Part shown: piece by piece, positions 1 to 64,000 of the stretch
How the letters are laid out: each line of letters begins with the position of its first letter
Position numbering within the stretch: position 1 is the stretch's first letter
NCBI GenBank assembly: GCA_029834535.1
Contig: JAQMWT010000314.1
Coordinates: 921,661-985,660, forward strand
Length of the DNA stretch: 64,000 nt
From: Chrysophaeum taylorii
Lineage: Eukaryota; Sar; Pelagophyceae; Pelagomonadales; Pelagomonadaceae
Direction of reading: 5' to 3'
The notes under the pieces: model-generated
Seen by the model: the letters and a program-made list of their open reading frames with translations, nothing else
Database searches by the model: none
What the model was told of the DNA's origin: nothing
Translations under genes and position numbers: made by a program

Positions 1-1
1 C

Positions 2-943
2 GACACTTCCGGCGCAGCGTACGTTTTCCGGACTACCGACGACGGCTTCGCGTGGGAGCAAACCCAGAAGCTCAAGGCGAGCGACGCGCAGGAAGCTGAC
101 CGGTTCGGACGCGCCGTCGCGATCTCCGGGACGTTGATGATCGTCGGGGCGTTTGGCGACGACGACGTGAGCGACAGTTCCGGAGCCGCGTACATGTTCC
201 GGAGCGAGGACGGAGGAATTTCGTGGGTGCAAACCCAAAAGCTGACGGCGAACGATTCGCTGGGCGGATGGTTCGGCTACGCCGTCGCGATCTCGGGAAA
301 TTTGGCAGTAGTCGGCGCGTACGGCGACGACGTCGTCGGCCCGCTCTCGGGTTCTGCCTATACGTTTCGCTCCGACGACGACGGCTTGGTCTGGGTGCAG
401 ACCCAAAAGTTGACGTCGAGCGACCTGTCGTCGGGGGATAATTTTGGCCTCTCCGTGGGCATATCGGGAAATCTCGCCGTAGTCGGATCTATTTACGACG
501 ACGACGGAGGTTTCCTGGCCGGAGCGGCCTACGTCTTTCGCACCGTCGACGGGACCTCGTGGGTGCAAACCTTCAAGCTCAAGGCGACCGACGCCTTTGC
601 TGGGGACTACTTTGGAGGCGCGGTTTCGATTGCGGGCGACCTCGCCGTCGTGGGGGCGCGCTGGGACGACGACGCCGGTACTTTTTCTGGTTCCGCCTAC
701 GTCTTTGCCACCGACGACGACGGCCTCACCTGGTACCAGACCCACAAGCTCGCGGCGAGCGACGGTGCGGTGGAGGACTACTTTGGACACGCCGTCGCGA
801 TTTCGGACGCGACCGCATTGGTTGGCGCCTATTATCACGACGACGAAATCGCCGGCGAAGACGCGGGCTCGGTTTACGTCTACTCGGTGGAGACTCTGCC
901 GCCGACGACCGCGCCGGTCGCTCAACCCACGCTTCTGGTGTGA
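2..943 (+). CDS. FG-GAP / integrin-alpha-like beta-propeller protein, 5' partial
   Basis: The frame is open from the left edge, so the N-terminus lies outside the window. The visible 313 residues are six to seven repeats of about 50 residues with the pattern SGSAYVFR-TDDGLTW-QTQKL-ASD-FG-AVAISG-LAVVGA. This is the FG-GAP repeat family, which folds into a beta-propeller and is usually extracellular or cell-surface. A Pro/Thr-rich tail (PPTTAPVAQP) ends at TGA 941-943. That stop overlaps a strong splice-donor consensus (GTGAGTAAG at 940), so the protein may continue through an intron. No catalytic residues are visible. The family call is firm; the biological role (adhesion or surface coat) is inference. 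Confidence 0.85.
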   Translation, partial: DTSGAAYVFRTTDDGFAWEQTQKLKASDAQEADRFGRAVAISGTLMIVGAFGDDDVSDSSGAAYMFRSEDGGISWVQTQKLTANDSLGGWFGYAVAISGNLAVVGAYGDDVVGPLSGSAYTFRSDDDGLVWVQTQKLTSSDLSSGDNFGLSVGISGNLAVVGSIYDDDGGFLAGAAYVFRTVDGTSWVQTFKLKATDAFAGDYFGGAVSIAGDLAVVGARWDDDAGTFSGSAYVFATDDDGLTWYQTHKLAASDGAVEDYFGHAVAISDATALVGAYYHDDEIAGEDAGSVYVYSVETLPPTTAPVAQPTLLV

Positions 944-1193
944 GTAAGCCCGCGGCGAGGCGCTCCTTTGGTGGCGCCTCGTGGTGGGGGTCGGTCGCGC
1001 CACTTGTTCTTCGAGCAGCAGCAGCCAGCAGCAGCAGGGCCAGCTGCTCGAGACTCGTCGTCCAAGCGGGCGACAAAATGCCGCAGCGTCGCGGCAGCCT
1101 CTCTGACTCGCGAGGCGGTACGCCGCGTCGTGGTTTCGTGCCTCTGGGAGGCTGGCACGCGGCGGGATTTGCTTCATTTCGTCTCGTCTCGTC

Positions 1194-1335
1194 TCATCCC
1201 ATCCCATCCCATCCCATCCACCGCGCGCAGCCTTGGACAAATTTTGGCCACCGACGACGACGACGACGACGACGACGACGAAGGCGACCTCGCCGCCGCA
1301 CTGCACTGCACTGCACTGCACTGCACTGCACTGCA
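1194..1335. repeat. Cluster of simple repeats
   Basis: The gap 944-1507 has no convincing gene. It holds three microsatellites: (CATCC)n at 1194-1219, (CGA)n at 1252-1281 and seven copies of CTGCA at 1301-1335. Long open frames here are by-products of the repeats. Confidence 0.8.
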
Positions 1336-1507
1336 ATGGTGCGGATAATACACATCCACCCATCTGTCGCTGACAACAGCACCTCAACAGTCGCAGTCTT
1401 ACCATAATTCAACCTATAATCAAGAAGCCGACATCGATTCTATAGTTACATCTCCCTCTCCGCGGCGCCGAGCGTGGAACACCCAACAAGACGTCTGTCT
1501 CAGAAAG

Positions 1508-1906
1508 TCACCTGCGCGCGGATGAACGACAACTAGAGAGCGGCGTACTACTCACGTCGTCGAGCGGCGTACTTCTCACGGGAAGGTATCCTTGCTTCCT
1601 CGTCTGCTCTCGCGCGCCGGCGAAGAAGCCGACGACGAGTGCCGTCGCCGCCGAAACGCTCGCCAAGGCGGCGAGCGTCGAGGAGCGCACGCCCTTCTCG
1701 TCTTCAACAAGTTCCGTCGAAAACGTACCATCGCAGCCGTTCAAGATATACTTTTCGGCGGCAGCGGGAAACGCAGGGCACAGGTACTGGCCGCACTGCT
1801 TGGCGTCGTGCCGCACGACGGGGTCCTTCAACGTCTTCTCGTCGCCGAGGGCGACCCGCGCGCCTGCGAACAACACACACAACAGAAGACGCCGCCACCA
1901 CCGCAT
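1508..1906 (-). CDS. Small secreted or single-pass membrane protein, unknown
   Basis: This 132-residue reading frame starts at the ATG at 1904-1906; an upstream in-frame TTG was rejected. It begins with a good signal peptide (MRWWRRLLLCVLFAGARVALG), followed by a short luminal segment with three cysteines (KQCGQYLCPAF, NGCDGTF). A hydrophobic helix (TLAALASVSAATALVVGFFAG, about residues 77-97) precedes a basic tail, giving a type I membrane topology. I do not recognise the family. It is convergent with nothing and lies 237 bp from the histidine kinase, transcribed in the same direction. The signal peptide and anchor make it more credible than the antisense frames. Confidence 0.5.
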   Translation of the reverse strand: MRWWRRLLLCVLFAGARVALGDEKTLKDPVVRHDAKQCGQYLCPAFPAAAEKYILNGCDGTFSTELVEDEKGVRSSTLAALASVSAATALVVGFFAGAREQTRKQGYLPVRSTPLDDVSSTPLSSCRSSARR

Positions 1907-2143
1907 CGTAGTAGAATAGTACCGACGTGCGCACTCCAAAATTAGTTATTACCCTTACCCTGAATGAGGCAGTTTCTTATCTCGACGACCGAGTTGTGGA
2001 TCCGCCAGCAGGCTGACCTAGAAGAAAATTGATGATGACTCTTCTTGTTGACAAACCAGAGTGGAGAGTCGCACGCGCTCAGTAGTTTATTTATTTATTT
2101 ATTTATTACTACACACTCTCTGGTCTGAGTTTATTAATATTTT

Positions 2144-3982
2144 CTATGGCGCGCGTTGGAGCAGCAGATACTGGTTGACGCTGCCGAGGAGCTGCTTGGA
2201 TGTGAAGGGCTTTGCAATGACCGCGTCGAAGTTGGGCTGAATGGTGACCATATCGACGCTGGCGGTGCAGGCGATGATGACGGGTCGGGACTTACGTTGG
2301 CCGTAGCGAGCAAAGAAGGCCCGAGCCATTTCGAGTCCGCCGAGCACGGGCATGTTGATGTCGGTCAGGATAACGTCGATTTTGGGGTGTTGCGAATCGA
2401 GGTTGTGGATAATTTTTTCGATGCCCTCCTTGCCGTTGTTGGCGACGTCGACGTCGTGGCCGGCCTTGGCGAGCGTGCGAACGACGAGATGGCGAAGGGC
2501 GATCGTGTCCTCGACGACGAGGATCTTGGCGCGCTGGAGGACGGGCGGCTTCGCGGCGAAGTGGTTCGGTGCCTCGCTGGATGATTTGCACGGCACCGTG
2601 AACCAAAAATGCGAGCCGGGAGATAGGGGCTCGTAGCCGCACTCGCCGCCTAAAATCCGCGTGCGGATCGTGACTCCGTAGAGGCCCACGCCGCTCCCTT
2701 TGATTGTTGACGTCGAAGTCGGGTTGGTGATGACGCCGCCGAAGAGCTGGGCGCGTTTTTCTTCGGGCACGCCGCAGCCCGTGTCCTTGACGCTCACGAG
2801 GAGACACGAGCCGTCCGGCGACGAAATGTTCACGTCGATGCTGCCGGCCCGCGTGTGCTTGGTCGCGTTCGTCAGATAGCTCAGGATGTTTTGGATGAGC
2901 CAGTCGCGGTCGGTGGTAACAAATTCCGACACGTTGGGCGAGATTCTGATGTTGACCGGCACGGAGGCCGTCGTGGCGGCGATCAGCCGCGTGCACTTCT
3001 CCTTGATCGTTTCGACGCGAAACGACGATTCTTTAGCGACCATGCTCCCGGTATGCGCGATCTCCAAGGCCTGCATGACCATCAACCGAAGAAATTCCGC
3101 CGCGGACTCGGCCTCGTTGAGGAGATCTCTCGCGTTGTCGAGGTCCCTGATGGCGATTGCCTTTTGAGTCAATTCCAACGATAGCAAAAAGCTCGACACG
3201 GGCGTCTTGATATCGTGCGCGACGGTCGCCAAGTGGTCTATGCGCGCCTGGTTGATCTCGGCGTATTGGAGCGCGGCCTCGGCCTTGGCGTCCCGAGCGA
3301 GCCGCGACAGCAGCACGAACCCGTTCGACTTGCGGAAAATAACCGCGTCGAGCTCCTTGAACCGAGACGCGTGAGCCTCGAGCCGAATCCGAGTCACGGC
3401 CGCTTCGACGTCCTCCACGAGCAGGGCGTTTTTGAGCTTGACGGCGTCGGACGCGCTCACGCATTCGAAGATGTTGCCGAGCGTCGACCGCGCGAACAGC
3501 GTCGCGTCACCAATGTACTGCTCGAAGCCTCCGACCTCGTTATGGAGAGATATGCACATCCCAAATCCCGTCGTCGAGTCGTTGTCGACGAGCATGTCGT
3601 TCGTCAAAAATATGTTCGTGAGCTCGGCGGGCGAGTAGCGCGTGACGGCTTTGAACACGGGCAGCCAACGCAGCAGCGCGAGGGCCGTCAACGCGCTCGC
3701 GACCGCCGTCAGCGGCTTGGTCAACCGCAGCGACCACCGAAAAAACGCGCCCCCGAGATGCGTCAGCCCGCACGAAAAGATGAACAGCATGAACAACACG
3801 CTGTGCATCTTTGCCTCGTCCGACACGCGCCGCGACATGTGCCGCGAGGACAGTCTGAGCGTCAACGCGATTTCCATGGGGATCAGAAAGTACGACACGG
3901 CGATGATTATGTCGCACGCCGCCTCCCAGCTCCATGCCTCCACTCCAAGGCTCGTCGTCTTCGTCGTCGTTGCCTGCCGCAT
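2144..3982 (-). CDS. Ethylene-receptor-like hybrid histidine kinase
   Basis: This is a 612-residue membrane sensor kinase. Residues 20-110 form three hydrophobic helices that match the ETR1-type ethylene-binding domain: D24, YFLIPME at 31-37 and the FSCGLTHL motif with C71 and H75, the pair that holds Cu(I) in plant receptors. A PAS-like stretch (about 130-225) follows. Then come HisKA (AHDIKTPV, phospho-His H256), a HATPase domain with N-box (NATKH, near 372), DTGCG (400-404) and GSGVGLY (429-435), and a C-terminal receiver (about 485-605) with ED at 491-492, phosphoacceptor D541, T573 and K591. All catalytic boxes appear intact. The expected role is autophosphorylation and phosphorelay to an HPt protein, probably at the ER or another internal membrane. 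Ethylene as the ligand is inference. The start is the only ATG before the first helix. Confidence 0.85.
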   Translation of the reverse strand: MRQATTTKTTSLGVEAWSWEAACDIIIAVSYFLIPMEIALTLRLSSRHMSRRVSDEAKMHSVLFMLFIFSCGLTHLGGAFFRWSLRLTKPLTAVASALTALALLRWLPVFKAVTRYSPAELTNIFLTNDMLVDNDSTTGFGMCISLHNEVGGFEQYIGDATLFARSTLGNIFECVSASDAVKLKNALLVEDVEAAVTRIRLEAHASRFKELDAVIFRKSNGFVLLSRLARDAKAEAALQYAEINQARIDHLATVAHDIKTPVSSFLLSLELTQKAIAIRDLDNARDLLNEAESAAEFLRLMVMQALEIAHTGSMVAKESSFRVETIKEKCTRLIAATTASVPVNIRISPNVSEFVTTDRDWLIQNILSYLTNATKHTRAGSIDVNISSPDGSCLLVSVKDTGCGVPEEKRAQLFGGVITNPTSTSTIKGSGVGLYGVTIRTRILGGECGYEPLSPGSHFWFTVPCKSSSEAPNHFAAKPPVLQRAKILVVEDTIALRHLVVRTLAKAGHDVDVANNGKEGIEKIIHNLDSQHPKIDVILTDINMPVLGGLEMARAFFARYGQRKSRPVIIACTASVDMVTIQPNFDAVIAKPFTSKQLLGSVNQYLLLQRAP

Positions 3983-6630
3983 TGCTCTTTTTCAAGGAGG
4001 CTCAAAGCTCGCTCGCCGAAGATTAAGGAAATGGATGACGACTGCGATCGCTGCTGGTCACAACATATAATTTTTTTTTGGAAAAAGATGTTTTGAATGG
4101 AACTGTCTTTCGAATGTCTGAAGAGTTGCACCTTATTACCGCTGCGTTCTACGGTAGTTTGCTACTCATTATAACATCTAGTCAGAGTACTTAACTTTCG
4201 AATTGTTCCTCAATATCTTCTCGATGCCCACGAATTTCTGCCCGTATTTTTTGATCACAATTCGTTTTGTATTCTCATTCGTCAGAGAGGAGTTTCGAAC
4301 CACCACCAAAACTCTCTTTTACAGAGTTTGATCGTTGGGTGTCCTTGAAGAAGGAAAGGTCGCAGTCTCGATCGCAGCACATGACTGGTGTCTTGCTTGA
4401 GTTTGAAGGTAGCATGACGTCACGTGAAGAGAGGAAGAGATGAATTCACGACGAGGCCCAACAACGGCGCAACGAAATTTAGTCTCGTGCGGAGGATGCC
4501 CACGCACCCAAAAAAAAGCGCGTGTTTTTCTTCTTCCGAGACATGCGTCGTCACTCGACATCGGTACCGTTGGCCGAGAAGATTCAATGATCGCCACGAC
4601 GACGACGCGATCTCCAATTCTTGTCGTTGTTTTTGCAGTCGACAGCCATCAACGTAGGATACATAGACAACAGCGACCTCGGTCAGGAAGTGTTACGATT
4701 GTTATCCCGGTGTCGCACTAGCCTGGCGCGGGTCAATATATGACCGTCACATTAGAAGCTTGCGCCTGGCGGCGGCGGCGGCCGCTCGGCGCCAGAGCCA
4801 CCATCCTTCGGCGATGGCGAGTCGAGTGCCAGGCCGAGGTCATCCTGACAAATCTTAGAATGGGCGTGTCCCACAACACCCAAGGGAACAAGATAAGGTA
4901 TATTCCGCCTGCGGAAGCACACGAGGACTTCCGTCCATAGGAGAGCAAAGAACCGAGAGAGTAGTGAAAAAGATCTAAAGCGACCTCGAACAGCAACGAG
5001 ACTCCCGCCACGAGTCGAAGATGTAAGGCGCTGATCAGGATAGATTTCCAACGCCAGTTTAGCTACGTGTTGAAACCTGGGCTTGGTTCGACCGACTCCC
5101 GTGGTGATTCTCGCCGGTACGGATGATGCGACGCCAGACTCGCGCGACCGCCAGCGCGGCTTTGCTGTATGTGCAAGGAAGCTGATCGCGGTTCGTTTCT
5201 TTTATCACACTAAAGCACGTTTCCGCCCATGAAATGTGGAGAAAGGACTGTGCTGGTTTATTATTATTATTATTATTCACACCCTATGTTGTCTCGAGTT
5301 TTTTCGAAGCCGACGAGATTCGCACGCGCGTTTAGCTTACACGTTTGCCTTGGCCGCTTTAGGAGTTAGTATCTGTTTGTTTTTCTCAGTACCTGTATGG
5401 CACTTGCAGCCTCAGCCTGGGCAGCTGGCTGCCTATCGGCGAACGTGCGTGTCCGAAGTTGGGCAGCTGGTTCGAGACTCGTCAAAGCCCAGAGTGGAGT
5501 GATTGATGTGCGAGCAACGCGCATGGCGAGTTTTTCATTCAGCAAATTTAGTAAAACACCAATCGAAATGCGCTTGGCCGGCGAGCTTACCGAACGTGAC
5601 CCTTTTTTAGTTTTTATCACTTGGAGGCCCGTGTTTCAGGCTCTGGCTTGTAGCGCGACCAAGAAGAAGAAGAAGAAGAAGAAGAAGAAGACGACGACGA
5701 CGAACGTACTTCGCGCGTGTAGTATCTATCGCGCTTCGCATCGAGTAATAATTAATACCGCTACCCGAGCAAAAGAGTTGCCAGATCCGGGCCATCGAAA
5801 GCGCGCATTCCGCTCTTGTTCGGAGAGCCGAAGACGTAGCCCAAGTGGGCAATGATTAATTTGTTTCTGTGCATTCGTTCAAGACTAGCATCACGGCGCG
5901 CACTTTGTCCAGAACAAAACAGTCTACTTCTTCTTCTTCTTCCGGACCTTCGAGCTCGGCGAGGAGCAATCGCAGAGCCACCGACGACGCGCGCGACGCA
6001 GCCGCGGGCGTGCTCTGTCGATCGAAAAACGTGGGGGTAGCGGCACGACGCGATGACAACAACCAAGGCTTTGAGCGACAGAGGACGGGGCCATTTTTTT
6101 TTTGGTCGGCCGAACACAGGAGATGGCGTTAGCGGTGGCGAGTTCAAAGACGCCTGCCGACACACAGGGCTCAGCCGAGAGGTTCGTTCTCGCCAGAGAC
6201 TCCCTAAGCATCTATCTACCTGCGGAAATGCCAGCTTAGGAACCTGCGCCTGAATTGCCGAGTCCCCTCTATCTTCAAGCGCCAGTTGGAGTGGTGAGAA
6301 GAGCGGTGATAGGTGGCGGGGCGCTGGAAGGAAGAAAAGAATGAACGAGTCCGATCGGAGTTTACGACGGCAAGACGAGGACAAGCTCTCTCCACCACCT
6401 CGGAGCGCGACGGAGATCGACCCGACAATTCGAGCGTCGAGCAGCGAGTGACAACGAGGTTGTTTCGGACGACGAGTAACCGGTCTGACGCGAAAACGGA
6501 TCTCGCCTCCGAGTGGAGGAAGTCTTTAACATTGCAGGCGAATCAACAATTCCTCGCAGGCGTCGTCGAACTCCCCAAATTCCTCCAACGCGCTGATACC
6601 CAAATTTACAACTTGTAAGCCACGACGACG
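3983..6630. other. Intergenic, no gene recognised
   Basis: About 2.6 kb with no reading frame showing domain-like sequence or consistent GC-rich third positions. It contains an (AAG)n tract near 5662-5690 and a short (TTA)n tract near 5260-5277. Unrecognised spliced or lineage-specific genes cannot be excluded. Confidence 0.5.
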
Positions 6631-7053
6631 TCAATAGGCCACAGTTACAGCACTTGAAGGATGCGCATCGTCGAGCCGGGAGTATTCTTCCTCTTGAAGG
6701 CGCGTGGCAATTTCGAGGTCCGCGTCTATCTGGTTGCAATGTCCGTCGACGTCGAGAGAAGCGATGCGAAGCGCCACAAGTTCGTCGTTCTCGGGGACCA
6801 GAGGCGGTCCCGCGAAGCGCCTCTCCTCGAGGATCAAGCGCCGGCTGTCTTCGACGGCCTTGCGCCAGGCCGCGGCCTCATCGTAGGCCGGCCGAAACTC
6901 CTCGTACTCAAACTCCTCGTACTCATACTCCTCCTCAATCGCGTCGAGCGCTGTTGCATCCGTGTCGTCAGAGACTACTTCCCACTCGTCCTCCGTCTCG
7001 ATTCGCGTCCACGAAGATTCCGTCGTCGTGTCGCTCTTCGTGTCGTTGGCCAT
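6631..7053 (-). CDS. Acidic small protein, possible ubiquitin-interacting motif
   Basis: This 140-residue frame starts at the ATG at 7051-7053 (MANDTKSDTT). The N-terminal half is very acidic and includes a repeated YEYEEFEYEEF segment near residues 45-57. The C-terminal helix IATRLQEEEYSRLDDA looks like a ubiquitin-interacting-motif or amphipathic helix, but the match is short. No transmembrane segment or signal peptide is seen. It lies 213 bp downstream of the YchF stop on the same strand. Codon use is GC-rich in this frame, which supports it being real. Function is unknown. Confidence 0.5.
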   Translation of the reverse strand: MANDTKSDTTTESSWTRIETEDEWEVVSDDTDATALDAIEEEYEYEEFEYEEFRPAYDEAAAWRKAVEDSRRLILEERRFAGPPLVPENDELVALRIASLDVDGHCNQIDADLEIATRLQEEEYSRLDDAHPSSAVTVAY

Positions 7054-7266
7054 GCACAAAGAATGTTCGCGGATCTAACGGCCCCTTCCTTCAAACGGCC
7101 CGAATTTTTAAGCGTTTCGAATCCTTGACACGACGACGACGACGACAATAAGGAAGGAAAAAAGCGACCCACCACCCAGACCTAGTGTGTGTCGATGGCG
7201 AAAGAGACCACTCCCCCCCTCCTACAGCCCGTAGTTTGTTTATTTATAGGTCATAAAAAGAGATAA

Positions 7267-8418
7267 CTAGACGTTAAATCGGAAGAGCATGACGTCCCCG
7301 TCCTTGACGACGTAGTCCTTACCCTCGGCGCGCATGAGGCCCTTGTCTCTCGCGGCTTTCTCGGTGCCCGACTGGAGGAGGTCGGCATAGGCGATGGTCT
7401 CGGCGCGGATGAAGCCCCTCTCGAAGTCGCCGTGGATGACGCCAGCAGCTCGGGGGGCGGTCCAGCCGTCCTTAATCGTCCAGGCGCGGGTTTCGGTTGG
7501 GCCAGAGGTATAGTAGGTGATGAGGCCGAGGGTATCGTAGGCCGCTCGGACGAGGGCTCGGAGTCCGCAGGTATCGAGCGTAACTCCGAGAGCGTCGAGG
7601 TAATCGGCCCGATCGTCGGGCGAAAGCGACACTAATTCTGATTCGACTTGCGCCGACACCAGGACCGATCCCTCGCCCCGTTCCGTGGCCAAGGCGGCCA
7701 CTGCCTCGCTCATCGCGTTGCCGGTCGCGAGACTATCGTCGTTCACGTTGCACGCGAAGATCGCGGGTTTGAGCGTGAGGAGGTTCAACGGCGCGATCGC
7801 CGCCAGCTCCGCATCGTCGAGGTCCGCGAATCTCGCTTGCGTGCCCTCGTCGAGAACCGTCTGGACTTTCCGAAGAGCTTGGGCCTCGTCGGCAAGTTTT
7901 CTGTCTCTGGAAACTTTGGTCAAACGTCTCTCGACTTGACCCAAGTCGCTCAGAGCTAATTCTAACTCGATGACTTCGATGTCTCGCAAAGCGTCGACCG
8001 AGCCGTCGACGTGGATGATATTCTCGTCCTCGAAGCATCGGACCACGTGGACAATCGCGTCGCATTCCCTCACGTTCCCGAGAAACTGGTTCCCTAAGCC
8101 CTCGCCTTCGCTCGCCCCGCGGACGAGGCCGGCAATGTCGACGAACTCGAGGGACGTAGCGACCGTTTTTGCTGAATCGTGGATCCCCGAGAGTTTCAAA
8201 AGGCGCTCGTCGGGCACCGACACAACCCCAACGTTGGGTTCGATCGTGCAGAACGGGTAGTTCGCCGCTTCGGCGTTCACGTCTTCAGTCAGGGCGTTGA
8301 ACAGGGTCGACTTCCCGACGTTCGGAAGCCCGACGATCCCCGTCTTCAGTCCCATCGTCGGCACGAACCGCCGCGGTGCGAAGGCGCGGGATACGACGGC
8401 GAGCACCGCCAGCATCAT
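7267..8418 (-). CDS. ychF: YchF/OLA1-type Obg-like ATPase, probably plastid-targeted
   Basis: This 383-residue protein is a ribosome-associated P-loop NTPase of the YchF family, whose members usually prefer ATP over GTP. G1 is GLPNVGKST (30-38), G3 is DIAGLVRGASEGEGLG, and the G4 position reads NVND instead of NKxD, as expected for an ATP-binding Obg-like protein. The C-terminal TGS-type domain ends in the conserved VMLFRFNV. It looks like the bacterial/organellar type. The leader MMLAVLAVVSRAFAPRRF has a short hydrophobic segment then AFAP, resembling the heterokont ASAFAP plastid-targeting site. The ATG at 8416-8418 was chosen because longer in-frame extensions run into the divergent SDA1 gene. 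It shares a 70-bp promoter region with SDA1. Confidence 0.93.
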   Translation of the reverse strand: MMLAVLAVVSRAFAPRRFVPTMGLKTGIVGLPNVGKSTLFNALTEDVNAEAANYPFCTIEPNVGVVSVPDERLLKLSGIHDSAKTVATSLEFVDIAGLVRGASEGEGLGNQFLGNVRECDAIVHVVRCFEDENIIHVDGSVDALRDIEVIELELALSDLGQVERRLTKVSRDRKLADEAQALRKVQTVLDEGTQARFADLDDAELAAIAPLNLLTLKPAIFACNVNDDSLATGNAMSEAVAALATERGEGSVLVSAQVESELVSLSPDDRADYLDALGVTLDTCGLRALVRAAYDTLGLITYYTSGPTETRAWTIKDGWTAPRAAGVIHGDFERGFIRAETIAYADLLQSGTEKAARDKGLMRAEGKDYVVKDGDVMLFRFNV

Positions 8419-8488
8419 ACTGACTGACTCACTGACTGACTGACTCAGGTGAGGAGGGTAATCTATCTCGGGTAGTGGTTGGTTGGCG
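8419..8488. promoter_or_regulatory. Shared divergent promoter, YchF / SDA1
   Basis: Only 70 bp separate the two divergent start codons, so both promoters and 5' leaders must sit here or overlap the genes. The interval contains a short (CTGA)n run (ACTGACTGACTGACTC). No TATA box is seen. The regulatory role is inferred from spacing. Confidence 0.5.
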
Positions 8489-10288
8489 ATGAAGGTGCGC
8501 GAGCTGAGCCTCGCTGTGCTGCAGAACCTGCTGAAGCGGGACCCGGGCGCGTACGCCGAGGAGTTCGAGGCCTTGTGGCGGCAGTACGTTGCCGAACTCG
8601 AGGTTTTCAAGCTTGGCCACGCGGCGAAGCGATTGGGCGAGCTCGCGACCTTTGTCGCGCACTGCGGGTGTCACTACCCTTCTTCAGGCACCACCAAAGA
8701 GTTTGGAATCGAGCTCGTCGAGGTCCTCGGGAGACGCGGAGCGACTCTGGAGCCCGAGCTCCGGCTGACGCTCGCCCAGGCGTGTTTGCTGGCGCGCTCG
8801 AAAGGCCTGTTCGAGGACCCTTTGGTCGTTTTGAGGTTTAGCTTCGACCTCGCGCGGTTGCCAGACAAAGCGCTGCGGAAGGTGGCGATGGACTACGTGG
8901 TCTCTGACCTGCGGCGGGCAAGGGGCGAGTACGCGCGGCGGGCGCGGCGTTTCGTTCTGGCTCGTTTAGGAGACGAACGAGTCGCCAAGTCCGCGATGGC
9001 CGTGCTCGCCAAGCTCTACAGGCAGCGCGCGTGGACCGACGCGGCGCTCGTGAACGCAATCGCTCGTTGCGAGGGAAAGGTTTTGACGAGCGCCGTGCGG
9101 TTCTTCATGGGGGAAGACGACAAAGAAGACGACGACGACGACGAAGAAGAAGAAGAAGGGGCGCGACCGTCGGCGCGCCAGCACTCGAGGATGACGCGCA
9201 AGCGTCAGGCTCGGGTGGAGCGGGCGGCGAAAAAAGCGAAGAAATGCTCCAAAGAGCAACCAAAAACTCCCCTGTTTCGCGCGATCGACTTGATCGCAGA
9301 CCCCTCGGGCCTGTGCGAGAGGCTAGTTTCGCGCGCGAGAGCTAACTCGGACGCGTTCGAAACTCGAATCCTGTTCCTCGATTTCGTGTCGCGCGTCGTC
9401 CACGCCCACCGCCTCCAGCTCGTGCCATTCTACTCGTACACGGCGCGGTACCTGACCCCGCACCAAAAGCACGTCACGAGACTTCTGGCGATATTCGCGA
9501 ACGCCTGCCACGATCAGGTCCCCGTCGACGACCTGACCCCTATTTTGCGCGCGATAGCCGACAACTTTGTGACCGATCGGAATGCTGCCGAGGCCGTTGC
9601 CCTCGGCATCAACGCCCTCCGCGAGATCGTGGTGCGGGTCCCCGCGGTCTTGGACGAGACCATGCTTGGCTTCGCGAGGGATTTGGCGTCGTACGCGAAG
9701 AATCGAGAAAAAGCGGTCGTCGTCGCCGCGAGAGGGTGGATCAACGCGGTCCGGATCCACTACCCCTCTCTCCTCGCCAAGAAGGACCGCGGCAAGCCGA
9801 AGCCTCCGCCGCCCAATGAAGATCTTTTTCAGCTGTATCAGAAAGGCGAACTCCCGGAGGAGTTCGCCGACGTCGTAGAAGAGTGCGACGGCCTAGGCGG
9901 TGATAGCGACGACGACGACCGAGGTGCAATTCTCAGCGACGCCGACTTCGCGCGCATTCGCTTGCTCAAGTCCCGCGCAGCAGAGCTCTACGACATGCCT
10001 TGTGGTGATGCTGGTGAAGGTCTTCTACTTTACGCGAACGACTTGGCTCCGGCCGCGCGAGCCAAGGACAGAAAAGAAGCGAGAAAGGAAAAGGCCAAGG
10101 CCGGACGTGCTCCCTTCGAGCACAACATGCACGCCGGCGGCAAGACCAACACCGAGAAGCAGCGCAACAAGAATTATCTCATGCTCCAGAAGAAAAAGAT
10201 GATCGAGGCCAATTCTCGCAAGCGGAGACGCCCCGCGCAGGCCAAGCAGCAGCTCGCCCGCGACAAGCGCAAGCGTCGCCGCCTCTAA
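8489..10288 (+). CDS. SDA1: SDA1 homologue, 60S ribosomal subunit biogenesis/export
   Basis: This 599-residue protein matches SDA1/SDAD1, a nuclear HEAT-like repeat protein needed for 60S pre-ribosome maturation and export. Recognisable family blocks are the N-terminal LQNLLKRDP...Y region, the FRAIDLIADPSGLCERL segment, the block with YLTPHQKHVTRLLAIFANACH, and the GINALREIVVRVP and AARGWINAVR helices. The C-terminus is rich in Lys/Arg, typical of the family. An acidic run then a basic run (about residues 210-255) interrupts the HEAT region and looks like a disordered insertion with nuclear-localisation character. The start is the ATG at 8489-8491. It diverges from YchF, so two translation-related genes share a promoter. 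Confidence 0.92.
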   Translation: MKVRELSLAVLQNLLKRDPGAYAEEFEALWRQYVAELEVFKLGHAAKRLGELATFVAHCGCHYPSSGTTKEFGIELVEVLGRRGATLEPELRLTLAQACLLARSKGLFEDPLVVLRFSFDLARLPDKALRKVAMDYVVSDLRRARGEYARRARRFVLARLGDERVAKSAMAVLAKLYRQRAWTDAALVNAIARCEGKVLTSAVRFFMGEDDKEDDDDDEEEEEGARPSARQHSRMTRKRQARVERAAKKAKKCSKEQPKTPLFRAIDLIADPSGLCERLVSRARANSDAFETRILFLDFVSRVVHAHRLQLVPFYSYTARYLTPHQKHVTRLLAIFANACHDQVPVDDLTPILRAIADNFVTDRNAAEAVALGINALREIVVRVPAVLDETMLGFARDLASYAKNREKAVVVAARGWINAVRIHYPSLLAKKDRGKPKPPPPNEDLFQLYQKGELPEEFADVVEECDGLGGDSDDDDRGAILSDADFARIRLLKSRAAELYDMPCGDAGEGLLLYANDLAPAARAKDRKEARKEKAKAGRAPFEHNMHAGGKTNTEKQRNKNYLMLQKKKMIEANSRKRRRPAQAKQQLARDKRKRRRL

Positions 10289-12072
10289 TGATAAAAGAAA
10301 CCATGGCGGTTGAGTTTTCGTATCCATCCCTGTTGTGAGGGAGGGAGGGGGGGGGGGGCGAGTTATTATATCCTGCTCGCGGGAGAAAAAAACAAAACGA
10401 GGGGTTCTTCTTGGTGGTGGTTGTAAAGCTCGATCAATCCGATCCCAGCGAGTCGTCGCCCTCTCGGCGGACGACGTCGCCACCACGCCACCGCCATATA
10501 TGCGACCTTTAAAGTCCATAAGCCGGCCGCCGCGATATATCTTCTCGATGTTTGTATGATTGTTTTTGGGATCGTGAACTCGAGGCTACTCGTTTTTTGT
10601 GGGGACGAAGATCGTCGATATTGTCGTGGCCTCCTGAGTGAGAGCTCTCAAGGCAGCATAACAGCAGCTTATTACTTACTGGTCGCCAAAAAATCCCAAA
10701 CCACATGCATCTCCTCGTGACGCGCAGCCTTATGGAGCCCCGATTTTTGCTATCAGGTCATGATTAAGATCGACTACGCGGAGACGCAATATATTAGCCT
10801 CTTCTTCTATGATGACAGCTCTTTCGAAAATGTTCTTCCTTTTACTAGTCTAGTTGGCTCCTAGTTCTCCCCCTCGCTGTCTGTCGGCGGAGTCGTCGAC
10901 AAATCATCGGCGATTCATCGCATTATCCGGTGGGTCAAGAGAGCCTCTTTGACAGTTTTCATCTTTGAAACGCAGCATCGTAACGGGATGCTGCCGTGGA
11001 GCGTCATCGACGCTGCACTTTTTTGCGTCGTGCTTCCGAGGTTCATTCGCACTTCCCGAACCGCCCGAAAGGCCCTCGATCGCGCGGCATGCTCTCGTCT
11101 CGTATAGCAATAACCGATGAATTACCACGGAAGAGCTCACGAAATCTATGTTATTATTTATTCATTGTCCGAGACTTCATACGTACACACTTGTTGCCAC
11201 GGTCGCTGATCCAAGCAGTGCGCCGCGCATGGTTTCTACACCGCCGCCGCCGCCGCCAGGCGTGACTGCCACTCCACTGCTCGTTCTAGGCAATGATGCC
11301 ATTGTCGCCTCCAAGCAATAGTTTCAAGAGCGAGCGCAGGAGGCGAAGAACCGACGGTCAGAGAAGCTGTGGCTGTGACGACCCGGTCGCGGCAGGATGA
11401 CGCGCGTGGCGTCATACTTCGCTCCGCGCGAGGCAGCCGTGAAAGGTGGTGATTCGAGTGTCGTCAGCGCACGAGGCACAATCCAGTCATGATCGACATG
11501 ATATTATGACAAGCATCCTCCGAGCAGAATGATGAGGAGCATCAGCTGCGCAACGTAGTCAACGAATTCGAACGAACGGCGCCACATCGCGATTTGCAGG
11601 AAACGACGTGATCTCACCACCATCACTGCTACTGAGCAGAAGATGGAGCTTCGAGCGCCTCTTTCATCCTCGCAACCGACCGGCCGGCAGTCCTAGACGA
11701 CGACGACGACGACGACGACTGGTCCCACTGGCCGTCCCACAACGATTTTTTCAACCCACGGCTGCCAAATATGATATTGTGGTCGGAAAAAAATATGTCC
11801 CCCTCCTTATGCGGACCTGGCCTCACCATTCTTCTCTCTCCCTTGACCCGCCCTACTTGCTTCTACCGTCCGTCCCCTTTGCTGCGCGCGCTTTCGTGCT
11901 GCTGCTGCTGCTTCTTCTTCTTGGAGTCCTTTATTTATATTCTGGTCTTTTCTACTTCTTCCGCGCGCTCGCTCGTGATTTTTTCATCGAGGCTCGTTGC
12001 TCACCATAATAGTCCGAATTTGACCAGACATGGCATCCGCCCGCCAAGTCCGAATATCACCGAGACAGAGTG
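10289..12072. other. Intergenic, no gene recognised
   Basis: About 1.8 kb. Reading frames are short and low-complexity, for example the (GAC)n at 11697-11719 and the (CTG/CTT)n near 11900-11920. A G-homopolymer sits near 10344-10358. Nothing resembling a conserved protein or RNA gene was found. Confidence 0.5.
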
Positions 12073-12972
12073 TCATGACGGCGGGGGGTTCGCAAGAAGT
12101 GCGGATGCTTGGTCGGGATCCTGGCCCAAGCGCTCCAGATGGAGGCGAAGCGCGAGGACGACGGAGGACTGTAGGTCGTTGTCGCCCTTCGCGAAGGCCT
12201 CGCGGAAGAGGGCAAGGGCGAGGTCATCATCGCGAGGCTCCCCCAGGCCCGACGACTTTAAAATGGCCAAGTTGAAAGCCCCGTTAGGGTCGCCAGCCGC
12301 CAGAGCCGTCCTAAAGAGTCTCGCCGCTCTCGCGGGGTCCAAGGCTAAGCCGTAGCCCCTGAGGTGCAAGGCCCCCAGACTCGACAATGCCTGGGCGACA
12401 CCCTTGCGCGCAGCGATCGTATAGTACTGCGCGGCGAGCGCGGGCTCGTCGTCGAGCTGCAGCTTTCGCCCGAGGTTGTACGCCGCTGGTCCGTGGCCCT
12501 TATGCGCCGCGCGAGACAGAAAGTCGTGCGCGATTTTGTCGCGGTCCGGAGTGTCCGCCGTCCCGCACAGCCCCGATTGGTAGATTGCGCCGAGCTCGGC
12601 TAGCGCGAAGGCGTCGTCTCTCGTCGTCGCGTGATGTCTTAATAGCTTCAGCAGCTCCTCGTACGACCTCGGCGACGGCGCCCGACAGTAGACGCACTGA
12701 TCGCTGTGTCCGTTCTTCCGCACGAACTCCTCGACGCACTCGCGGCACAGCCGCGACGAACAGCATGGAAGGTAGTTCCACCGGTGCCGCTCGACAGGGA
12801 GCTCTTCGAAGCACACACCGCACTGGGCCTCTTGCGCGGGTGAAGTCAGGACTCTGCAGACGACTTTGTGCTGGGGCCAATGGGCCTTGTGGCACGCCGC
12901 GGAGCAGAACCGCGTGCGGCACGCGCACCGCATCTTTGGGGCTGCGGCGCCGCAGACGCAGAATTCGTCCAT
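12073..12972 (-). CDS. MYND + RING-like + Sel1-repeat protein
   Basis: This 299-residue protein has a MYND-type zinc finger first (C5, C7, C16, C18, C23, C27, H35, C39), then a RING-like Cys cluster (C51-x2-C54, C70/C71, C76, C79, C93-x2-C96). Sel1-like TPR repeats follow from about residue 120 to 265 (AFALAELGAIYQSGLCGT; AAYNLGRKLQ; ALSSLGALHLRGYGLALD; GAFNLAILKSSGLGEPRD). MYND and Sel1 repeats bind partners, and a RING could make it a ubiquitin E3 ligase, though the ligase role is inference. The start is the ATG at 12970-12972. MYND-Sel1 combinations are frequent in stramenopile algae. No membrane segment is seen. Confidence 0.8.
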   Translation of the reverse strand: MDEFCVCGAAAPKMRCACRTRFCSAACHKAHWPQHKVVCRVLTSPAQEAQCGVCFEELPVERHRWNYLPCCSSRLCRECVEEFVRKNGHSDQCVYCRAPSPRSYEELLKLLRHHATTRDDAFALAELGAIYQSGLCGTADTPDRDKIAHDFLSRAAHKGHGPAAYNLGRKLQLDDEPALAAQYYTIAARKGVAQALSSLGALHLRGYGLALDPARAARLFRTALAAGDPNGAFNLAILKSSGLGEPRDDDLALALFREAFAKGDNDLQSSVVLALRLHLERLGQDPDQASALLANPPPS

Positions 12973-13067
12973 CTCCTTATTAGTAGGAGTAATAAATAAA
13001 TAACCCTTCGATCATCATCATCATCAGAATTTTACATTGAGGAATTTCCTCTTTTTTGAATTCTGTA

Positions 13068-14123
13068 TCATCCGCTCGGCCCAAGAGAAGAAGACCTTGC
13101 GCGCTTGTTGCCCGAGTTGTCCGCGCTCATCTCGTCGGTGGAGATTGTGCGGCCCCTCTTGTCTTTGTCGATGATGAGTTTGGCTTCTTTCGGGACGCCG
13201 TCTTTGTCCTTGTCGGCCTCGTCGTAGAGCGAAAAATCGTGGGCCCAGCCCAGGTGCTTGAGCGTCGCCTCGAAGTTGCGGTAGTGGTCCGCCACGAGCT
13301 CGGACCGCTGCTGCGACGTTGCGCGGGTCGCGTTCTCACGCGCGAGCTGGCTGCCCGTCGCGACGGCTGCGTGCTTGCAGAAGCGCCGGTAGTACCAGTT
13401 GTCCCACTTCCTCGTGCACCACGCGTGGTTTCCTTGGTCATCTCGTCGAGGCTGGCCGTCGTCCAGAACCATGAACAAGGGCGCATGCTTCGTGCCCGCG
13501 ATGAGGCGCTGGGCATAGTCGATGACCGTCCACTTGGAGACGGGGACGAGCATGGTGCGCAAGATGCCGACGAACTTGACGAGCTTGATAAGGGCGTCGG
13601 GTGGAAAGTTCATCTCGGGGCCGCGAGCTTTCATCCCGTCGCCAACCTTCTCCGTCTCCAGGTAGCGTTCGACCGATCGACAGCTGGACGCCGCGTCGTC
13701 GCCGTATAGCTTGCTGGCCTCCGCCATGATCTCCTTCAGGCCTTGCTTCTTACCCGCCGCCCGGGCTGCGGCCCACTCCGTCGTCACCTTGGACATCCAC
13801 ATCTCTTTGCGCTCCTTGGACGGCTTGTCCCGCACCACCGGGGCTGGCTCCGGCTCGGGCTCCGGCTCCTCCAAGGCCTTCATAGCCTCGAAAAGGCCCG
13901 AGGAGTTTTGCTTTATGCACTTCACCTCTGTGTAGACGCGCCTGGGGTTTACCGCGCCCAGCTCAGGCTGCCGCGCGACGACAGTCTTGAGCGCCATCGA
14001 CACCTTTCCGCCCAGCCGCACGACCGCCGCCGCCGCCCGCTTGACGAGAGAGGTCATCTCCGCCCGCGTCAGCTTCGAGGGCACGTGCGCAGGCTGCACG
14101 GCCGCGCGAGCAGGCCGTGGCAT
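13068..14123 (-). CDS. CENPB-type HTH-like protein, probably transposase-derived
   Basis: This 351-residue frame starts at the ATG at 14121-14123. After a basic N-terminus it has an EPEPEPEPAP linker, a Lys-rich segment (PSKERKEMWMSKVTTEWAAA), and then helices including the segment LIKLVKFVGILRTM and the tryptophan-rich KWDNWYYRRFCKHAAV. The last resembles the W-x-x-RF-x-KR core of CENPB/pogo-type DNA-binding domains. No DDE catalytic domain follows; the C-terminus is charged and ends in a short Ser-rich tail. It may be a domesticated or truncated pogo-like transposase N-terminus. The DNA-binding assignment is tentative. The 5' flank is rich in TTCACTTCA repeats. Confidence 0.5.
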   Translation of the reverse strand: MPRPARAAVQPAHVPSKLTRAEMTSLVKRAAAAVVRLGGKVSMALKTVVARQPELGAVNPRRVYTEVKCIKQNSSGLFEAMKALEEPEPEPEPAPVVRDKPSKERKEMWMSKVTTEWAAARAAGKKQGLKEIMAEASKLYGDDAASSCRSVERYLETEKVGDGMKARGPEMNFPPDALIKLVKFVGILRTMLVPVSKWTVIDYAQRLIAGTKHAPLFMVLDDGQPRRDDQGNHAWCTRKWDNWYYRRFCKHAAVATGSQLARENATRATSQQRSELVADHYRNFEATLKHLGWAHDFSLYDEADKDKDGVPKEAKLIIDKDKRGRTISTDEMSADNSGNKRARSSSLGPSG

Positions 14124-14160
14124 TGCGCATACCAACAACCGTCAGCGTCGAGAACTCGCT

Positions 14161-14255
14161 CACTTCACCAGGTTGTTCACTCAGAGATCCACTTCACTTC
14201 ACCAATATCCTGTTCACTTCACATTCACCGTTATTCACTTCAAAATCACTTCACC
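14161..14255. repeat. Degenerate TTCACTTCA repeat
   Basis: Irregular copies of CACTTCAC/TTCACTTCA recur about nine times just upstream of the CENPB-like gene. It may be a decayed satellite or part of the 5' leader of that gene. A (CA)n run follows at about 14301-14315. Confidence 0.6.
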
Positions 14256-14373
14256 ACAGAGTTGACGATGTCGGAGGATTATTTACTAGTGAAGTCCAGC
14301 CACACACACACACACAAAACGTTTTGAAGCCAGGAATAAAGTAAAATACACTCAAACAACCGCGCCGCGAGAG

Positions 14374-15294
14374 TCAGGCCGTCGTCGTCGGGAGCGTGAC
14401 TTTCGTAGAGAAGTCGGTTGCCCAGGCCGGGACGTCGATGCCGAAAAGGCGGTAGTCATCTTTATAGTGATGCGCGAGAAGACGAGCAAGACGGGGGGCA
14501 GCCTGAAAGTAGGCGCGTACCTTGGCGTGGCTGTGGGTGAAGTGGGCCGCGGCACGCGGGGTTTCTGGATACGGCTCGCCTCGTTGGGGGAAGAGGTCGG
14601 AGAATTGGAGATCGGGGTCGACGACGCCAATTTTTTCTAAAAGGGCCGAAACCCTCGCGCGAGCCGTCGAGGGTTCGAGTTGGACGACGGTGTCGTAGTA
14701 CTTGAGCGTGGCGTTCAAGCCGCCACAGAAGTTGACTTGGGGCAAGAAGTGGGGGTCCGGCTTGAGCGCGCCGTCGTTCTCGATAATGGACGATACGGCG
14801 TCGACGAAAGATACGTTTCGCCGGGCGAAGGCTCTGAGACATCTCATTGGTCCGTCGTGATCGTGGCCAGGCTCACATTTCGACTTGAAGGCGCTCACGA
14901 ATCGTTCCAATGGTTCGCGGAAGAAGACGGCCTTGTGCCAGCTCTCGTTCCGGACCAAATCCTCGACGTCGTCTGCCGCGAGTCCGTGTTCCCGGTACGA
15001 ATTATGGAACCAAATCCGTCTTGGACTCTGGTGCCGCACGCGCAGAAACAGCGTGTTAAACGCCGTACACGCGTTCTTCTCGATGTAGCAGAACAGCAGC
15101 CGGTGCTCGGGGACGACTATCAAACGGTCCAGGAACATGCCAGGTCGAAGAAGTCCGTTCTTCGTCGTTCGTCTGTGGGTAACGTTGTTCTTCTTCTTCT
15201 CGGCATCCAGAATGAGCAGCCGCCGCCGCGGCGGCGTCACCCCTAGAAACGTCGTCAGCGCTACTGCCACAAGGCGTTTGCAAAAGTTCATCAT
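14374..15294 (-). CDS. Carbohydrate sulfotransferase (family 2-like)
   Basis: This 306-residue protein transfers sulfate from PAPS to a glycan and should act in the Golgi lumen. The N-terminal hydrophobic stretch (RLVAVALTTFLGVT, 7-20) can serve as a type II signal anchor. The 5'-phosphosulfate loop is HRLLFCYIEKNACTAF (64-79), with K73 in the usual catalytic position. The 3'-phosphate site is VFFREPLERFVSAFKSKC (123-140) with R126 and S134. The C-terminal HFTHSHAKVRAYF...YKDDYRLFGID is typical of the HNK-1/chondroitin sulfotransferase family. The start uses the first of two adjacent ATGs (15292-15294). Acceptor substrate unknown; sulfated cell-wall polysaccharide is plausible. Confidence 0.85.
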   Translation of the reverse strand: MMNFCKRLVAVALTTFLGVTPPRRRLLILDAEKKKNNVTHRRTTKNGLLRPGMFLDRLIVVPEHRLLFCYIEKNACTAFNTLFLRVRHQSPRRIWFHNSYREHGLAADDVEDLVRNESWHKAVFFREPLERFVSAFKSKCEPGHDHDGPMRCLRAFARRNVSFVDAVSSIIENDGALKPDPHFLPQVNFCGGLNATLKYYDTVVQLEPSTARARVSALLEKIGVVDPDLQFSDLFPQRGEPYPETPRAAAHFTHSHAKVRAYFQAAPRLARLLAHHYKDDYRLFGIDVPAWATDFSTKVTLPTTTA

Positions 15295-15466
15295 ATTAAG
15301 GGCAGCTTTTTAAACCCTTACTTACTTCCCCTGTGTTTTTCAATTTGGGGGATATCTTAGAAGTAATACCCGGAGGTGCATTATGATCCGTTGGATGCTG
15401 GTCCGACGTGAACAACAATGTCACGCTGCTGCTGAAGATCATCGCACTTGAAATGGGGTCAATAAT

Positions 15467-15572
15467 CTAACTAACTAAATAACTAACTAAATAACTAACT
15501 AAATAACTAACTAAATAACTAACTAAATAACTAACTAAATAACTAACTAAATAACTAACTAACTAACTAACT
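15467..15572. repeat. 12-bp tandem repeat (AACTAAATAACT)n
   Basis: About eight near-perfect copies of a TAACTAAC/TAAATAAC unit run directly into the left inverted repeat of the neighbouring MITE-like element. The rest of 15295-15466 has no gene. Confidence 0.85.
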
Positions 15573-16000
15573 ACAGGCCAGCCCAGTCGCGCATAGGGCG
15601 TAGGCAGCTGATCCCAGCGCCTTTGCTGAACGGAAAGGAAAGAAAAGGAAAGGAGCGAGAGTTGAACCTTGTCGCCATGGAGACCGCAATTTGATCGACA
15701 ATCATCTCGGCGTTAACTTATCTTTCTACGTCCCCCGGCCGTACCCCGTCCCGCTTTTCCCGGGGGGCGCAGAAGGAAGTTGACGACGAAGTTGATAGTG
15801 AGTCCAAATGTCCGCGGTCGCAAAATCGAGGCGAAGATAGTCCACACCAACGAAGCCATGGTACGCCCAAGACCGTGACAACTGGCGACAGACCATCAAC
15901 TCGCCCTCTAAATACCCGGCGACTCTGATCTCGCGCGCCACGGCGCTGGGATCAACCTACGCCCTATGTACTGGGCTGGTCTCTAGTTCGTTAGTTACTA
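15560..16000. mobile_element. Palindromic MITE-like element with about 50-bp inverted ends
   Basis: The left end (about 15560-15622) and the right end (about 15942-16000) are imperfect inverted repeats of each other. Shared blocks are CCAGCCCAGT, ATAGGGCGTAG and TGATCCCAGCGCC on the left, and their reverse complements on the right. The interior is about 320 bp with only a 71-codon frame and no transposase. Small size, long terminal inverted repeats and no coding capacity fit a non-autonomous DNA transposon or foldback element. Target-site duplications were not resolved because the left end merges with the TAAC repeat. The region 16001-16483 holds three AGGCGATTTT copies (16220-16305) and no gene. 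Confidence 0.6.
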
Positions 16001-16483
16001 TTCCCCCCGGCAACAAACCAACCCACTGCGAAAACGCTTAGGCTTTCCTAAACTGGCCCGCGCCCGGGAGACGAACAGGTGCCAACCTACTACGGGCGGA
16101 CGGATGTACTCGCAAAGGCGCAGGTTCAGAAGGCACCGCCATCTATCGCAAACCTGGCAGGCAAACGCGTTACAGGGGGATTCTGTAAGTAAGATACTCG
16201 AAAGTATCTTAAGGCACAAGGCGATTTTAGCCGCGACTCGCCTAATTTTAAGAAAGGCAGAAGGCGATTTTGGACGCGCTGGGCAGGTTGCGAGAGGCGA
16301 TTTTGTTCGAATTTGTACTACGAAAACGCACCAACGTTTTTTTTACACGCTATAATTCACGATGTTCTCTCGCGCCACTTCTAAGCCGCGTCACCCAGCG
16401 AGCGGAGTAGGAAGAGTGCACAAAATATACTGCGGGGGTGGACGTCAAGAAGCAGGATGCAAGGGGGACATTGAAAAGGAGAC

Positions 16484-17872
16484 TTAGCTCAAGACAGGAC
16501 CGAGGAGGCACCAAGTCTCGACGCGAGAGCGCGGGTTCAAACAGCATCGGACCTCGACTCGAGGGTCTTCGTTCGTCCGGCAAGTTTTGGCATTGGCCTC
16601 GGTGCCCTCGTAGCACAGCAGGACAACACCATTCGTCTCGGCTCCTGTGAATCGCACGAAGGCCGCGCCATTCATTCGGCGAGCTACTACCGTGCCGTAG
16701 TACCAACCGTACTCTGCCTCTTCGAGAGAGGATGGATGCGAATCAAGCCGAGCTACTACCGTGCCGTAGTACCAACCGTACTCTGCCTCTTCGAGAGAGG
16801 ATGGATGCGAATCAAGCCGAGCTACTACCGTGCCGTAGTACCAACCGTACTCTGCCTCTTCGAGAGAGGATGGATGCGAATCAAGCCGAGCTACTACCGT
16901 GCCGTAGTACCAACCGTACTCTGCCTCTTCGAGAGAGGATGGATGCGAATCAAGCCGAGCTACTACCGTGCCGTAGTACCAACCGTACTCTGCCTCTTCG
17001 AGAGAGGATGGATGCGAATCAAGCCGAGCTACTACCGTGCCGTAGTACCAACCGTACTCTGCCTCTTCGAGAGAGGATGGATGCGAATCAAGCCGAGCTA
17101 CTACCGTGCCGTAGTACCAACCGTACTCTGCCTCTTCGAGAGAGGATGGATGCGAATCAAGCCGAGCTACTACCGTGCCGTAGTACCAACCGTACTCTGC
17201 CTCTTCGAGAGAGGATGGATGCGAATCAAGCCGAGCTACTACCGTGCCGTAGTACCAACCGTACTCTGCCTCTTCGAGAGAGGATGGATGCGAATCAAGC
17301 CGAGCTACTACCGTGCCGTAGTACCAACCGTACTCTGCCTCTTCGAGAGAGGATGGATGCGAATCAAGCCGAGCTACTACCGTGCCGTAGTACCAACCGT
17401 ACTCTGCCTCTTCGAGAGAGGATGGATGCGAATCAAGCCGAGCTACTACCGTGCCGTAGTACCAACCGTACTCTGCCTCTTCGAGAGAGGATGGATGCGA
17501 ATCAAGCCGAGCTACTACCGTGCCGTAGTACCAACCGTACTCTGCCTCTTCGAGAGAGGATGGATGCGAATCAAGCCGAGCTACTACCGTGCCGTAGTAC
17601 CAACCGTACTCTGCCTCTTCGAGAGAGGATGGATGCGAATCAAGCCGAGCTACTACCGTGCCGTAGTACCAACCGTACTCTGCCTCTTCGAGAGAGGATG
17701 GATGCGAATCAAGCCGAACGAGCTCCCTCGTCACGTCGATAACAAAGCCAGGTGGTGCAATTGGCTCGCCAATGGCATCAATAGCGGCGACGTCTTGTGG
17801 GTCCGTCGTGTCATCAACGTCACCGTCATCCCCCACGATGTCGTACGCTTCGCCAGTCTTGACGTCTTCCAC
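16484..17872 (-). CDS. Protein with fifteen identical 23-residue repeats (possible exon)
   Basis: The frame has 52 unique residues, then fifteen perfect copies of a unit containing DSHPSSLEEAEYGWYYGTVV, then 65 unique residues. The last repeat runs into GWYYGTVVARRMNGAAFVRF, which resembles a Tudor/agenet-like beta-strand pair (W-Y-x-G-x-V ... F), so the array may have grown from part of such a domain. No ATG precedes the frame: it opens after a TGA, so this is either an internal exon or a fragment. Two plus-strand frames are also open through the array, because 69 is a multiple of 3. The minus frame was preferred because its unique flanks look protein-like (DPQDVAAIDAIGEPIAPPGF). Function unknown. 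Confidence 0.5.
   Translation of the reverse strand: MEDVKTGEAYDIVGDDGDVDDTTDPQDVAAIDAIGEPIAPPGFVIDVTRELVRLDSHPSSLEEAEYGWYYGTVVARLDSHPSSLEEAEYGWYYGTVVARLDSHPSSLEEAEYGWYYGTVVARLDSHPSSLEEAEYGWYYGTVVARLDSHPSSLEEAEYGWYYGTVVARLDSHPSSLEEAEYGWYYGTVVARLDSHPSSLEEAEYGWYYGTVVARLDSHPSSLEEAEYGWYYGTVVARLDSHPSSLEEAEYGWYYGTVVARLDSHPSSLEEAEYGWYYGTVVARLDSHPSSLEEAEYGWYYGTVVARLDSHPSSLEEAEYGWYYGTVVARLDSHPSSLEEAEYGWYYGTVVARLDSHPSSLEEAEYGWYYGTVVARLDSHPSSLEEAEYGWYYGTVVARRMNGAAFVRFTGAETNGVVLLCYEGTEANAKTCRTNEDPRVEVRCCLNPRSRVETWCLLGPVLS
16682..17716. repeat. Perfect tandem repeat, 15 x 69 bp
   Basis: Fifteen copies of a 69-bp unit with no differences seen between copies. Each unit carries CGAGCTACTACCGTGCCGTA and CTCTTCGAGAGAGGATGGAT on the plus strand. 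The identity implies very recent expansion or continuing homogenisation. The unit length preserves the reading frame. Confidence 0.97.
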
Positions 17873-17954
17873 CGCGGCAACGATGCTCGGGCCGTCGTCG
17901 CGCGAATTGGGGCGCGCGGCATTTCAACCGACTGCGGACTCTGTGCCCTGAAAA

Positions 17955-18529
17955 ATGTCACCGCGAACAAAACCATCACAGTCCAGGAGACAGACGCTCG
18001 AGACCGCGCGCGAGCTGCAGCAGGTTCTCCTCGACAGCGAAGTTTTTTTAACGAGCGGAATGCATTCGGAGGTAACGCCCCATCCCCAGTGCCCACTGCC
18101 GAGATGTCATCGCTCGCAGGTGGACCACTTCGACGACAACACGGGCAACTTCAGCGGCAAGGTCCTCGTGGCGCTGGCCTTTGAGTACGGCTACCGCCTC
18201 TACCGTATCTCGAGCGAGAACGACGGCCAGTGCGGCAACCGCGCGGGACCTCGTCGAGACGCTCAGCTTCCTCGCAAAAAAAAAAATCGCGCCTGTGCGG
18301 TGCCCTCTGGCGTCTCGGCTCGGCCATCGGCACCGCCGCAGCTAGCGGCCATTGGGTTGCTGCCTCCCATGTCCCGAGCCTCGCCGACTGGCGCCAGCAC
18401 GAATGGGCCTTCATAGACAGCCTCGTCTCAGGACCCGCCAAAATCACCACCACCGAGGACGTCCTCGCGGAGCTCGACAGTGCCGAGAGGCAACGTGCCG
18501 AGTTCTTCGTCGTCGTCGACTTGAGCTAA
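17955..18529 (+). pseudogene. Decayed coding region, family unknown
   Basis: Two adjacent frames each carry protein-like sequence with GC-rich third positions. One has VDHFDDNTGNFSGKVLVALA then EYGYRLYRISSENDGQCGNR, and the next has GSAIGTAAASGHWVAASHVP then EDVLAELDSAERQRAEFFVV, ending in a stop at 18527-18529. The change of frame falls at a run of A (18276-18285), suggesting an indel in an old gene, though a short intron is possible. I recognise no family. It sits in a repeat-rich stretch with other broken frames. Confidence 0.45.
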
Positions 18530-18593
18530 CGCGCCGCGTTCCGAGAGACTTTAGATTAAACGACACCTTCTCATCATCATCCAGAGCCTGTTG

Positions 18594-18626
18594 AAAAAGT
18601 AGCCCTCTGCCAGAGGGCTACTTTTT
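18594..18626. other. Perfect 15-bp hairpin
   Basis: AAAAAGTAGCCCTCT, a GCC loop, then the exact reverse complement AGAGGGCTACTTTTT. It looks like a transcript-end hairpin or the fused ends of a small mobile element. It lies 64 bp after the end of the decayed frame at 18529. Confidence 0.8.
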
Positions 18627-18684
18627 GAACCAAAGGATTTCCGCTCGGATCCGTAGCGTCGGGTTCCGCCGTCGTTAGGAGCAG

Positions 18685-19330
18685 ATGGCGGTCCGGCGGC
18701 GGCCGTTGGCCGACCTGGACTTGCACAACCGAATGGATCGACTACTAACGGCAGGCCAGGAGAAGCAGCTGGATCTCTGCCTGCAGGCGTTGGAGCAGGC
18801 CGCGGCCGTCGATGACGACGAGGAGTCCGAGGTCGATGACGACGCGGACGAGTCGGAGAACGTGGGGGCGCGCGGTCCACGTCCGCGCAAGCGACAAGGA
18901 GCAGCTGCAGCCAGCACTCACACGGAGAGCGTTATCCGTGGTGTTGCTCGTCGGCGGGTCGAAGACGATCGGGATGGTGGACCTGGCGCAGCGTAGATGC
19001 TCGCTCGACTGGAACCTCCAGGGGCAGGAAGCGGAGCCTGAGCTCGACGTCTTCTCTTCCGTCTCAGACGAGCTGGTCATCTGCGTCGCCCGCCCCACTC
19101 GAGGTGGCCGCGCGCGCCCGGCGCGAGCCCTCATCACCGAGCAGTGCGCGTCGGCTTTGCGGTCGGCCAAGGAGAAAAAGCACAGCGCAAGCGGCCTACT
19201 CGCTACAGCTGCGCGCGGCTTCGAGGGTGCTTGTCACACAGCTCCGCCTTCAACGCCTTCGGCAACTACGTGGTCAACCAGTCCTGCCTCTGCGTCGCCT
19301 GCGGCGTCTCGCCTGACTTTCTCACAGTAA
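18685..19330 (+). pseudogene. Second decayed coding region, family unknown
   Basis: Three overlapping plus-strand frames carry protein-like segments in succession: RLLTAGQEKQLDLCLQALEQ with an acidic DDDEESEVDDDADESEN tract, then VVLLVGGSKTIGMVDLAQRR, then SAFNAFGNYVVNQSCLCVACG with SPDFLTVTHHYIVHELRC. The frame must change at least twice, so this is a degenerate gene or an unrecognised spliced one. It may belong with the transposase-like remnant on the opposite strand just downstream. Function unknown. Confidence 0.4.
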
Positions 19331-19506
19331 CCCACCACTACATCGTCCACGAACTGCGATGCCAGGGGGGGGGTCGCTTCGCTCAACCGAAGTATAGTAG
19401 TGAAATGAGTCGATGATCTGCTTGGGCCTATTGCGTAGTAAGAGGCTTGTGGTGGCTGATGGCGTTGGGGTCTTCTTCGCAAGTCTTGATCACGCCGATG
19501 GCCGCT

Positions 19507-20302
19507 TCAATCTTCCCGGGGGAGCGAGCTTCCAGCTTGCGGTATGTTTCCTGCTCGACGCAGACGGCGCTGTCCTCCTCCTTGGGGAGCTTGGGACCCA
19601 GCAGTCGCGGGAAGTAGGTTCGGCGCCGGCGGGGCCGTAGAGGCAGGTCCCGTCGCCGATCCGATGCCGCGATAGCCCCGCCGCAACAGGGCACGGCGCA
19701 CGACTTTCTTTCGAGACAGATGCGCGAGATTGTTCGCCGCTTTCCTGAGAGAGGCCGATGTGAAGTACGGTCCGCGTTCGGTCGTCGGCCAATCCACCGG
19801 CGGGTCGGCGACAAACTCTAGGTCATCCGACACCTGGCCGTCGTCGTCGGCAAGGAAGATGAAGGTGCTGCGAAAGTTGGTGGTGATGTCGCCCACGGCC
19901 TCGAAGAGCTCGCCCGAGGCCTCCTTGTAGAGTTTTAATTCAGCAGCAGCATCATAGGCGCGAGCTGCGAGCGTACCGAGAGAACGCCTCGTGCAACATC
20001 CCGCGGTCGAAGACGTCCTGGCGGTTGAAGGCTCCGGCCGTCTTTTGGGCAGTGACGTGGCACTCGAACTTGGTATGACCCGGGATCATGAAGTGGATGA
20101 AGTGTGCATCTGCAACTCTCTGGGTCAGCAGCTCCAAAGCGCCGAAGCAGTATTGAGATTTGTTGTTATCCATGAACTGCACCAGGATAAACCTGGATGA
20201 AGGGATGCGGCACGCAGGAGAGAGGACGGTCGCTGGGCCGCTCAACCTCGCTGGAGCCAGCCGTAACCTCCTCTGAGCCTCCATCTCCACTCTCGGCACC
20301 AA
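19507..20302 (-). pseudogene. DDE/DUF7869-like transposase remnant
   Basis: The upstream frame has RFILVQFMDNNKSQYCFGAL followed by LLTQRVADAHFIHFMIPGHT and KFECHVTAQKTAG. The pattern DN-x-x-Q ... F-x-x-x-GHTK-F is the signature of the DUF7869/RNase H-fold integrase-like domain found in many eukaryotic transposon proteins. A second frame (19507-19896) carries a protein-like C-terminal part (TERGPYFTSASLRKAANNLA). The frames are not contiguous and no ATG-started full-length gene exists, so it is a dead copy. The family call rests on motif resemblance only. Downstream, 20303-20700 holds a (CT)n run near 20573-20591 and no gene. Confidence 0.45.
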
Positions 20303-20700
20303 ATGTTAAAATCCCCCGTAATAGCGCGCCGGGGGTCGAGACGTGATAACTTTTTGTCAATTATTCCACTCAAAACGATGGCGCGGCCGTCTCCAGCTCG
20401 TAACTCGGCTCCAAAGTCGAGTTGTGGTCGCCGCTCAGAAGATGCGCCTCGCCTAGACCGTCATGACTGACTGACGCGCTAACTCAAAACTTCAAGTTCT
20501 GTTCGAATTCTGCCTATTAAATCCGGCATTCTAAAAAACTCTCGGCCACAAATATGCGCAGCAACGTCAGAATCTCTCTCTCTCTCTCTCCTAGGCTGAT
20601 GACGTCATGATGACTCAGTTTTTCCCAATCTAGAGGAAAAACAGCTACAAACCCACGAACTTAACGGCACTATCTTCAAAAAAAAAAAAGAACATCAGAC

Positions 20701-22143
20701 ATGGCCCAACCACCTGTCCTCGCGCCTGTCCTCGCGCCTGCCCCGGTGGTCCCCGATTTCTTCACGCCATCGACGGAAGAAACGAACGAGCACATCTCGA
20801 AAGTCGAATTTCCGACGGAGAGTGAAGGCCGCAAGCCCTTTTGGAAGCGGAATCCAGACATGTTCCTGGAAACGACGTTATTTGTCGTCCTCTTGCTGCT
20901 CGGCATTGTTTTCATCGAGCTTTCGGAGGGTCTCAAAGGATCGACGCTGGGTCCTCCCCTCTTCAACGGCGGATTTGTCCCACTTATCAAAACCTGCATA
21001 TCCGTTGGCGTGGCTGCGTCCAGGCGCCAGCTTCTCGAGCTCTCGGTCCCGGGGTGGCTCGCGGTGGGGGTGACTTTGGTCTTGCTTGTTGCCGGGATGT
21101 TGGTCAACCCAACTGGCGATGGCAATTGGTTGGCCTACGTTGGCGGGTCGATATTTGAATCGGGATTGATCTACTGCATCTACAGGGTCTTCTTCGTCTC
21201 CGAACACCCCGACGACGCCATCCGCGACCTCGAAGCAAAGATAGAAGAACTCCGAACCAGTACCGCCTGTGGCCTGGCGGATTCTTACTACGAAAATTTC
21301 CTCAAGTGGATTGCCAAGGGCATGCGACACGCACTGACTCGAGATAGTGCCACCCTCACCGACAAGGGGTTGTCAGCCGCGCAACATCGCCTCTTTCCCA
21401 AATTCGCTGTGATTATCCCCCGCGGTCCACCCCCCCCTGACAAGAGTTTTGGCAAGGATGGGAGCTGGGTCCTCGATCCCCTGATCCAGCTGCGCCATCA
21501 TGGCAACGTCGTGAAAGACTGCCACTTTGGCACGCCGGAGGCAACAAAAAAATTTCGACCTCACTGGGTTTGTCGTCCCTTGTTCAACATCCCCAACGAA
21601 GACCGCACCGTACTGTTCGACATCCCTTCGACGATCAAAACCATCGTTCTCAGTATCAACCTCGCGATGGACGACGGTACCGATGATAGCAAAAAATTTG
21701 AGCGTTTTGATGCAGAACTTCATCGCTTTGCCTATCGCACGGCCTGGCTCTTGAAAAAACACGGCCTCGAAGACAATGTCGCTGTCTACTTCGTACGGTA
21801 CCTGAGCGTCCAGGATGATTTGCCAAAAATAGTCCGCGACATCAAGACTCCTGCCCCAGCGCCGTCATCCGCGTCCGCGGCACTGCCCGCACCTGCTCCT
21901 GCCCCAGCGCCCTCGTCCGCGTCCGCGGCACTGCCCGCACCTGCTCCTGCCCCAGCGCCCTCGTCCGCGTCCGCGGCACTGCCCGCACCTGCTCCTGCCT
22001 CAACGCGGTCTACCTCCGCTTCATTGCTATCGTCGTCTCAAGGCATCGAACCACACACAGGCGACGAAGACATCGAAGCCGGTCGCGAGTTGATCGCAGG
22101 CAAAGACAAAGATGAAGAGAAAAAAGAAGAGGTTTCTTCGTAG
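20701..22143 (+). CDS. STING-like cyclic-dinucleotide receptor, multi-span membrane form
   Basis: This 480-residue protein has four hydrophobic segments (about 54-74, 91-106, 117-137, 143-165), a short linker helix (170-188), then a domain at 189-383 matching the STING ligand-binding domain. CGLADSYYENFLKWI (190-204) aligns with the alpha1 helix GLAWSYYIGYL of human STING. FPKFAVIIPRG (232-242) aligns with RLYILLPLD. TVLFDIPSTIKTI (303-315) aligns with TCVLEYATPLQTL, putting D307 at E260 and S310 at T263 of the ligand pocket. FDAELHRFAYRTAWLLK matches the last long helix, and VYFVRY the last strand. The expected role is sensing cyclic dinucleotides at an internal membrane. The tail (384-480) is Pro/Ala-rich then acidic, with no TBK1-type motif. 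The start ATG lies at the first base. Homology is by motif and order; binding is inference. Confidence 0.78.
   Translation: MAQPPVLAPVLAPAPVVPDFFTPSTEETNEHISKVEFPTESEGRKPFWKRNPDMFLETTLFVVLLLLGIVFIELSEGLKGSTLGPPLFNGGFVPLIKTCISVGVAASRRQLLELSVPGWLAVGVTLVLLVAGMLVNPTGDGNWLAYVGGSIFESGLIYCIYRVFFVSEHPDDAIRDLEAKIEELRTSTACGLADSYYENFLKWIAKGMRHALTRDSATLTDKGLSAAQHRLFPKFAVIIPRGPPPPDKSFGKDGSWVLDPLIQLRHHGNVVKDCHFGTPEATKKFRPHWVCRPLFNIPNEDRTVLFDIPSTIKTIVLSINLAMDDGTDDSKKFERFDAELHRFAYRTAWLLKKHGLEDNVAVYFVRYLSVQDDLPKIVRDIKTPAPAPSSASAALPAPAPAPAPSSASAALPAPAPAPAPSSASAALPAPAPASTRSTSASLLSSSQGIEPHTGDEDIEAGRELIAGKDKDEEKKEEVSS
21853..21996 (+). repeat. 3 x 48-bp repeat in the STING-like C-terminal tail
   Basis: Three in-frame copies of a 16-codon unit encoding APAPSSASAALPAPAP. 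The first differs from the others at two positions; the second and third are identical. It forms a flexible Pro/Ala-rich linker before the acidic C-terminus. Confidence 0.95.
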
Positions 22144-22545
22144 GATGTCCACACCGAAAGAAAGAAAGACCTCGCCTCGTCTCTCTTTCGAGCAACCTCT
22201 TGGGCTTTCTGCGCCACAGGTCTCCCTTGACACTGACACCAGCCGACTCGGACAGCGCAGATTGACAGAGGAAGAAGAAGAAGAAGAAGAACCACCATTA
22301 CAAGCTTATTTACTTATTCGACCATAAACCCACTTTTTTCAGTTTGCGCAAAAAAAAAATCGCGCCGACCGAAACCCGCGTGTGGCCCGGCCACACCCGT
22401 CGAAACAACGTCCCCTTGCGTAGTCCGTGAAGGTAAAAGCGGTCTCGGGCGACCCGGCAGAGCGACGTGAGCCCTCTTTTAGTCCACTGAGGCTCGAAAT
22501 CTGTCTTCGGTCGTCGCAGCCTGCGGTACGGACAAAATGGCCCGA

Positions 22546-22584
22546 GATATGATATGATATGATATGATATGATATGATATGATA
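22546..22584. repeat. (GATAT)n microsatellite
   Basis: About eight copies of GATAT. The flank 22144-22731 otherwise holds the 3' end of the STING-like gene and no recognised gene. Confidence 0.95.
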
Positions 22585-22731
22585 CGACCCCCGGATTTCG
22601 ACGCGGACTAAGCGGCTCTGAAGTGTGCGGGATACCCTCCTCTCGGACCTATCGCGACAACACTGTCCAGCTGTCTACTACGAATTTATTCGGTAAGTAA
22701 TAATAGAGTCTATGCCGCAGGTGTTGGTTCA

Positions 22732-23569
22732 TCAGACTGGGGGATGGTGCGATGGGTTCAGGCAGTCCGCTTGAGCTTCCGGGCGTGGTGCTGGGTTTCG
22801 ATCGATCGCGAGAAAAATGGGCGATCTCGTCTTTGCCTCCATTCTCGGCGCGGTAGACGAGCTATAGTACTCGCAGGCCGTCCGCGAGTACCGCGCGAAA
22901 CGTACGCCATGTTCCTCCTCGAAAAGTGCCTCGTCTTCCGCTTTCTCTGGGCGCGCTGCAGGCACTTGGCCTGATCCTCGGCGGTGCGCTTTGAGTCGAT
23001 GAACTCAGCCTTGCGCTTCTTGTTCTGGAGAGGCTTGCCCGGTGAGCTGTGTCTCCGACGGCACGACGAGCAACCCGTTTCGGTCCCACAAAGGCCGGCG
23101 CGAACTTGGCCTTCTTCAGCGGCGGCGGCGGCGACGACGCGGCCACCAATTTCGGCGGCCTCTTCGCCGTCTCCTCCTCCGGGGCAACCGGCGCGCCCGC
23201 GGGCTCGCGCTCGTTCTCCCGCGGCTCGTGCTCCCGTCGCCGAAAGTCGTCCCTCGCTGCAGCGGCTTCCTCCTTTGTGTCGTACAGCGTCGAGCTCCGA
23301 ACCACCTTCGCCTTGCCTTTTCCCACCCTCTTCTCGTACTTGTCAATGATGACGAAGAACTTGCCCGCGCGTCTTGCGTGTTGATTGCATCGGTCTACAA
23401 CCCGATCGATCCCTGGGATCGGCGGCCCGTCTCCGGGGGCCTCCTCATACAAACCGTGCAGGAGCGTGAAGTTGTACTCACTCTCCCCGAGGCCACCATC
23501 ACAGCGTGCAAGAGCGACGACGCAAATATCGCGATCGGCTTGATTCACCAAAAAATCGATTACGGGCAC
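22732..23569 (-). pseudogene. Frame-broken gene remnant between the two STING-like genes
   Basis: A minus-strand frame opens after a TAG without an ATG and reads PVIDFLVNQADRDICVVALA, then AGKFFVIIDKYEKRVGKGKA, then a Lys/Arg/Pro-rich region. Near 23040 the GC-rich coding signal moves to another frame (GKPLQNKKRKAEFIDSKRTA), and near 22940 to a third (DEALFEEEHGVRFARYSRTA, stop 22732). Two frame changes and no start codon suggest a dead gene, although introns could explain part of this. Family unknown. The flank 23570-24004 has a region resembling 36043-36110 and no gene. Confidence 0.4.
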
Positions 23570-24004
23570 ACGTGGCCAGGCTTATATTGAACTTCCCGTT
23601 TATGCTATCCGTTCAGTATCGAACATACTGAAAAAAAACTGAGCTGGGGCGACAACGCCTTCTCTTCGAAAAGAGGGCTAGTTTGTTTTTCAACCAAATT
23701 CTGGTAATTGACGCGATTTAACTCTTGGGGCGGCGACCTAACCCGAATTTTTTAAACGGCACTTAACGCGACCTCTCCGCTGCAGCACAATGAATCCTCG
23801 GTCGGGGGCGCTCCCAACCGATCGGTGCCCGTAGCATCATCAGCAGCTATGACGATTTATTTTCACGCCGAACACAGAGTTTATGATATGGTGACAGCAG
23901 CTAGAAGAAATCGCAAATGCGCACCCCCCGGGTTTGGTTGCTCGAGGCACCGATCGACGCCTCGTTCGACCCTCTCACGGGCTGGGTGTGGGGCAGGGGG
24001 GCGG

Positions 24005-24907
24005 TCAATTTTCGGGTGACCATCGTAGGGGTATCCTCGAATAAGCAAGCTTGTAGACGATGTCGCGCCTCATCGTGATTTCAGAGTTGCCGACTTGGCC
24101 GGCAAGATCCGCAGGCCGCAGCAGCCGTCTGCGCTGGTATCGATGTTTGAGTACGACAGTAGCACAGCACAGGATAAGAGCACAACCACCGCTACAAGCG
24201 AGTAGGGTTTGTATCCACAGCGCGAGGCCTTTTCTCTTCTTCTTCGTCGTCGCGGCGACGTCCGAGGCGCACAGATCGGCAAAGTTGGCCGGGCTGGTCA
24301 AGACCCAGTCCCCTGTCGACACTGGCGCACATGCCGAGAGTTCAATCTGCAGCGTGTCCGAATGATTGTAAAGAGAGAAGATACTGAAGCCTGCGTTCTC
24401 GACGGCGGCGACGACGTCGTAATATCCGCCTCCGGAATTTCGACTTTCGTTCATGATCGCAAGAGGAGCCGCGGACAAGTTACAAATTTGTGTGAAGTAG
24501 TCCGCAGCGCCAGTCACGCCAGCGCACCAACCGTGCTTCGTCCACCTACGCTCAGTTTTTTTTTGTATCCAAACGTCGATCGCTCGCGATAACACCTACT
24601 CGTGGGTCTCAAAGGACACAATTTTGCTGGTGTTACTTCCGCTCTCGTCGTAGCACTCGTAGACTTGCGTCGGATTCGCCTCGGACACCCTCGGCGCAAC
24701 GCATTCGGAATCTCCGTAGGGCGCGACATTCGGCCACAACCCATGGACGGTCGGCTCGTCGTGCGCATAGAACCCTTCGCCGAGCCCACTCTCCAAGGCC
24801 AGGACCCCGCATAAGGAAACGCCCGAACCGCAGGTCATGTACTTGCCAAATACGACGCGCGCCGCAACTATCGCGCACGCAACCCAATCACGTCGTCGTC
24901 GCGTCAT
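24005..24907 (-). CDS. RNase T2 family ribonuclease with C-terminal membrane anchor (one intron)
   Basis: Exons 24907-24600 and 24545-24005 join to give 282 residues. RNase T2 enzymes cut single-stranded RNA through a 2',3'-cyclic phosphate intermediate in secretory, lysosomal or vacuolar compartments. CAS1 is PTVHGLWPN with catalytic H55. CAS2 is HEWTKHGWC with H102, E103, K106 and H107; it is restored exactly when the 54-nt GT-AG intron is removed, which proves the splice. Near the N-terminus WVACAIVAARVVFG may be the signal peptide. After the catalytic domain comes a clear transmembrane helix (LWIQTLLACSGGCALILCCA) and a basic cytosolic tail, unusual for this mostly soluble family. The start ATG (24905-24907) is 60 bp from the divergent STING-like gene. 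Confidence 0.85.
24546..24599 (-). other. 54-nt GT-AG intron in the RNase T2 gene
   Basis: On the minus strand it starts GTAGGTG and ends CGTAG. Removing it joins CACGA to GTGGACGAAG and restores the conserved HEWTKHG motif. Unspliced, the frame stops at TAG right after His-Glu. Confidence 0.92.
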
Positions 24908-24967
24908 TTCTTTTCTTCCCGTGGTGGTGGATCCGTGGCACGCTTGCCCCGATTAATTTGTCAGCAT
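24908..24967. promoter_or_regulatory. Shared divergent promoter, RNase T2 / STING-like 2
   Basis: Only 60 bp separate the two start codons, so the pair must share promoter elements and is likely co-regulated. No TATA box is obvious. The role is inferred from spacing. Confidence 0.55.
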
Positions 24968-24994
24968 ATGCTCGTGACTTCTCGCGGTGCCCTC

Positions 24995-25036
<42 letters not shown>

Positions 25037-25654
25037 ATAGGCTGCGCTACGGTCGGTGTGCGGCTGCTTCGGCGGATTCGCGTCCTTGAAGCGGAGGTCA
25101 CGTCGCTGCGAGACTCGGTGGCTGGTGGCCTTGCCGAGGGGTACTATCTCAACTTTCTGCGTTGGGTCGCGCACGATCTCGCAAGAGGCGGAGGGACGAC
25201 GGTGGTGACAGAAGGAGGGACGTCGATGTCGAGACGAACGCCGTATTTCTTCGTCGTCGTGCCAACGACGCCTTTTGGTTGGACGTCGGACCAACCAATC
25301 TCAAAAGTTCTGCTCGACGCCAAATCGAGCGGGATGATTGTCGACTGCCACGTCGGAGAGCCCCAACCCCGATTCCGCCCGCAGACGATTCATCGTCTCA
25401 CCTCCTCGCTCGCTTACGACGTCCTCTTCGACATTCCGACGACACTCCAAGTCTTTTTCAGAACAATCCACGACGATAACCGTAGGGACGAAATGTTCGC
25501 GCTCGAAATCGGGCGATTCGTCAATCGTCTCGAGAACCACATCGACACCGACCCGGATCTCAATACCGTCGTCAAAATCGTCCGGGTTCGCGACAGCGAC
25601 GTCATTAGTGCCCTCCCTCACATCATTGCTGACGCGTTTCCGGTTCCCGAGTAG
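24968..25654 (+). CDS. STING-like protein 2, short single-anchor form
   Basis: This 228-residue protein starts at the ATG at 24968-24970. A run of 14 alanines (10-23) plus IGCATVGV makes one membrane-compatible helix, then a basic/heptad segment (RLLRRIRVLEAEVTSLRDSV), then the STING-like domain (53-224). GGLAEGYYLNFLRWV (53-67) matches the alpha1 helix of the longer paralogue at 20.7 kb. PYFFVVVPTTPF matches its core strand. YDVLFDIPTTLQVFF (150-164) gives the pocket motif with D155 and T158; DIPTTL is close to the form in bacterial STINGs. The last helix and strand are EIGRFVNRLENHI and VVKIVRVRD. It lacks the four-helix membrane region and long tail of its paralogue. Ligand unknown. It is divergent from RNase T2. 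Confidence 0.75.
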
Positions 25655-25792
25655 AAGAATACCCGCCCCGTCCAGGGTCCACCTCCTCCGCATTCCCTTC
25701 GGTCCTACACAAATGCCGGTGCCGAATCGACCGAGTGCGATCGATGCGAAGTAGCTTGCTCTGCAAATCGCGCCCGAGGCCGCCACTCGGAG

Positions 25793-25838
25793 AGACAGAC
25801 AGACAGGCAGACAGGCAGACAGGCAGACAGACAGACAT
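25793..25838. repeat. (GACA/GGCA)n microsatellite
   Basis: About eleven tetranucleotide units. The rest of 25655-26307 carries the 3' flank of the STING-like gene and the H4 promoter; no gene was recognised. Confidence 0.9.
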
Positions 25839-26250
25839 ACTCGCGCCTGCCTAACCGCGGGCACAGGTGTGACGTGGCCTACCGGTGGTGGGACACGACA
25901 GCGCCGACCTTTGGCGATACGCGAACGATCGGCGAGCTTCTTAAGTTGCCGGCAGCGGCTCTGGTCTCTGTGACGCCTGAAAAGTTCCACTCGGTGGGGT
26001 GACGCCGCAGTGACGGTCATACGGAGGTCCGTTGCGATGAAATTCATTCGTGAGGAGGATTTCGGCGGCCGTGCGCGCGTGCAGCATCGCCTTCGCCGCG
26101 TGTGAGGCAAGGAGGGAGGGTCATCCCGAGAGCGACGAGGCAATAATGCAGCCCTTCTGGCCTCGTCCCTCGCGCGTCGCACAGTGCGATTGTCTGTTGC
26201 TTCCCCGATGCCGCCTCTATTCCATCCACACGAAACATACTAGCCGTTGA

Positions 26251-26619
<369 letters not shown>

Positions 26620-26678
26620 GCGGCGTCGCGTCGGAACACAGAAAAAGATTTCGCTGCCCGAACACCCACCCACCCACC

Positions 26679-26694
26679 GGTGTTTTCGAACACC
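26679..26694 (+). promoter_or_regulatory. Histone 3' stem-loop (H4)
   Basis: GGTGTTTTCGAACACC: six-base-pair stem GGTGTT/AACACC, four-base loop TTCG, followed by ACCCT. Size, position and the trailing ACC match the animal histone mRNA stem-loop, but the stem sequence differs. The same hairpin follows H2B, H2A and H1. Confidence 0.85.
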
Positions 26695-27369
26695 ACCCTC
26701 GTTGCGGCGGAACATGAGTCTTCTTTGCGGGTTCAAATGGGAGGGATTGTATGCGCATCTATTTAACGAGGGCTTGGATCCTCGCTCTCGATTTGGTTAG
26801 CGTCATAGCGACTATCTTAAAAACTGCAAAGACGCACTGACATTCGTCGCGGGTTCTTTCCTTCTTGTCGCCCGTGTTCTAGAATGGGGCGGGCCATGGT
26901 ACGTGGCTTTCGGTATGTCAAACGGCGGCGAAGCCATAGCAGGGACTGCTAAAAAAAATCGCGTCGAGACGCAATCGTGGGGAGCATTCATTCGAGCAAC
27001 AAACTTTGTGTCGACCGACGCAGAGGGACTTATGAGCATGTCCGCAAGGCTGAAGGCAGCAAAATCGTTGATTCCGTTGTTGAAAAGATCTCAACGCCAA
27101 CTTCTTGTTTATTAGCGCGCCACGCTCCGCAGGCCCACGACAGATCGCACAAAACTTGACCCTCTCTTTAATTTACTGTCAAGTCTGAAGACCACAAAAC
27201 AGTCGTCGTTTTCGTTAACGCAGACTCATAAAACGTGCGTGCGATCCCTTGTCGGACACCCACTAAGCCTCTTCAGTCGAGTTGTTCCTGTTATGCTCTC
27301 CTGATCTGCTTGCTATTGTGCTTTCCTGATCTTGTGCTCGCGCGCAGACAAACACTTACGAGATATCTC
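26695..27369. other. Intergenic between H4 and H2B
   Basis: It contains no recognised gene and should carry the H2B promoter. In-frame extension of H2B upstream to 27235 lacks an ATG and was not included. Confidence 0.6.
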
Positions 27370-27723
27370 ATGGCCAAGACTCCGTCGAAGAAATCTGCCA
27401 AGGCCCCGAAGAAGGCTGCCGAGGGCAAGAAGAAGAAGGCGCGCACCGAGACGTACTCAACATACATCTACCGCGTGCTCAAGCAAGTCCACCCCGACAC
27501 GGGCATCTCGAAGAAGGGTATGTCCATCATGAACTCGTTCATCAACGACATCTTCGAGCGCATCGCCCTCGAGGCCTCCAAACTCTCGAGATACTCCAAG
27601 AAGCAGACGCTCTCGTCCGGAGAGAGCCAGACGGCCGTCCGTCTTATGCTCCCCGGCGAACTCTCGAAGCACGCCGTCTCCGAGGGCACCAAGGCTGTCA
27701 CCAAGTTCACCTCGTCGTCGTAA
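27370..27723 (+). CDS. Histone H2B
   Basis: This 117-residue core histone starts at the ATG at 27370-27372. The tail is Lys-rich ([20 protein letters not shown]). The histone fold has [40 protein letters not shown] and [20 protein letters not shown], and the protein ends TKFTSSS. The conserved Lys ubiquitinated in other H2Bs (in AVTKFTSS) is present. It is intronless. The 3' leader has an (AAC)n tract and then the histone stem-loop, 71 bp after the stop. Confidence 0.99.
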
Positions 27724-27747
27724 GCTGCGACGCAAGGGCCCTCCCAC

Positions 27748-27793
<46 letters not shown>

Positions 27794-27794
27794 C
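27748..27794 (+). repeat. (AAC)n microsatellite in the H2B 3' UTR
   Basis: About fifteen AAC units lie between the stop codon and the stem-loop and end directly at its first base. Variation here would change the stop-to-hairpin distance. Confidence 0.95.
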
Positions 27795-27810
27795 GGTGTT
27801 TTCCAACACC
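27795..27810 (+). promoter_or_regulatory. Histone 3' stem-loop (H2B)
   Basis: GGTGTTTTCCAACACC: stem GGTGTT/AACACC, loop TTCC, followed by ACCCT, as after H4. Confidence 0.85.
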
Positions 27811-28230
27811 ACCCTAATTTGCCGGACTGCGTCGTTCTTTGTCTAAAAGTAATCTGGGAATGTGTATAGCCAGTGTAAAAACCGCCGAACTCGGTCCATA
27901 GTACTGTCACAAAACGTGATTGCAGCAGCTGGGGATGATCATTTTTTTGATCGTAGTGTTGTTGTGCCTCCTGGGGCTAGAAGGTTTTGAGGTGGGACTA
28001 TATGCAGAGGGGCATGTTCGTGTGCCATGTCGTGGCCCTCTGTGCGCTGTCGTTCTGACTGGCCGACTAGTACTGTTGTTGTTGCACCACGTGGCTGTCA
28101 CCCGAATCGTTCGTGGTATTAAAGAGGCATTCACTACGCGACAAAAAAATGGCGGGAACATGCGCATGTTTAGCGACGAAGCCCACAAGTTGGCACAACA
28201 CCAACGCGCGAATACTCCCTTAATAATAAA

Positions 28231-29322
28231 CAAGTGCAGGCCAGTAATTTCACCTAGTCCCAATCTCTAACCCCAGCAAGTTCACCTGTGCGCGTTAAGT
28301 TCACCTAGTCCCAATCTCTAACCCCAGTAAATTCGGCGTGAACCCAATCTCTAACCCCAGTAAGTTCGGCGTCAACCCGCACCCACTCACCCCACTCTCC
28401 TTCGAGCTCGTCGCTCTCATCCCCGCCAATCTAAGCTACTTTGATCCGCAGACGCCGCTAAGCTTTGAGTTTACTCTAAAAGCCCCAGTAAGTTCACACT
28501 TGGTCTCAGTAAGTTCGCCTGGTCACTAAGTTCACCTAGTCCTAATCTCTAACCTCAGTAAGTTCACCTGGTCCCAGTAAGTTAACCTATAGTGCGCATG
28601 TAGACGCCGGCAGGGGGCTTATCGGTATTGCGCAGCACGTGTGGAGTAGGGTGGAGTCGTCGACCAAGAAGAGGATATCCTCGGGGTAGCCGATCGACAG
28701 AGAGCCACGTAGAGCTGGACGTGGCAGAAGACGGGCTTAGCCAAGAGGACGCCGACCTCGCGGGGCGTCTGGCCCTGGCTCTTGGTGATCGTTTGGCGTC
28801 GGCGGGCCTTAAGGGATACAGGTTGGAGGAGCCTCGGTGACAACGACACGATCGATCATGTATCTGGTACCGTTGCAGTGGCCGTGCGACAGGTCGAGGT
28901 TGCGAAGACTTTGAGCTCGCGATCAAAGTCAGCATGCCGTTGGTTGTCATGGAGTTCAAAACTCGACTCTTGAGAGCGAGGCGTCGTCTTCCGACCCAAC
29001 CTAGTCGGCCGAAAAGAACTCCGACGCCTCGTCTCCGGGAAAAAAAGGCCGAGGTCATGCGCACGTTGTCAGCATCGACAACATCGTTTCGACGGGGCGA
29101 GAGAATGGCGCGCTGAAAGAGCCGCCGCGGGTCGTGGAAATAGTCTGCGAGGTCGCCGTAGACGGCATGGAGGATCACTGTCTGGCTCTCGCGCCTACTT
29201 GATCCTTACTCTCGCGCTTACCTGATCCTTACCCTAAATCGATGGACAGACACCCCCCCCTCTTAGCAGTCGACATTTAAAGACAGACAGACAGACAAAC
29301 ATCTGTCGATTAGTAGTTAGGA
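28231..29322. repeat. 1.1 kb repeat, dispersed copy A
   Basis: Starts at CAAGTGCAGGCCAGTAA and ends at ATCTGTCGATTAGTAGTTAG. The first third is built from variants of AGTAAGTTCACCTGGTCCC and AGTCCCAATCTCTAACCCC. The middle 650 bp resembles a decayed protein gene on the minus strand (FLVDDSTLLHTCCAIP-like). A (GACA)n tract precedes the end. Closely related units form the tandem array at 53.8-57.2 kb. This copy sits between the forward and reverse halves of the histone cluster. The stretch 27811-28230 has no gene. Confidence 0.88.
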
Positions 29323-29376
29323 AATCGCAGATTACACGTACTATTCTTAATACCTGCACAGCTTCTCAAAAATGGT

Positions 29377-29392
29377 GGTGTTTAGAAACACC
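29377..29392 (-). promoter_or_regulatory. Histone 3' stem-loop (H2A)
   Basis: On the minus strand GGTGTTTCTAAACACC, followed by ACCATT. It starts 21 bases after the H2A stop. Same stem as the other three. Confidence 0.85.
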
Positions 29393-29413
29393 GGTGTTTT
29401 TTTGGGAGCGTGC

Positions 29414-29812
29414 TTACGACGAGGTGGCTTTGGACTTTGACTTTTTTGGGAGAAGGACAGCATGGATGTTTGGAAGAACACCGCCCGATGCGATAGTCAC
29501 GCCGCCGAGGAGCTTGTTGAGCTCCTCGTCGTTACGCACGGCAAGCTGGAGGTGTCGCGGAATAATGCGAGACTTCTTGTTGTCGCGCGCCGCGTTGCCC
29601 GCGAGCTCGAGGATCTCGGCACAGAGGTACTCGAGGACGGCGGCGAGGTAGACCGGCGCGCCGGCGCCGATGCGCGTCGCGTACTTGCCTTGCTTGAGGT
29701 AGCGGCCGACGCGGCCGACGGGGAACTGAAGCCCCGCCTTGGTAGACTTTGTAGTCGACTTGCCGGTGCCGGTCTTTCCCTTGCCGCGTCCGCCCTTGTC
29801 TTTGCCCGACAT
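29414..29812 (-). CDS. Histone H2A (canonical)
   Basis: This 132-residue core histone starts [19 protein letters not shown] and carries [40 protein letters not shown] and [20 protein letters not shown]. The acidic-patch residues typical of H2A (NDEELNKLL) are intact. The C-terminus [10 protein letters not shown] has no SQ(E/D) motif, so this is not an H2A.X form. Intronless, reverse strand, facing away from the 1.1 kb repeat. Its start codon is about 390 bp from the H1 stem-loop. Confidence 0.99.
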
Positions 29813-30200
29813 GATGAATTTCTAGAATTTCTATTTCGTTCGCTGCGAGGGAGGACGCGTGTCGGGGGAATGCGCAGCGAACGACACACACTCAAAGGAC
29901 GAAAAACACACTTGTCACAAAAACGTGTTGTCGGCAGATTCGGACTTCGGTTTGTGAAGCGTCGCTCTGCCTCAATAACCCCTTCTGCGCGATCTGTCGC
30001 GTGCTTGCGGACGGGAGCGTGGGCTTACCATTCAATACAAACAATCAGTATGTACCGCACTTGTACCACGAGCAAGGATCTAGCATCAAGCCCGAGCGAC
30101 AGACAGACACTCCCAGATCAAGAGACAAAAATTACGATGTACACATAGCGCTGCTCGCTCGATCTATAAGAAGGCACACTCCGTCCTGCCTTGGATGGGT
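29813..30200. other. Intergenic between H2A and H1
   Basis: Should contain the H2A promoter. No gene seen. Confidence 0.6.
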
Positions 30201-30216
30201 GGTGTTTGGAAACACC
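30201..30216 (-). promoter_or_regulatory. Histone 3' stem-loop (H1)
   Basis: On the minus strand GGTGTTTCCAAACACC followed by ACCCAT, starting 13 bases after the H1 stop. The trailing ACCCA equals the flank of animal histone stem-loops. Confidence 0.85.
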
Positions 30217-30229
30217 ATGGATGTGAGGT

Positions 30230-30820
30230 TTAGTCCGAGGTGGTTTTCGCCTTCTTCGCCTTGGTGGCCGTTTTTTTGGCAGGGGCGGGCTTTCGCTTCG
30301 TGGTGGTGTCGGCCTTGGAGGCGGCCTTGGCCGCCGCGGGCTTCTTAGCCGTAGGTTTTTTCGTAGTAGCCGCGGGCTTCTTGGCGGCCGCGGGCTTCTT
30401 TTCGGGAGTCTTCTTCGCTGCGGCGGGCTTCTTTGAGGCTGCCGCTGGCTTCTTCATAGCCGGTTTCTTTGTCTCTGCCCTCTTTTTGGTCGTCGTCGCC
30501 TTCTTCTCCGCGGTTGGCTCCGCGGCCTTCTTCTCCGTCTCCTTAGATGCCTTCTTCTTGTATTCCGGCGCCAAACGGTAGTGCGACTTGGTCTGCTTGA
30601 GGACTTCCTTCTCGACGCCCGACTTGAGCGCCTTGCGGAGGAGGTGCGGCTGGAAGTTGAGGTCCTTGTGCTCCTCCTGGAAATACCTGTGTGAGAGACG
30701 ATCAAGACGCTGGGATGAGAGTACTCACTTTTTGAGGGCCGGAAGCGACATCCCCTTGCGACTGCCATCGCTCGTGAGCGCCTCCTGGATGATGCTGATG
30801 TAGCTCGGATTCCGCGACAT
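30230..30820 (-). CDS. Linker histone H1 (one 42-nt intron)
   Basis: Exons 30820-30729 and 30686-30230 join to give 182 residues. The N-terminal winged-helix (H15) domain reads MSRNPSYISIIQEALTSDGS, RKGMSLPALKKYFQEEHKDL, then FQPHLLRKALKSGVEKEVLK and ends in SHYRL. The remaining 110 residues are a classic Lys/Ala/Pro-rich H1 tail with many KKPAAAKK-type units. The intron splits the codon for K in PALKKYF in phase 2; without splicing the globular domain is truncated. It binds linker DNA and compacts chromatin. The start ATG is at 30818-30820. An intron in a histone gene that still has the 3' stem-loop is notable. Confidence 0.93.
30687..30728 (-). other. 42-nt GT-AG intron in H1
   Basis: Minus-strand donor GTGAGTACTC and acceptor TCACACAG. 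Splicing restores a continuous H15 domain. At 42 nt it is near the lower limit for spliceosomal introns. Confidence 0.9.
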
Positions 30821-30972
30821 GATGTCGATGCTCCTGACTTGGTTTATTACAACGGTGGTGGTGGTAGTTCTGCCCGGTTGCGTTCCGGTTGTCTTGAACT
30901 TTAAACCGATGTGTGTTTCCGTTGTGTTATGAACTTACGAATTAGTGGCGTGGCGGCGGCCTTTAGTTGAAA

Positions 30973-31342
30973 CTATACAGTTTGTGTAAGAAAATATACG
31001 CAGCCTTTAAGCTCTTCGAAATCAAGGTTCGCGATGGCATCGCGGGACGCTGGGAGCACCGGGTCACGCTGCTGCACCTCCGAAATCAGGTGCTTCTCCT
31101 GCGGCCGGTGGTCCTTTCGACCCCTCTTCTCGACGATCGGCAACTCCATGTCGAACTGGTCGCCCTTCGCGATCAACAACCGGGCGGTCTCGTATTTCAT
31201 TCGCTCGTTCCCCGTCTTCTTCGGGTTCGGAAGTCGGCGATGGGCGGCGCCGGGTGGTCTCCCGCCTCGCTGGCCGCCGGTGTCTCGTTATCCCGAGCCG
31301 CGTGGCGGTCCGCCGTCGCTCGCCACGAAGGCCCAGAGCCAT
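30973..31342 (-). pseudogene. Coding-like fragment, unrecognised
   Basis: The downstream part reads NERMKYETARLLIAKGDQFD, then MELPIVEKRGRKDHRPQEKH, then SRDAIANLDFEELKGCVYFL and ends in TQTV at the stop, with strongly GC-biased third positions. Upstream the best reading moves to another frame (ARDNETPAASEAGDHPAPPI), so either a short intron or an indel lies near 31210. Homology unknown. It lies between H1 and the copia element; 31343-31467 has no gene. Confidence 0.4.
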
Positions 31343-31472
31343 GACGCGGTTTATCGCGAGAAAAAACGGAAGACGTCCGAAGCAGTCTTGCGTCCTATAG
31401 GAGGTAATTAATTCATTTCTTTCTGACAACTAAAAAGAAAATACGGGAAAACTCCATTATTCCTTGACACCC

Positions 31473-31568
31473 TGTGTGAAGAAGCTATGACACTTACCCC
31501 TGCACCACGTATCCAGTATCCTTACGTCTTTCTCTTATCGCTAGTCTAACGCCTCATACCATTCGTCA
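31473..31568 (+). repeat. Left LTR of the copia element
   Basis: 96 bp, starts TGTGTGAAG, ends TTCGTCA; identical by eye to 35841-35936. Confidence 0.95.
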
Positions 31569-31570
31569 CA

Positions 31571-31580
31571 TGGTACCAGG
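31571..31580 (+). other. Primer-binding site
   Basis: TGGTACCAGG begins 2 bp inside the left LTR. TGGT pairs with a tRNA 3' CCA end, and the sequence resembles the initiator-Met primer site (TGGTATCAGA) used by copia elements. Confidence 0.65.
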
Positions 31581-31613
31581 TGTTCCAGGTGTCCAAGGTC
31601 GAACGCCCTGAGC

Positions 31614-31898
31614 TTGACTTCACGGACAACAGCGACTCCTCCTCGGCTTCAGTTCATTGCTACGTGTTCGGTTCGTTATCGTTTATCATGTCCTCGATCG
31701 AAATTAAGGATACCAAGATTTCGCAAAAAACTCGATGCTTTCAGTGGTGAGCGACATCTTTTTCACCAATGGACCCGGCGCCTGGAAAACATGATCATTT
31801 CCACCGGTGATCGCATTATCTTGACCACTGACACTTGGACTAGCATTTCCGCTTCTGGCTGCTCTGAAGAAGACTTTCGCGTCAAGCAACAGCGTTGA
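31614..31898 (+). pseudogene. Gag-like fragment of the copia element
   Basis: The frame with LDAFSGERHLFHQWTRRLEN near its centre resembles the start of copia gag (substrate-L-x-G-x-N-F-x-x-W). A possible zinc knuckle (GGCKDHFKGDCRKF, near 32420-32475) lies downstream in another frame. The intervening frame is broken. Confidence 0.5.
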
Positions 31899-34385
31899 TA
31901 TCCATGACAACCGCGACATGAACTTCACGCGACTTTACAAGCGCATTACCGATGTCTACATGGGCCGTGGGGATTGCGTAGTGAACTTCCTCAACAAGTT
32001 CATCATCGGAGTATACAAGTTGCTCAGCATTGTACCTATCACCGGCGTTCAAGTTGCTCGGCATTTTACCTATCACCGGAGTTCAAGTTGCTCGGCATTG
32101 TACCTGATCCGACGCACCCTCGAGTGTGTCCTCGCATTTGACTACGTGCATCGTGCTTCAAGCCTTACTGGCTTTGTTTTATCGTCTCGCGTTTCGTACC
32201 GATGAATGTGGTTCTACCCTTGAGAAGTTCAACAACAACGATGAATGTGGTTCTACCCTTGAGAAGTTCAACAACAATCAATTTCGATGGCATGCACAAC
32301 CACTTCCGCCGCGCTATCCGCCGCGTCGCCAGCCACGACTTCAGACTCTTCCAACTGACCTACCCTAGACGCTCCCCTTTCCCAACAACCTGGCTCTACT
32401 CGATTCCGACGCACTACCCGATGTCTTTTTGGCGGCTGCAAGGATCACTTTAAGGGGGACTGCCGCAAGTTTCAAAGTTCTTAGCTATTCCACGACAACG
32501 CCCTACCCACCATCGCCGTTCTTCTCAACAGCGCAGCACTTTCAAGATAATTCCAAGTCAGCGTGTGTACCGCCGAATGTCTGATGCAAGCACATCAACA
32601 GCCCCATCCCACGGAAGCCCCTCGTTTTTGTTTTTAGCTCCCATTGCACAGGCGCCTCGTTCTGTATTTTCCCCTCGTCGTTGCTCCTCTCCTCGTTCTG
32701 TCTTTTCCCCTCGTCGTTGCTCCCCTCCTCGTTCTGTATTTCGCCTATTCGTTGCTCCACTCCCCGTTGTACATTTTCAGCTATTCGTCGATCCACTCCT
32801 CGTTGTGCTTGTCGGTTTTGGTAAAACCAGCGAATCACGTTCCATCGCTCATTTCACCTGCCACAACTAAGCTGTGCCTGTCAATTTTTCGCGTGCGCAG
32901 TTTTCGTGCTTCCTATGTGGTTGGATCGCTTATCTTCGGGATCCTGGACAAACGCTTCTTTGCTGTGTGATTTGTGGTTCTCCTTCACGCACTTTTTCGC
33001 CGCTTTTCTGACCTTTAAAATTCGGTTTTGCTATCGACGTGAATTCCGTGCTCAGCACCCGCGACGCTATCTGCAATGTTCTTACGTGCCACTACGACGC
33101 TATCTGCAAGCTATCTGCAACGTTCTTACGTGCCACAACTGTTTTGCCACTGTCGCCAACTTCTACCGCAGTCTATTCGAGTATGACGAGCGAAGCTCGC
33201 CGCTTGCTCCTCCAACGTTGGCCCATATGGCAATTTCGTTCTTGCGACTGCGAAAACGGGCCACTTTCTTATCTGTCACAGCAGGCTGGCATACAGCAGC
33301 CTGGTCTACCTGTGTTCGTTCCTTACACCGCAGGCGCGTCCGAAGTCTTCCAATATCGCGTACAGGACGCGGTCGTGCCCATGGCAACTTGCTCGCGCCA
33401 TAACACCCAAACACCCAACGTTCGTATCAAACCTGCTTACGCCTGTTTTTGCTTCTGTCGACTCCAACCATCGTCATAACCTGGTCACCATGCACCATGC
33501 AACCTATCTGCCCAAAGGCAACGTTCTCATCAGACGTCTGGTACACCGCCATCATATGTACCAGCCTGTGTTTCCGCTATCTTTGCCCCGCTGCAACAAT
33601 CGTCTAACGCACGTCATCCCAGGCACTTTTGTCGCTATTGTTCTTCAGACCTCGATTTTGCTGACAGTTTCACTTACCCGATTTCCTGCAATGTCAACCA
33701 CCGAAGGAACTTCAACGTTGTTCTGACTTTCTCGAATCACGCTTCCAAGCTCTCGTCTATTGTTCCCCCATTGTCCGCTGTTCTTCCGCTGTTGCCCCCT
33801 TGTCCGCTGTTGCCCCCTTGCCCCCTGTGTTTGATGAGAATGCGCCGGTTTCACTGGGACTGATCACCCCATCACGCGAACCGACCATTCTACGAGCTCG
33901 AGAGAAAAGTACAAATGAGCACCAAAGAGAGAAAACAACAGAAAGTGCAAAACAAAGTCGCGCCAAACGGAGCCGACCGCGCAAAGTCGACCAACCAACA
34001 AACTTTTTTTACGGGCCATTCTGATGTTGATACGGGCCATTCTGATGTTGATACGGGCCATTCTGATGTCGATACGGGCCATTCTGTTTCCCCCTGTAAC
34101 TCCTTGTATGTCTCTTCTGTTAGCTTTTGTTTGTTAGTTCATTAGGTCTTCCTTCCCCTTTGTTTAGCTAACACCCTTGTTGATCCTCATGCACACGTTT
34201 ATTACTCTGCTTCCGAAGAAATGTCTCAGTATCAGACCTTGACGAAACGACTATCCGACCAATCCTAAGCGTCCTGGCTGGTTGCAAGCCATCGCTAAAG
34301 AATACAGCTCTCTTGGTCAGCTTGGTTCCTGGAATGTTATTCTCCTTCCTTCGATGATGATGATGTTTCTGGCAACATTTGTACC

Positions 34386-35282
34386 CACAAGTGGATCCTC
34401 CGCAAGAAGTATGACTCTGGCCGCTTCAAATCGTACAAGGCTCGCCTTGTCGTCTGCGGTTACACCCAGGTTCACGGCATTGATTATCATGACACCTACT
34501 CACCGGTTGCCAACATCGTCACGATCCGTTTCTTTCTGACCTTTGTCGCTGTTCATGACTGGGATTTGCACAAGTTGGATGTTAGGTCTGCTTTTATTCA
34601 AGCTCCCATTGACGAAGACATCTATGTCTGGCCACCCGAAGGCTATGCTCCTCGCCAACCCACCGATGGTTCCAAAATCGTTTACAAGTTCCGTCGCTCT
34701 TGGTATGGTTGCAAACAAGCTTGTCGCAATTGGTGGCTTCATTTGGAACGCTTCCTTCTCAATGATTGTGGCTTCGTCCGCGGATCTGGTGACACTTGCC
34801 ATTACAAGCTCGTCCTCAATTCTACCGTGGTCCTCCGTCTTGTTTTAGTCGTTGATGATCTTCTTGTGGCGCACCCTCGTCATTGCATTGGCCATTACCA
34901 AGCCTTTTTCCTCCGTCTCCGCGCTTTCACTGACGTCAATGAACTCGATCTCACCTCTTACGTTGGTCTTCGCATTACGCGTGTCCCTTTTCGCCGTATT
35001 GTTGGCTGTGTCCTCTTCATCTCCATCATGACTCGCCCTGATATCACTTGGTCCGTCAATCAGTGTGCGCGTTTTTCCCACAATCCTGGTAAACCCCACT
35101 GGCACGCTTGGCACGCTTTATCCCACACTCTGCGTTATCTCAATGGCTCTCACGATCTTGCCCTTGTTCTTGGTCGCGATTCTACCCTTCGTCTCTGTGG
35201 TTATTCCGACTCCAGCTGGGCCGACGACCCTGATGACCACCACTCCACAACTGTTTCTTTGTTTTCTCTGCTGGCTCTATGA
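34386..35282 (+). pseudogene. Copia reverse transcriptase, truncated
   Basis: The frame starts at HKWILRKKYDSGRFKSYKAR followed by LVVCGYTQVHGIDYHDTYSP, then LHKLDVRSAFIQAPIDEDIY with VWPPEGY. These are the classic copia RT blocks. The catalytic motif reads VVDDLL in place of YVDDLL, and sequence is missing between SYVGLRITRV and RRIVGCVLFISIMTRPDITW, where the thumb/connection should be. No start codon of its own; it was part of a polyprotein. Confidence 0.88.
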
Positions 35283-35312
35283 TCGCCTACTGCTCCCGCT
35301 CGCAGTACTTAC

Positions 35313-35642
35313 TTGCTCGTTCTTCTTTCGAAGCTTGCTCTTTACGCTGCTACTGCTGAGCTCTCTTGGCTTCTCAAACTTTTTGATGACTTTGATCTCC
35401 CTCGTCACACGGTCCCAATGTATGTTGATAATAGCACCACCGTCACCCAAGTTCGTCTCCAATGTCTCACACGGCGCACCCGCCATATTGACATTCGCTT
35501 TTACAGTACCGCCGAGTACCATCGCAACCACATCATCGATCTCAAGCACATACCCCGCCTTAACAATCTTAGCGACATTTTCACCCGCAGTACGGAAACT
35601 CCTTCCTTCCTCCGGCTTCGTGCTCGTTACCTCACTTCGTGA
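35313..35642 (+). pseudogene. Copia RNase H fragment
   Basis: The frame carries AATAELSWLLKLFDDFDLPR, YVDNSTTVTQV and RRTRHIDIRFYSTAEYHRNH with HIPRLNNLSDIFTRS, matching the copia RNase H C-terminal half. It is out of frame with the RT portion, so an indel lies near 35283-35312. Confidence 0.85.
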
Positions 35643-35840
35643 TCTTCGCCCTGATCTCTGTTGTCTCTTTTTCTTGCCACAATGCCTCTGTGACGTCTTC
35701 CTCAAATGTGACGTCTTCCTCAAAGCTTCTCCTCTGTGAGCGTCTCACTTACCCCTTTTTTTTTTTCCTTTTCCTTCTTTTCCAGCACCTGTGTGAGGAC
35801 CTCACTTACCCCTTTTTCCTTTTCCTTCTTTTCCAGCACC

Positions 35841-35936
35841 TGTGTGAAGAAGCTATGACACTTACCCCTGCACCACGTATCCAGTATCCTTACGTCTTTC
35901 TCTTATCGCTAGTCTAACGCCTCATACCATTCGTCA
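35841..35936 (+). repeat. Right LTR of the copia element
   Basis: Identical to the left LTR. Just upstream, 35740-35840 holds two copies of a T/C-rich unit (TTTTCCTTCTTTTCCAGCACC) ending in an LTR-like TGTGTGAGGA. Confidence 0.95.
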
Positions 35937-35941
35937 CACCC

Positions 35942-36565
35942 TGTGTAATAACAGAGGAGTTCTTCCGTATTTTCTTTTTTCAGCGTGTATTTTTTCGAAA
36001 TTTTCTATTTTCAGTGTGTTGGGAGTAGACGCAAAAAGCAAATTGAACTTCCCTTTTTTTGCGATCCGTTGAGTCTCGAACGAACTGAAAGGGCTGGGCT
36101 CTCCGAGACGAACGCAGTGTTGTTGATCAGCCGAAGAGCTTTCGTTTCGCGCGAACGCATTGTTATTAATCAGCCGAAGAAGACCTTTGGTTAAGCCTCG
36201 TCTTCAGAGAGAGAGGGTTTAGGAGTCAAAAGTTAAAGGGCGGAGCGTGCGCTGATTAAAGCAGCGCGCGGTGATATAAATTTTTGCCAAAGAAAAAAAA
36301 TGTCTGCTGCGCCTCTCAACTCGTAGAGGTTAAAAATATCGAACGCGCAGTGCTCGCCAAGCGACGACGGCGTCCTCACCGCACCCGCCTCCCTCGCCGA
36401 GTCGAACTCGTTCTCGGTCGCTCCTCCCCAAGTCTCCTCCAGCGGCTCGACGGACCGGGTGCTCTTTTGTCGTTGCGCGCGAGTGCCGTTTGGTGCCGTT
36501 TGGATTTGCATGCCCAGCTTGTTTGGTTCAGCAGGAAGTTAGTTTGACAAAACACTTGGCGGCAC
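35942..36565. other. Intergenic, no gene
   Basis: Contains a stretch (36043-36110) resembling 23587-23655 (GAACTTCCC...ATCCGTT...TCGAAC...ACTGAAA), perhaps part of a small dispersed repeat. No gene recognised. Confidence 0.5.
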
Positions 36566-38077
36566 ATGAATAATAACTCATTTTTCGGGAGTTGCTCATG
36601 GAGCGCGTTGTTGAACGGCGCCATCGTGCGGGTTCGGGACAAAGTCGGCGAGGAGCGACCGGCTGCCGAACTGCGCGTAGAACTTGATCGTCTCGGACTT
36701 TACTACGATCTCAATGGGCGCGACGCCCAACCCGTGGTCAAGGGCTTCATCGGCAGCGCGCGACGCGTGGCCTTGACCGTGGATCGCGAGGGAAACGCGG
36801 CAGCAAAGTTCCTCGGGCTGGCGGAGAAGGAGATCAGCATCTCGGTCGACATCGCGACGAGCGTCGGTGCCCAAGCAATGTGTACAGACGTTGAGTTGGA
36901 GGAGGCGGTAGCTCGAGTCGGAGACGGCGCCCGCGCGAGCGAGGTCGTCGATCGCTGGGACGAGCTGACCGACACGGCGCGGGAGCGAGTCCAGTCCGCG
37001 CTCCGAGCAAAGGTGGCGAATGTTTCGACCTTGGGTCGAATTCGCCGCCTGATGCGTCCGTTCGCACCGGCCTTCGTCGTCTTCCACGTCCTCGAGCAGT
37101 ACAAAGTCAAAACCTGGGGCGAATTGTTCCAACTTGGCAAGCACGTTCGACTCGTAGCCCACGTGAAACGCGAGGACCGCGACGCCGGCAGAGGCCATTT
37201 GATGGCGGTTGACGTCCGCTATGTCGCGAGTCGCGACGAGGGCCAAACATTGGTCACCGTTGGCGTCACGCGCCACTTTGAGCTCACCGAGAAGCATCAG
37301 CAGTGGCTGCCCGGAGGGAGGAACTTGGAGGCCCGCGCCAACGACGGGCGCCTTCGCGCCGTCTTCCGCAGCGGAGACGAGCTCGCGGCTTGCACGCGAC
37401 AAGTGACTGGACAAGCAGGCGAATACCTTTACGCGCTTCTGTCTGTGTACGAGACTCGGACTGGGGCCCTCGTCGGCTCGTATCCGTGGTTCGTCGAAGT
37501 AGGCGGCCGCAAACCGAGAGTCGCGAAAGTCAACTTTGTTTGCGAAGACGGAGCCACCAAGATAGTCTGCGGCGACCGCAACGGAAAGAGGCTTCTCGCG
37601 CGAAATGTTCCGGCGGAGCTCCATCTCCCTTGGGGTTACCGCGATCGTCGCCACGGCGTTGCCTTCGTTCACGCCGAGCGATTCGTCGACGTCGCCTCCG
37701 AGCACCTCTCCAAGCACCCCGAGTACAGTCTCGGATCGAACAATTGCCAGACGATCGCACAACTCCTCTGGACGCAGTTCGTCACTCTTGACGAGACCAT
37801 TGAGTCCCACGAAAGGACCGCCGCGAATCGCGCCGCAGCCGCCGTCGTGATCGGTATCGTCGCGGTCGCCGTCCCGCTGAGCGCAGCAGGAGGGCCCAAG
37901 GCCATACGAGTCACTTCCCGAGCGCTTCTCAAGTCGCACCGCGCTTTCATGGAAATCCGACAGTCTCAAGAGCAGTGGTTTGTCGAGGCACGCCGTCTCG
38001 AACCAAACCACCGCCTCATGCGCATGGCCGAGGCCGCCCAGCGCCTCGGATCGGGGGCAAGCGCCAGCCAGCTCTGA
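36566..38077 (+). CDS. Unrecognised protein with C-terminal NC motif and hydrophobic segment
   Basis: This 503-residue protein starts at the ATG at 36566. Most of it has no family I can name; it is rich in beta-strand-like segments (VRLVAHVKREDRDAG, QTLVTVGVTRHFELT). Near the C-terminus HGVAFVHAERF...YSLGSNNCQTIAQLLW contains N393-C394 followed by a helix, an arrangement seen in permuted papain-like (LRAT/PPPDE) hydrolases. It is followed by a hydrophobic helix (AAAAVVIGIVAVAVPLSAAG) that could anchor it. The hydrolase idea is tentative because the catalytic His position is not certain. The antisense frame is nearly as long, but this strand has the coherent codon bias and the motif. Confidence 0.6.
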   Translation: MNNNSFFGSCSWSALLNGAIVRVRDKVGEERPAAELRVELDRLGLYYDLNGRDAQPVVKGFIGSARRVALTVDREGNAAAKFLGLAEKEISISVDIATSVGAQAMCTDVELEEAVARVGDGARASEVVDRWDELTDTARERVQSALRAKVANVSTLGRIRRLMRPFAPAFVVFHVLEQYKVKTWGELFQLGKHVRLVAHVKREDRDAGRGHLMAVDVRYVASRDEGQTLVTVGVTRHFELTEKHQQWLPGGRNLEARANDGRLRAVFRSGDELAACTRQVTGQAGEYLYALLSVYETRTGALVGSYPWFVEVGGRKPRVAKVNFVCEDGATKIVCGDRNGKRLLARNVPAELHLPWGYRDRRHGVAFVHAERFVDVASEHLSKHPEYSLGSNNCQTIAQLLWTQFVTLDETIESHERTAANRAAAAVVIGIVAVAVPLSAAGGPKAIRVTSRALLKSHRAFMEIRQSQEQWFVEARRLEPNHRLMRMAEAAQRLGSGASASQL

Positions 38078-38617
38078 CCAGAGTTAAGAAGATCATGCCG
38101 ACACCATCCATCCTCGCGGCACCAACCTTTTCGATAGCGTACAACAGATTAAATATCCCGCGCGCGGCGATGTGGGCGCCGTCGGGGGATGCGGCGGATC
38201 CGTGGACGCGCATCGCATCGCATCGCATCGCATCACACCGGGCGTCAGCAGCTACGACTTCGACGAGGTGGCCCGTCCCGGCTGAACTGCCGCCTCGTAA
38301 CATACTGGTTGCAATAAGATGTCCTGTATCTCTCTCCAATCCCCAGTTTTTTCTTAGTGTATCCAAGCCACTCTTCGCAGTTTGCGATACGAGGCTATAG
38401 CTATAAAGGAGAGGAGCGAGCAAGCAGCCCGACCTGGCGCGCGACGAGATCGAGAGCTCTCGAGCCCAGAGCCCAGAGCCTCCCTGGCCCAGGAGATGAG
38501 CCCTAAGGGCGCTCGCCCCGATACGGGTGCACGACCTCTGGACGGGACGACCTCGGGCGGCGGCCTGGCTGGGGTCAATGCCCTTGTTCCTTCTGGGCGG
38601 CGGCTTGGTCCTGCTTT
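38078..38617. other. Intergenic with (GCATC)n
   Basis: 540 bp between convergent genes. A GCATC/GCATCGCATC microsatellite lies at 38211-38235. No gene recognised. Confidence 0.6.
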
Positions 38618-39649
38618 TTAAGAGAGGGGAATATCCTCAAGATCTTCTAGGACTTCGTCAGCGAACGTGGCGCCAGCCTGGATGAGATGATCAAGGGCCG
38701 CGCGGCTCGCGTCGTCGAGCTTGACCGTAAAGTCAAGGCGAGGTTGCAGCCGAATGTAACGCGAAGGCGCAATGATAGTAGGATGCAGCACACTGATGAG
38801 ATGTATGACGTCTTGATGCGTGGCATCGACGTCGAGGCCGGGGTAAGGCAGGGAAGAGGCAGCAACAGCGAGGGCACGGGCGTGCTCGGAGGTGGTCCTA
38901 GACCAGTCGGCGGTAGCTTCGGATGCGGTCGCCACAAAGGTGCACCTCGGCCGCGAGCGAGGCGCAGGTTGAGGTGCGGGCTCTGCGGCGACAGAGCCCG
39001 TCCCGAGAGACACGAGCGCTGCGATTTTTGGGGTCGCGGCGGCGTCGCGATCGAGCAGGAGCCGCAGCACTTCCTTGGTGGGATTGTTGGCTACTAAGCC
39101 TCCGTCGCGGTAGTGAGTGTCGCCGATCTGGAAGGGCTGGAAGTAAAAGTTGGCCGCAGTAGAACAGCGTAGTGCCTGCCAGACGGGGACGTCGCAGGCT
39201 TTGTCGTACGACGAGAAGACGCGCGGCGCGTAGCCAGAGTCCTCGTCGGTGCGTTTGGACGCGATGACCAGGAGCGCCGGTTTTGTCCCCAGACTCGCGA
39301 GCGACCCGCACTCACCAAACTCGTTCTGCAACGCTGCCTCGACCGCCGTGCTGTCTTGGAATTCGCCTTTGTCGACCGCGCGGGCCAATTTGCTCGCAAA
39401 GCCCGTCGTAAACACCGCGGGAATCAGCGCTTCGTACATCGCTTCCATGTCTGCACACGAGAGTCGGCGAGCGGCGATCCCAGCCGCAATCAGCGAGCCC
39501 GTGCTCGTGCCGGCGATCACATCAAAGATTTCGTGAAGTGGACCGTGGATTTCCTCCAGCTTCTTGAGGACTTGGAGGGTCGCGAGACCTTTCACGCCGC
39601 CCCCATCCAAGCACAACACGCGCAGCCCGTCCTTTTCTCTGGAAGCCAT
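38618..39649 (-). CDS. Patatin-like phospholipase
   Basis: This 343-residue protein is a Ser-Asp dyad acyl hydrolase acting on phospholipids or galactolipids. The oxyanion loop is DGGGVKG (15-21), the nucleophile elbow GTSTG (47-51, S49), and the catalytic Asp is in YRDGGLVANNP (D182). FDVIAGTSTGSLIAAG and the CSTAANFYFQPF block are typical of the iPLA2/patatin family. No signal peptide or transmembrane helix is seen, so it is probably cytosolic. The ATG at 39647-39649 was chosen; the longer frame uses TTG and repeats (CGTG)n. Patatins also act as effectors in bacterial CBASS, but nothing here links it to the STING-like genes. Confidence 0.9.
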   Translation of the reverse strand: MASREKDGLRVLCLDGGGVKGLATLQVLKKLEEIHGPLHEIFDVIAGTSTGSLIAAGIAARRLSCADMEAMYEALIPAVFTTGFASKLARAVDKGEFQDSTAVEAALQNEFGECGSLASLGTKPALLVIASKRTDEDSGYAPRVFSSYDKACDVPVWQALRCSTAANFYFQPFQIGDTHYRDGGLVANNPTKEVLRLLLDRDAAATPKIAALVSLGTGSVAAEPAPQPAPRSRPRCTFVATASEATADWSRTTSEHARALAVAASSLPYPGLDVDATHQDVIHLISVLHPTIIAPSRYIRLQPRLDFTVKLDDASRAALDHLIQAGATFADEVLEDLEDIPLS

Positions 39650-40052
39650 CGTCGACCCGGAGTGCGTGCGTGCGTGCGTCTTGAGTGAGTGAACCAAATT
39701 AGTGTGGTGGGTCGCACACCACCAAGGTCGTCTTTCTGGTCGTCCGATCGACTGATTTTTTTTTCATCTAGTTTTCCTTTGTATGTGCTGGCTATGTGCG
39801 GCAACACGTGGCCAAGGGTTATTTATTATTATTAGGCGTTTAGATTCACAAAAAAAATCAAGAGCCACACCATACAACAAAGGCGGTGGTGAGAGCAACC
39901 AACAACGGGCGTCGGTGGGAGGTGTCGGAGTAGTAATCTCGATTGAACGACGACGACGACGACGGCGACGATTTTATTATTACGGAGGACGGTATATATG
40001 TTTTTTCTTCGAGGTGATTATTTGTTGCTTGATTAAATTATTTCTAGGGTGA
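39650..40052. other. Intergenic, no gene
   Basis: Carries a (CGTG)n run at 39664-39678 and a (CGA)n run near 39947-39970. No gene seen. Confidence 0.55.
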
Positions 40053-40508
40053 CTAGAAACAGAAGAAGGGCGGGGGGTCGTCCTTGTCCGAGTCGTCTTC
40101 GGCGCAGGCATTGTCGCAGTTCGGATAGAGGCAGCCCTGGCAGGAGTAGGTGTGGAGGTGGTCGTCGACGTACCTCGAATCTTCCGGTGGTTCGGATCCT
40201 TCTTGATGTAGGACGTGCCATTTGAGGTCGTTGTTTTGTTTGTGGCGGTCGCGAGCGTAGGTCTTGAGAACTTCGCTCATAGGGGTTCCTTTCTCGACCC
40301 AATATTCGGTAACGGTGCCCGTCCTTTTGTTGTGGAGGCGGACTGGGACGAGATCGTCGTCGTTCGAGGAACGGATCACGCGCTTGTCGAGTGGGGTCGC
40401 GAACGTCAGCTTCTCGTCGTTGTCCTCGTCCTCGTCGTTATCGGGGGCTCGCGTCGCCGCCGCCGCCGCCGAGCCTTCTGATGCTGGGCGAACACGAGAT
40501 GGCTCCAT
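40053..40508 (-). CDS. Small protein with SUMO-like beta-grasp segment and Cys-rich tail
   Basis: This 151-residue protein starts at the ATG at 40506-40508. An acidic, Ala-rich N-terminus precedes VPVRLHNKRTGTVTEYWVEK and MSEVLKTYARDRHKQNNDLK, which follow the strand-strand-helix order of SUMO/Rad60-type ubiquitin-like folds (compare M-x-x-L-x-x-x-Y-A). The C-terminus is Cys-rich (CQGCLYPNCDNAC) then acidic, ending PPPFFCF; there is no Gly-Gly, so it is not a conjugated modifier. The ubiquitin-like assignment is a fold-level guess. It is head-to-head with the protein kinase gene (97 bp apart). Confidence 0.55.
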   Translation of the reverse strand: MEPSRVRPASEGSAAAAATRAPDNDEDEDNDEKLTFATPLDKRVIRSSNDDDLVPVRLHNKRTGTVTEYWVEKGTPMSEVLKTYARDRHKQNNDLKWHVLHQEGSEPPEDSRYVDDHLHTYSCQGCLYPNCDNACAEDDSDKDDPPPFFCF

Positions 40509-40605
40509 AATAATAATAATATGGATATGTATAACCCGTGCAGCCTTATTAGCACTAAACCCTAGGCCCCTATTATATCATCAATCGATCAGAGGAAAAT
40601 CAGAA
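40509..40605. promoter_or_regulatory. Shared divergent promoter, SUMO-like / kinase
   Basis: 97 bp between divergent start codons, with an (ATA)n-rich segment near the minus-strand start. Role inferred from spacing. Confidence 0.45.
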
Positions 40606-42291
40606 ATGTCAGGCGACTACATCGATGTGTGCTTGTACAGCGTGTTGGAGGGGGAGTGGGTTCCACACGAGGAGTGGGTGCATTGCGAGTGCGTCGAGGT
40701 GGAGCGCGTCGGCGGGGGGAGCGAACGGCGGCTCGAGGTGTTTAGTCGGACGCAGGTTTTGGCGTCGGTGTTGGTGACGGAGAATACAAAGTTGAGGCGG
40801 CTCGACGAGAACTTTTACCATGTGGAAGGCGCGATGCCGGCGGCGATCGGGTTGCAGTTTTTGAGAACCGAGGACGCGTTGGAGCTGGAGCGGCGGATGT
40901 TGTGGGTTGGGGAGGAGGAGATTCGGAGGCAACTGGAAGCGAAGGGATTCGCGGCGCGAGACGTTCTCAAGGCACAGCACATTCTCGGACGCGAGGCTCA
41001 GGCCCGCGACATTATTAATTTTATCTTCGATACGACGGTCGAGGAGGAGGAGGAGGACAGCAAGAAAAAGGCCGAGGCGGTGCTTTCCGCGTGGGGACGA
41101 ACCGGAGGTCCAAATCTCGAAAACCCCCTCGAGGAATGGTCCGCGTACTCCCCCCCGGAAGAGCCGAAGATGGAGGCGATCGAAGAGGATTGGTCCGTGT
41201 ACGAGGGAAGCGACACGCCGCCGCCGCCGCCGCCGCCGCCTCGAGAATCAGAAACCACGATGGTCCACGAGTTGGAGGGCTTCGCGCCCTTGAGGGTGCT
41301 GGGGAGAGGCGCGTTTTCGACGGTGTTGCTCGTGTCGCGAGACTCACAATTTATGGCTATGAAGGTTATCAGCAAGTCGCAGATCGTGCAGGCGGGGCTC
41401 GAACGGGCCGTGAAGGTCGAACGTCACGTCTTGCGCGTCGTTCGACATCCTTTCTTGGTGAAACTCCTGCACGCGTTTCAGTCCGAGTCGAGGCTCTACT
41501 TGCTGACAGACTTCTACGAGGCCGGGTCCTTGGAGGGGAAGGTGCCGTTGGGGGTCGAGGTTGCGCGCGTTCTCGTTGCCGAAGTCTCGCTGGCTCTCGC
41601 GCACTTGCACTCCAAGAATATCCTCCATCGCGACGTCAAGGCCGCCAACGTCCTTCTAGACCTACGAGGACACGCGCACCTGGCCGACTACGGGCTGGCG
41701 AAGGTGATTGAAGACAAAAAGTCTTCTTCTTCTTCTTCTTCTTCTTCTTCAAAACAACAACAGCAAAGGTCCTTCGCTGGAACGCTGGAGTACATGGCAC
41801 CCGAGTACCTGGCGAAGAACACTACGGTCCCGGGCGTGCCGGCGGACTGGTGGGCGTTGGGTTGTCTTTTGGCCGAAATATCGCAGGGTTTCACACCCTT
41901 TCGCGCCACGGCGCCGCGACAGCTCATGGCCAACATTCTGCACGCCGATCCCGTCGTCAAGGAGCGCGAGACGAGAGGCGTGCTGCTCGAGGGTTTGTTA
42001 GTTCGAGAGCCTGCGAAGCGACTCGCCGACGTTAAGTCTTTGTCTACGCACCGATTTTTTCGGGGCCTCGACTTCGGCAAGGTCATGGAAAAGAGGGTCG
42101 AACCCCCCTTCGACCCCAAACCCACATCGACCGACCCCCGCGGGGTAGACGACATCATCAAACGCTACTTCCTCGAGGAAGAGGGCCGGACGCCGGCAGA
42201 CGACCGCCGACGACCAACCACTCCGAGACAACGCCGCCGCCGCTTCTTCGCGGGCTTCTCGTTTCGCCAAAACACCACCACCACCCAATAA
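40606..42291 (+). CDS. Protein kinase (AGC-like) with N-terminal WH1/PH-like domain
   Basis: This 561-residue protein starts at the ATG at 40606. Residues 1-95 (WVHCECVEVERVGGGSERRL, VEGAMPAAIGLQFLRTEDAL) resemble a WH1/PH-fold domain. A Glu- and Pro-rich linker with (P)8 follows. The kinase domain (about 225-480) has GRGAFSTVLL (G233), K253, HRDVKAANVLLD (H341, D343), the magnesium motif as DYG (D361 in place in DFG), APE as YMAPEYL and DWWALGCLLAE. The activation loop is enlarged by a Ser/Gln run (KKSSSSSSSSSSKQQQQ) from a CTT/TCT repeat. The order of motifs fits a Ser/Thr kinase near AGC. Its last 127 bp overlap the convergent gene. Substrate unknown. Confidence 0.85.
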   Translation: MSGDYIDVCLYSVLEGEWVPHEEWVHCECVEVERVGGGSERRLEVFSRTQVLASVLVTENTKLRRLDENFYHVEGAMPAAIGLQFLRTEDALELERRMLWVGEEEIRRQLEAKGFAARDVLKAQHILGREAQARDIINFIFDTTVEEEEEDSKKKAEAVLSAWGRTGGPNLENPLEEWSAYSPPEEPKMEAIEEDWSVYEGSDTPPPPPPPPRESETTMVHELEGFAPLRVLGRGAFSTVLLVSRDSQFMAMKVISKSQIVQAGLERAVKVERHVLRVVRHPFLVKLLHAFQSESRLYLLTDFYEAGSLEGKVPLGVEVARVLVAEVSLALAHLHSKNILHRDVKAANVLLDLRGHAHLADYGLAKVIEDKKSSSSSSSSSSKQQQQRSFAGTLEYMAPEYLAKNTTVPGVPADWWALGCLLAEISQGFTPFRATAPRQLMANILHADPVVKERETRGVLLEGLLVREPAKRLADVKSLSTHRFFRGLDFGKVMEKRVEPPFDPKPTSTDPRGVDDIIKRYFLEEEGRTPADDRRRPTTPRQRRRRFFAGFSFRQNTTTTQ

Positions 42292-43553
42292 GTTCTTTTT
42301 GTAAATAATAACTCCTGCTGTTGTTGTCTGGGAGGGAAAGAACGTCGTCGTCGTCGTCGAACCTCGAGGTCGAGGTACTCGTCGAGGCGCGTCGTGTTCA
42401 AGGCGTAGCGCACGACGTGGCTCCTCGGGAGCCGTTTGACTCGGGCGTCTTGAGCGAGAAAGGCGCACTGCGTGTGATGCTTGACAAATGTCCCCGGGAC
42501 GCCGTGGTGCACGTAAAAATAGAGATTCCGACCTTCCCGAACCAAACCGTCTACGACGTGATCATTGAGCTCGCCGTCGCCCGCCGGAATCCCGCGCACC
42601 AGAGCCCGCGGCGCCGAGAAGCGAAGGGCATCGAGGGACCCGGCCAACAAGATGGCCGCGTGGAGCGTGCCGTCGTGCTCGACGACCGTCGAGAAAAAAC
42701 CGAGAAAAACTCCGCGATACGCCGAGACGGCTACCGTGTATATGTCGGCCTTCTCGCGCGCCGTCAAAGGGTCGCTCAAGACCTCTGCGTAGGGCTGGGT
42801 GCCCCCTCGGGAAAAAATAAACTCGATCAGCCGAAACCGCCCCCACGCGAGCGCCGCGCCCGGCGTCGGGGCAGTCTCGAGCCGGGCTGCCGACGCGTAC
42901 CTGCCTCCGCCGTTCGCGTTGGTGTTTGCGCGCGCGTACAACCAATACTCCCCGTCTCGCTTTGCGATCGAAAATCGCCCATCGTACTGGCAATACGGCG
43001 CGTACTTCTTACGAAGCTCGACGCACCCCGAGTGATTCGAGCTTATCCCTCCCGAGCTCCGGAGCGAAGAAGACCACCAAACGGCTGTGGTCTCGTTGCT
43101 CGACCCGTTCCTCGCGTACGCTTTGCGCTTGAGGGTCTCGCCGCCGATGCCCCACAGACCGTGTTCGTCGGCGACGAGCCCCAAGTTCTGCGCCACGTGA
43201 GGGTTCGCTTCCAACACTTCCCCAAAACTCTTCTCGAGGCACGGTCTCCCCGCCCTCCGCCACGCCGCATCGCACCCGAACAACCACACCTTCTGCGAGG
43301 CACCCGTCGCGTGCGGCCACTTGCCCGTCTTGAGCGAAACCCACACCTTGCTGTCCTTCTTTAACTGTTCAACGCTCAAGTACCGCGAGCTGTCTTGCTC
43401 CCCAAAAGAGGCCACCCTCAACACCCCGCTCACCAGCTCCTTGTCCATCACGCGATCCCTCGGAATAGGCACCGCCCACACGCTCGGGTACACGCAGCTC
43501 CATTCCTTGGCCGCTGCTGCTGCTCGTGCTGCTGCTGCCACCCAGAAGAACAT
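42165..43553 (-). CDS. Secreted/luminal protein, possible glycosidase-like propeller
   Basis: This 462-residue protein starts at the ATG at 43551-43553. An Ala-rich hydrophobic leader (MFFWVAAAARAAAAA) looks like a signal peptide. Several Cys and N-glycosylation sites (NGSSNET, NHSG) fit the secretory pathway. Segments such as GLWGIGGETLKR, YDGRFSIAKRDGEYWLYARA, YTVAVSAYRGVFLGFFSTVV and DGLVREGRNLYFYVHHG recall the blades of GH32/43/68-type five-bladed propellers, but I cannot place the catalytic carboxylates. The C-terminal 60 residues are basic and repeat-derived and overlap the kinase gene antisense, so the true end may be earlier or spliced. Confidence 0.6.
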   Translation of the reverse strand: MFFWVAAAARAAAAAKEWSCVYPSVWAVPIPRDRVMDKELVSGVLRVASFGEQDSSRYLSVEQLKKDSKVWVSLKTGKWPHATGASQKVWLFGCDAAWRRAGRPCLEKSFGEVLEANPHVAQNLGLVADEHGLWGIGGETLKRKAYARNGSSNETTAVWWSSSLRSSGGISSNHSGCVELRKKYAPYCQYDGRFSIAKRDGEYWLYARANTNANGGGRYASAARLETAPTPGAALAWGRFRLIEFIFSRGGTQPYAEVLSDPLTAREKADIYTVAVSAYRGVFLGFFSTVVEHDGTLHAAILLAGSLDALRFSAPRALVRGIPAGDGELNDHVVDGLVREGRNLYFYVHHGVPGTFVKHHTQCAFLAQDARVKRLPRSHVVRYALNTTRLDEYLDLEVRRRRRRSFPPRQQQQELLFTKRTYWVVVVFWRNEKPAKKRRRRCLGVVGRRRSSAGVRPSSSRK

Positions 43554-43810
43554 CTATTATTATTATTATTATTTAACGCCACCCACCAGTCGCCCGAAAA
43601 AGTTTGCTGCCTTCCTCCTTCAAGTACTGTAGCATACTTTATACTAGTAGTAGTATAAAAGTGGTGGTAGTAGTACTGAACATTTTTTTGGCGACGACGA
43701 CAAACGGACGGACGACGAACAAGTACTGTAGTAGTAGTAGTAGTAGTACTAGTAGAAAATAATAATTCAAACAAGCCGTCGTCGGTCGTGGCGCCTTCGT
43801 CTCTTCGGTC
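43554..43810. repeat. AT-rich spacer with microsatellites
   Basis: (ATT)n near 43555-43573 and (GTA)n at 43728-43749. No gene. Confidence 0.8.
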
Positions 43811-45727
43811 CTAGGGGAGGACGGCGTCCTTCGCGTCCTCGGCTTGTTGCTTGCCAAGGCCCGGTGGCTTTTTGATGACCTCAAGCCGGGTGCCCAATTC
43901 GTCGTCGGTGGGCTCAAAGATGCCAACCATCGCGGCGGGCGGCGCCTTGGTGTTGATGACAGCAGCAGCAGCCGCCGCCGCCTTGGCGTCGTCCTGGATT
44001 TGTGTGGTGCCGGTGCCGTCGCTTCCCTCCTCATCCTCCTCCTCTTCCTCGATGACGCGAAACTCGACGACACTTCGCGGGCCGACGGCCTCGACGGCGG
44101 GGGAATTGTCGGCGGGGTCTTGTTCGTTTCCAGTCAACTCGTCGCGGACCGGGTACTCGTCGTACTCTTCGTCGTCGACGGTCTCGACTTTGGCGTCCTG
44201 CTCCTGGGGGTGGTGCTTTTTGCGGGGCGAGTCGGTACTTCTGAGTGCTTCGACCTGGTTCTCGAGGTCGAGGCTGTAGAGAAACTGATGCGCTCCCGCG
44301 CGGCCGGCGTTGGAGATGTAAATCCACGCGCTGGCCGCGGCGACCGTCGAGCACAGAATGGATGCAAACACAAAGAGGCCGCCCGCGTTGGTCGCGAGAT
44401 AGAGGGCCGGCGCCGCGAGACCCCCCGAGGTCAGGCCGACGGCGTAGACCGCGCGCTCCTGGGAAACGAGGCGCGCGTACGCGCGCGCGTTGGTCGCGTA
44501 AGAGTTGAGCACGCGCAGGATGGTGCAGTGCGGCAGGTTGGTCGCGAGGGTAAACGCGCAGAAGACGACGCTCGCGGCCACCGCCTCGCGCCACGCGGCC
44601 ACGAGAAAGGTGAAGAGCGCCGCCGACAGCACGAGCGCGACCACGACGGCCTCGGGCGTCAACCAGACTTTGCGCCACGGTTGGAAAGCCGAGACGCCAA
44701 AGGCGACGCCAAACACGGCGAAAAGCGACCACGGCGACAGGCGCAACGCGTCTTCCCAGTACAGCGCCGCCGTCGTCTGGTGCGTCGCGTCGATCGCGCC
44801 GCACCCCAGTGCGAGTCCCGTCACGAGCTCGAGCAGGCGCGAGCCCGGCAACGCGAGGTCTTCGTCTAGGACGCCGGAGGGCCGCGCGTAGCTACCGCTC
44901 GCCATCCGCCGCATCACGAGCGACGGCGCCACGCCCCGCATCAACGCCGTCGCCGCGGCAACCGGAGGAGAGATGCTACCCTTGTCGTCCTGCCGCAACA
45001 ATTTTTCTGCTCGCGCGAGGGCTTTGGGCGAGAACGGCGCCGCCTCGTCGCCGTCGACGATCGCCGTCAACGTCGGCAAGAACGAGGGCTGTTGGACGCA
45101 GAGGCCAACAAGAGAGGCCTTCGAATCGCCTCCTTTAAGCGGCTTCTTATTACTATGGCGGCAATAAAAATTGAGGCTGGCGAGCAGGGCGTAGACGTTT
45201 CCCACTATGGCGACCGCCCCGAGACCCGCCGGACTCGTAATCTCGAGCAAAGTCCCGCCGCTGCTCGCGATCAGCAACCCAACACAGTGAGCCGAGAATA
45301 TCGCCGTCGAGATACGCACCATTTCGTCGGGATCCGCAAAATTGGGTTCGTCCTCGCGAAGCCGCGTCAGCGCCGTAGCCATCGGGTCGACCAGGCCGCC
45401 GAGGGAAAACAGCCAAATTCCGTTGCAGCAGTCGGCGAGAAGCAGCGCGACGCCGACCACGTGCACCAACAGACTCGCTGCGTTCAACCACAACACAGCT
45501 CGTCGGCTGGGTGCTGCCAGGTTGGCGCACACTCGCGACAAGTTGAGGATCGCAAACCACACGGCAAGCCACACCCTGCCCGGGAGCTGCTTCTCGTGCT
45601 CGAGCCAAAAAGGTTGGATGGCTGTAAGCGCGAACAGCTGGACAGACGCCGTCGCGGCGGCCGCATACGCCGGGTAGTGGAACCACACACCCCATGCGGT
45701 CACCTCGCTCAGCGTCGCACGAGGCAT
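43811..45727 (-). CDS. MFS-like multi-pass membrane transporter
   Basis: This 638-residue protein starts at the ATG at 45725-45727. It has about eleven to twelve hydrophobic helices in two sets (about residues 15-195 and 295-480) separated by a cytosolic loop, the arrangement of the major facilitator superfamily. Clear helices include VWLAVWFAILNLSRVCANLA, AVLWLNAASLLVHVVGVALL, VVVALVLSAALFTFLVAAW and GLFVFASILCSTVAAASAWI. The last 150 residues are an acidic, disordered tail (IEEEEEDEEGSDGTG). No signature identifies the substrate. It does not resemble a sugar or nitrate MFS closely. Confidence 0.7.
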   Translation of the reverse strand: MPRATLSEVTAWGVWFHYPAYAAAATASVQLFALTAIQPFWLEHEKQLPGRVWLAVWFAILNLSRVCANLAAPSRRAVLWLNAASLLVHVVGVALLLADCCNGIWLFSLGGLVDPMATALTRLREDEPNFADPDEMVRISTAIFSAHCVGLLIASSGGTLLEITSPAGLGAVAIVGNVYALLASLNFYCRHSNKKPLKGGDSKASLVGLCVQQPSFLPTLTAIVDGDEAAPFSPKALARAEKLLRQDDKGSISPPVAAATALMRGVAPSLVMRRMASGSYARPSGVLDEDLALPGSRLLELVTGLALGCGAIDATHQTTAALYWEDALRLSPWSLFAVFGVAFGVSAFQPWRKVWLTPEAVVVALVLSAALFTFLVAAWREAVAASVVFCAFTLATNLPHCTILRVLNSYATNARAYARLVSQERAVYAVGLTSGGLAAPALYLATNAGGLFVFASILCSTVAAASAWIYISNAGRAGAHQFLYSLDLENQVEALRSTDSPRKKHHPQEQDAKVETVDDEEYDEYPVRDELTGNEQDPADNSPAVEAVGPRSVVEFRVIEEEEEDEEGSDGTGTTQIQDDAKAAAAAAAVINTKAPPAAMVGIFEPTDDELGTRLEVIKKPPGLGKQQAEDAKDAVLP

Positions 45728-46589
45728 CGACCTCGCTACTTGTTTTATTAATACAGAATTTCGCAGCTTTGAGACGAGAGGCTCGTGTTTGCGGAATACT
45801 TTTTTAATTCATTGCTCCTATTGTATCCGAGACGCCACCGATAACCGGCAACTCTGGGAATTAGGAATGACCTCCCGAACCTTCAGCATTATTTTTTTTC
45901 ACGACGTCATTCTCGTCGACTGCAACTTATCACTTCATGCACCATCAACTTTTCGGGCCTCTTTTCTCCCCGCCCCCTCTTGCCAGTCCTATAACTTCTA
46001 AATACCCCCGCCTCTTGGTGGTGGTGCCAAAAATGACCGGGTACGTGCGAGCGTGCGTGCGTGCGTGCATGCGTGCGTGCGTCCTTGTGAAGAACTAATG
46101 CGTGGTCTTGTTCGAGAGAGCGCGACACGACGGAATCTCTTCCTCCAGCAGCGACGCTTGGGGGGGGTGGGGATCAGGCCCGCGGTCGGCGATAGACAAA
46201 CAGGAGCGTTTCTTTTAGTAGTGTGTTTGAGACCGAATGGATTCAGTAAGAAGTGGTTAGACGTAGTGACGTGTTCTCCCGCTCCTCAAACAACAGCGCG
46301 CTCTGCGGGGGAGAACAACAGACGACTAGGTAGGTGCTGCACCTACTCGAAGAAGAAGCAGCTGCTGCTGCCTTTTTGTAGACAGACAGACGGACAGACA
46401 GGAAGAATGGTAAGTAGGGCTAGGTAGGTAAAGCGCAATACGCGGAATAAATCGGAAGGAAGGGGGGGAGGAAGGTCAGGTGAGGTCAGGTCTAAGAAGG
46501 GGGTTTTGTTTTGTTTTGTTTTGTTTTGTTTTTGGTCGACGAGATGGATCGCTGAGGAGGAGGAGGAGGAGGAGGAGTCTAGTAGTATT
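45728..46589. other. Intergenic with simple repeats, no gene
   Basis: Holds (CGTG)n at about 46052-46080, (TTTTG)n at 46504-46531 and (GAG)n near 46555-46577. No recognisable gene. Confidence 0.6.
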
Positions 46590-48104
46590 CTACTCTGGCG
46601 CGTGATCGTGATAGGGGAGATGCAGGAGGGGGGGGTGGATCCGGTCGTAGGCGACATCGTAGAGGGCGGTGCAGTTGTCGTAGGAAGAAAGGTCTTTGAC
46701 GAGGATGGTCTTGTTGCGGGAGTCGACGTGGAGGAACTCGACGAGGGTGGAGGAGCAGTTTCGTTCGGCTAAGAATTGGCGAAAATTGTCTCGACTGTCC
46801 AAGAGTGGTCCTAGCTTGAAGTGCGAGCGGAGCTTGGCAAAAACGGCGTGGAGGTAGGTGGCCAAGCAGTCGGGACAGAGGACGGTCTGGTCGATCATTT
46901 TGGCGCCGTTGATTAATTTTTTTGCGTATACGGGATCCCGGTCGAGGCGGTCGAGCTCGCGCACGACGGTGGATTTATTCACTTCGAGGTGTGTGAGGCC
47001 GTGCTGGAGCGCGGGGTAGTACCACTCGACGTGGGCGTTTTGCCACAAAAAAACGACCGAGCCGAGCATCCAGAGGTGGTTTAGGTTTCGCGAGTAGCTG
47101 CCCGTGGTCGAGCCGGGCAAGTTGAGGACGTACTTGTAGTTGGTGTAGTCCTTTTCCTTGACGTACTGGCCCTTGAGACGGTCGAGATGTCGCAGCGCGT
47201 CCTTCATTTGGCGATCGTAGGGAAACTCGGGGCACGGTCTGTCGTCGTCGTTTCTCGGGTTGCAGCCGCTCGGGCATCTGACGTCGACCCTCGTCGGGTG
47301 GACGTGAGTGAGGGTCGCCGCAGAAAATCTCGCGAAGTTTCCGAGCTCGCGCGGACACCCCTCGTGGGGCGTCGATATCGAACCGCGCCAGAAGAGCCGG
47401 GAGTCGCGCCGCGGGAAGGGCGCAGCCGCGGCGGCCTTGCCGATCTTCCTGAGTCTCCCCTTCCATTCGGTCAAGTTCCCGATATAGGGGTTCGGCACGA
47501 GAATTCCGCACTTGTCGTAGCCTTCCCGCTTGGAAATGCAGAGCCGCGGCACGGGAATGTCGAATCGAGTTCGGAACGGCTTGTCTCTCCCGACCGAGGT
47601 CAGTCCCTTGTGCCACTCGGGTTCGAGACCGCACTCGAACCGGTTCTGCGGCCCGGACGCGCCGCCCTCGAACTGGTACACCACGTTCTTCGAGGGCCTC
47701 CGGTCCAAAGCCGTCCGCACGAACGACGCGTGCTTTATGTGTTTTACTACGCGCAGGAATTCCCGGCTGAAAAAAATTTTGTTGTTCAACACGATTACGG
47801 AATACTCCGGCAGTCCTATTATCGCTTCGACAAAATCCCACGTCGCCTCCTTGCTCGGCCTGAACGGGAACCCGAGTGCGATGCTTCGCGCGATCTCGGC
47901 GTCGATCACCTCGAGGCTGCGCGCGGCTTGCGCTCTCCAGTCGGTCCCGTCCTCGGCCTCGACCGTCCTCGAGGAGGCGTCCTCGCTCTTTTTCGGGCTC
48001 GAACGCGCGTCTCCGCACGGTCTTCTAGTGTACAACACGAGCGACGCGACGAACAGCGCGACCGACACGCCGTGCAAGACGGACGACCTCCGTGACGCCC
48101 ACAT
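46590..48104 (-). CDS. GT90 (CAP10/POGLUT-like) glycosyltransferase
   Basis: This 504-residue type II membrane protein starts at the ATG at 48102-48104, with a signal anchor VSVALFVASLVLY near residues 13-25. The CAP10/GT90 core is visible: RLFWRGSISTPHEG, then RFSAATLTHVHPTRVDVRCP, the DYTNYKYVLNLPGSTTGSYS nucleotide-sugar region with RNLNHLWMLGSVVFLWQ, and EWYYPALQHGLTHLEVN. GT90 enzymes add glucose or xylose to proteins or polysaccharides in the ER/Golgi. Several N-glycosylation sites (NLTE, NKST, NCSS, NKTI) fit a luminal location. Acceptor unknown; wall or capsule polysaccharide is possible. Flank 48105-48530 has no gene. Confidence 0.87.
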   Translation of the reverse strand: MWASRRSSVLHGVSVALFVASLVLYTRRPCGDARSSPKKSEDASSRTVEAEDGTDWRAQAARSLEVIDAEIARSIALGFPFRPSKEATWDFVEAIIGLPEYSVIVLNNKIFFSREFLRVVKHIKHASFVRTALDRRPSKNVVYQFEGGASGPQNRFECGLEPEWHKGLTSVGRDKPFRTRFDIPVPRLCISKREGYDKCGILVPNPYIGNLTEWKGRLRKIGKAAAAAPFPRRDSRLFWRGSISTPHEGCPRELGNFARFSAATLTHVHPTRVDVRCPSGCNPRNDDDRPCPEFPYDRQMKDALRHLDRLKGQYVKEKDYTNYKYVLNLPGSTTGSYSRNLNHLWMLGSVVFLWQNAHVEWYYPALQHGLTHLEVNKSTVVRELDRLDRDPVYAKKLINGAKMIDQTVLCPDCLATYLHAVFAKLRSHFKLGPLLDSRDNFRQFLAERNCSSTLVEFLHVDSRNKTILVKDLSSYDNCTALYDVAYDRIHPPLLHLPYHDHAPE

Positions 48105-48530
48105 CGATTCAGTTGGTTGTCTCCCTGACCACAGGGGTTTTTATCAATTTATTTATTCATTCGTAAGCCTCGTCGGAGAACCTTGTTAACGGATAAAAAA
48201 ACACCAACAACGAGACAGACAACAACGTCTCTCAATCACGGTTTTGCCCTTTGTTGTGAGGATGTGCTGCTCCAAACGTAAAAAAAAAGGTTATGCCATT
48301 TTCCTCTTAAACAAAAAATGCTGCTGCTGCACGGTCCCAACCTGCTGACACACTCCCACTTTTTGACGTCGTCACACCTCTCGGCGTCATCCGAAAAAGT
48401 TCTTGTCACCGAGATATCGGCCGCAAAGCAAAACCGAAGTCTCGCACTTGAAAAAAAAGCGACCAAAAGAGATGGGATCTAATATAGTCGCGTTTGCTGC
48501 GCGCGCGATGGGCTACCGGCCAGAGGCTCA

Positions 48531-48542
48531 ATGATGCGTCCA

Positions 48543-48575
<33 letters not shown>

Positions 48576-49110
48576 ATGTCGGCTATGGCGGCGGCTGCCG
48601 TGGACGGGATGTCTCGACTCGGCGCGTTGGAGCGGCTGCAAAAAGAGAGCCTCGACTCGCTCGGACGGCTCGCTGCCGCGTTCTTCTTCGGCCACGCGCA
48701 GCTCGAGTCGATTAAGGAGGTTGCGGTGCGCGAGACGGGTCTCGAGCTGCGCGAGTGCTGTCGCGCGACGAATCGAGCTGCGCGTCGCTGCTCCTCCCCG
48801 CGGCGTTCCCTACGCCGTGCTTCACCGACGACGACGACGACGGCTTTGAGCAGTGCGTGCTGGACAACATCCACGCGCTGGACGCGACCGTCGCCAATGA
48901 CGCGGTCGCAGGACACGTGGAGGCAGTGCCGCGAAATACGCGACTCGCGACGAAAAGCCGGCCATGCCATCGTGGTGGGTCGAGCCCGTCGAGGCGAGCC
49001 TGAGCCAGGCGTGTGGCGACATCCGCGAGATCTTGGACGGTCCGGATATGCGCAAGGAGGTTGCGGCATTTGGTCGGTCGAGGCCGTCGGGCCCGCCGGC
49101 ACGGTTTTAG
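48531..49110 (+). pseudogene. Frame-broken gene remnant
   Basis: Protein-like sequence moves through three frames: GMSRLGALERLQKESLDSLG then RLAAAFFFGHAQLESIKEVA; then MLSRDESSCASLLLPAAFPT and DDGFEQCVLDNIHALDATVA; then MPSWWVEPVEASLSQACGDI and EILDGPDMRKEVAAFG, stop 49108-49110. Two indels in a GC-biased coding trend suggest a decayed gene. Family unknown. It may continue into the next plus-strand frames. Confidence 0.4.
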
Positions 49111-49164
49111 CTGGGCCCCCCCGGTGAAAAGCGCTGCATCTCAGATTCCGTCGCGCCTGCGAGA

Positions 49165-49764
49165 GTGCCGACGATGTCCGTCCGCGAGGCCGTCCTTGCT
49201 GTACTCGCCGGCGACCTGCACGTTGATGAGGGGGCCGCGTCGCGCGACGAGGTCGTCGTCGCCGCGTCGGTCGGCACATACCACAGCCCGGAGACCCGCT
49301 ACGGGCTCCGCGACGACGCCGGCACCTCCCCTGGTCTTCTGCCGCCGAAAGAGGCAGCTGATCTTACGAGCCTGGTCCTCGGCTTGAACGACGACGAGAG
49401 CCCGGCGACGATCGATCGCCAGAGTGCTTCGAGGTGTTTCGTCGGAGAGCGCCGAGGTCGGTCGTGAATCTACTGCAGCGAGGTCGTGAATCTACAGCTC
49501 GTGACGGCGACGCCGGACGGGAGCGGCCAACCCCGGGCCAAGCGGCTCCGGGAGGATGACCACCATACCATCACCCCGCCGCGACGCGGTGGTCGTCGAC
49601 GTCAAACTGCCCCCGACGAGCCAGAGGCCCAGGTCGCGCCGCGTGCGGTGACGCTCGCTAAGGAGGCCGACGCCCTCCTCTGCCATTTCTTTGCTGGCGG
49701 GACTGACGTCGTCGTGACCAAAAGGTTCGCGCGTGTCCACCCCGCGGATATAGATAGAAGCTGA
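49165..49764 (+). other. Two short coding-like frames, unknown
   Basis: A frame ending at 49467 (VREAVLAVLAGDLHVDEGAA, TYHSPETRYGLRDDAGTSPG) is followed by one at 49486-49764 (AKEADALLCHFFAGGTDVVV). Both have GC-rich third positions, but no domain is recognisable and they may be further pieces of the decayed gene upstream. Flank 49765-50023 has no gene. Confidence 0.3.
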
Positions 49765-50023
49765 AGAGCAACCTCGGCGCCTTTCGAAAGAAGAAGCGGA
49801 ATTGTACAAAAGAATCCCTTCTCCCTCTGCGGGCTGGGAGGTTCGCGCCTCGGCTCCCTGGAGGCAGCAAGAGAGATCGGTGATCGAGGCACCTCCGAAG
49901 CCAGCCACCAGCATAAAAAAAAAAAGTGAAGAAGTAGCCGTCAACTCAATATAACCCCCGCATTTTCTTTTCTGTGGTCGTTCGTTAAAAAAATCCAACG
50001 GCCCCCTTTTTTTTTGGTTGTTG

Positions 50024-51556
50024 ATGATGATGATGATGGTGTTGGTGGTGGTGTTGTTAAAAATAGGAGGGGTCGCGTCGTCGGCGGAACCGGACTGGGT
50101 CGGGCTCGCGAGCATGGCGCGGTCGGCCGCGCTCGCGTACTACGAGGCGGGGGTGATCGTGGCCGCCCACGAGCGGTGGCGGTACGAGGCTGGCGCCGAG
50201 ACGGTGATGTGGAGCGAGGACGGGATGGGGGTCGAGGTCCGGTGGGGTCGGACGCGGCACGGCGAGGTTGCGTCCCTGGTGATCCGGGAGCTGCCGGACG
50301 CGGGGATGCGATACTTCGTGCGGACGGAGCGGAAGAAGGGCTCGGTGTCGCAGCACGTATCGATCAAGGGGTCGGACAACGCGAAGAACTTCCGGGACGA
50401 CGTGGATTATGCAAAGGTTCTGGATTTGGGGTGCCGCGTGCGGCTGCACCGGGGATTTAAGCGCGTCGCCGACGCGGTTTGGGAGGACGCGGCGATGTAC
50501 CTCGAGAAAGAAGCGTCGATCGAGCTGACCGGTCACTCTCTCGGCGGCGGCGTCGCGACAATTTTGGGGATGCGACTGGTCGCAATCGGCGGAAACGTGA
50601 CGCGCGTTGTGTCGTTTGGGGCCCCCAAGGTGACCAACGCCCACGGCGGCAAGATATACGCGCCGCGACTGCCGCTGCTTCGCGTACTCACGGCGGACGA
50701 TCCGATTCCAACGCTTCCGTCGATGGACGCCGCCTCCCAAATATTCGGGTTTTACCGCCACTTTGGTCACCGGCTCGTGTTGCTGGACGACGACGACGAC
50801 CACGACGCCTCGACCCTCGCGACGGTTTCGATGGCGCCAACCGAACCCTCGGGTCTCGCGAGGACCAAAGAGATCGAAATCGGAGCGGGGAGGTTCGCGT
50901 CGCGACCCGACCCGAGATGGCTCAGCCGGGAGAGACAGCACTGGATGAACTTTATCCACGACCCGAACTGGCGCCAGGTCTTGACCAACGAGCGGAAGAT
51001 TTTTGGCCGCCGGGTTATGGACCTCTTACTCTGGCACCTCGACGAATCTTTTTTCTTCCACGCTCACCACGTCTCGCCCACCGCGCACACGATGGATGCC
51101 TACGAGACGAGAGTAGCATCCCGCATCATCGCCGCGACCCCCGTCGCCCACTACGCGTGCCACCGCAAGGAACGCCCCCGCCGCGCTCTCAAGAAGCGGG
51201 CCCCCTTTCTCGTCGTCGCATCTCTCCTCGGTCGCCAGCTCTTCAAGTATCGCCGGATGCTCCGCGTCTTCAAGCCAAAGTACCTCCTCATCTCCCTCCT
51301 CTTTGTCGGCTGGACCGGCTCCGGCCAGTCCCACGTCATTTTCGAAAAGGCCGCCGCGGACGCCAGGGCCGCATCCGAGAGAGAAGAGGAGCCGGCCGAG
51401 GAGGAGGAGGAGGAGGAGGACCTTGTCATCCCCGCGGCGGCGGCGGCGGCGACGACCACCACCAAGGCCGCCGCCCCTTACAGCAGCCGCACCAGCCGGT
51501 CGTCGTCGTCGTCCTGGGTCAAGCCCACCAGCCCGCGGTGGCGCGGCGGACGGTGA
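50024..51556 (+). CDS. Secreted class 3 (alpha/beta hydrolase) lipase
   Basis: This 510-residue protein starts at the first of five consecutive ATGs. MMMMMVLVVVLLKIGGVASS is a signal peptide. The Lipase_3 fold shows the elbow ELTGHSLGGGVATILG with S172, the following strand VTRVVSFGAPKV, and the acidic region LRVLTADDPIPTLP that supplies the catalytic Asp; a His downstream (FGHRL or WMNFIHD) completes the triad. It would hydrolyse acylglycerols or galactolipids outside the cytosol. The C-terminal 170 residues carry a hydrophobic stretch (YLLISLLFVGWTGSG) and an acidic/Ala-rich tail, more than in typical family members. It is convergent with the M3 peptidase, 14 bp apart. Confidence 0.87.
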   Translation: MMMMMVLVVVLLKIGGVASSAEPDWVGLASMARSAALAYYEAGVIVAAHERWRYEAGAETVMWSEDGMGVEVRWGRTRHGEVASLVIRELPDAGMRYFVRTERKKGSVSQHVSIKGSDNAKNFRDDVDYAKVLDLGCRVRLHRGFKRVADAVWEDAAMYLEKEASIELTGHSLGGGVATILGMRLVAIGGNVTRVVSFGAPKVTNAHGGKIYAPRLPLLRVLTADDPIPTLPSMDAASQIFGFYRHFGHRLVLLDDDDDHDASTLATVSMAPTEPSGLARTKEIEIGAGRFASRPDPRWLSRERQHWMNFIHDPNWRQVLTNERKIFGRRVMDLLLWHLDESFFFHAHHVSPTAHTMDAYETRVASRIIAATPVAHYACHRKERPRRALKKRAPFLVVASLLGRQLFKYRRMLRVFKPKYLLISLLFVGWTGSGQSHVIFEKAAADARAASEREEEPAEEEEEEEDLVIPAAAAAATTTTKAAAPYSSRTSRSSSSSWVKPTSPRWRGGR

Positions 51557-51570
51557 TTTAGAGATGATAA

Positions 51571-53745
51571 CTAACCCGACGACGACGAAAACGACTCTTC
51601 TTCTTCCGTATCATCTAGAAGAAGAAGACCCGAGTGGCGGAGGAGGGCGTCGACTGTCGGGGGCTTGCCGCGAAACTTGCGGTAGACGTCGGCCGGGTGC
51701 TCCGAGCCGCCCAGAGCGAGGACCGTGTTCCGGAAACGCATCCCGATCTCCCGAAGGAGGTCTGCGTCGTCGTCGTCGTCGTCGTCGTCGAGGCCCGCCT
51801 CCTCGAAGGCTGCGAACGCGTCCGCGCTCATCACCTCGGCCCACTTGTAGCTGTAGTAGGCCGACGAGTACGAGAGCGCGAAGATGTGGGAAAAGGAGGC
51901 CAAGAACTTGTCGTCGGGTTCGAGCGGCGCCATCGGCAAGTACTTTTTAAAGATGCGATTTTGCACCTCGAAAAGGCTCTCATTGTTGTTATCGTATCGC
52001 GCGTGGAGCTCGATGTCGAGGGCGCCGAACGCAATCTGGCGCGCCATCATCATGCCCGCCTGAAACTTTTTGACCTTTTTGAGCTTGGCGAAGGCATCCT
52101 CGGGCAAAGGTTCTCCCGTCTCGTAGTGCTTGGCGAACGAATACAGGGTTGGTTTGTGCAGCAAAAAGTTTTCCATAAACTGCGAGGGAAGCTCGACCGC
52201 GTCCCACTCGATACCGTTGATGCCAGCGACCTCGCCGTCGTCGACTTTTGTGAGCATGTGTTGCAGACCGTGGCCCATTTCGTGGTAGAGCGTTTCGACC
52301 TCCGAAAACGTCATGAGCGACGGCTTGCCGCCGGCTGGTGGGCTGCCGTTGCACGTCAAGTAGGCCACCGGATGCTCGCGCTCGACGGCTTTTGACTTTC
52401 CCACGCACACGTCCATCCAGGCGCCGGACCTCTTGGTTTCCGGTCGACTATACGGGTCCAAGTAGAAGGCGGCGATTTTCTTCTCCTTCTCGTAGACGCC
52501 GAAGAAGCGCACGTCCGGATGCCAGACCTCAATTATTCCATCGTTTTCCTCCATCACGACGACCCCGAAGAGCCTTTCGATCAGGCCAAACAGACCCTCC
52601 AGCACACCATCGAGCGCAAAATACGGCCGAAGCGCCTCCTCGTCCACGCCCATATCCTCTCTCATCCTTTCGGAATAATACGCGACGTCCCAATGCTTGA
52701 GCTCTCGTCCCGCGAACGCCTCGAGATCGCGAAGATCGCGCTTTGCGGCGGGCACGGCCTTGGAAGCAAGGAGTTCGTGCAGCTCGTCGACGCCCTCGAG
52801 GTCGGCCATTTTGGCCGACAACGACATGTCCGCGAACGTCTCGAAACCCAGCAGCTCGGCCTGCCGGCGCCGAAGCTCCAGAATCTCATCCATCAACTCC
52901 GCGTTCTGCGCGCCGGCGCGCCCGATGTACGCTTTGTATAACGTTTCGCGAACGGACTCGTCCTGGAGGTGCTTCATCGCCGGAAGATACGAAGGGATAT
53001 CCAGCGACACGACCCACGGTCCCGCGTCGGCCGTCGCTTCGGGGTGCTTCTTCTTCGCCCTCTCGGCGGCCAGCGCGCGCGCCGATTCGGGCAGCCCGCT
53101 CGCATCCTCCAGCACCAGCTCCCACTTCGTAGCGTCGAGGACGTTGTTGGAAAAGTCCGTTGCGAGCTTGGAGAGCCTCATTTTGTTCGCGTTGAACTCC
53201 TGCTTGGCCGCGCCTTCGAGCCCGACGCCGCCCAGACGCATCTGCCGCGAATTCATGTCGACGGCTCGCTTCCGCGCCCCCGTCTCCTCGACACCCTCCA
53301 GCGCTTCGAACAGTGGCTTCGACTGACCTAATTTTGTCGTCGCCTCCACGACTTTAGGCTGCATCTCCGCGAACGCCGCGCGCAGCTCTTCCGAGTTATT
53401 CACGCCGTTCAGATGACCCACGACGCCCCACGCGTAAAAAAGCCGTGCCGACGCCTTTTCGACGGCCTCCACCGTGTCCTCGTACGTCGGCTTGAACTCC
53501 AACCCGCTTACTTTACCCTCCATCTCTTCCAGCAACGAGCTCACCCCTGGCACAACCTGCGACACCTCGATCCGCGAGAACTTGGGCAGCGACTCCTGTT
53601 CGAGGAGAGCATTATTACTACTCCCCAGAACGCTCGCCATCCGACACACCGACGACGATCGAGAGACGAGACCCGCGGCCCCAGAACAACAACAGTAACA
53701 CCCTGCTCCCAACACCGCAAACCTTCGCTGCCACCACCACCGCAT
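51571..53745 (-). CDS. M3 family zinc oligopeptidase (organellar OpdA/TOP-like)
   Basis: This 724-residue metallopeptidase degrades short peptides, typically transit-peptide fragments in plastids and mitochondria. The zinc motif is LYHEMGHGLQHML with H488, E489, H492, and the third ligand Glu lies in the following WDAVELPSQFMENF. GGKPSLMTF upstream and the C-terminal SYSSAYYSYKWAEVMSADAF are family hallmarks. The first 40 residues (MRWWWQRRFAVLGAGCYCCC, then SSAGLVSR-type residues) look like an organelle-targeting leader. The ATG at 53743-53745 was chosen over an upstream TTG. A short Asp run near the C-terminus comes from a (GAC)n repeat. Confidence 0.92.
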   Translation of the reverse strand: MRWWWQRRFAVLGAGCYCCCSGAAGLVSRSSSVCRMASVLGSSNNALLEQESLPKFSRIEVSQVVPGVSSLLEEMEGKVSGLEFKPTYEDTVEAVEKASARLFYAWGVVGHLNGVNNSEELRAAFAEMQPKVVEATTKLGQSKPLFEALEGVEETGARKRAVDMNSRQMRLGGVGLEGAAKQEFNANKMRLSKLATDFSNNVLDATKWELVLEDASGLPESARALAAERAKKKHPEATADAGPWVVSLDIPSYLPAMKHLQDESVRETLYKAYIGRAGAQNAELMDEILELRRRQAELLGFETFADMSLSAKMADLEGVDELHELLASKAVPAAKRDLRDLEAFAGRELKHWDVAYYSERMREDMGVDEEALRPYFALDGVLEGLFGLIERLFGVVVMEENDGIIEVWHPDVRFFGVYEKEKKIAAFYLDPYSRPETKRSGAWMDVCVGKSKAVEREHPVAYLTCNGSPPAGGKPSLMTFSEVETLYHEMGHGLQHMLTKVDDGEVAGINGIEWDAVELPSQFMENFLLHKPTLYSFAKHYETGEPLPEDAFAKLKKVKKFQAGMMMARQIAFGALDIELHARYDNNNESLFEVQNRIFKKYLPMAPLEPDDKFLASFSHIFALSYSSAYYSYKWAEVMSADAFAAFEEAGLDDDDDDDDADLLREIGMRFRNTVLALGGSEHPADVYRKFRGKPPTVDALLRHSGLLLLDDTEEEESFSSSSG

Positions 53746-53778
53746 GATCTCCAATAATTTTATTTATTTATTTATTTA

Positions 53779-56700
53779 CAAGTGCAGGCCAGTAAGTTCA
53801 CCTAGTCCAAATCTCTAACCCCAGCAAGTTCACCTGTTCCCGTTAAGTTCACCTAGTCCCAATCTCTAACCCCAGTACATTCGGCGTAAACCCAATCTCT
53901 AACCCCACTAAGTTTCGCGTAAACCCGCACCCACTCACCCCACTCTCCTTCGAGCACGTCGCTCTCACCCCCGCCAATCTAAGCTGCTTTGATCCGCACA
54001 CGCCGCTAAGCTTTAAGTTTACTCTAAAAGCCCCAGTAAGTTCACACTTGGTCTCAGTAAGTTCACCTGGTCGCCCGCACGCGCCGCCAACCTTTGAGTT
54101 TACTCTAAAAACTTTACTCTAAAAACCCCAGTATGTTCACCTGGTCCCAGTTTCACCTGGCCACTCAGTTCACCTAGTCCCAATCTCTAACCCCAGTAAG
54201 TTCACCTGGTTCCAGTAGGTTCACCTGGTCCCAGTAAGTTAACCTATAGTGCGCGTGTAGACGCCGGCAGGGGGCTTATCGGTATTGCGCAGCACGTGTG
54301 GAGTAGGGTGGAGTCGTCGACCAAGAAGAGGATATCCTCGGGGTTGCCGATCGACAGAGAGCCACGTAGAGCTGGACGTGGCAGAAGACGGGCTTGTGGG
54401 CAAGAGGACGCCGACCTCGCGGGGCGTCTGGCCCTGGCTCTTGGTGATCGTTTGGCGTCGGCGGGCCTTAAGGGATACAGGTTGGAGGAGCCTTGGTGAC
54501 AACGACGCGATCGATCATGTATCTGGTACCGTTGCAGTGGCCGTGCGACGGGTCGAGGTTGCGAAGACTTTAAGCTCGCGATCAAAGTCAGCATGCCGTT
54601 GGTTGTCAGGGAGTCGAAAACTCGACTGTAAAGAGCGAGGCGTCGGCTTCCGACCCAACCTAGTCTGCCGAAAAGAACTCCGACGCCTCGTCTCCGGGAA
54701 AAAAGGCCGCGGTCATGCGCGCGTTGTCAGCATCGACAACATCGTTTCGACGGGGCGTGAGAATGGCGCGCTGAAAGAGCCGCCGCGGGTCGTGGAAACA
54801 GTCTGCGAGGTCGCCGTAGACGACTTGGAGGATCACTGTCTGGCTCGTGCGCCCACATGATCCTTACCCTAAATCGGGGGACAGACAGACAGACAGACAA
54901 ACAAACATCTGTCGATTAGTAGTTAGGACAAGTGCAGGCCAGTAAGTTCACCTAGTCCCAATCTCTAACCCCAGTAAGTTCACCTGGTCCCAGTAAGTTC
55001 ACCTGGTCAGTAAGTTCACCTAGTCCCAATCTCTAACCCCAGTAAGTTCGACATAAAACCCACTCGTGCTCACACCCACTCACCCCACTCTCCTTCGAGC
55101 TCGTCGCTCTCACCTCCGCCAATCTAAGCCGCTTTCATCCGTACACGCCGCTAGCCTTTGCGTTCACTCTAAAAACCCCTGTAAGTTCACTTGGTCCCAG
55201 TAAGTTCACCTGGTCACTTAGTTCACCTAGTCCCAATCTCAAACCTCAGTAAGTTCACCTGGTCCCAGTAAGTTCACCTACCGTGCGCGTGTAGACGCCG
55301 GGAGGGGGCTTATCGGTATTGCGCAGCACGTGTGGGGTAGGGTGGAGTCGTCGATTCAGAAGAGGATATCCTCGGGGTTGCCGATCGACAGAGAGCCACG
55401 TAGAGCTGGACGTGGCAGAAGACGGGCTTCGCCAAGAGGACGCCGACCTCGCGGGGCGTCTGGCCCTAGCTCTTGGTGATCGTTTCGCGTCGGCGGGCCT
55501 TACGGGATACAGGTTGGAGGAGCCTCGGTGACAACGACACGATCGATCATGTATCTGGTACCGTTGCAGTGGCCGTGCGACGGGTCGAGGTTGCGAAGAC
55601 TTTAAGCTCGCGATCAAAGTCAGCATGCCGTTGGTTGTCAGGGAGTTCAAAACTCGACTGTAAAGAGCGAGGCGTCGTCTTCCGACCCAGCCTAGTCAGC
55701 CGAAAAGAACTCCGACGCCTCGTCTCCGGGAAAAAAAGGCCGCGGTCATGCGCGCGTTGTCAGCATCGACAACATCGTTTCGACGGGGCGTGAGAATGGC
55801 GCGCTGAAAGAGCCGCCGCGGGTCGTGGAAATAGTCTGCGAGGTCGCCGTAGACGGCTTGGAGGATCACTGTCTGGCTCTCGCGCCTACCTGATCCTTAC
55901 TCTCGCGCCTACCTGATCCTTACCCTAAATCGAGGGACAAACAAACAAACAGACAAACAAACAGACAAACAAACAAACATCTGTCGATTAGTAGTTAGGG
56001 CAAGTGCAGGCCAGTAAGTTCACCTACTCCCAATCTCTAACCCCAGTACGTTCACCTGGTCCCAGTAAGTTCACCTGGTCAGTAAGTTCACCTAGTCCCA
56101 ATCTCTAACCCCAGTAAGTTCGGCGTAAACCCACTCGTGCTCACACCCACTCACCCCACTCTCCTTCGAGCTCGTCGCTGTCGCCTCCGCCAATCTAAGC
56201 TGCTCTTATCCGCACACCCCGCTAACCTTTGCGTTTACTCTAAAACCCCCAGTAAGTTCACCTGGTCCCAGTAAGTTCACCTGGTCACTATATTCACCTA
56301 GTCCCAATCTCGAACCCCAGTAAGTTCACCTGGTCCCAGTAAGTTCACTTACAGTGCGCGTGTAGACGCCGGGAGGGGGCTTATCGGTATTGCGCAGCAC
56401 GTGTGGGGTAGGGTAGAGTCGTCGACTCAGAAGAGCATATCCTCGGGGTGGCCGATCGACAGAGAGCCACGTAGAGCTGGACGTGACAGAAGACGGGCTT
56501 GGGCAAGAGGACGCCGACCTCGCGGGGCGTTTGGCCCTGGCTCTTGTTGATCGTTTGGCGTCGGCGGGCCTTAAGGGATCCAGGTTGGAGGAGCCTCGGT
56601 GACACGACACGATCGATCACGTATCTGGTACCGTTGCAGTGGCCGTGCGACGGGTCGAGGTTGCGAAGACCTTAAGCTCGCGCTCAAAGTCAGCATGCCG

Positions 56701-57244
56701 TTGGTTGTCAGGGAGTTGAAAACTCGACTGTAAAGAGCGAGGCGTCGTCTTCCGACCCAGCCTAGTCAGCCGAAAAGAACTCCGACGCCTCGTCTCCGGG
56801 AAAAAAAGGCCGCGGTCATGCGCGCGTTGTCAGCATCGACAACATCGTTTCGACGGGGCGTGAGAATGGCGCGCTGAAAGAGCCGCCGCGGGTCGTGGAA
56901 ATAGTCTGCGAGGTCGCCGTAGACGGCTTGGAGGATCACTGTCTGGCTCTCGCGCCTACCAGATCCTTACTCTTGTGCCTACCTGGTCCTTACCCTAAAT
57001 CGAGGGACAAACAAACAAACAGACAGACAAACATCTGTCGATTAGTAGTTAGGAGCGCGCTGAAAGAGCCGCCGCGGGTCGTGGAAATAGTCTGCGAGGT
57101 CGCCGTAGACGGCTTGGAGGATCACTGTCTGGCTCTCGCGCCTACCAGATCCTTACTCTTGCGCCTACCTTATCCTTACCCTAAATCGAGGGACAAACAA
57201 ACAAACAAACAGACAGACAAACATCTGTCGATTAGTAGTTAGGA
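53779..57244. repeat. Tandem array of the 1.1 kb repeat (3 full units plus a partial)
   Basis: Units are 53779-54928 (B), 54929-56000 (C), 56001-57054 (D) and a 190-bp 3' end only, 57055-57244 (E). Each full unit starts CAAGTGCAGGCCAGTAAG and ends ATCTGTCGATTAGTAGTTAG. The array is flanked by TTTA repeats on both sides (53757-53778 and 57243-57253). Unit ends contain (GACA)/(AACA)n tracts of varying length. A dispersed copy lies at 28231-29322. No intact long reading frame is shared by all units. Confidence 0.92.
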
Positions 57245-57573
57245 TTTATTTATTCCGGAACGGAACTGGTGGTGGTGGTGACTAATAATAACAACAAACG
57301 GTTCTGATGATGATGACTTCGGAAGGTCAGCGTCGCCTTTCTTTCTTTCTTTCTTTCTCTCTCTCTCCTCCCAGGCACCCCTCCTCCTCTTGGCAGTCGA
57401 CCTTTACACACCAAACAACCCCAACCAAGAGCCGCGATGATGCCGTTGACAATAAGGAGAAATCTCCAGCAGGCAGGCGGCCGGGCGGGAGCGCGCTTTC
57501 TTTCTTACATAAATAAAATAGTGTGAGAAGAATGGGAGCGCGCCTCTATAGAGAGAGAGAGAGAGAGAGTCGT
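57245..57573. other. Spacer with simple repeats
   Basis: (CTTT/CT)n at about 57340-57366 and (GA)n at about 57550-57570, the latter just after the MAPEG stop. No gene. Confidence 0.7.
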
Positions 57574-58197
57574 CTAGTTGAAAGCCTTCATGGCGGCGAC
57601 AACCAGCATACCCTCGAGGGCGTTGGTGGCGAAAGTCGCAAGCATAAAGCCGGGAGCATGCTTGCCGTAGCCCTTTGTATAACCAACGAGGTGCAAGATG
57701 CGGCCGAGGGCGAAGACGCAGGTCAGCACAAACACGGGAAAGGCGAACACCTGCGAGGCGGCGAAAAGCGAGGCGAGAACGATGCCGTAGTTCTCGCACA
57801 TGTGCTGGAGGCTGCGATTGGCGCGGTTGTAAGCACCGATGTCGCCGTCGTTGGCGAAGAGCACGGTCTTGTCCCCGGCCTTGTAGATGAAGGGGTTGCT
57901 GCGGACGTTGCCGGCGTCCACCGTCATGATGCGCTGCTTCCAGACTATAGGAAGCAAGTTCACGACGACGATGCACCGCCCGAGGACGACAAGGGCGAGG
58001 AAAGTCCACTGGAGGTCAGCAGCTTTCAGGCTCTGGATCTTCGCGTCGTACTTGTCCGTCGCGCCAAACTTGTAGATAGCGGACGCGATCCCGACCCCGA
58101 GCAGCAACGGCACCGTCGCGAAGATCACCACCGGTTTGATGTCCGTCTTCGGCTCCTTCACTTCGGGCAGCTTGTCGCCGTTGTCAGACCCCATCAT
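57574..58197 (-). CDS. MAPEG family membrane protein (microsomal GST-like)
   Basis: This 207-residue protein starts at the ATG at 58195-58197. Four transmembrane helices are visible: VVIFATVPLLLGVGIASAIY, LQWTFLALVVLGRCIVVVNL, the pair after NRANRSLQHMCENYGIVLAS, and the last helix. The family signature is the NRANRSLQHMCENY...R region with ALGRILHLVGYTKGYGKHAP. MAPEG proteins are trimeric enzymes of the ER or organelle envelope that use glutathione for conjugation, peroxide reduction or eicosanoid metabolism. It has an extra loop (about 75-110) compared with short MGST forms. Substrate unknown. Confidence 0.82.
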   Translation of the reverse strand: MMGSDNGDKLPEVKEPKTDIKPVVIFATVPLLLGVGIASAIYKFGATDKYDAKIQSLKAADLQWTFLALVVLGRCIVVVNLLPIVWKQRIMTVDAGNVRSNPFIYKAGDKTVLFANDGDIGAYNRANRSLQHMCENYGIVLASLFAASQVFAFPVFVLTCVFALGRILHLVGYTKGYGKHAPGFMLATFATNALEGMLVVAAMKAFN

Positions 58198-59908
58198 GGA
58201 GAATGTTTTGGAACAACTTGGAACGAAGTTGTGGACGGGGGAACAAAAACTGTCCAAAATACTGCTACGTCAGAAGGCGTCACCATCGACCAATGAGATG
58301 CCGAGGAACGGTGTGTTTCCGCAAACCTTTCAACTTGGCTTCAACAACGACCTGCGTCCCCAATAATGGTCTGTTGTCACCGTTCTTGTTGGACTCTGAC
58401 ATATGGCCGCAGTTTGTCCAAGGGCGATCCGCCGCCGGCAATGTGTTTCGTGGCTGGTGCGACAACAACTTGAGGTGGACCATTTTCTTTATCTCGTCGA
58501 GGGACGAACGCCAGGGAACTCCTCCTATGCCCAAGGCATTGCGCACCTGACGGGCGATGGTGATGACAATGACATCAGTCCATCCTCCGAGGAAAGCGGC
58601 AAGCGAGCTGTGGCGCGCGTTTCTTCTGCCTGCTGCGATGGCTTCCGGATGTTCGAGGGGTCGATGATTCCGACGAGTCTCCAAAAGAGGAACGCGTCGC
58701 AAGAATTAACTACCGCCGATTTTTGAAAATCTCGACGAATGCAAATGCCCATGACTCGATTGAAAGGTCGACTGCTAAGAGAGGTGGGTTTTGATGATGA
58801 CTAGATTGACTTCCTCATGCTTTCGCAGTGACGCCTCGGTAAGCTTCCTCGGTTTCGCGTTGGGATTCCCAGACCTCGTGAAGATTTTTTCTCTTCTTGC
58901 ATCTTCTTCATGTAGTCTCCTGTGGTCACGAAAGGAAGGAGCACCGGCGGCATACGATCAACATCATCTCAACAATCGCAGGATCGGCTTTAACGTCGTG
59001 ACGATCCGTGGTGAAAGCGCACTTCTCCCCAGACATCTCTGCTATAGCCGCAGCGTGAGGGGAGCGACACCTTCTTCGGCGAATCGACTGGAAATTTGCC
59101 TCTTGTTCGAAAAAAAAACAGGCGCCCTCGAGTCAGTGCCCGACGAGCAGGCGCCTTCGAGCGACCACAACTGAACTGCTGCGGGCCCCAAGAACGACCA
59201 GCACGAACCTCGGCGCCCGCCGAAAGCGCGAGTCCTCGTTCCAGACCAAGTCATCGACGCACCGACTCGGCCCTCGAGGCTCCACCGAACTATAGACGAC
59301 GAACCTAGGAGCCCTATGTATCCCGCGCCAGCCCAGCGGTCTTCTTCGAACACACACGAGGAAACGAAGGACCCGAGCTGCTGCGGCCGCTGAAAAATAA
59401 AACGACAACATATCGCCGCCGACAAGCATAAATAATACGCTGGCTCGCCAAAGGCACGGCCGCATTCTGTCTGCCCTCGTAGAGGTGGCTTCTTCTTCTT
59501 CTTCTTCTTCGAGGGATACATATCCCAGGATTTAAAAACACGGGCGTTGTTGCGTGTACAATTGTAACGCCAGCCAGCCAACCCACGGCGAGGTTTATGA
59601 GTAATATTTCCGACGTCGAGCATTCATTTGGACGGGACAGATAGTTACCCGCGTGCTGATGGTGACAGACCGGCCTTCAATCGCCCATTCGGTCGTCGTC
59701 CTTGAAACGTCGGGCACGGAGTCCGGGCCCGCATGACCCGCGCCGCGACGAAGGAGTTTCCTTTTGATTTCATTTCGAACGAAAATTCGACTATTGGACG
59801 CAGCAGCTCGCATCATTTCGCGGCGGCGGTACCGCCTGCTCCAACCACAGCGGCGAAAAAGAATACCCAGGGGCGCTGGCCACTCGTGGTGCCGAATCAT
59901 CATCTCGG

Positions 59909-59978
59909 TGACTGAGTGAGTGAGTGACTGAGTGAGTGAGTGAGTGAGTGAGTGAGTGAGTGAGTGAGTGAGTGAGTG
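59909..59978. repeat. (GAGT)n microsatellite
   Basis: About seventeen tetranucleotide units, one of them changed to GACT. Confidence 0.95.
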
Positions 59979-60036
59979 CATGCCCGGCAGACGCCTCGAG
60001 TCGTCGAGCACCAGCCGACTACATCTATTTTGCGAG

Positions 60037-60082
60037 ACACCACCACCACCACCACCACCACCACCACCACCACCACCACCAC
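60037..60082. repeat. (CAC)n microsatellite
   Basis: About fifteen CAC units, followed by (AAAC)n. Confidence 0.95.
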
Positions 60083-60143
60083 AACAAACAAACAAACAAA
60101 AGGCCGACGAGAGAGGAGGAAAGGGAAAAAATGAGAGGACATG

Positions 60144-61592
60144 TCAAGGGAGATCTCTCCGGCTCTCGACGACGGCGACTTCGTCCGCGAGGTTGACGAG
60201 GACGGCTATGGAAGTCATCGCGGCGAGACCGGCGACGACGAGGGTGAGCTCGTAGGGAGAGTCGATCGTGTTGCAATAGGCAGCGAGGGTAACGCAGAGG
60301 AGAATGATGGCCACGTGGGTGAGGAGCTGGACGTGGAAGATGCGTCGCGCGGACGGGTCGGGATCGCGGATAGAGAGATAGGGTTGTTTTCTGAACGTAC
60401 CCCAGTAGGTCCACCAGTGATCGGTCCCGAGGATGTGCGAGAGGTTGTGCGTGAGGCGCTCCAAGGTGAGGCAGGCGATGGCAGTCGCCACGCACAAGCA
60501 GAGCAAGGTGTGGGCGTCGTCGGCGCGCTTCCAGGTGTGGGGTTGGGTGACGAGCATGAGCGTCAGGACGATGCGCACGCAGCTGCCAGCGACAGCCATC
60601 GCGACGTCGAAGAAAAATGCTGCCTCGAGGTATATCCAGGGCCGGAAGAAGCCGCCGACGCGGTAGCAATGTCTCTTGATGGGGACGACGTCGACGTCGA
60701 AGGCGAGCAGCTTCATGTTGAGAACGATGAGAAAGGCGAGGGCTACGGGCAAGATGGCCGTCACCCCCAATCGGGCGGGCGTAATCGTACAGCCCGTCAC
60801 CACCTCGCCAAAGAGGATCAACCGGAGGCAGCCGCGGCGTTCGATGAGGTGGTCCACGTGGACCGGGACGCGGTCTCTCTTCGGAATCCGGAAACAGTTG
60901 TAACCGACGCCGTGAAACGCGGGAATAAAAAGCCCGACGAAAAGGAGCGCCCCCAGCATCCAAACAGGATCAGAGACGCGCGCTGCGACGAGATTTCCCA
61001 CGGCCTCTAAGACGCCGGGGACGACGCCGTGGCGCACCATGTGCGCGCGCGTCGACGGAAGCGACGCGACGACGCGGAAGTACAGAACGCTCATCACTGC
61101 GTGATAGGCGGCCGCCGCGCGCGCAACCGTCTGCGCCGTCGCGACGAACTCGTACCCCCCACCGATCCTCAACCCCGCGCAGCACAGCAAGAACATGAGG
61201 AGTCCCGTACACGCGTACTTGTCCACGAGATTGTCGCAAAAAAACCGACCCGCGTACTGCGTCGTTGACCACCAGCATGCGTAGATGATGCGGTACAGGA
61301 CCACGGCCTCCAGCAAGCTCAGATCACCCGCCTGGTACGCTTCCCCGAGTTTGCCGATGTTCGTCACCAAGATCAGGTCCAAAAACAACTCGCTCCACGT
61401 CACTTTTCGGCCTTTTTCAGCTATACCCTTCGATTCCCGATCCTCGTCGACGTGGTCCCACTTGACCACGCATCGCGGCGCTTGGATGAGCCCCCGCTGC
61501 CACCAGAACGCGTTCTCCTCGTCCGACGACGAATCACAATCCTCCGATCCGCCGCCGCCATCCAACCTGACGCCCTCCTCAACGGCACTCAT
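60144..61592 (-). CDS. LtrA-family multi-pass membrane protein
   Basis: This 482-residue protein starts at the ATG at 61590-61592. The signature VTWSELFLDLILVTNIGKL (64-82) matches the bacterial low-temperature-requirement A motif (V-x-x-x-ELFFDL-x-x-V), and HLIERRGCLRLILFGEVVTG matches the second motif (HF-x-ERFG-x-x-x-I-x-x-GE). About twelve hydrophobic helices follow, with a short loop DHWWTYWGTFRKQPYLSIRD near residue 410. The family is widespread in bacteria and algae; its molecular function is not established. An acidic N-terminal 30 residues faces the cytosol. There is no intron evidence. Confidence 0.82.
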   Translation of the reverse strand: MSAVEEGVRLDGGGGSEDCDSSSDEENAFWWQRGLIQAPRCVVKWDHVDEDRESKGIAEKGRKVTWSELFLDLILVTNIGKLGEAYQAGDLSLLEAVVLYRIIYACWWSTTQYAGRFFCDNLVDKYACTGLLMFLLCCAGLRIGGGYEFVATAQTVARAAAAYHAVMSVLYFRVVASLPSTRAHMVRHGVVPGVLEAVGNLVAARVSDPVWMLGALLFVGLFIPAFHGVGYNCFRIPKRDRVPVHVDHLIERRGCLRLILFGEVVTGCTITPARLGVTAILPVALAFLIVLNMKLLAFDVDVVPIKRHCYRVGGFFRPWIYLEAAFFFDVAMAVAGSCVRIVLTLMLVTQPHTWKRADDAHTLLCLCVATAIACLTLERLTHNLSHILGTDHWWTYWGTFRKQPYLSIRDPDPSARRIFHVQLLTHVAIILLCVTLAAYCNTIDSPYELTLVVAGLAAMTSIAVLVNLADEVAVVESRRDLP

Positions 61593-61736
61593 GCGAAACC
61601 TTTATTACTAACCCTAAGACGTTCGCTCGCGTTTCGAACCCCCATACGACCGTTCCTTCTCATGTCGTTTGTGCGAGAGCTCGGAAAGTAAAAAACAGCG
61701 CTGATTATTATTTCAATAGCGCGAGCTCTAGAAATT

Positions 61737-62546
61737 TTATTGCTGGTCGAACCAGTAGTGGCGGTCGCAGGGCTGAGTGCAGTCGACGGCACTTGGAAGC
61801 TCCGACGGCCTCCTTGCAACGTGCTCCGCAACGTTGGGGTCGAGCGACAGCTTGACGACAGGGTTGTCCTCCAATCCTCTTGCAGCCACATCGCGCGCCA
61901 TCTCGACGTATTTGCGCGACAGTGATTGAGTCGACGCAAAAATAAACCGGGCTTCAGAGGAGAACCTGCCGCACGCTACCGCGGTAACCGCAGTGCCCGT
62001 CGCCCACCTCGTTCTGCCGTCGGCATTCCATTGTCATTTGCTCGTCGTCGATAAGACTGCGCGCATCGCGTCGTCGGCGAAATCTGCGTTGCGTACGATC
62101 CGAAACCTAAGCGGGCAGTTCCGAAGCCGCGACGCCAAGTCAATCCCTGTAGTGCGACGGGGCCAACAGAGGTGGACTACCGAGTCGCCCATTCGCACAT
62201 GCGAACAGAGCGTCGCGTCGGCTTGCGCGGGACCGAGGACAGTTCCTTGACGCGCGCCAAGAGCGACCGCCAACGAGACATATTTGTCCATCCACGCAGG
62301 AGCTCGCTCGCCCGGGATGACGCCTTCGCGATCGAGTGCTGTGGGTAAAAACAAACCCCGACACAAGAGCCCTGTGCATTCGTCGAAGGCGCCGAGTCCA
62401 CACAAATTGCTTGGATTCTTAATATCGGTCGCGTCGCCATAGAGGTCAATCGGGTCGGTACTTCTGACAGGAGTTGGCCTGACCGGCTCTGCATATGGCA
62501 TCACCTCATTGTGTACGCCGTCTTCGTCGTCCTCGTCGTTACGCAC
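61737..62546 (-). pseudogene. Possible HxRxGD glycosyltransferase, split or decayed
   Basis: The upstream frame (62546-62034) reads TDIKNPSNLCGLGAFDECTG, then LGARQGTVLGPAQADATLCS, then HVRMGDSVVHLCWP and FRIVRNADFADDAMRAVLST. H-V-R-M-G-D fits the HxRxGD motif of alpha1,6/O-fucosyltransferase-type folds. After its stop the coding trend continues in other frames (ECRRQNEVGDGHCGYRG; ARFIFASTQSLSRKYVEMAR) and ends ...CDRHYWFDQQ at 61737. Either short introns or indels join these pieces, and no ATG for the first frame was found. Treat as a probable gene with unresolved structure. Upstream, 62547-63176 has no clear gene; (AAAG)n lies at 63093-63115. Confidence 0.4.
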
Positions 62547-63176
62547 TCCGCCGTTGTCCCCGACGGACTTGGCTCGTTTCCTCGCTGCTGGTCGCGGCTG
62601 GAAGAAGGCCCTTCGAGCCTCTGCAGCATCGCCTTTGCTTCAGCTGCCTGCTGCTCCTCAGCACGCTTGTCTCGCGTTCAATCTCTTCTTCGTTGGTACG
62701 GCGCTTTCGCTGCTGAAGGTCCCTCCTCCCCCGGAACGTCGTTCGGGGATCAGTGGCCGGTCGATGTTGCTGCCTATTCTGGCCTCTCATTGGCTGGTGC
62801 TGCCGTGTGGCTAGCTAAACGAACCAACCAGCGTTCAGATGATTAGCTCGAGCTCGCAGGACAAAATCAGGGCCTCGAAATCGTGTGCAACGACGACGAT
62901 CGCGGCGAGCGACGTCCACGCGCCAAACCACGTCGAACATTAGCTCGAAAAAAGTGCACCCATCACGGTATTATAGGCGGCGGGCGGCCGCCAATACCGT
63001 TCGTCTAGTCGTAGATTCTGCAGCAACAATAAATTACAACCGCCTGGTATCTTCTCTTCCAACGCGTGATCGTCACCAAGTCGTCGTCCAGAAAGAAAGA
63101 AAGAAAGAAAGAAAGGAACCGCGACCTTGAGTGGATCCTCGTCGATGTGGAACCGCGTGGCGCTAGCCCTTAAGAA

Positions 63177-64000
63177 TCAGAAGTAATGGTAGTCGTCGTC
63201 GGGGTGCGGAGGGCTGTCCCTGTGTTGCTGGTATTGGAGGTACTTGAGGTATTCAGGTTTCGGGGGCGGGTTGATGTGGGGGTCGTCTCTCAGGTCGGGG
63301 GGGATGGTGGTGATGCGGACTCGGTGGCGCGCAAATTCAATGTCCTTGATCCAGCACTCGTCGATCTGAAGGCCGGGTCGCGGTTGAAGTATCGGCTCCC
63401 TCGGTCCACCGACGCGCATCCTGGGCTCGAGGCCAATATCCGCGTAGTGGAGGTAGGCCGGGACTTTCGCGCCGATGTCGACAAAAGCGGCATACTTTGT
63501 GGTCCTGATGATTGTGGCGTTGTGGACTTTGACATCGATTGCGAAATCCATCAGACCCTTCGAGTTGGTCGCGGAGAGGTAAGCGTCGGTGCGTTCGTAG
63601 GGAATAGCCGAGAGCGACAAAACCTTGCGGTCGACGTCGACAAACTTGACGCATACCGAAAGGGCCTCGCCGCGGCGGAGTGTCCGAGCGTCGACGAATT
63701 CTGAGTCAGATATGTCCTTCGCGTGCACGAAGCCGTCGACTTCCGCGCCAATAGAGACGAACGCACCGTTTTCGCGCGTCTTCTGGACGATTCCCTCGTA
63801 CCACTCCCCCTCAGAAATGCTCGCGAGGGATCGCGTCACGGGCAGCGGCCTGCGCCGGTCCTTTTCCCGCTGTCGCCGGTACATGAGCTGCTGGGCATCG
63901 AGAAGGCTGCGCCTTTTCGTAGCGCGTTCGCTCACGTACGACAGCCGCCGGGTGCGCGCCGCGACGCGGTTCGCCTCGAACGACTCGGGCTCCCGCCACA
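63177..64000 (-). CDS. S1-domain RNA-binding protein, 5' partial
   Basis: The frame is open to the right edge, so the N-terminus is missing; 274 residues including WREPESFEANRVAARTRRLS are visible. Two S1-type OB folds follow: GEWYEGIVQKTRENGAFVSI with GAEVDGFVHAKDISDSEFVD, and KVHNATIIRTTKYAAFVDIG with AKVPAYLHYADIG. The segment VDVDRKVLSLSAIPYE closes the first. The C-terminus is charged and Pro/His-rich. S1 domains bind single-stranded RNA, as in ribosomal protein S1, PNPase and plastid translation factors. An Arg-rich N-terminal part would fit an organellar or ribosomal role, but the missing end prevents a targeting call. Confidence 0.85.
   Translation of the reverse strand, partial: WREPESFEANRVAARTRRLSYVSERATKRRSLLDAQQLMYRRQREKDRRRPLPVTRSLASISEGEWYEGIVQKTRENGAFVSIGAEVDGFVHAKDISDSEFVDARTLRRGEALSVCVKFVDVDRKVLSLSAIPYERTDAYLSATNSKGLMDFAIDVKVHNATIIRTTKYAAFVDIGAKVPAYLHYADIGLEPRMRVGGPREPILQPRPGLQIDECWIKDIEFARHRVRITTIPPDLRDDPHINPPPKPEYLKYLQYQQHRDSPPHPDDDYHYF

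Follow-up and report, generated by a model that had tools for sequence, protein, structure and literature searches.

An alga, probably an ochrophyte, carries two diverged, linked STING genes that keep the pocket residues of the family on a megabase-scale contig. The first, STING1, is almost certainly a member of the STING family, and the homology of both genes to STINGs is strongly supported. STINGs are the proteins through which bacteria and animals detect cyclic-dinucleotide alarm signals. We propose that STING1 belongs to the bacteria-like STINGs of eukaryotes (blSTINGs) and is a nuclear-encoded, membrane-anchored receptor that would sense bacterial 3',3'-cyclic dinucleotides, probably without a cyclase of its own; taken as a whole, this reading is probable. 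Its linked paralogue STING2 has diverged, with a pocket that is still similar and an anchor that is minimal, and may serve as a second receptor or as a subunit that partners STING1.

A linked STING gene pair in a eukaryotic nuclear genome

The stretch of DNA analyzed (64,000 nucleotides, called the window) forms the end of a contig of 985,660 bp in a 70.8-Mb assembly. Eukaryotic genes on the same contig encode SDA1, a YchF-type GTPase, an M3 peptidase and a histone-fold protein that by eye looks like H4. The STING pair is encoded in a eukaryotic nuclear genome. The features of the two genes and of the gene between them are collected in the table.

Table. Features of the STING locus, with positions in the window and the basis of each assignment
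Feature	Positions	Strand	Details and basis
STING1 ORF	20701..22143	+	ATG to TAG, 480 aa, intronless; membrane segment, STING ligand-binding domain, Pro/Ala-rich tail
STING1 predicted four-helix membrane segment	20854..21198	+	Residues 52-166; hydropathy and model
STING1 helix preceding the ligand-binding domain (connector position)	21208..21258	+	Residues 170-186; model
STING1 STING ligand-binding domain	21259..21846	+	Residues 187-382; Pfam, profiles, model
STING1 alpha1 stem GLADSYYENFL	21271..21303	+	Residues 191-201; alignment
STING1 beta-strand lid K284-F-R286-P	21550..21561	+	Alignment; model poor here
STING1 VLFDIPST	21610..21633	+	Residues 304-311; alignment
48-bp tandem repeat, 3.3 copies	21848..22006	+	Encodes the Pro/Ala/Ser-rich tail of STING1
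RNase T2-like gene	24005..24907	-	Motifs HGLWP and KHGWC; a single short intron, placed by eye
STING2	24968..25654	+	228 aa from first ATG; 2.8 kb downstream of STING1, same strand
STING2 single hydrophobic alanine-rich segment	24986..25060	+	Residues 7-31; built on microsatellite
STING2 STING domain	25127..25636	+	Residues about 54-223; GLAEGYYLNF, lid R135-F-R137-P, VLFDIPTT

A preliminary description had recognized STING1 by a series of sequence blocks, and all of them are present and in the order given: GLADSYYENFL (191-201), FAVIIPRG (235-242) and VLFDIPSTI (304-312), the last with D307 and S310. Codon usage over residues 1-380 is coding-like in the gene's own frame only, with a score of 0.131 compared with -0.03 to -0.54 in the other five frames. 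This score is below the range of seven reference genes (0.141 to 0.352). The codon usage of the repetitive tail is not coding-like.

STING1 was also said to have a membrane-type N-terminus ahead of a STING-family domain, and both parts of this claim held up, the domain through a Pfam match and the N-terminus through hydropathy and modeling. Helices were modeled at residues 52-78, 92-110, 116-135 and 143-166, with several stretches of the model, and much of the membrane part, at pLDDT values below 50. Hydropathy peaks at 54-72, 87-105 and 117-135 (two strong and one moderate) back three of the four, and no hydropathy window within helix 143-166 exceeds the cut-off of 1.3. STING1 probably has four helices in this segment. 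The alpha1 stem helix spans residues 188-213 in the model, where it follows the helix at the connector position.

When the genome was searched with the STING1 protein, a single additional locus emerged, with its start 4.4 kb further along; this is STING2. The two proteins align by BLASTP with an E value of 9e-24 and 32% identity over 212 columns, rising to 34.6% in the STING core. This second gene was absent from the preliminary account of the locus. A membrane anchor in STING2 is doubtful because the protein has a single alanine-rich stretch that is encoded by a microsatellite. Protein searches revealed no clear third STING copy in the 70.8-Mb assembly. In a search to E=1, STING2 also matched two other places in the assembly weakly (E values of 0.40 and 0.46, the second with three internal stops), and both were taken as chance. 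The microsatellite itself is an in-frame (GCA)13.7 tract at 24995-25035 that codes for the sole hydrophobic segment of STING2, and variation in its length could alter the anchor.

STING2 and the RNase T2-like gene are arranged head-to-head, and their start codons are 60 bp apart. The RNase T2 assignment has a Pfam E value of 1.9e-7 after two exons were joined by eye; neither the first exon nor the downstream ORF alone matched any family. By eye, the encoded protein also has a C-terminal hydrophobic segment. Several other observations concern the window at large. On the minus strand, positions 2144-3982 encode a hybrid histidine kinase that matches the ETR1-like N-terminal domain of ethylene receptors as well as an HATPase and a receiver, and that may act in the alga as a sensor of the ethylene type. 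Also on the minus strand, positions 60144-61592 encode an LtrA-family membrane protein, a family that Pfam names as bacterial. The block at 32001-36000 has the most extreme strand asymmetry of the 16 window blocks (GC skew -0.239, AT skew -0.234, GC 0.498). Long overlapping ORFs on both strands at 16484-18184 gave Pfam matches in which no stretch passed alone, and these are likely repeat artifacts.

The host had been described as a photosynthetic stramenopile. The photosynthetic part stands, given a 103.6-kb plastid contig of the red lineage in the assembly (90 kb examined) that carries psaA and a red-type rbcL; the stramenopile part is likely only, since the rankings of rbcL and psaA differ. 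The five best PDB matches of rbcL are enzymes that we take to be from diatoms, and 1bwv and 4f0h, presumably red-algal, rank lower. For psaA, the entries 8wm6 and 7y7b, which we assume to be from cryptophytes, rank above entries presumed to be from diatoms. The plastid genes support an alga, probably an ochrophyte, with a haptophyte or a cryptophyte as a less likely host. By eye, the plastid contig also seems to carry chlL, chlN, chlB, ilvB, cbbX and an rbcR-like gene.

Homology to STING proteins

The Pfam family prok_STING (PF20300) matches residues 191-345 of STING1 with an E value of 1.3e-5 and 25.7 bits, and it matches STING2 with 1.1e-4 and 22.7 bits; both scores are below the gathering cut-off of 27.1 bits. 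The animal STING_LBD family (PF15009) matched neither protein among the Pfam families listed up to E=10, and had no match in the whole assembly, in a search whose controls were silent too. When the whole genome was searched with PF20300, two candidates were scored, neither at an E value of 0.001, and no control rang; hmmscan does find the domain.

Models of bacterial STING effectors gave a similar picture. The PADLOC TIR-STING effector model matches STING1 without its tail (E=1e-7), and the best stretch is the end of the model, positions 226-304 of 310. The Pfam matches of STING1 and STING2 with E values of 10 or lower included no TIR family, and the N-terminus of STING1 consists of hydrophobic helices. 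The NCBIfam Cap12 model reaches an E value of 0.0065 and 15.7 bits with STING1, far from its cut-off of 450, and does not match STING2.

The pair is more informative than its members in searches of PDB sequences. With a profile built from STING1 and STING2, all eight distinct matches up to E=10 are STINGs, the best at E=0.017. STING1 alone matched 10 sequences up to E=10, one of them a STING (5gs5, E=2.1), and the better matches mostly align the low-complexity tail. STING2 alone matched four sequences, none a STING.

Profile-profile comparison by hhalign with 13 bacterial-type STINGs yields a probability of 94% and an E value of 1.2e-7. A separate profile of the bacterial-type STING domain was built from 119 of 120 listed relatives, trimmed at one motif, out of 345 relatives of bacterial STINGs found in total; the other 225 are outside the profile and may include eukaryotic ones. 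This profile scores STING2 at 10.8 bits (E 0.09) and STING1 at 8.9 bits (E 0.35) in 4,634 sequences, values that are weak alone. Both nevertheless exceed the top score among 4,000 shuffles (5.2 bits) and the top score among the remaining 630 of 632 window ORFs of at least 60 aa (3.9 bits). Identity to the 17 bacterial STINGs compared is 16-25%.

Fold searches with the STING1 model named STING in 48 of 50 entries in one search and in 49 of 50 rows in another. This evidence is partly circular, as the alignment used for the model contained 17 bacterial STINGs. Indeed, the fold evidence leans on that bacterial alignment because a STING2 model built with no rows other than the two algal ones failed: it gave a pLDDT of 41.6 and no STING among the best 50 rows of either fold search, a result that is uninformative at this confidence. 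Relatives were not recovered: STING1 had none in the protein database, and the pair had none in the protein database, genome contigs or viral contigs.

Ligand pocket and lid

The pocket was examined in an alignment of 19 rows, comprising 17 bacterial STINGs, STING1 and STING2. Nine positions are invariant in all 19 rows (in STING1 numbering, L192, A193, Y196, P240, D307, P309, T311, E339 and F343), and the aspartate, threonine and phenylalanine of the pocket are the same in STING2 as in STING1. Retention of the pocket in two paralogues at about 35% identity suggests selection on binding. The preliminary description placed D307 and S310 at the positions of E260 and T263 in human STING, a tentative correspondence. 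The presence of aspartate at the D307 position in all 17 bacterial rows agrees with it for this residue.

In bacterial STINGs, according to PMC8748872, an arginine sits in the lid, a Phe or Leu stacks on the base, and guanine N2 is contacted by an aspartate. In the alignment, the guanine-reading aspartate would correspond to D307, and the stacking residue is placed at F200, a position that is F in 15 of the bacterial rows and L in the other two. From these pocket residues, STING1 is predicted to bind a cyclic dinucleotide, and we regard this as likely.

The lid differs between the two algal proteins. Every one of the 17 bacterial rows has an R-X-(Y/F) lid, followed by P in 15. In PMC8748872, the R-X-(Y/F) lid is class I. 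STING2 has the R-F-R lid, the class II form, and STING1 has K-F-R. If this alignment is right, then K284 replaces the lid arginine in STING1, and this exchange could weaken guanine recognition. Differing loop lengths and a poor model in this region (pLDDT 56-64 for residues 271-300) make the register of the lid uncertain. The alpha1 stem GLADSYY is nearer to the animal GLAWSYY than to the choanoflagellate ASAQSIW, both as quoted in PMC12424679.

Candidate function and relation to known STINGs

If STING1 is a receptor, then about four helices would anchor it in an internal membrane, probably that of the ER, and its cytosolic domains would pair into a STING dimer. The cleft of this dimer is expected to take up a bacterial 3',3'-cyclic dinucleotide, either c-di-GMP or 3',3'-cGAMP, and the chance that bacterial c-di-GMP is the main ligand is put at about even. 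Closure of the lid might then lead to side-by-side oligomerization on the membrane, and the oligomer would be the signal. The output is possibly autophagy, by analogy with Monosiga (PMC8592570). Dimer, ligand, membrane, oligomerization and output are all inferred for STING1.

In the main alternative, both STINGs would work with a missed endogenous cyclic-nucleotide synthase, cGAS-like or eSMODS, in a full antiviral pathway like those of animals and cGLR-bearing choanoflagellates. Both paralogues keep their pocket residues, and an alga must face viruses, as would fit such a pathway. SMODS cyclases gave no match in the whole assembly in a search in which the Escherichia coli and Methanocaldococcus jannaschii controls rang. 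Mab-21 and OAS1_C likewise gave none in the assembly, in searches whose controls were silent, and a divergent cGLR could be missed because genes were matched exon by exon. No CD-NTase family appeared in the window at a Pfam E value of 0.01 or lower among 28 sequences scanned (one of them a joined protein), out of 81 ORFs of at least 150 aa. Published blSTINGs, as presented in PMC10732462, typically occur where a CD-NTase was not found. We lean toward the absence of a dedicated endogenous CD-NTase, and the endogenous-synthase pathway appears unlikely. One possible algal source of c-di-GMP was considered and set aside. The only GGDEF match in the assembly is on a 36-kb contig dense with bacterial-looking ORFs (by eye, with 20 of the 36 kb examined), in a protein with an EAL part seen by eye; this contig is attributed to contamination or an associate of the alga. 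Because such a contig is present in the same assembly, the organism seems to live with bacteria.

A different possibility is that the STING fold was kept and the ligand lost or changed, leaving a structural scaffold or a sensor of another nucleotide, with the lid lysine of STING1 and the reduced anchor of STING2 as marks of functional divergence. In favor of this, STING1 has a K284-F-R286 lid where all of the bacterial rows have R-X-(Y/F), changing R234 of SfSTING to alanine abolished strict c-di-GMP specificity (PMC8748872), and the hydrophobic segment of STING2 is a microsatellite. Set against this are the invariance of D307, T311, Y196 and P240, the retention of F200, the presence of R135 at the lid position of STING2 and the survival of the pocket in both paralogues. 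We judge a lost or altered ligand to be improbable. The idea that STING1 is bacterial contamination or a chance ORF draws on the fact that the assembly holds at least one bacterial-looking contig, and it can be given almost no credence. STING1 shares its contig of 985,660 bp with eukaryotic genes and has an RNase T2-like neighbor with an inferred intron, its codon usage is coding-like, and no near bacterial relative was found, either for the pair in genome contigs or for STING1 in the protein database.

A receptor for bacterial cyclic dinucleotides agrees with what is reported of related proteins. In 2023, Stramenopiles and four other groups were described as having blSTINGs, which contain a Prok_STING domain and in most cases four helices at the N-terminus (PMC10732462). 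The suggestion in the preliminary description that STING1 would be an independent eukaryotic branch is not supported as it stands. The same paper credits an earlier study with one species each from Stramenopiles and Haptista, and it suggests that blSTINGs may react to cyclic nucleotides of exogenous origin. The algal locus shares with these proteins the Prok_STING-type domain, a multi-span N-terminus modeled as four helices and an origin among microbial eukaryotes that include Stramenopiles, typically with no CD-NTase found. Compared with blSTINGs as they are described in PMC10732462, it differs in having two linked, diverged copies, one with a short single anchor, and a long Pro/Ala-rich tail. 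What is new is the linked, diverged STING pair in an alga; bacteria-like STINGs as a kind had been described before in several single-celled eukaryotic groups. A literature search by title and start of abstract gave no additional paper about a STING locus in an alga, and this species may be among the published blSTINGs.

The STINGs of the choanoflagellates Stephanoeca and Diaphanoeca are likewise eukaryotic, cluster near bacterial ones and come from genomes with no detected cGLR (PMC12424679). These two proteins bind c-di-GMP. The alga belongs to another supergroup and its STING1 has a K-X-R lid, a comparison made from the description in that paper. The bacterial Cap12 TIR-STINGs of CBASS (SfSTING, PcSTING and others) and FsSTING share the STING domain with the algal pair, provide the best fold matches and have the D-x-P-x-T and L-A-x-x-Y motifs. 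In contrast, the algal pair has no TIR domain and no CD-NTase was found with it; a membrane segment takes the place of the TIR domain, and identity to the bacterial proteins is low. With animal STING (TMEM173/STING1), STING1 has in common the order of four helices, connector helix and ligand-binding domain, and a similar stem (GLADSYY compared with GLAWSYY; PMC12424679). It differs from animal STING in that the STING_LBD Pfam model is unmatched in the algal pair. A TBK1-binding tail motif like that of animal STING was not seen in STING1.

A more speculative arrangement would join STING1, with its four-helix anchor and KXR lid, and STING2, with its minimal anchor and RXR lid, into a two-receptor unit of differing ligand preference or a heterodimer, with the 60-bp divergent promoter tying the sensing of bacterial cyclic dinucleotides to an RNA-degrading, RNase T2-like effector. 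This arrangement is a long shot. If it is true, then the two receptors and the RNase T2-like protein would be a eukaryotic STING-plus-nuclease defense module with neither a TIR domain nor a cyclase. In PMC10732462, blSTINGs are listed by large group, and whether and how they operate without CD-NTases is stated there as an open question. The algal pair makes this question testable, along with the question of whether such STINGs read bacterial c-di-GMP (PMC12424679).
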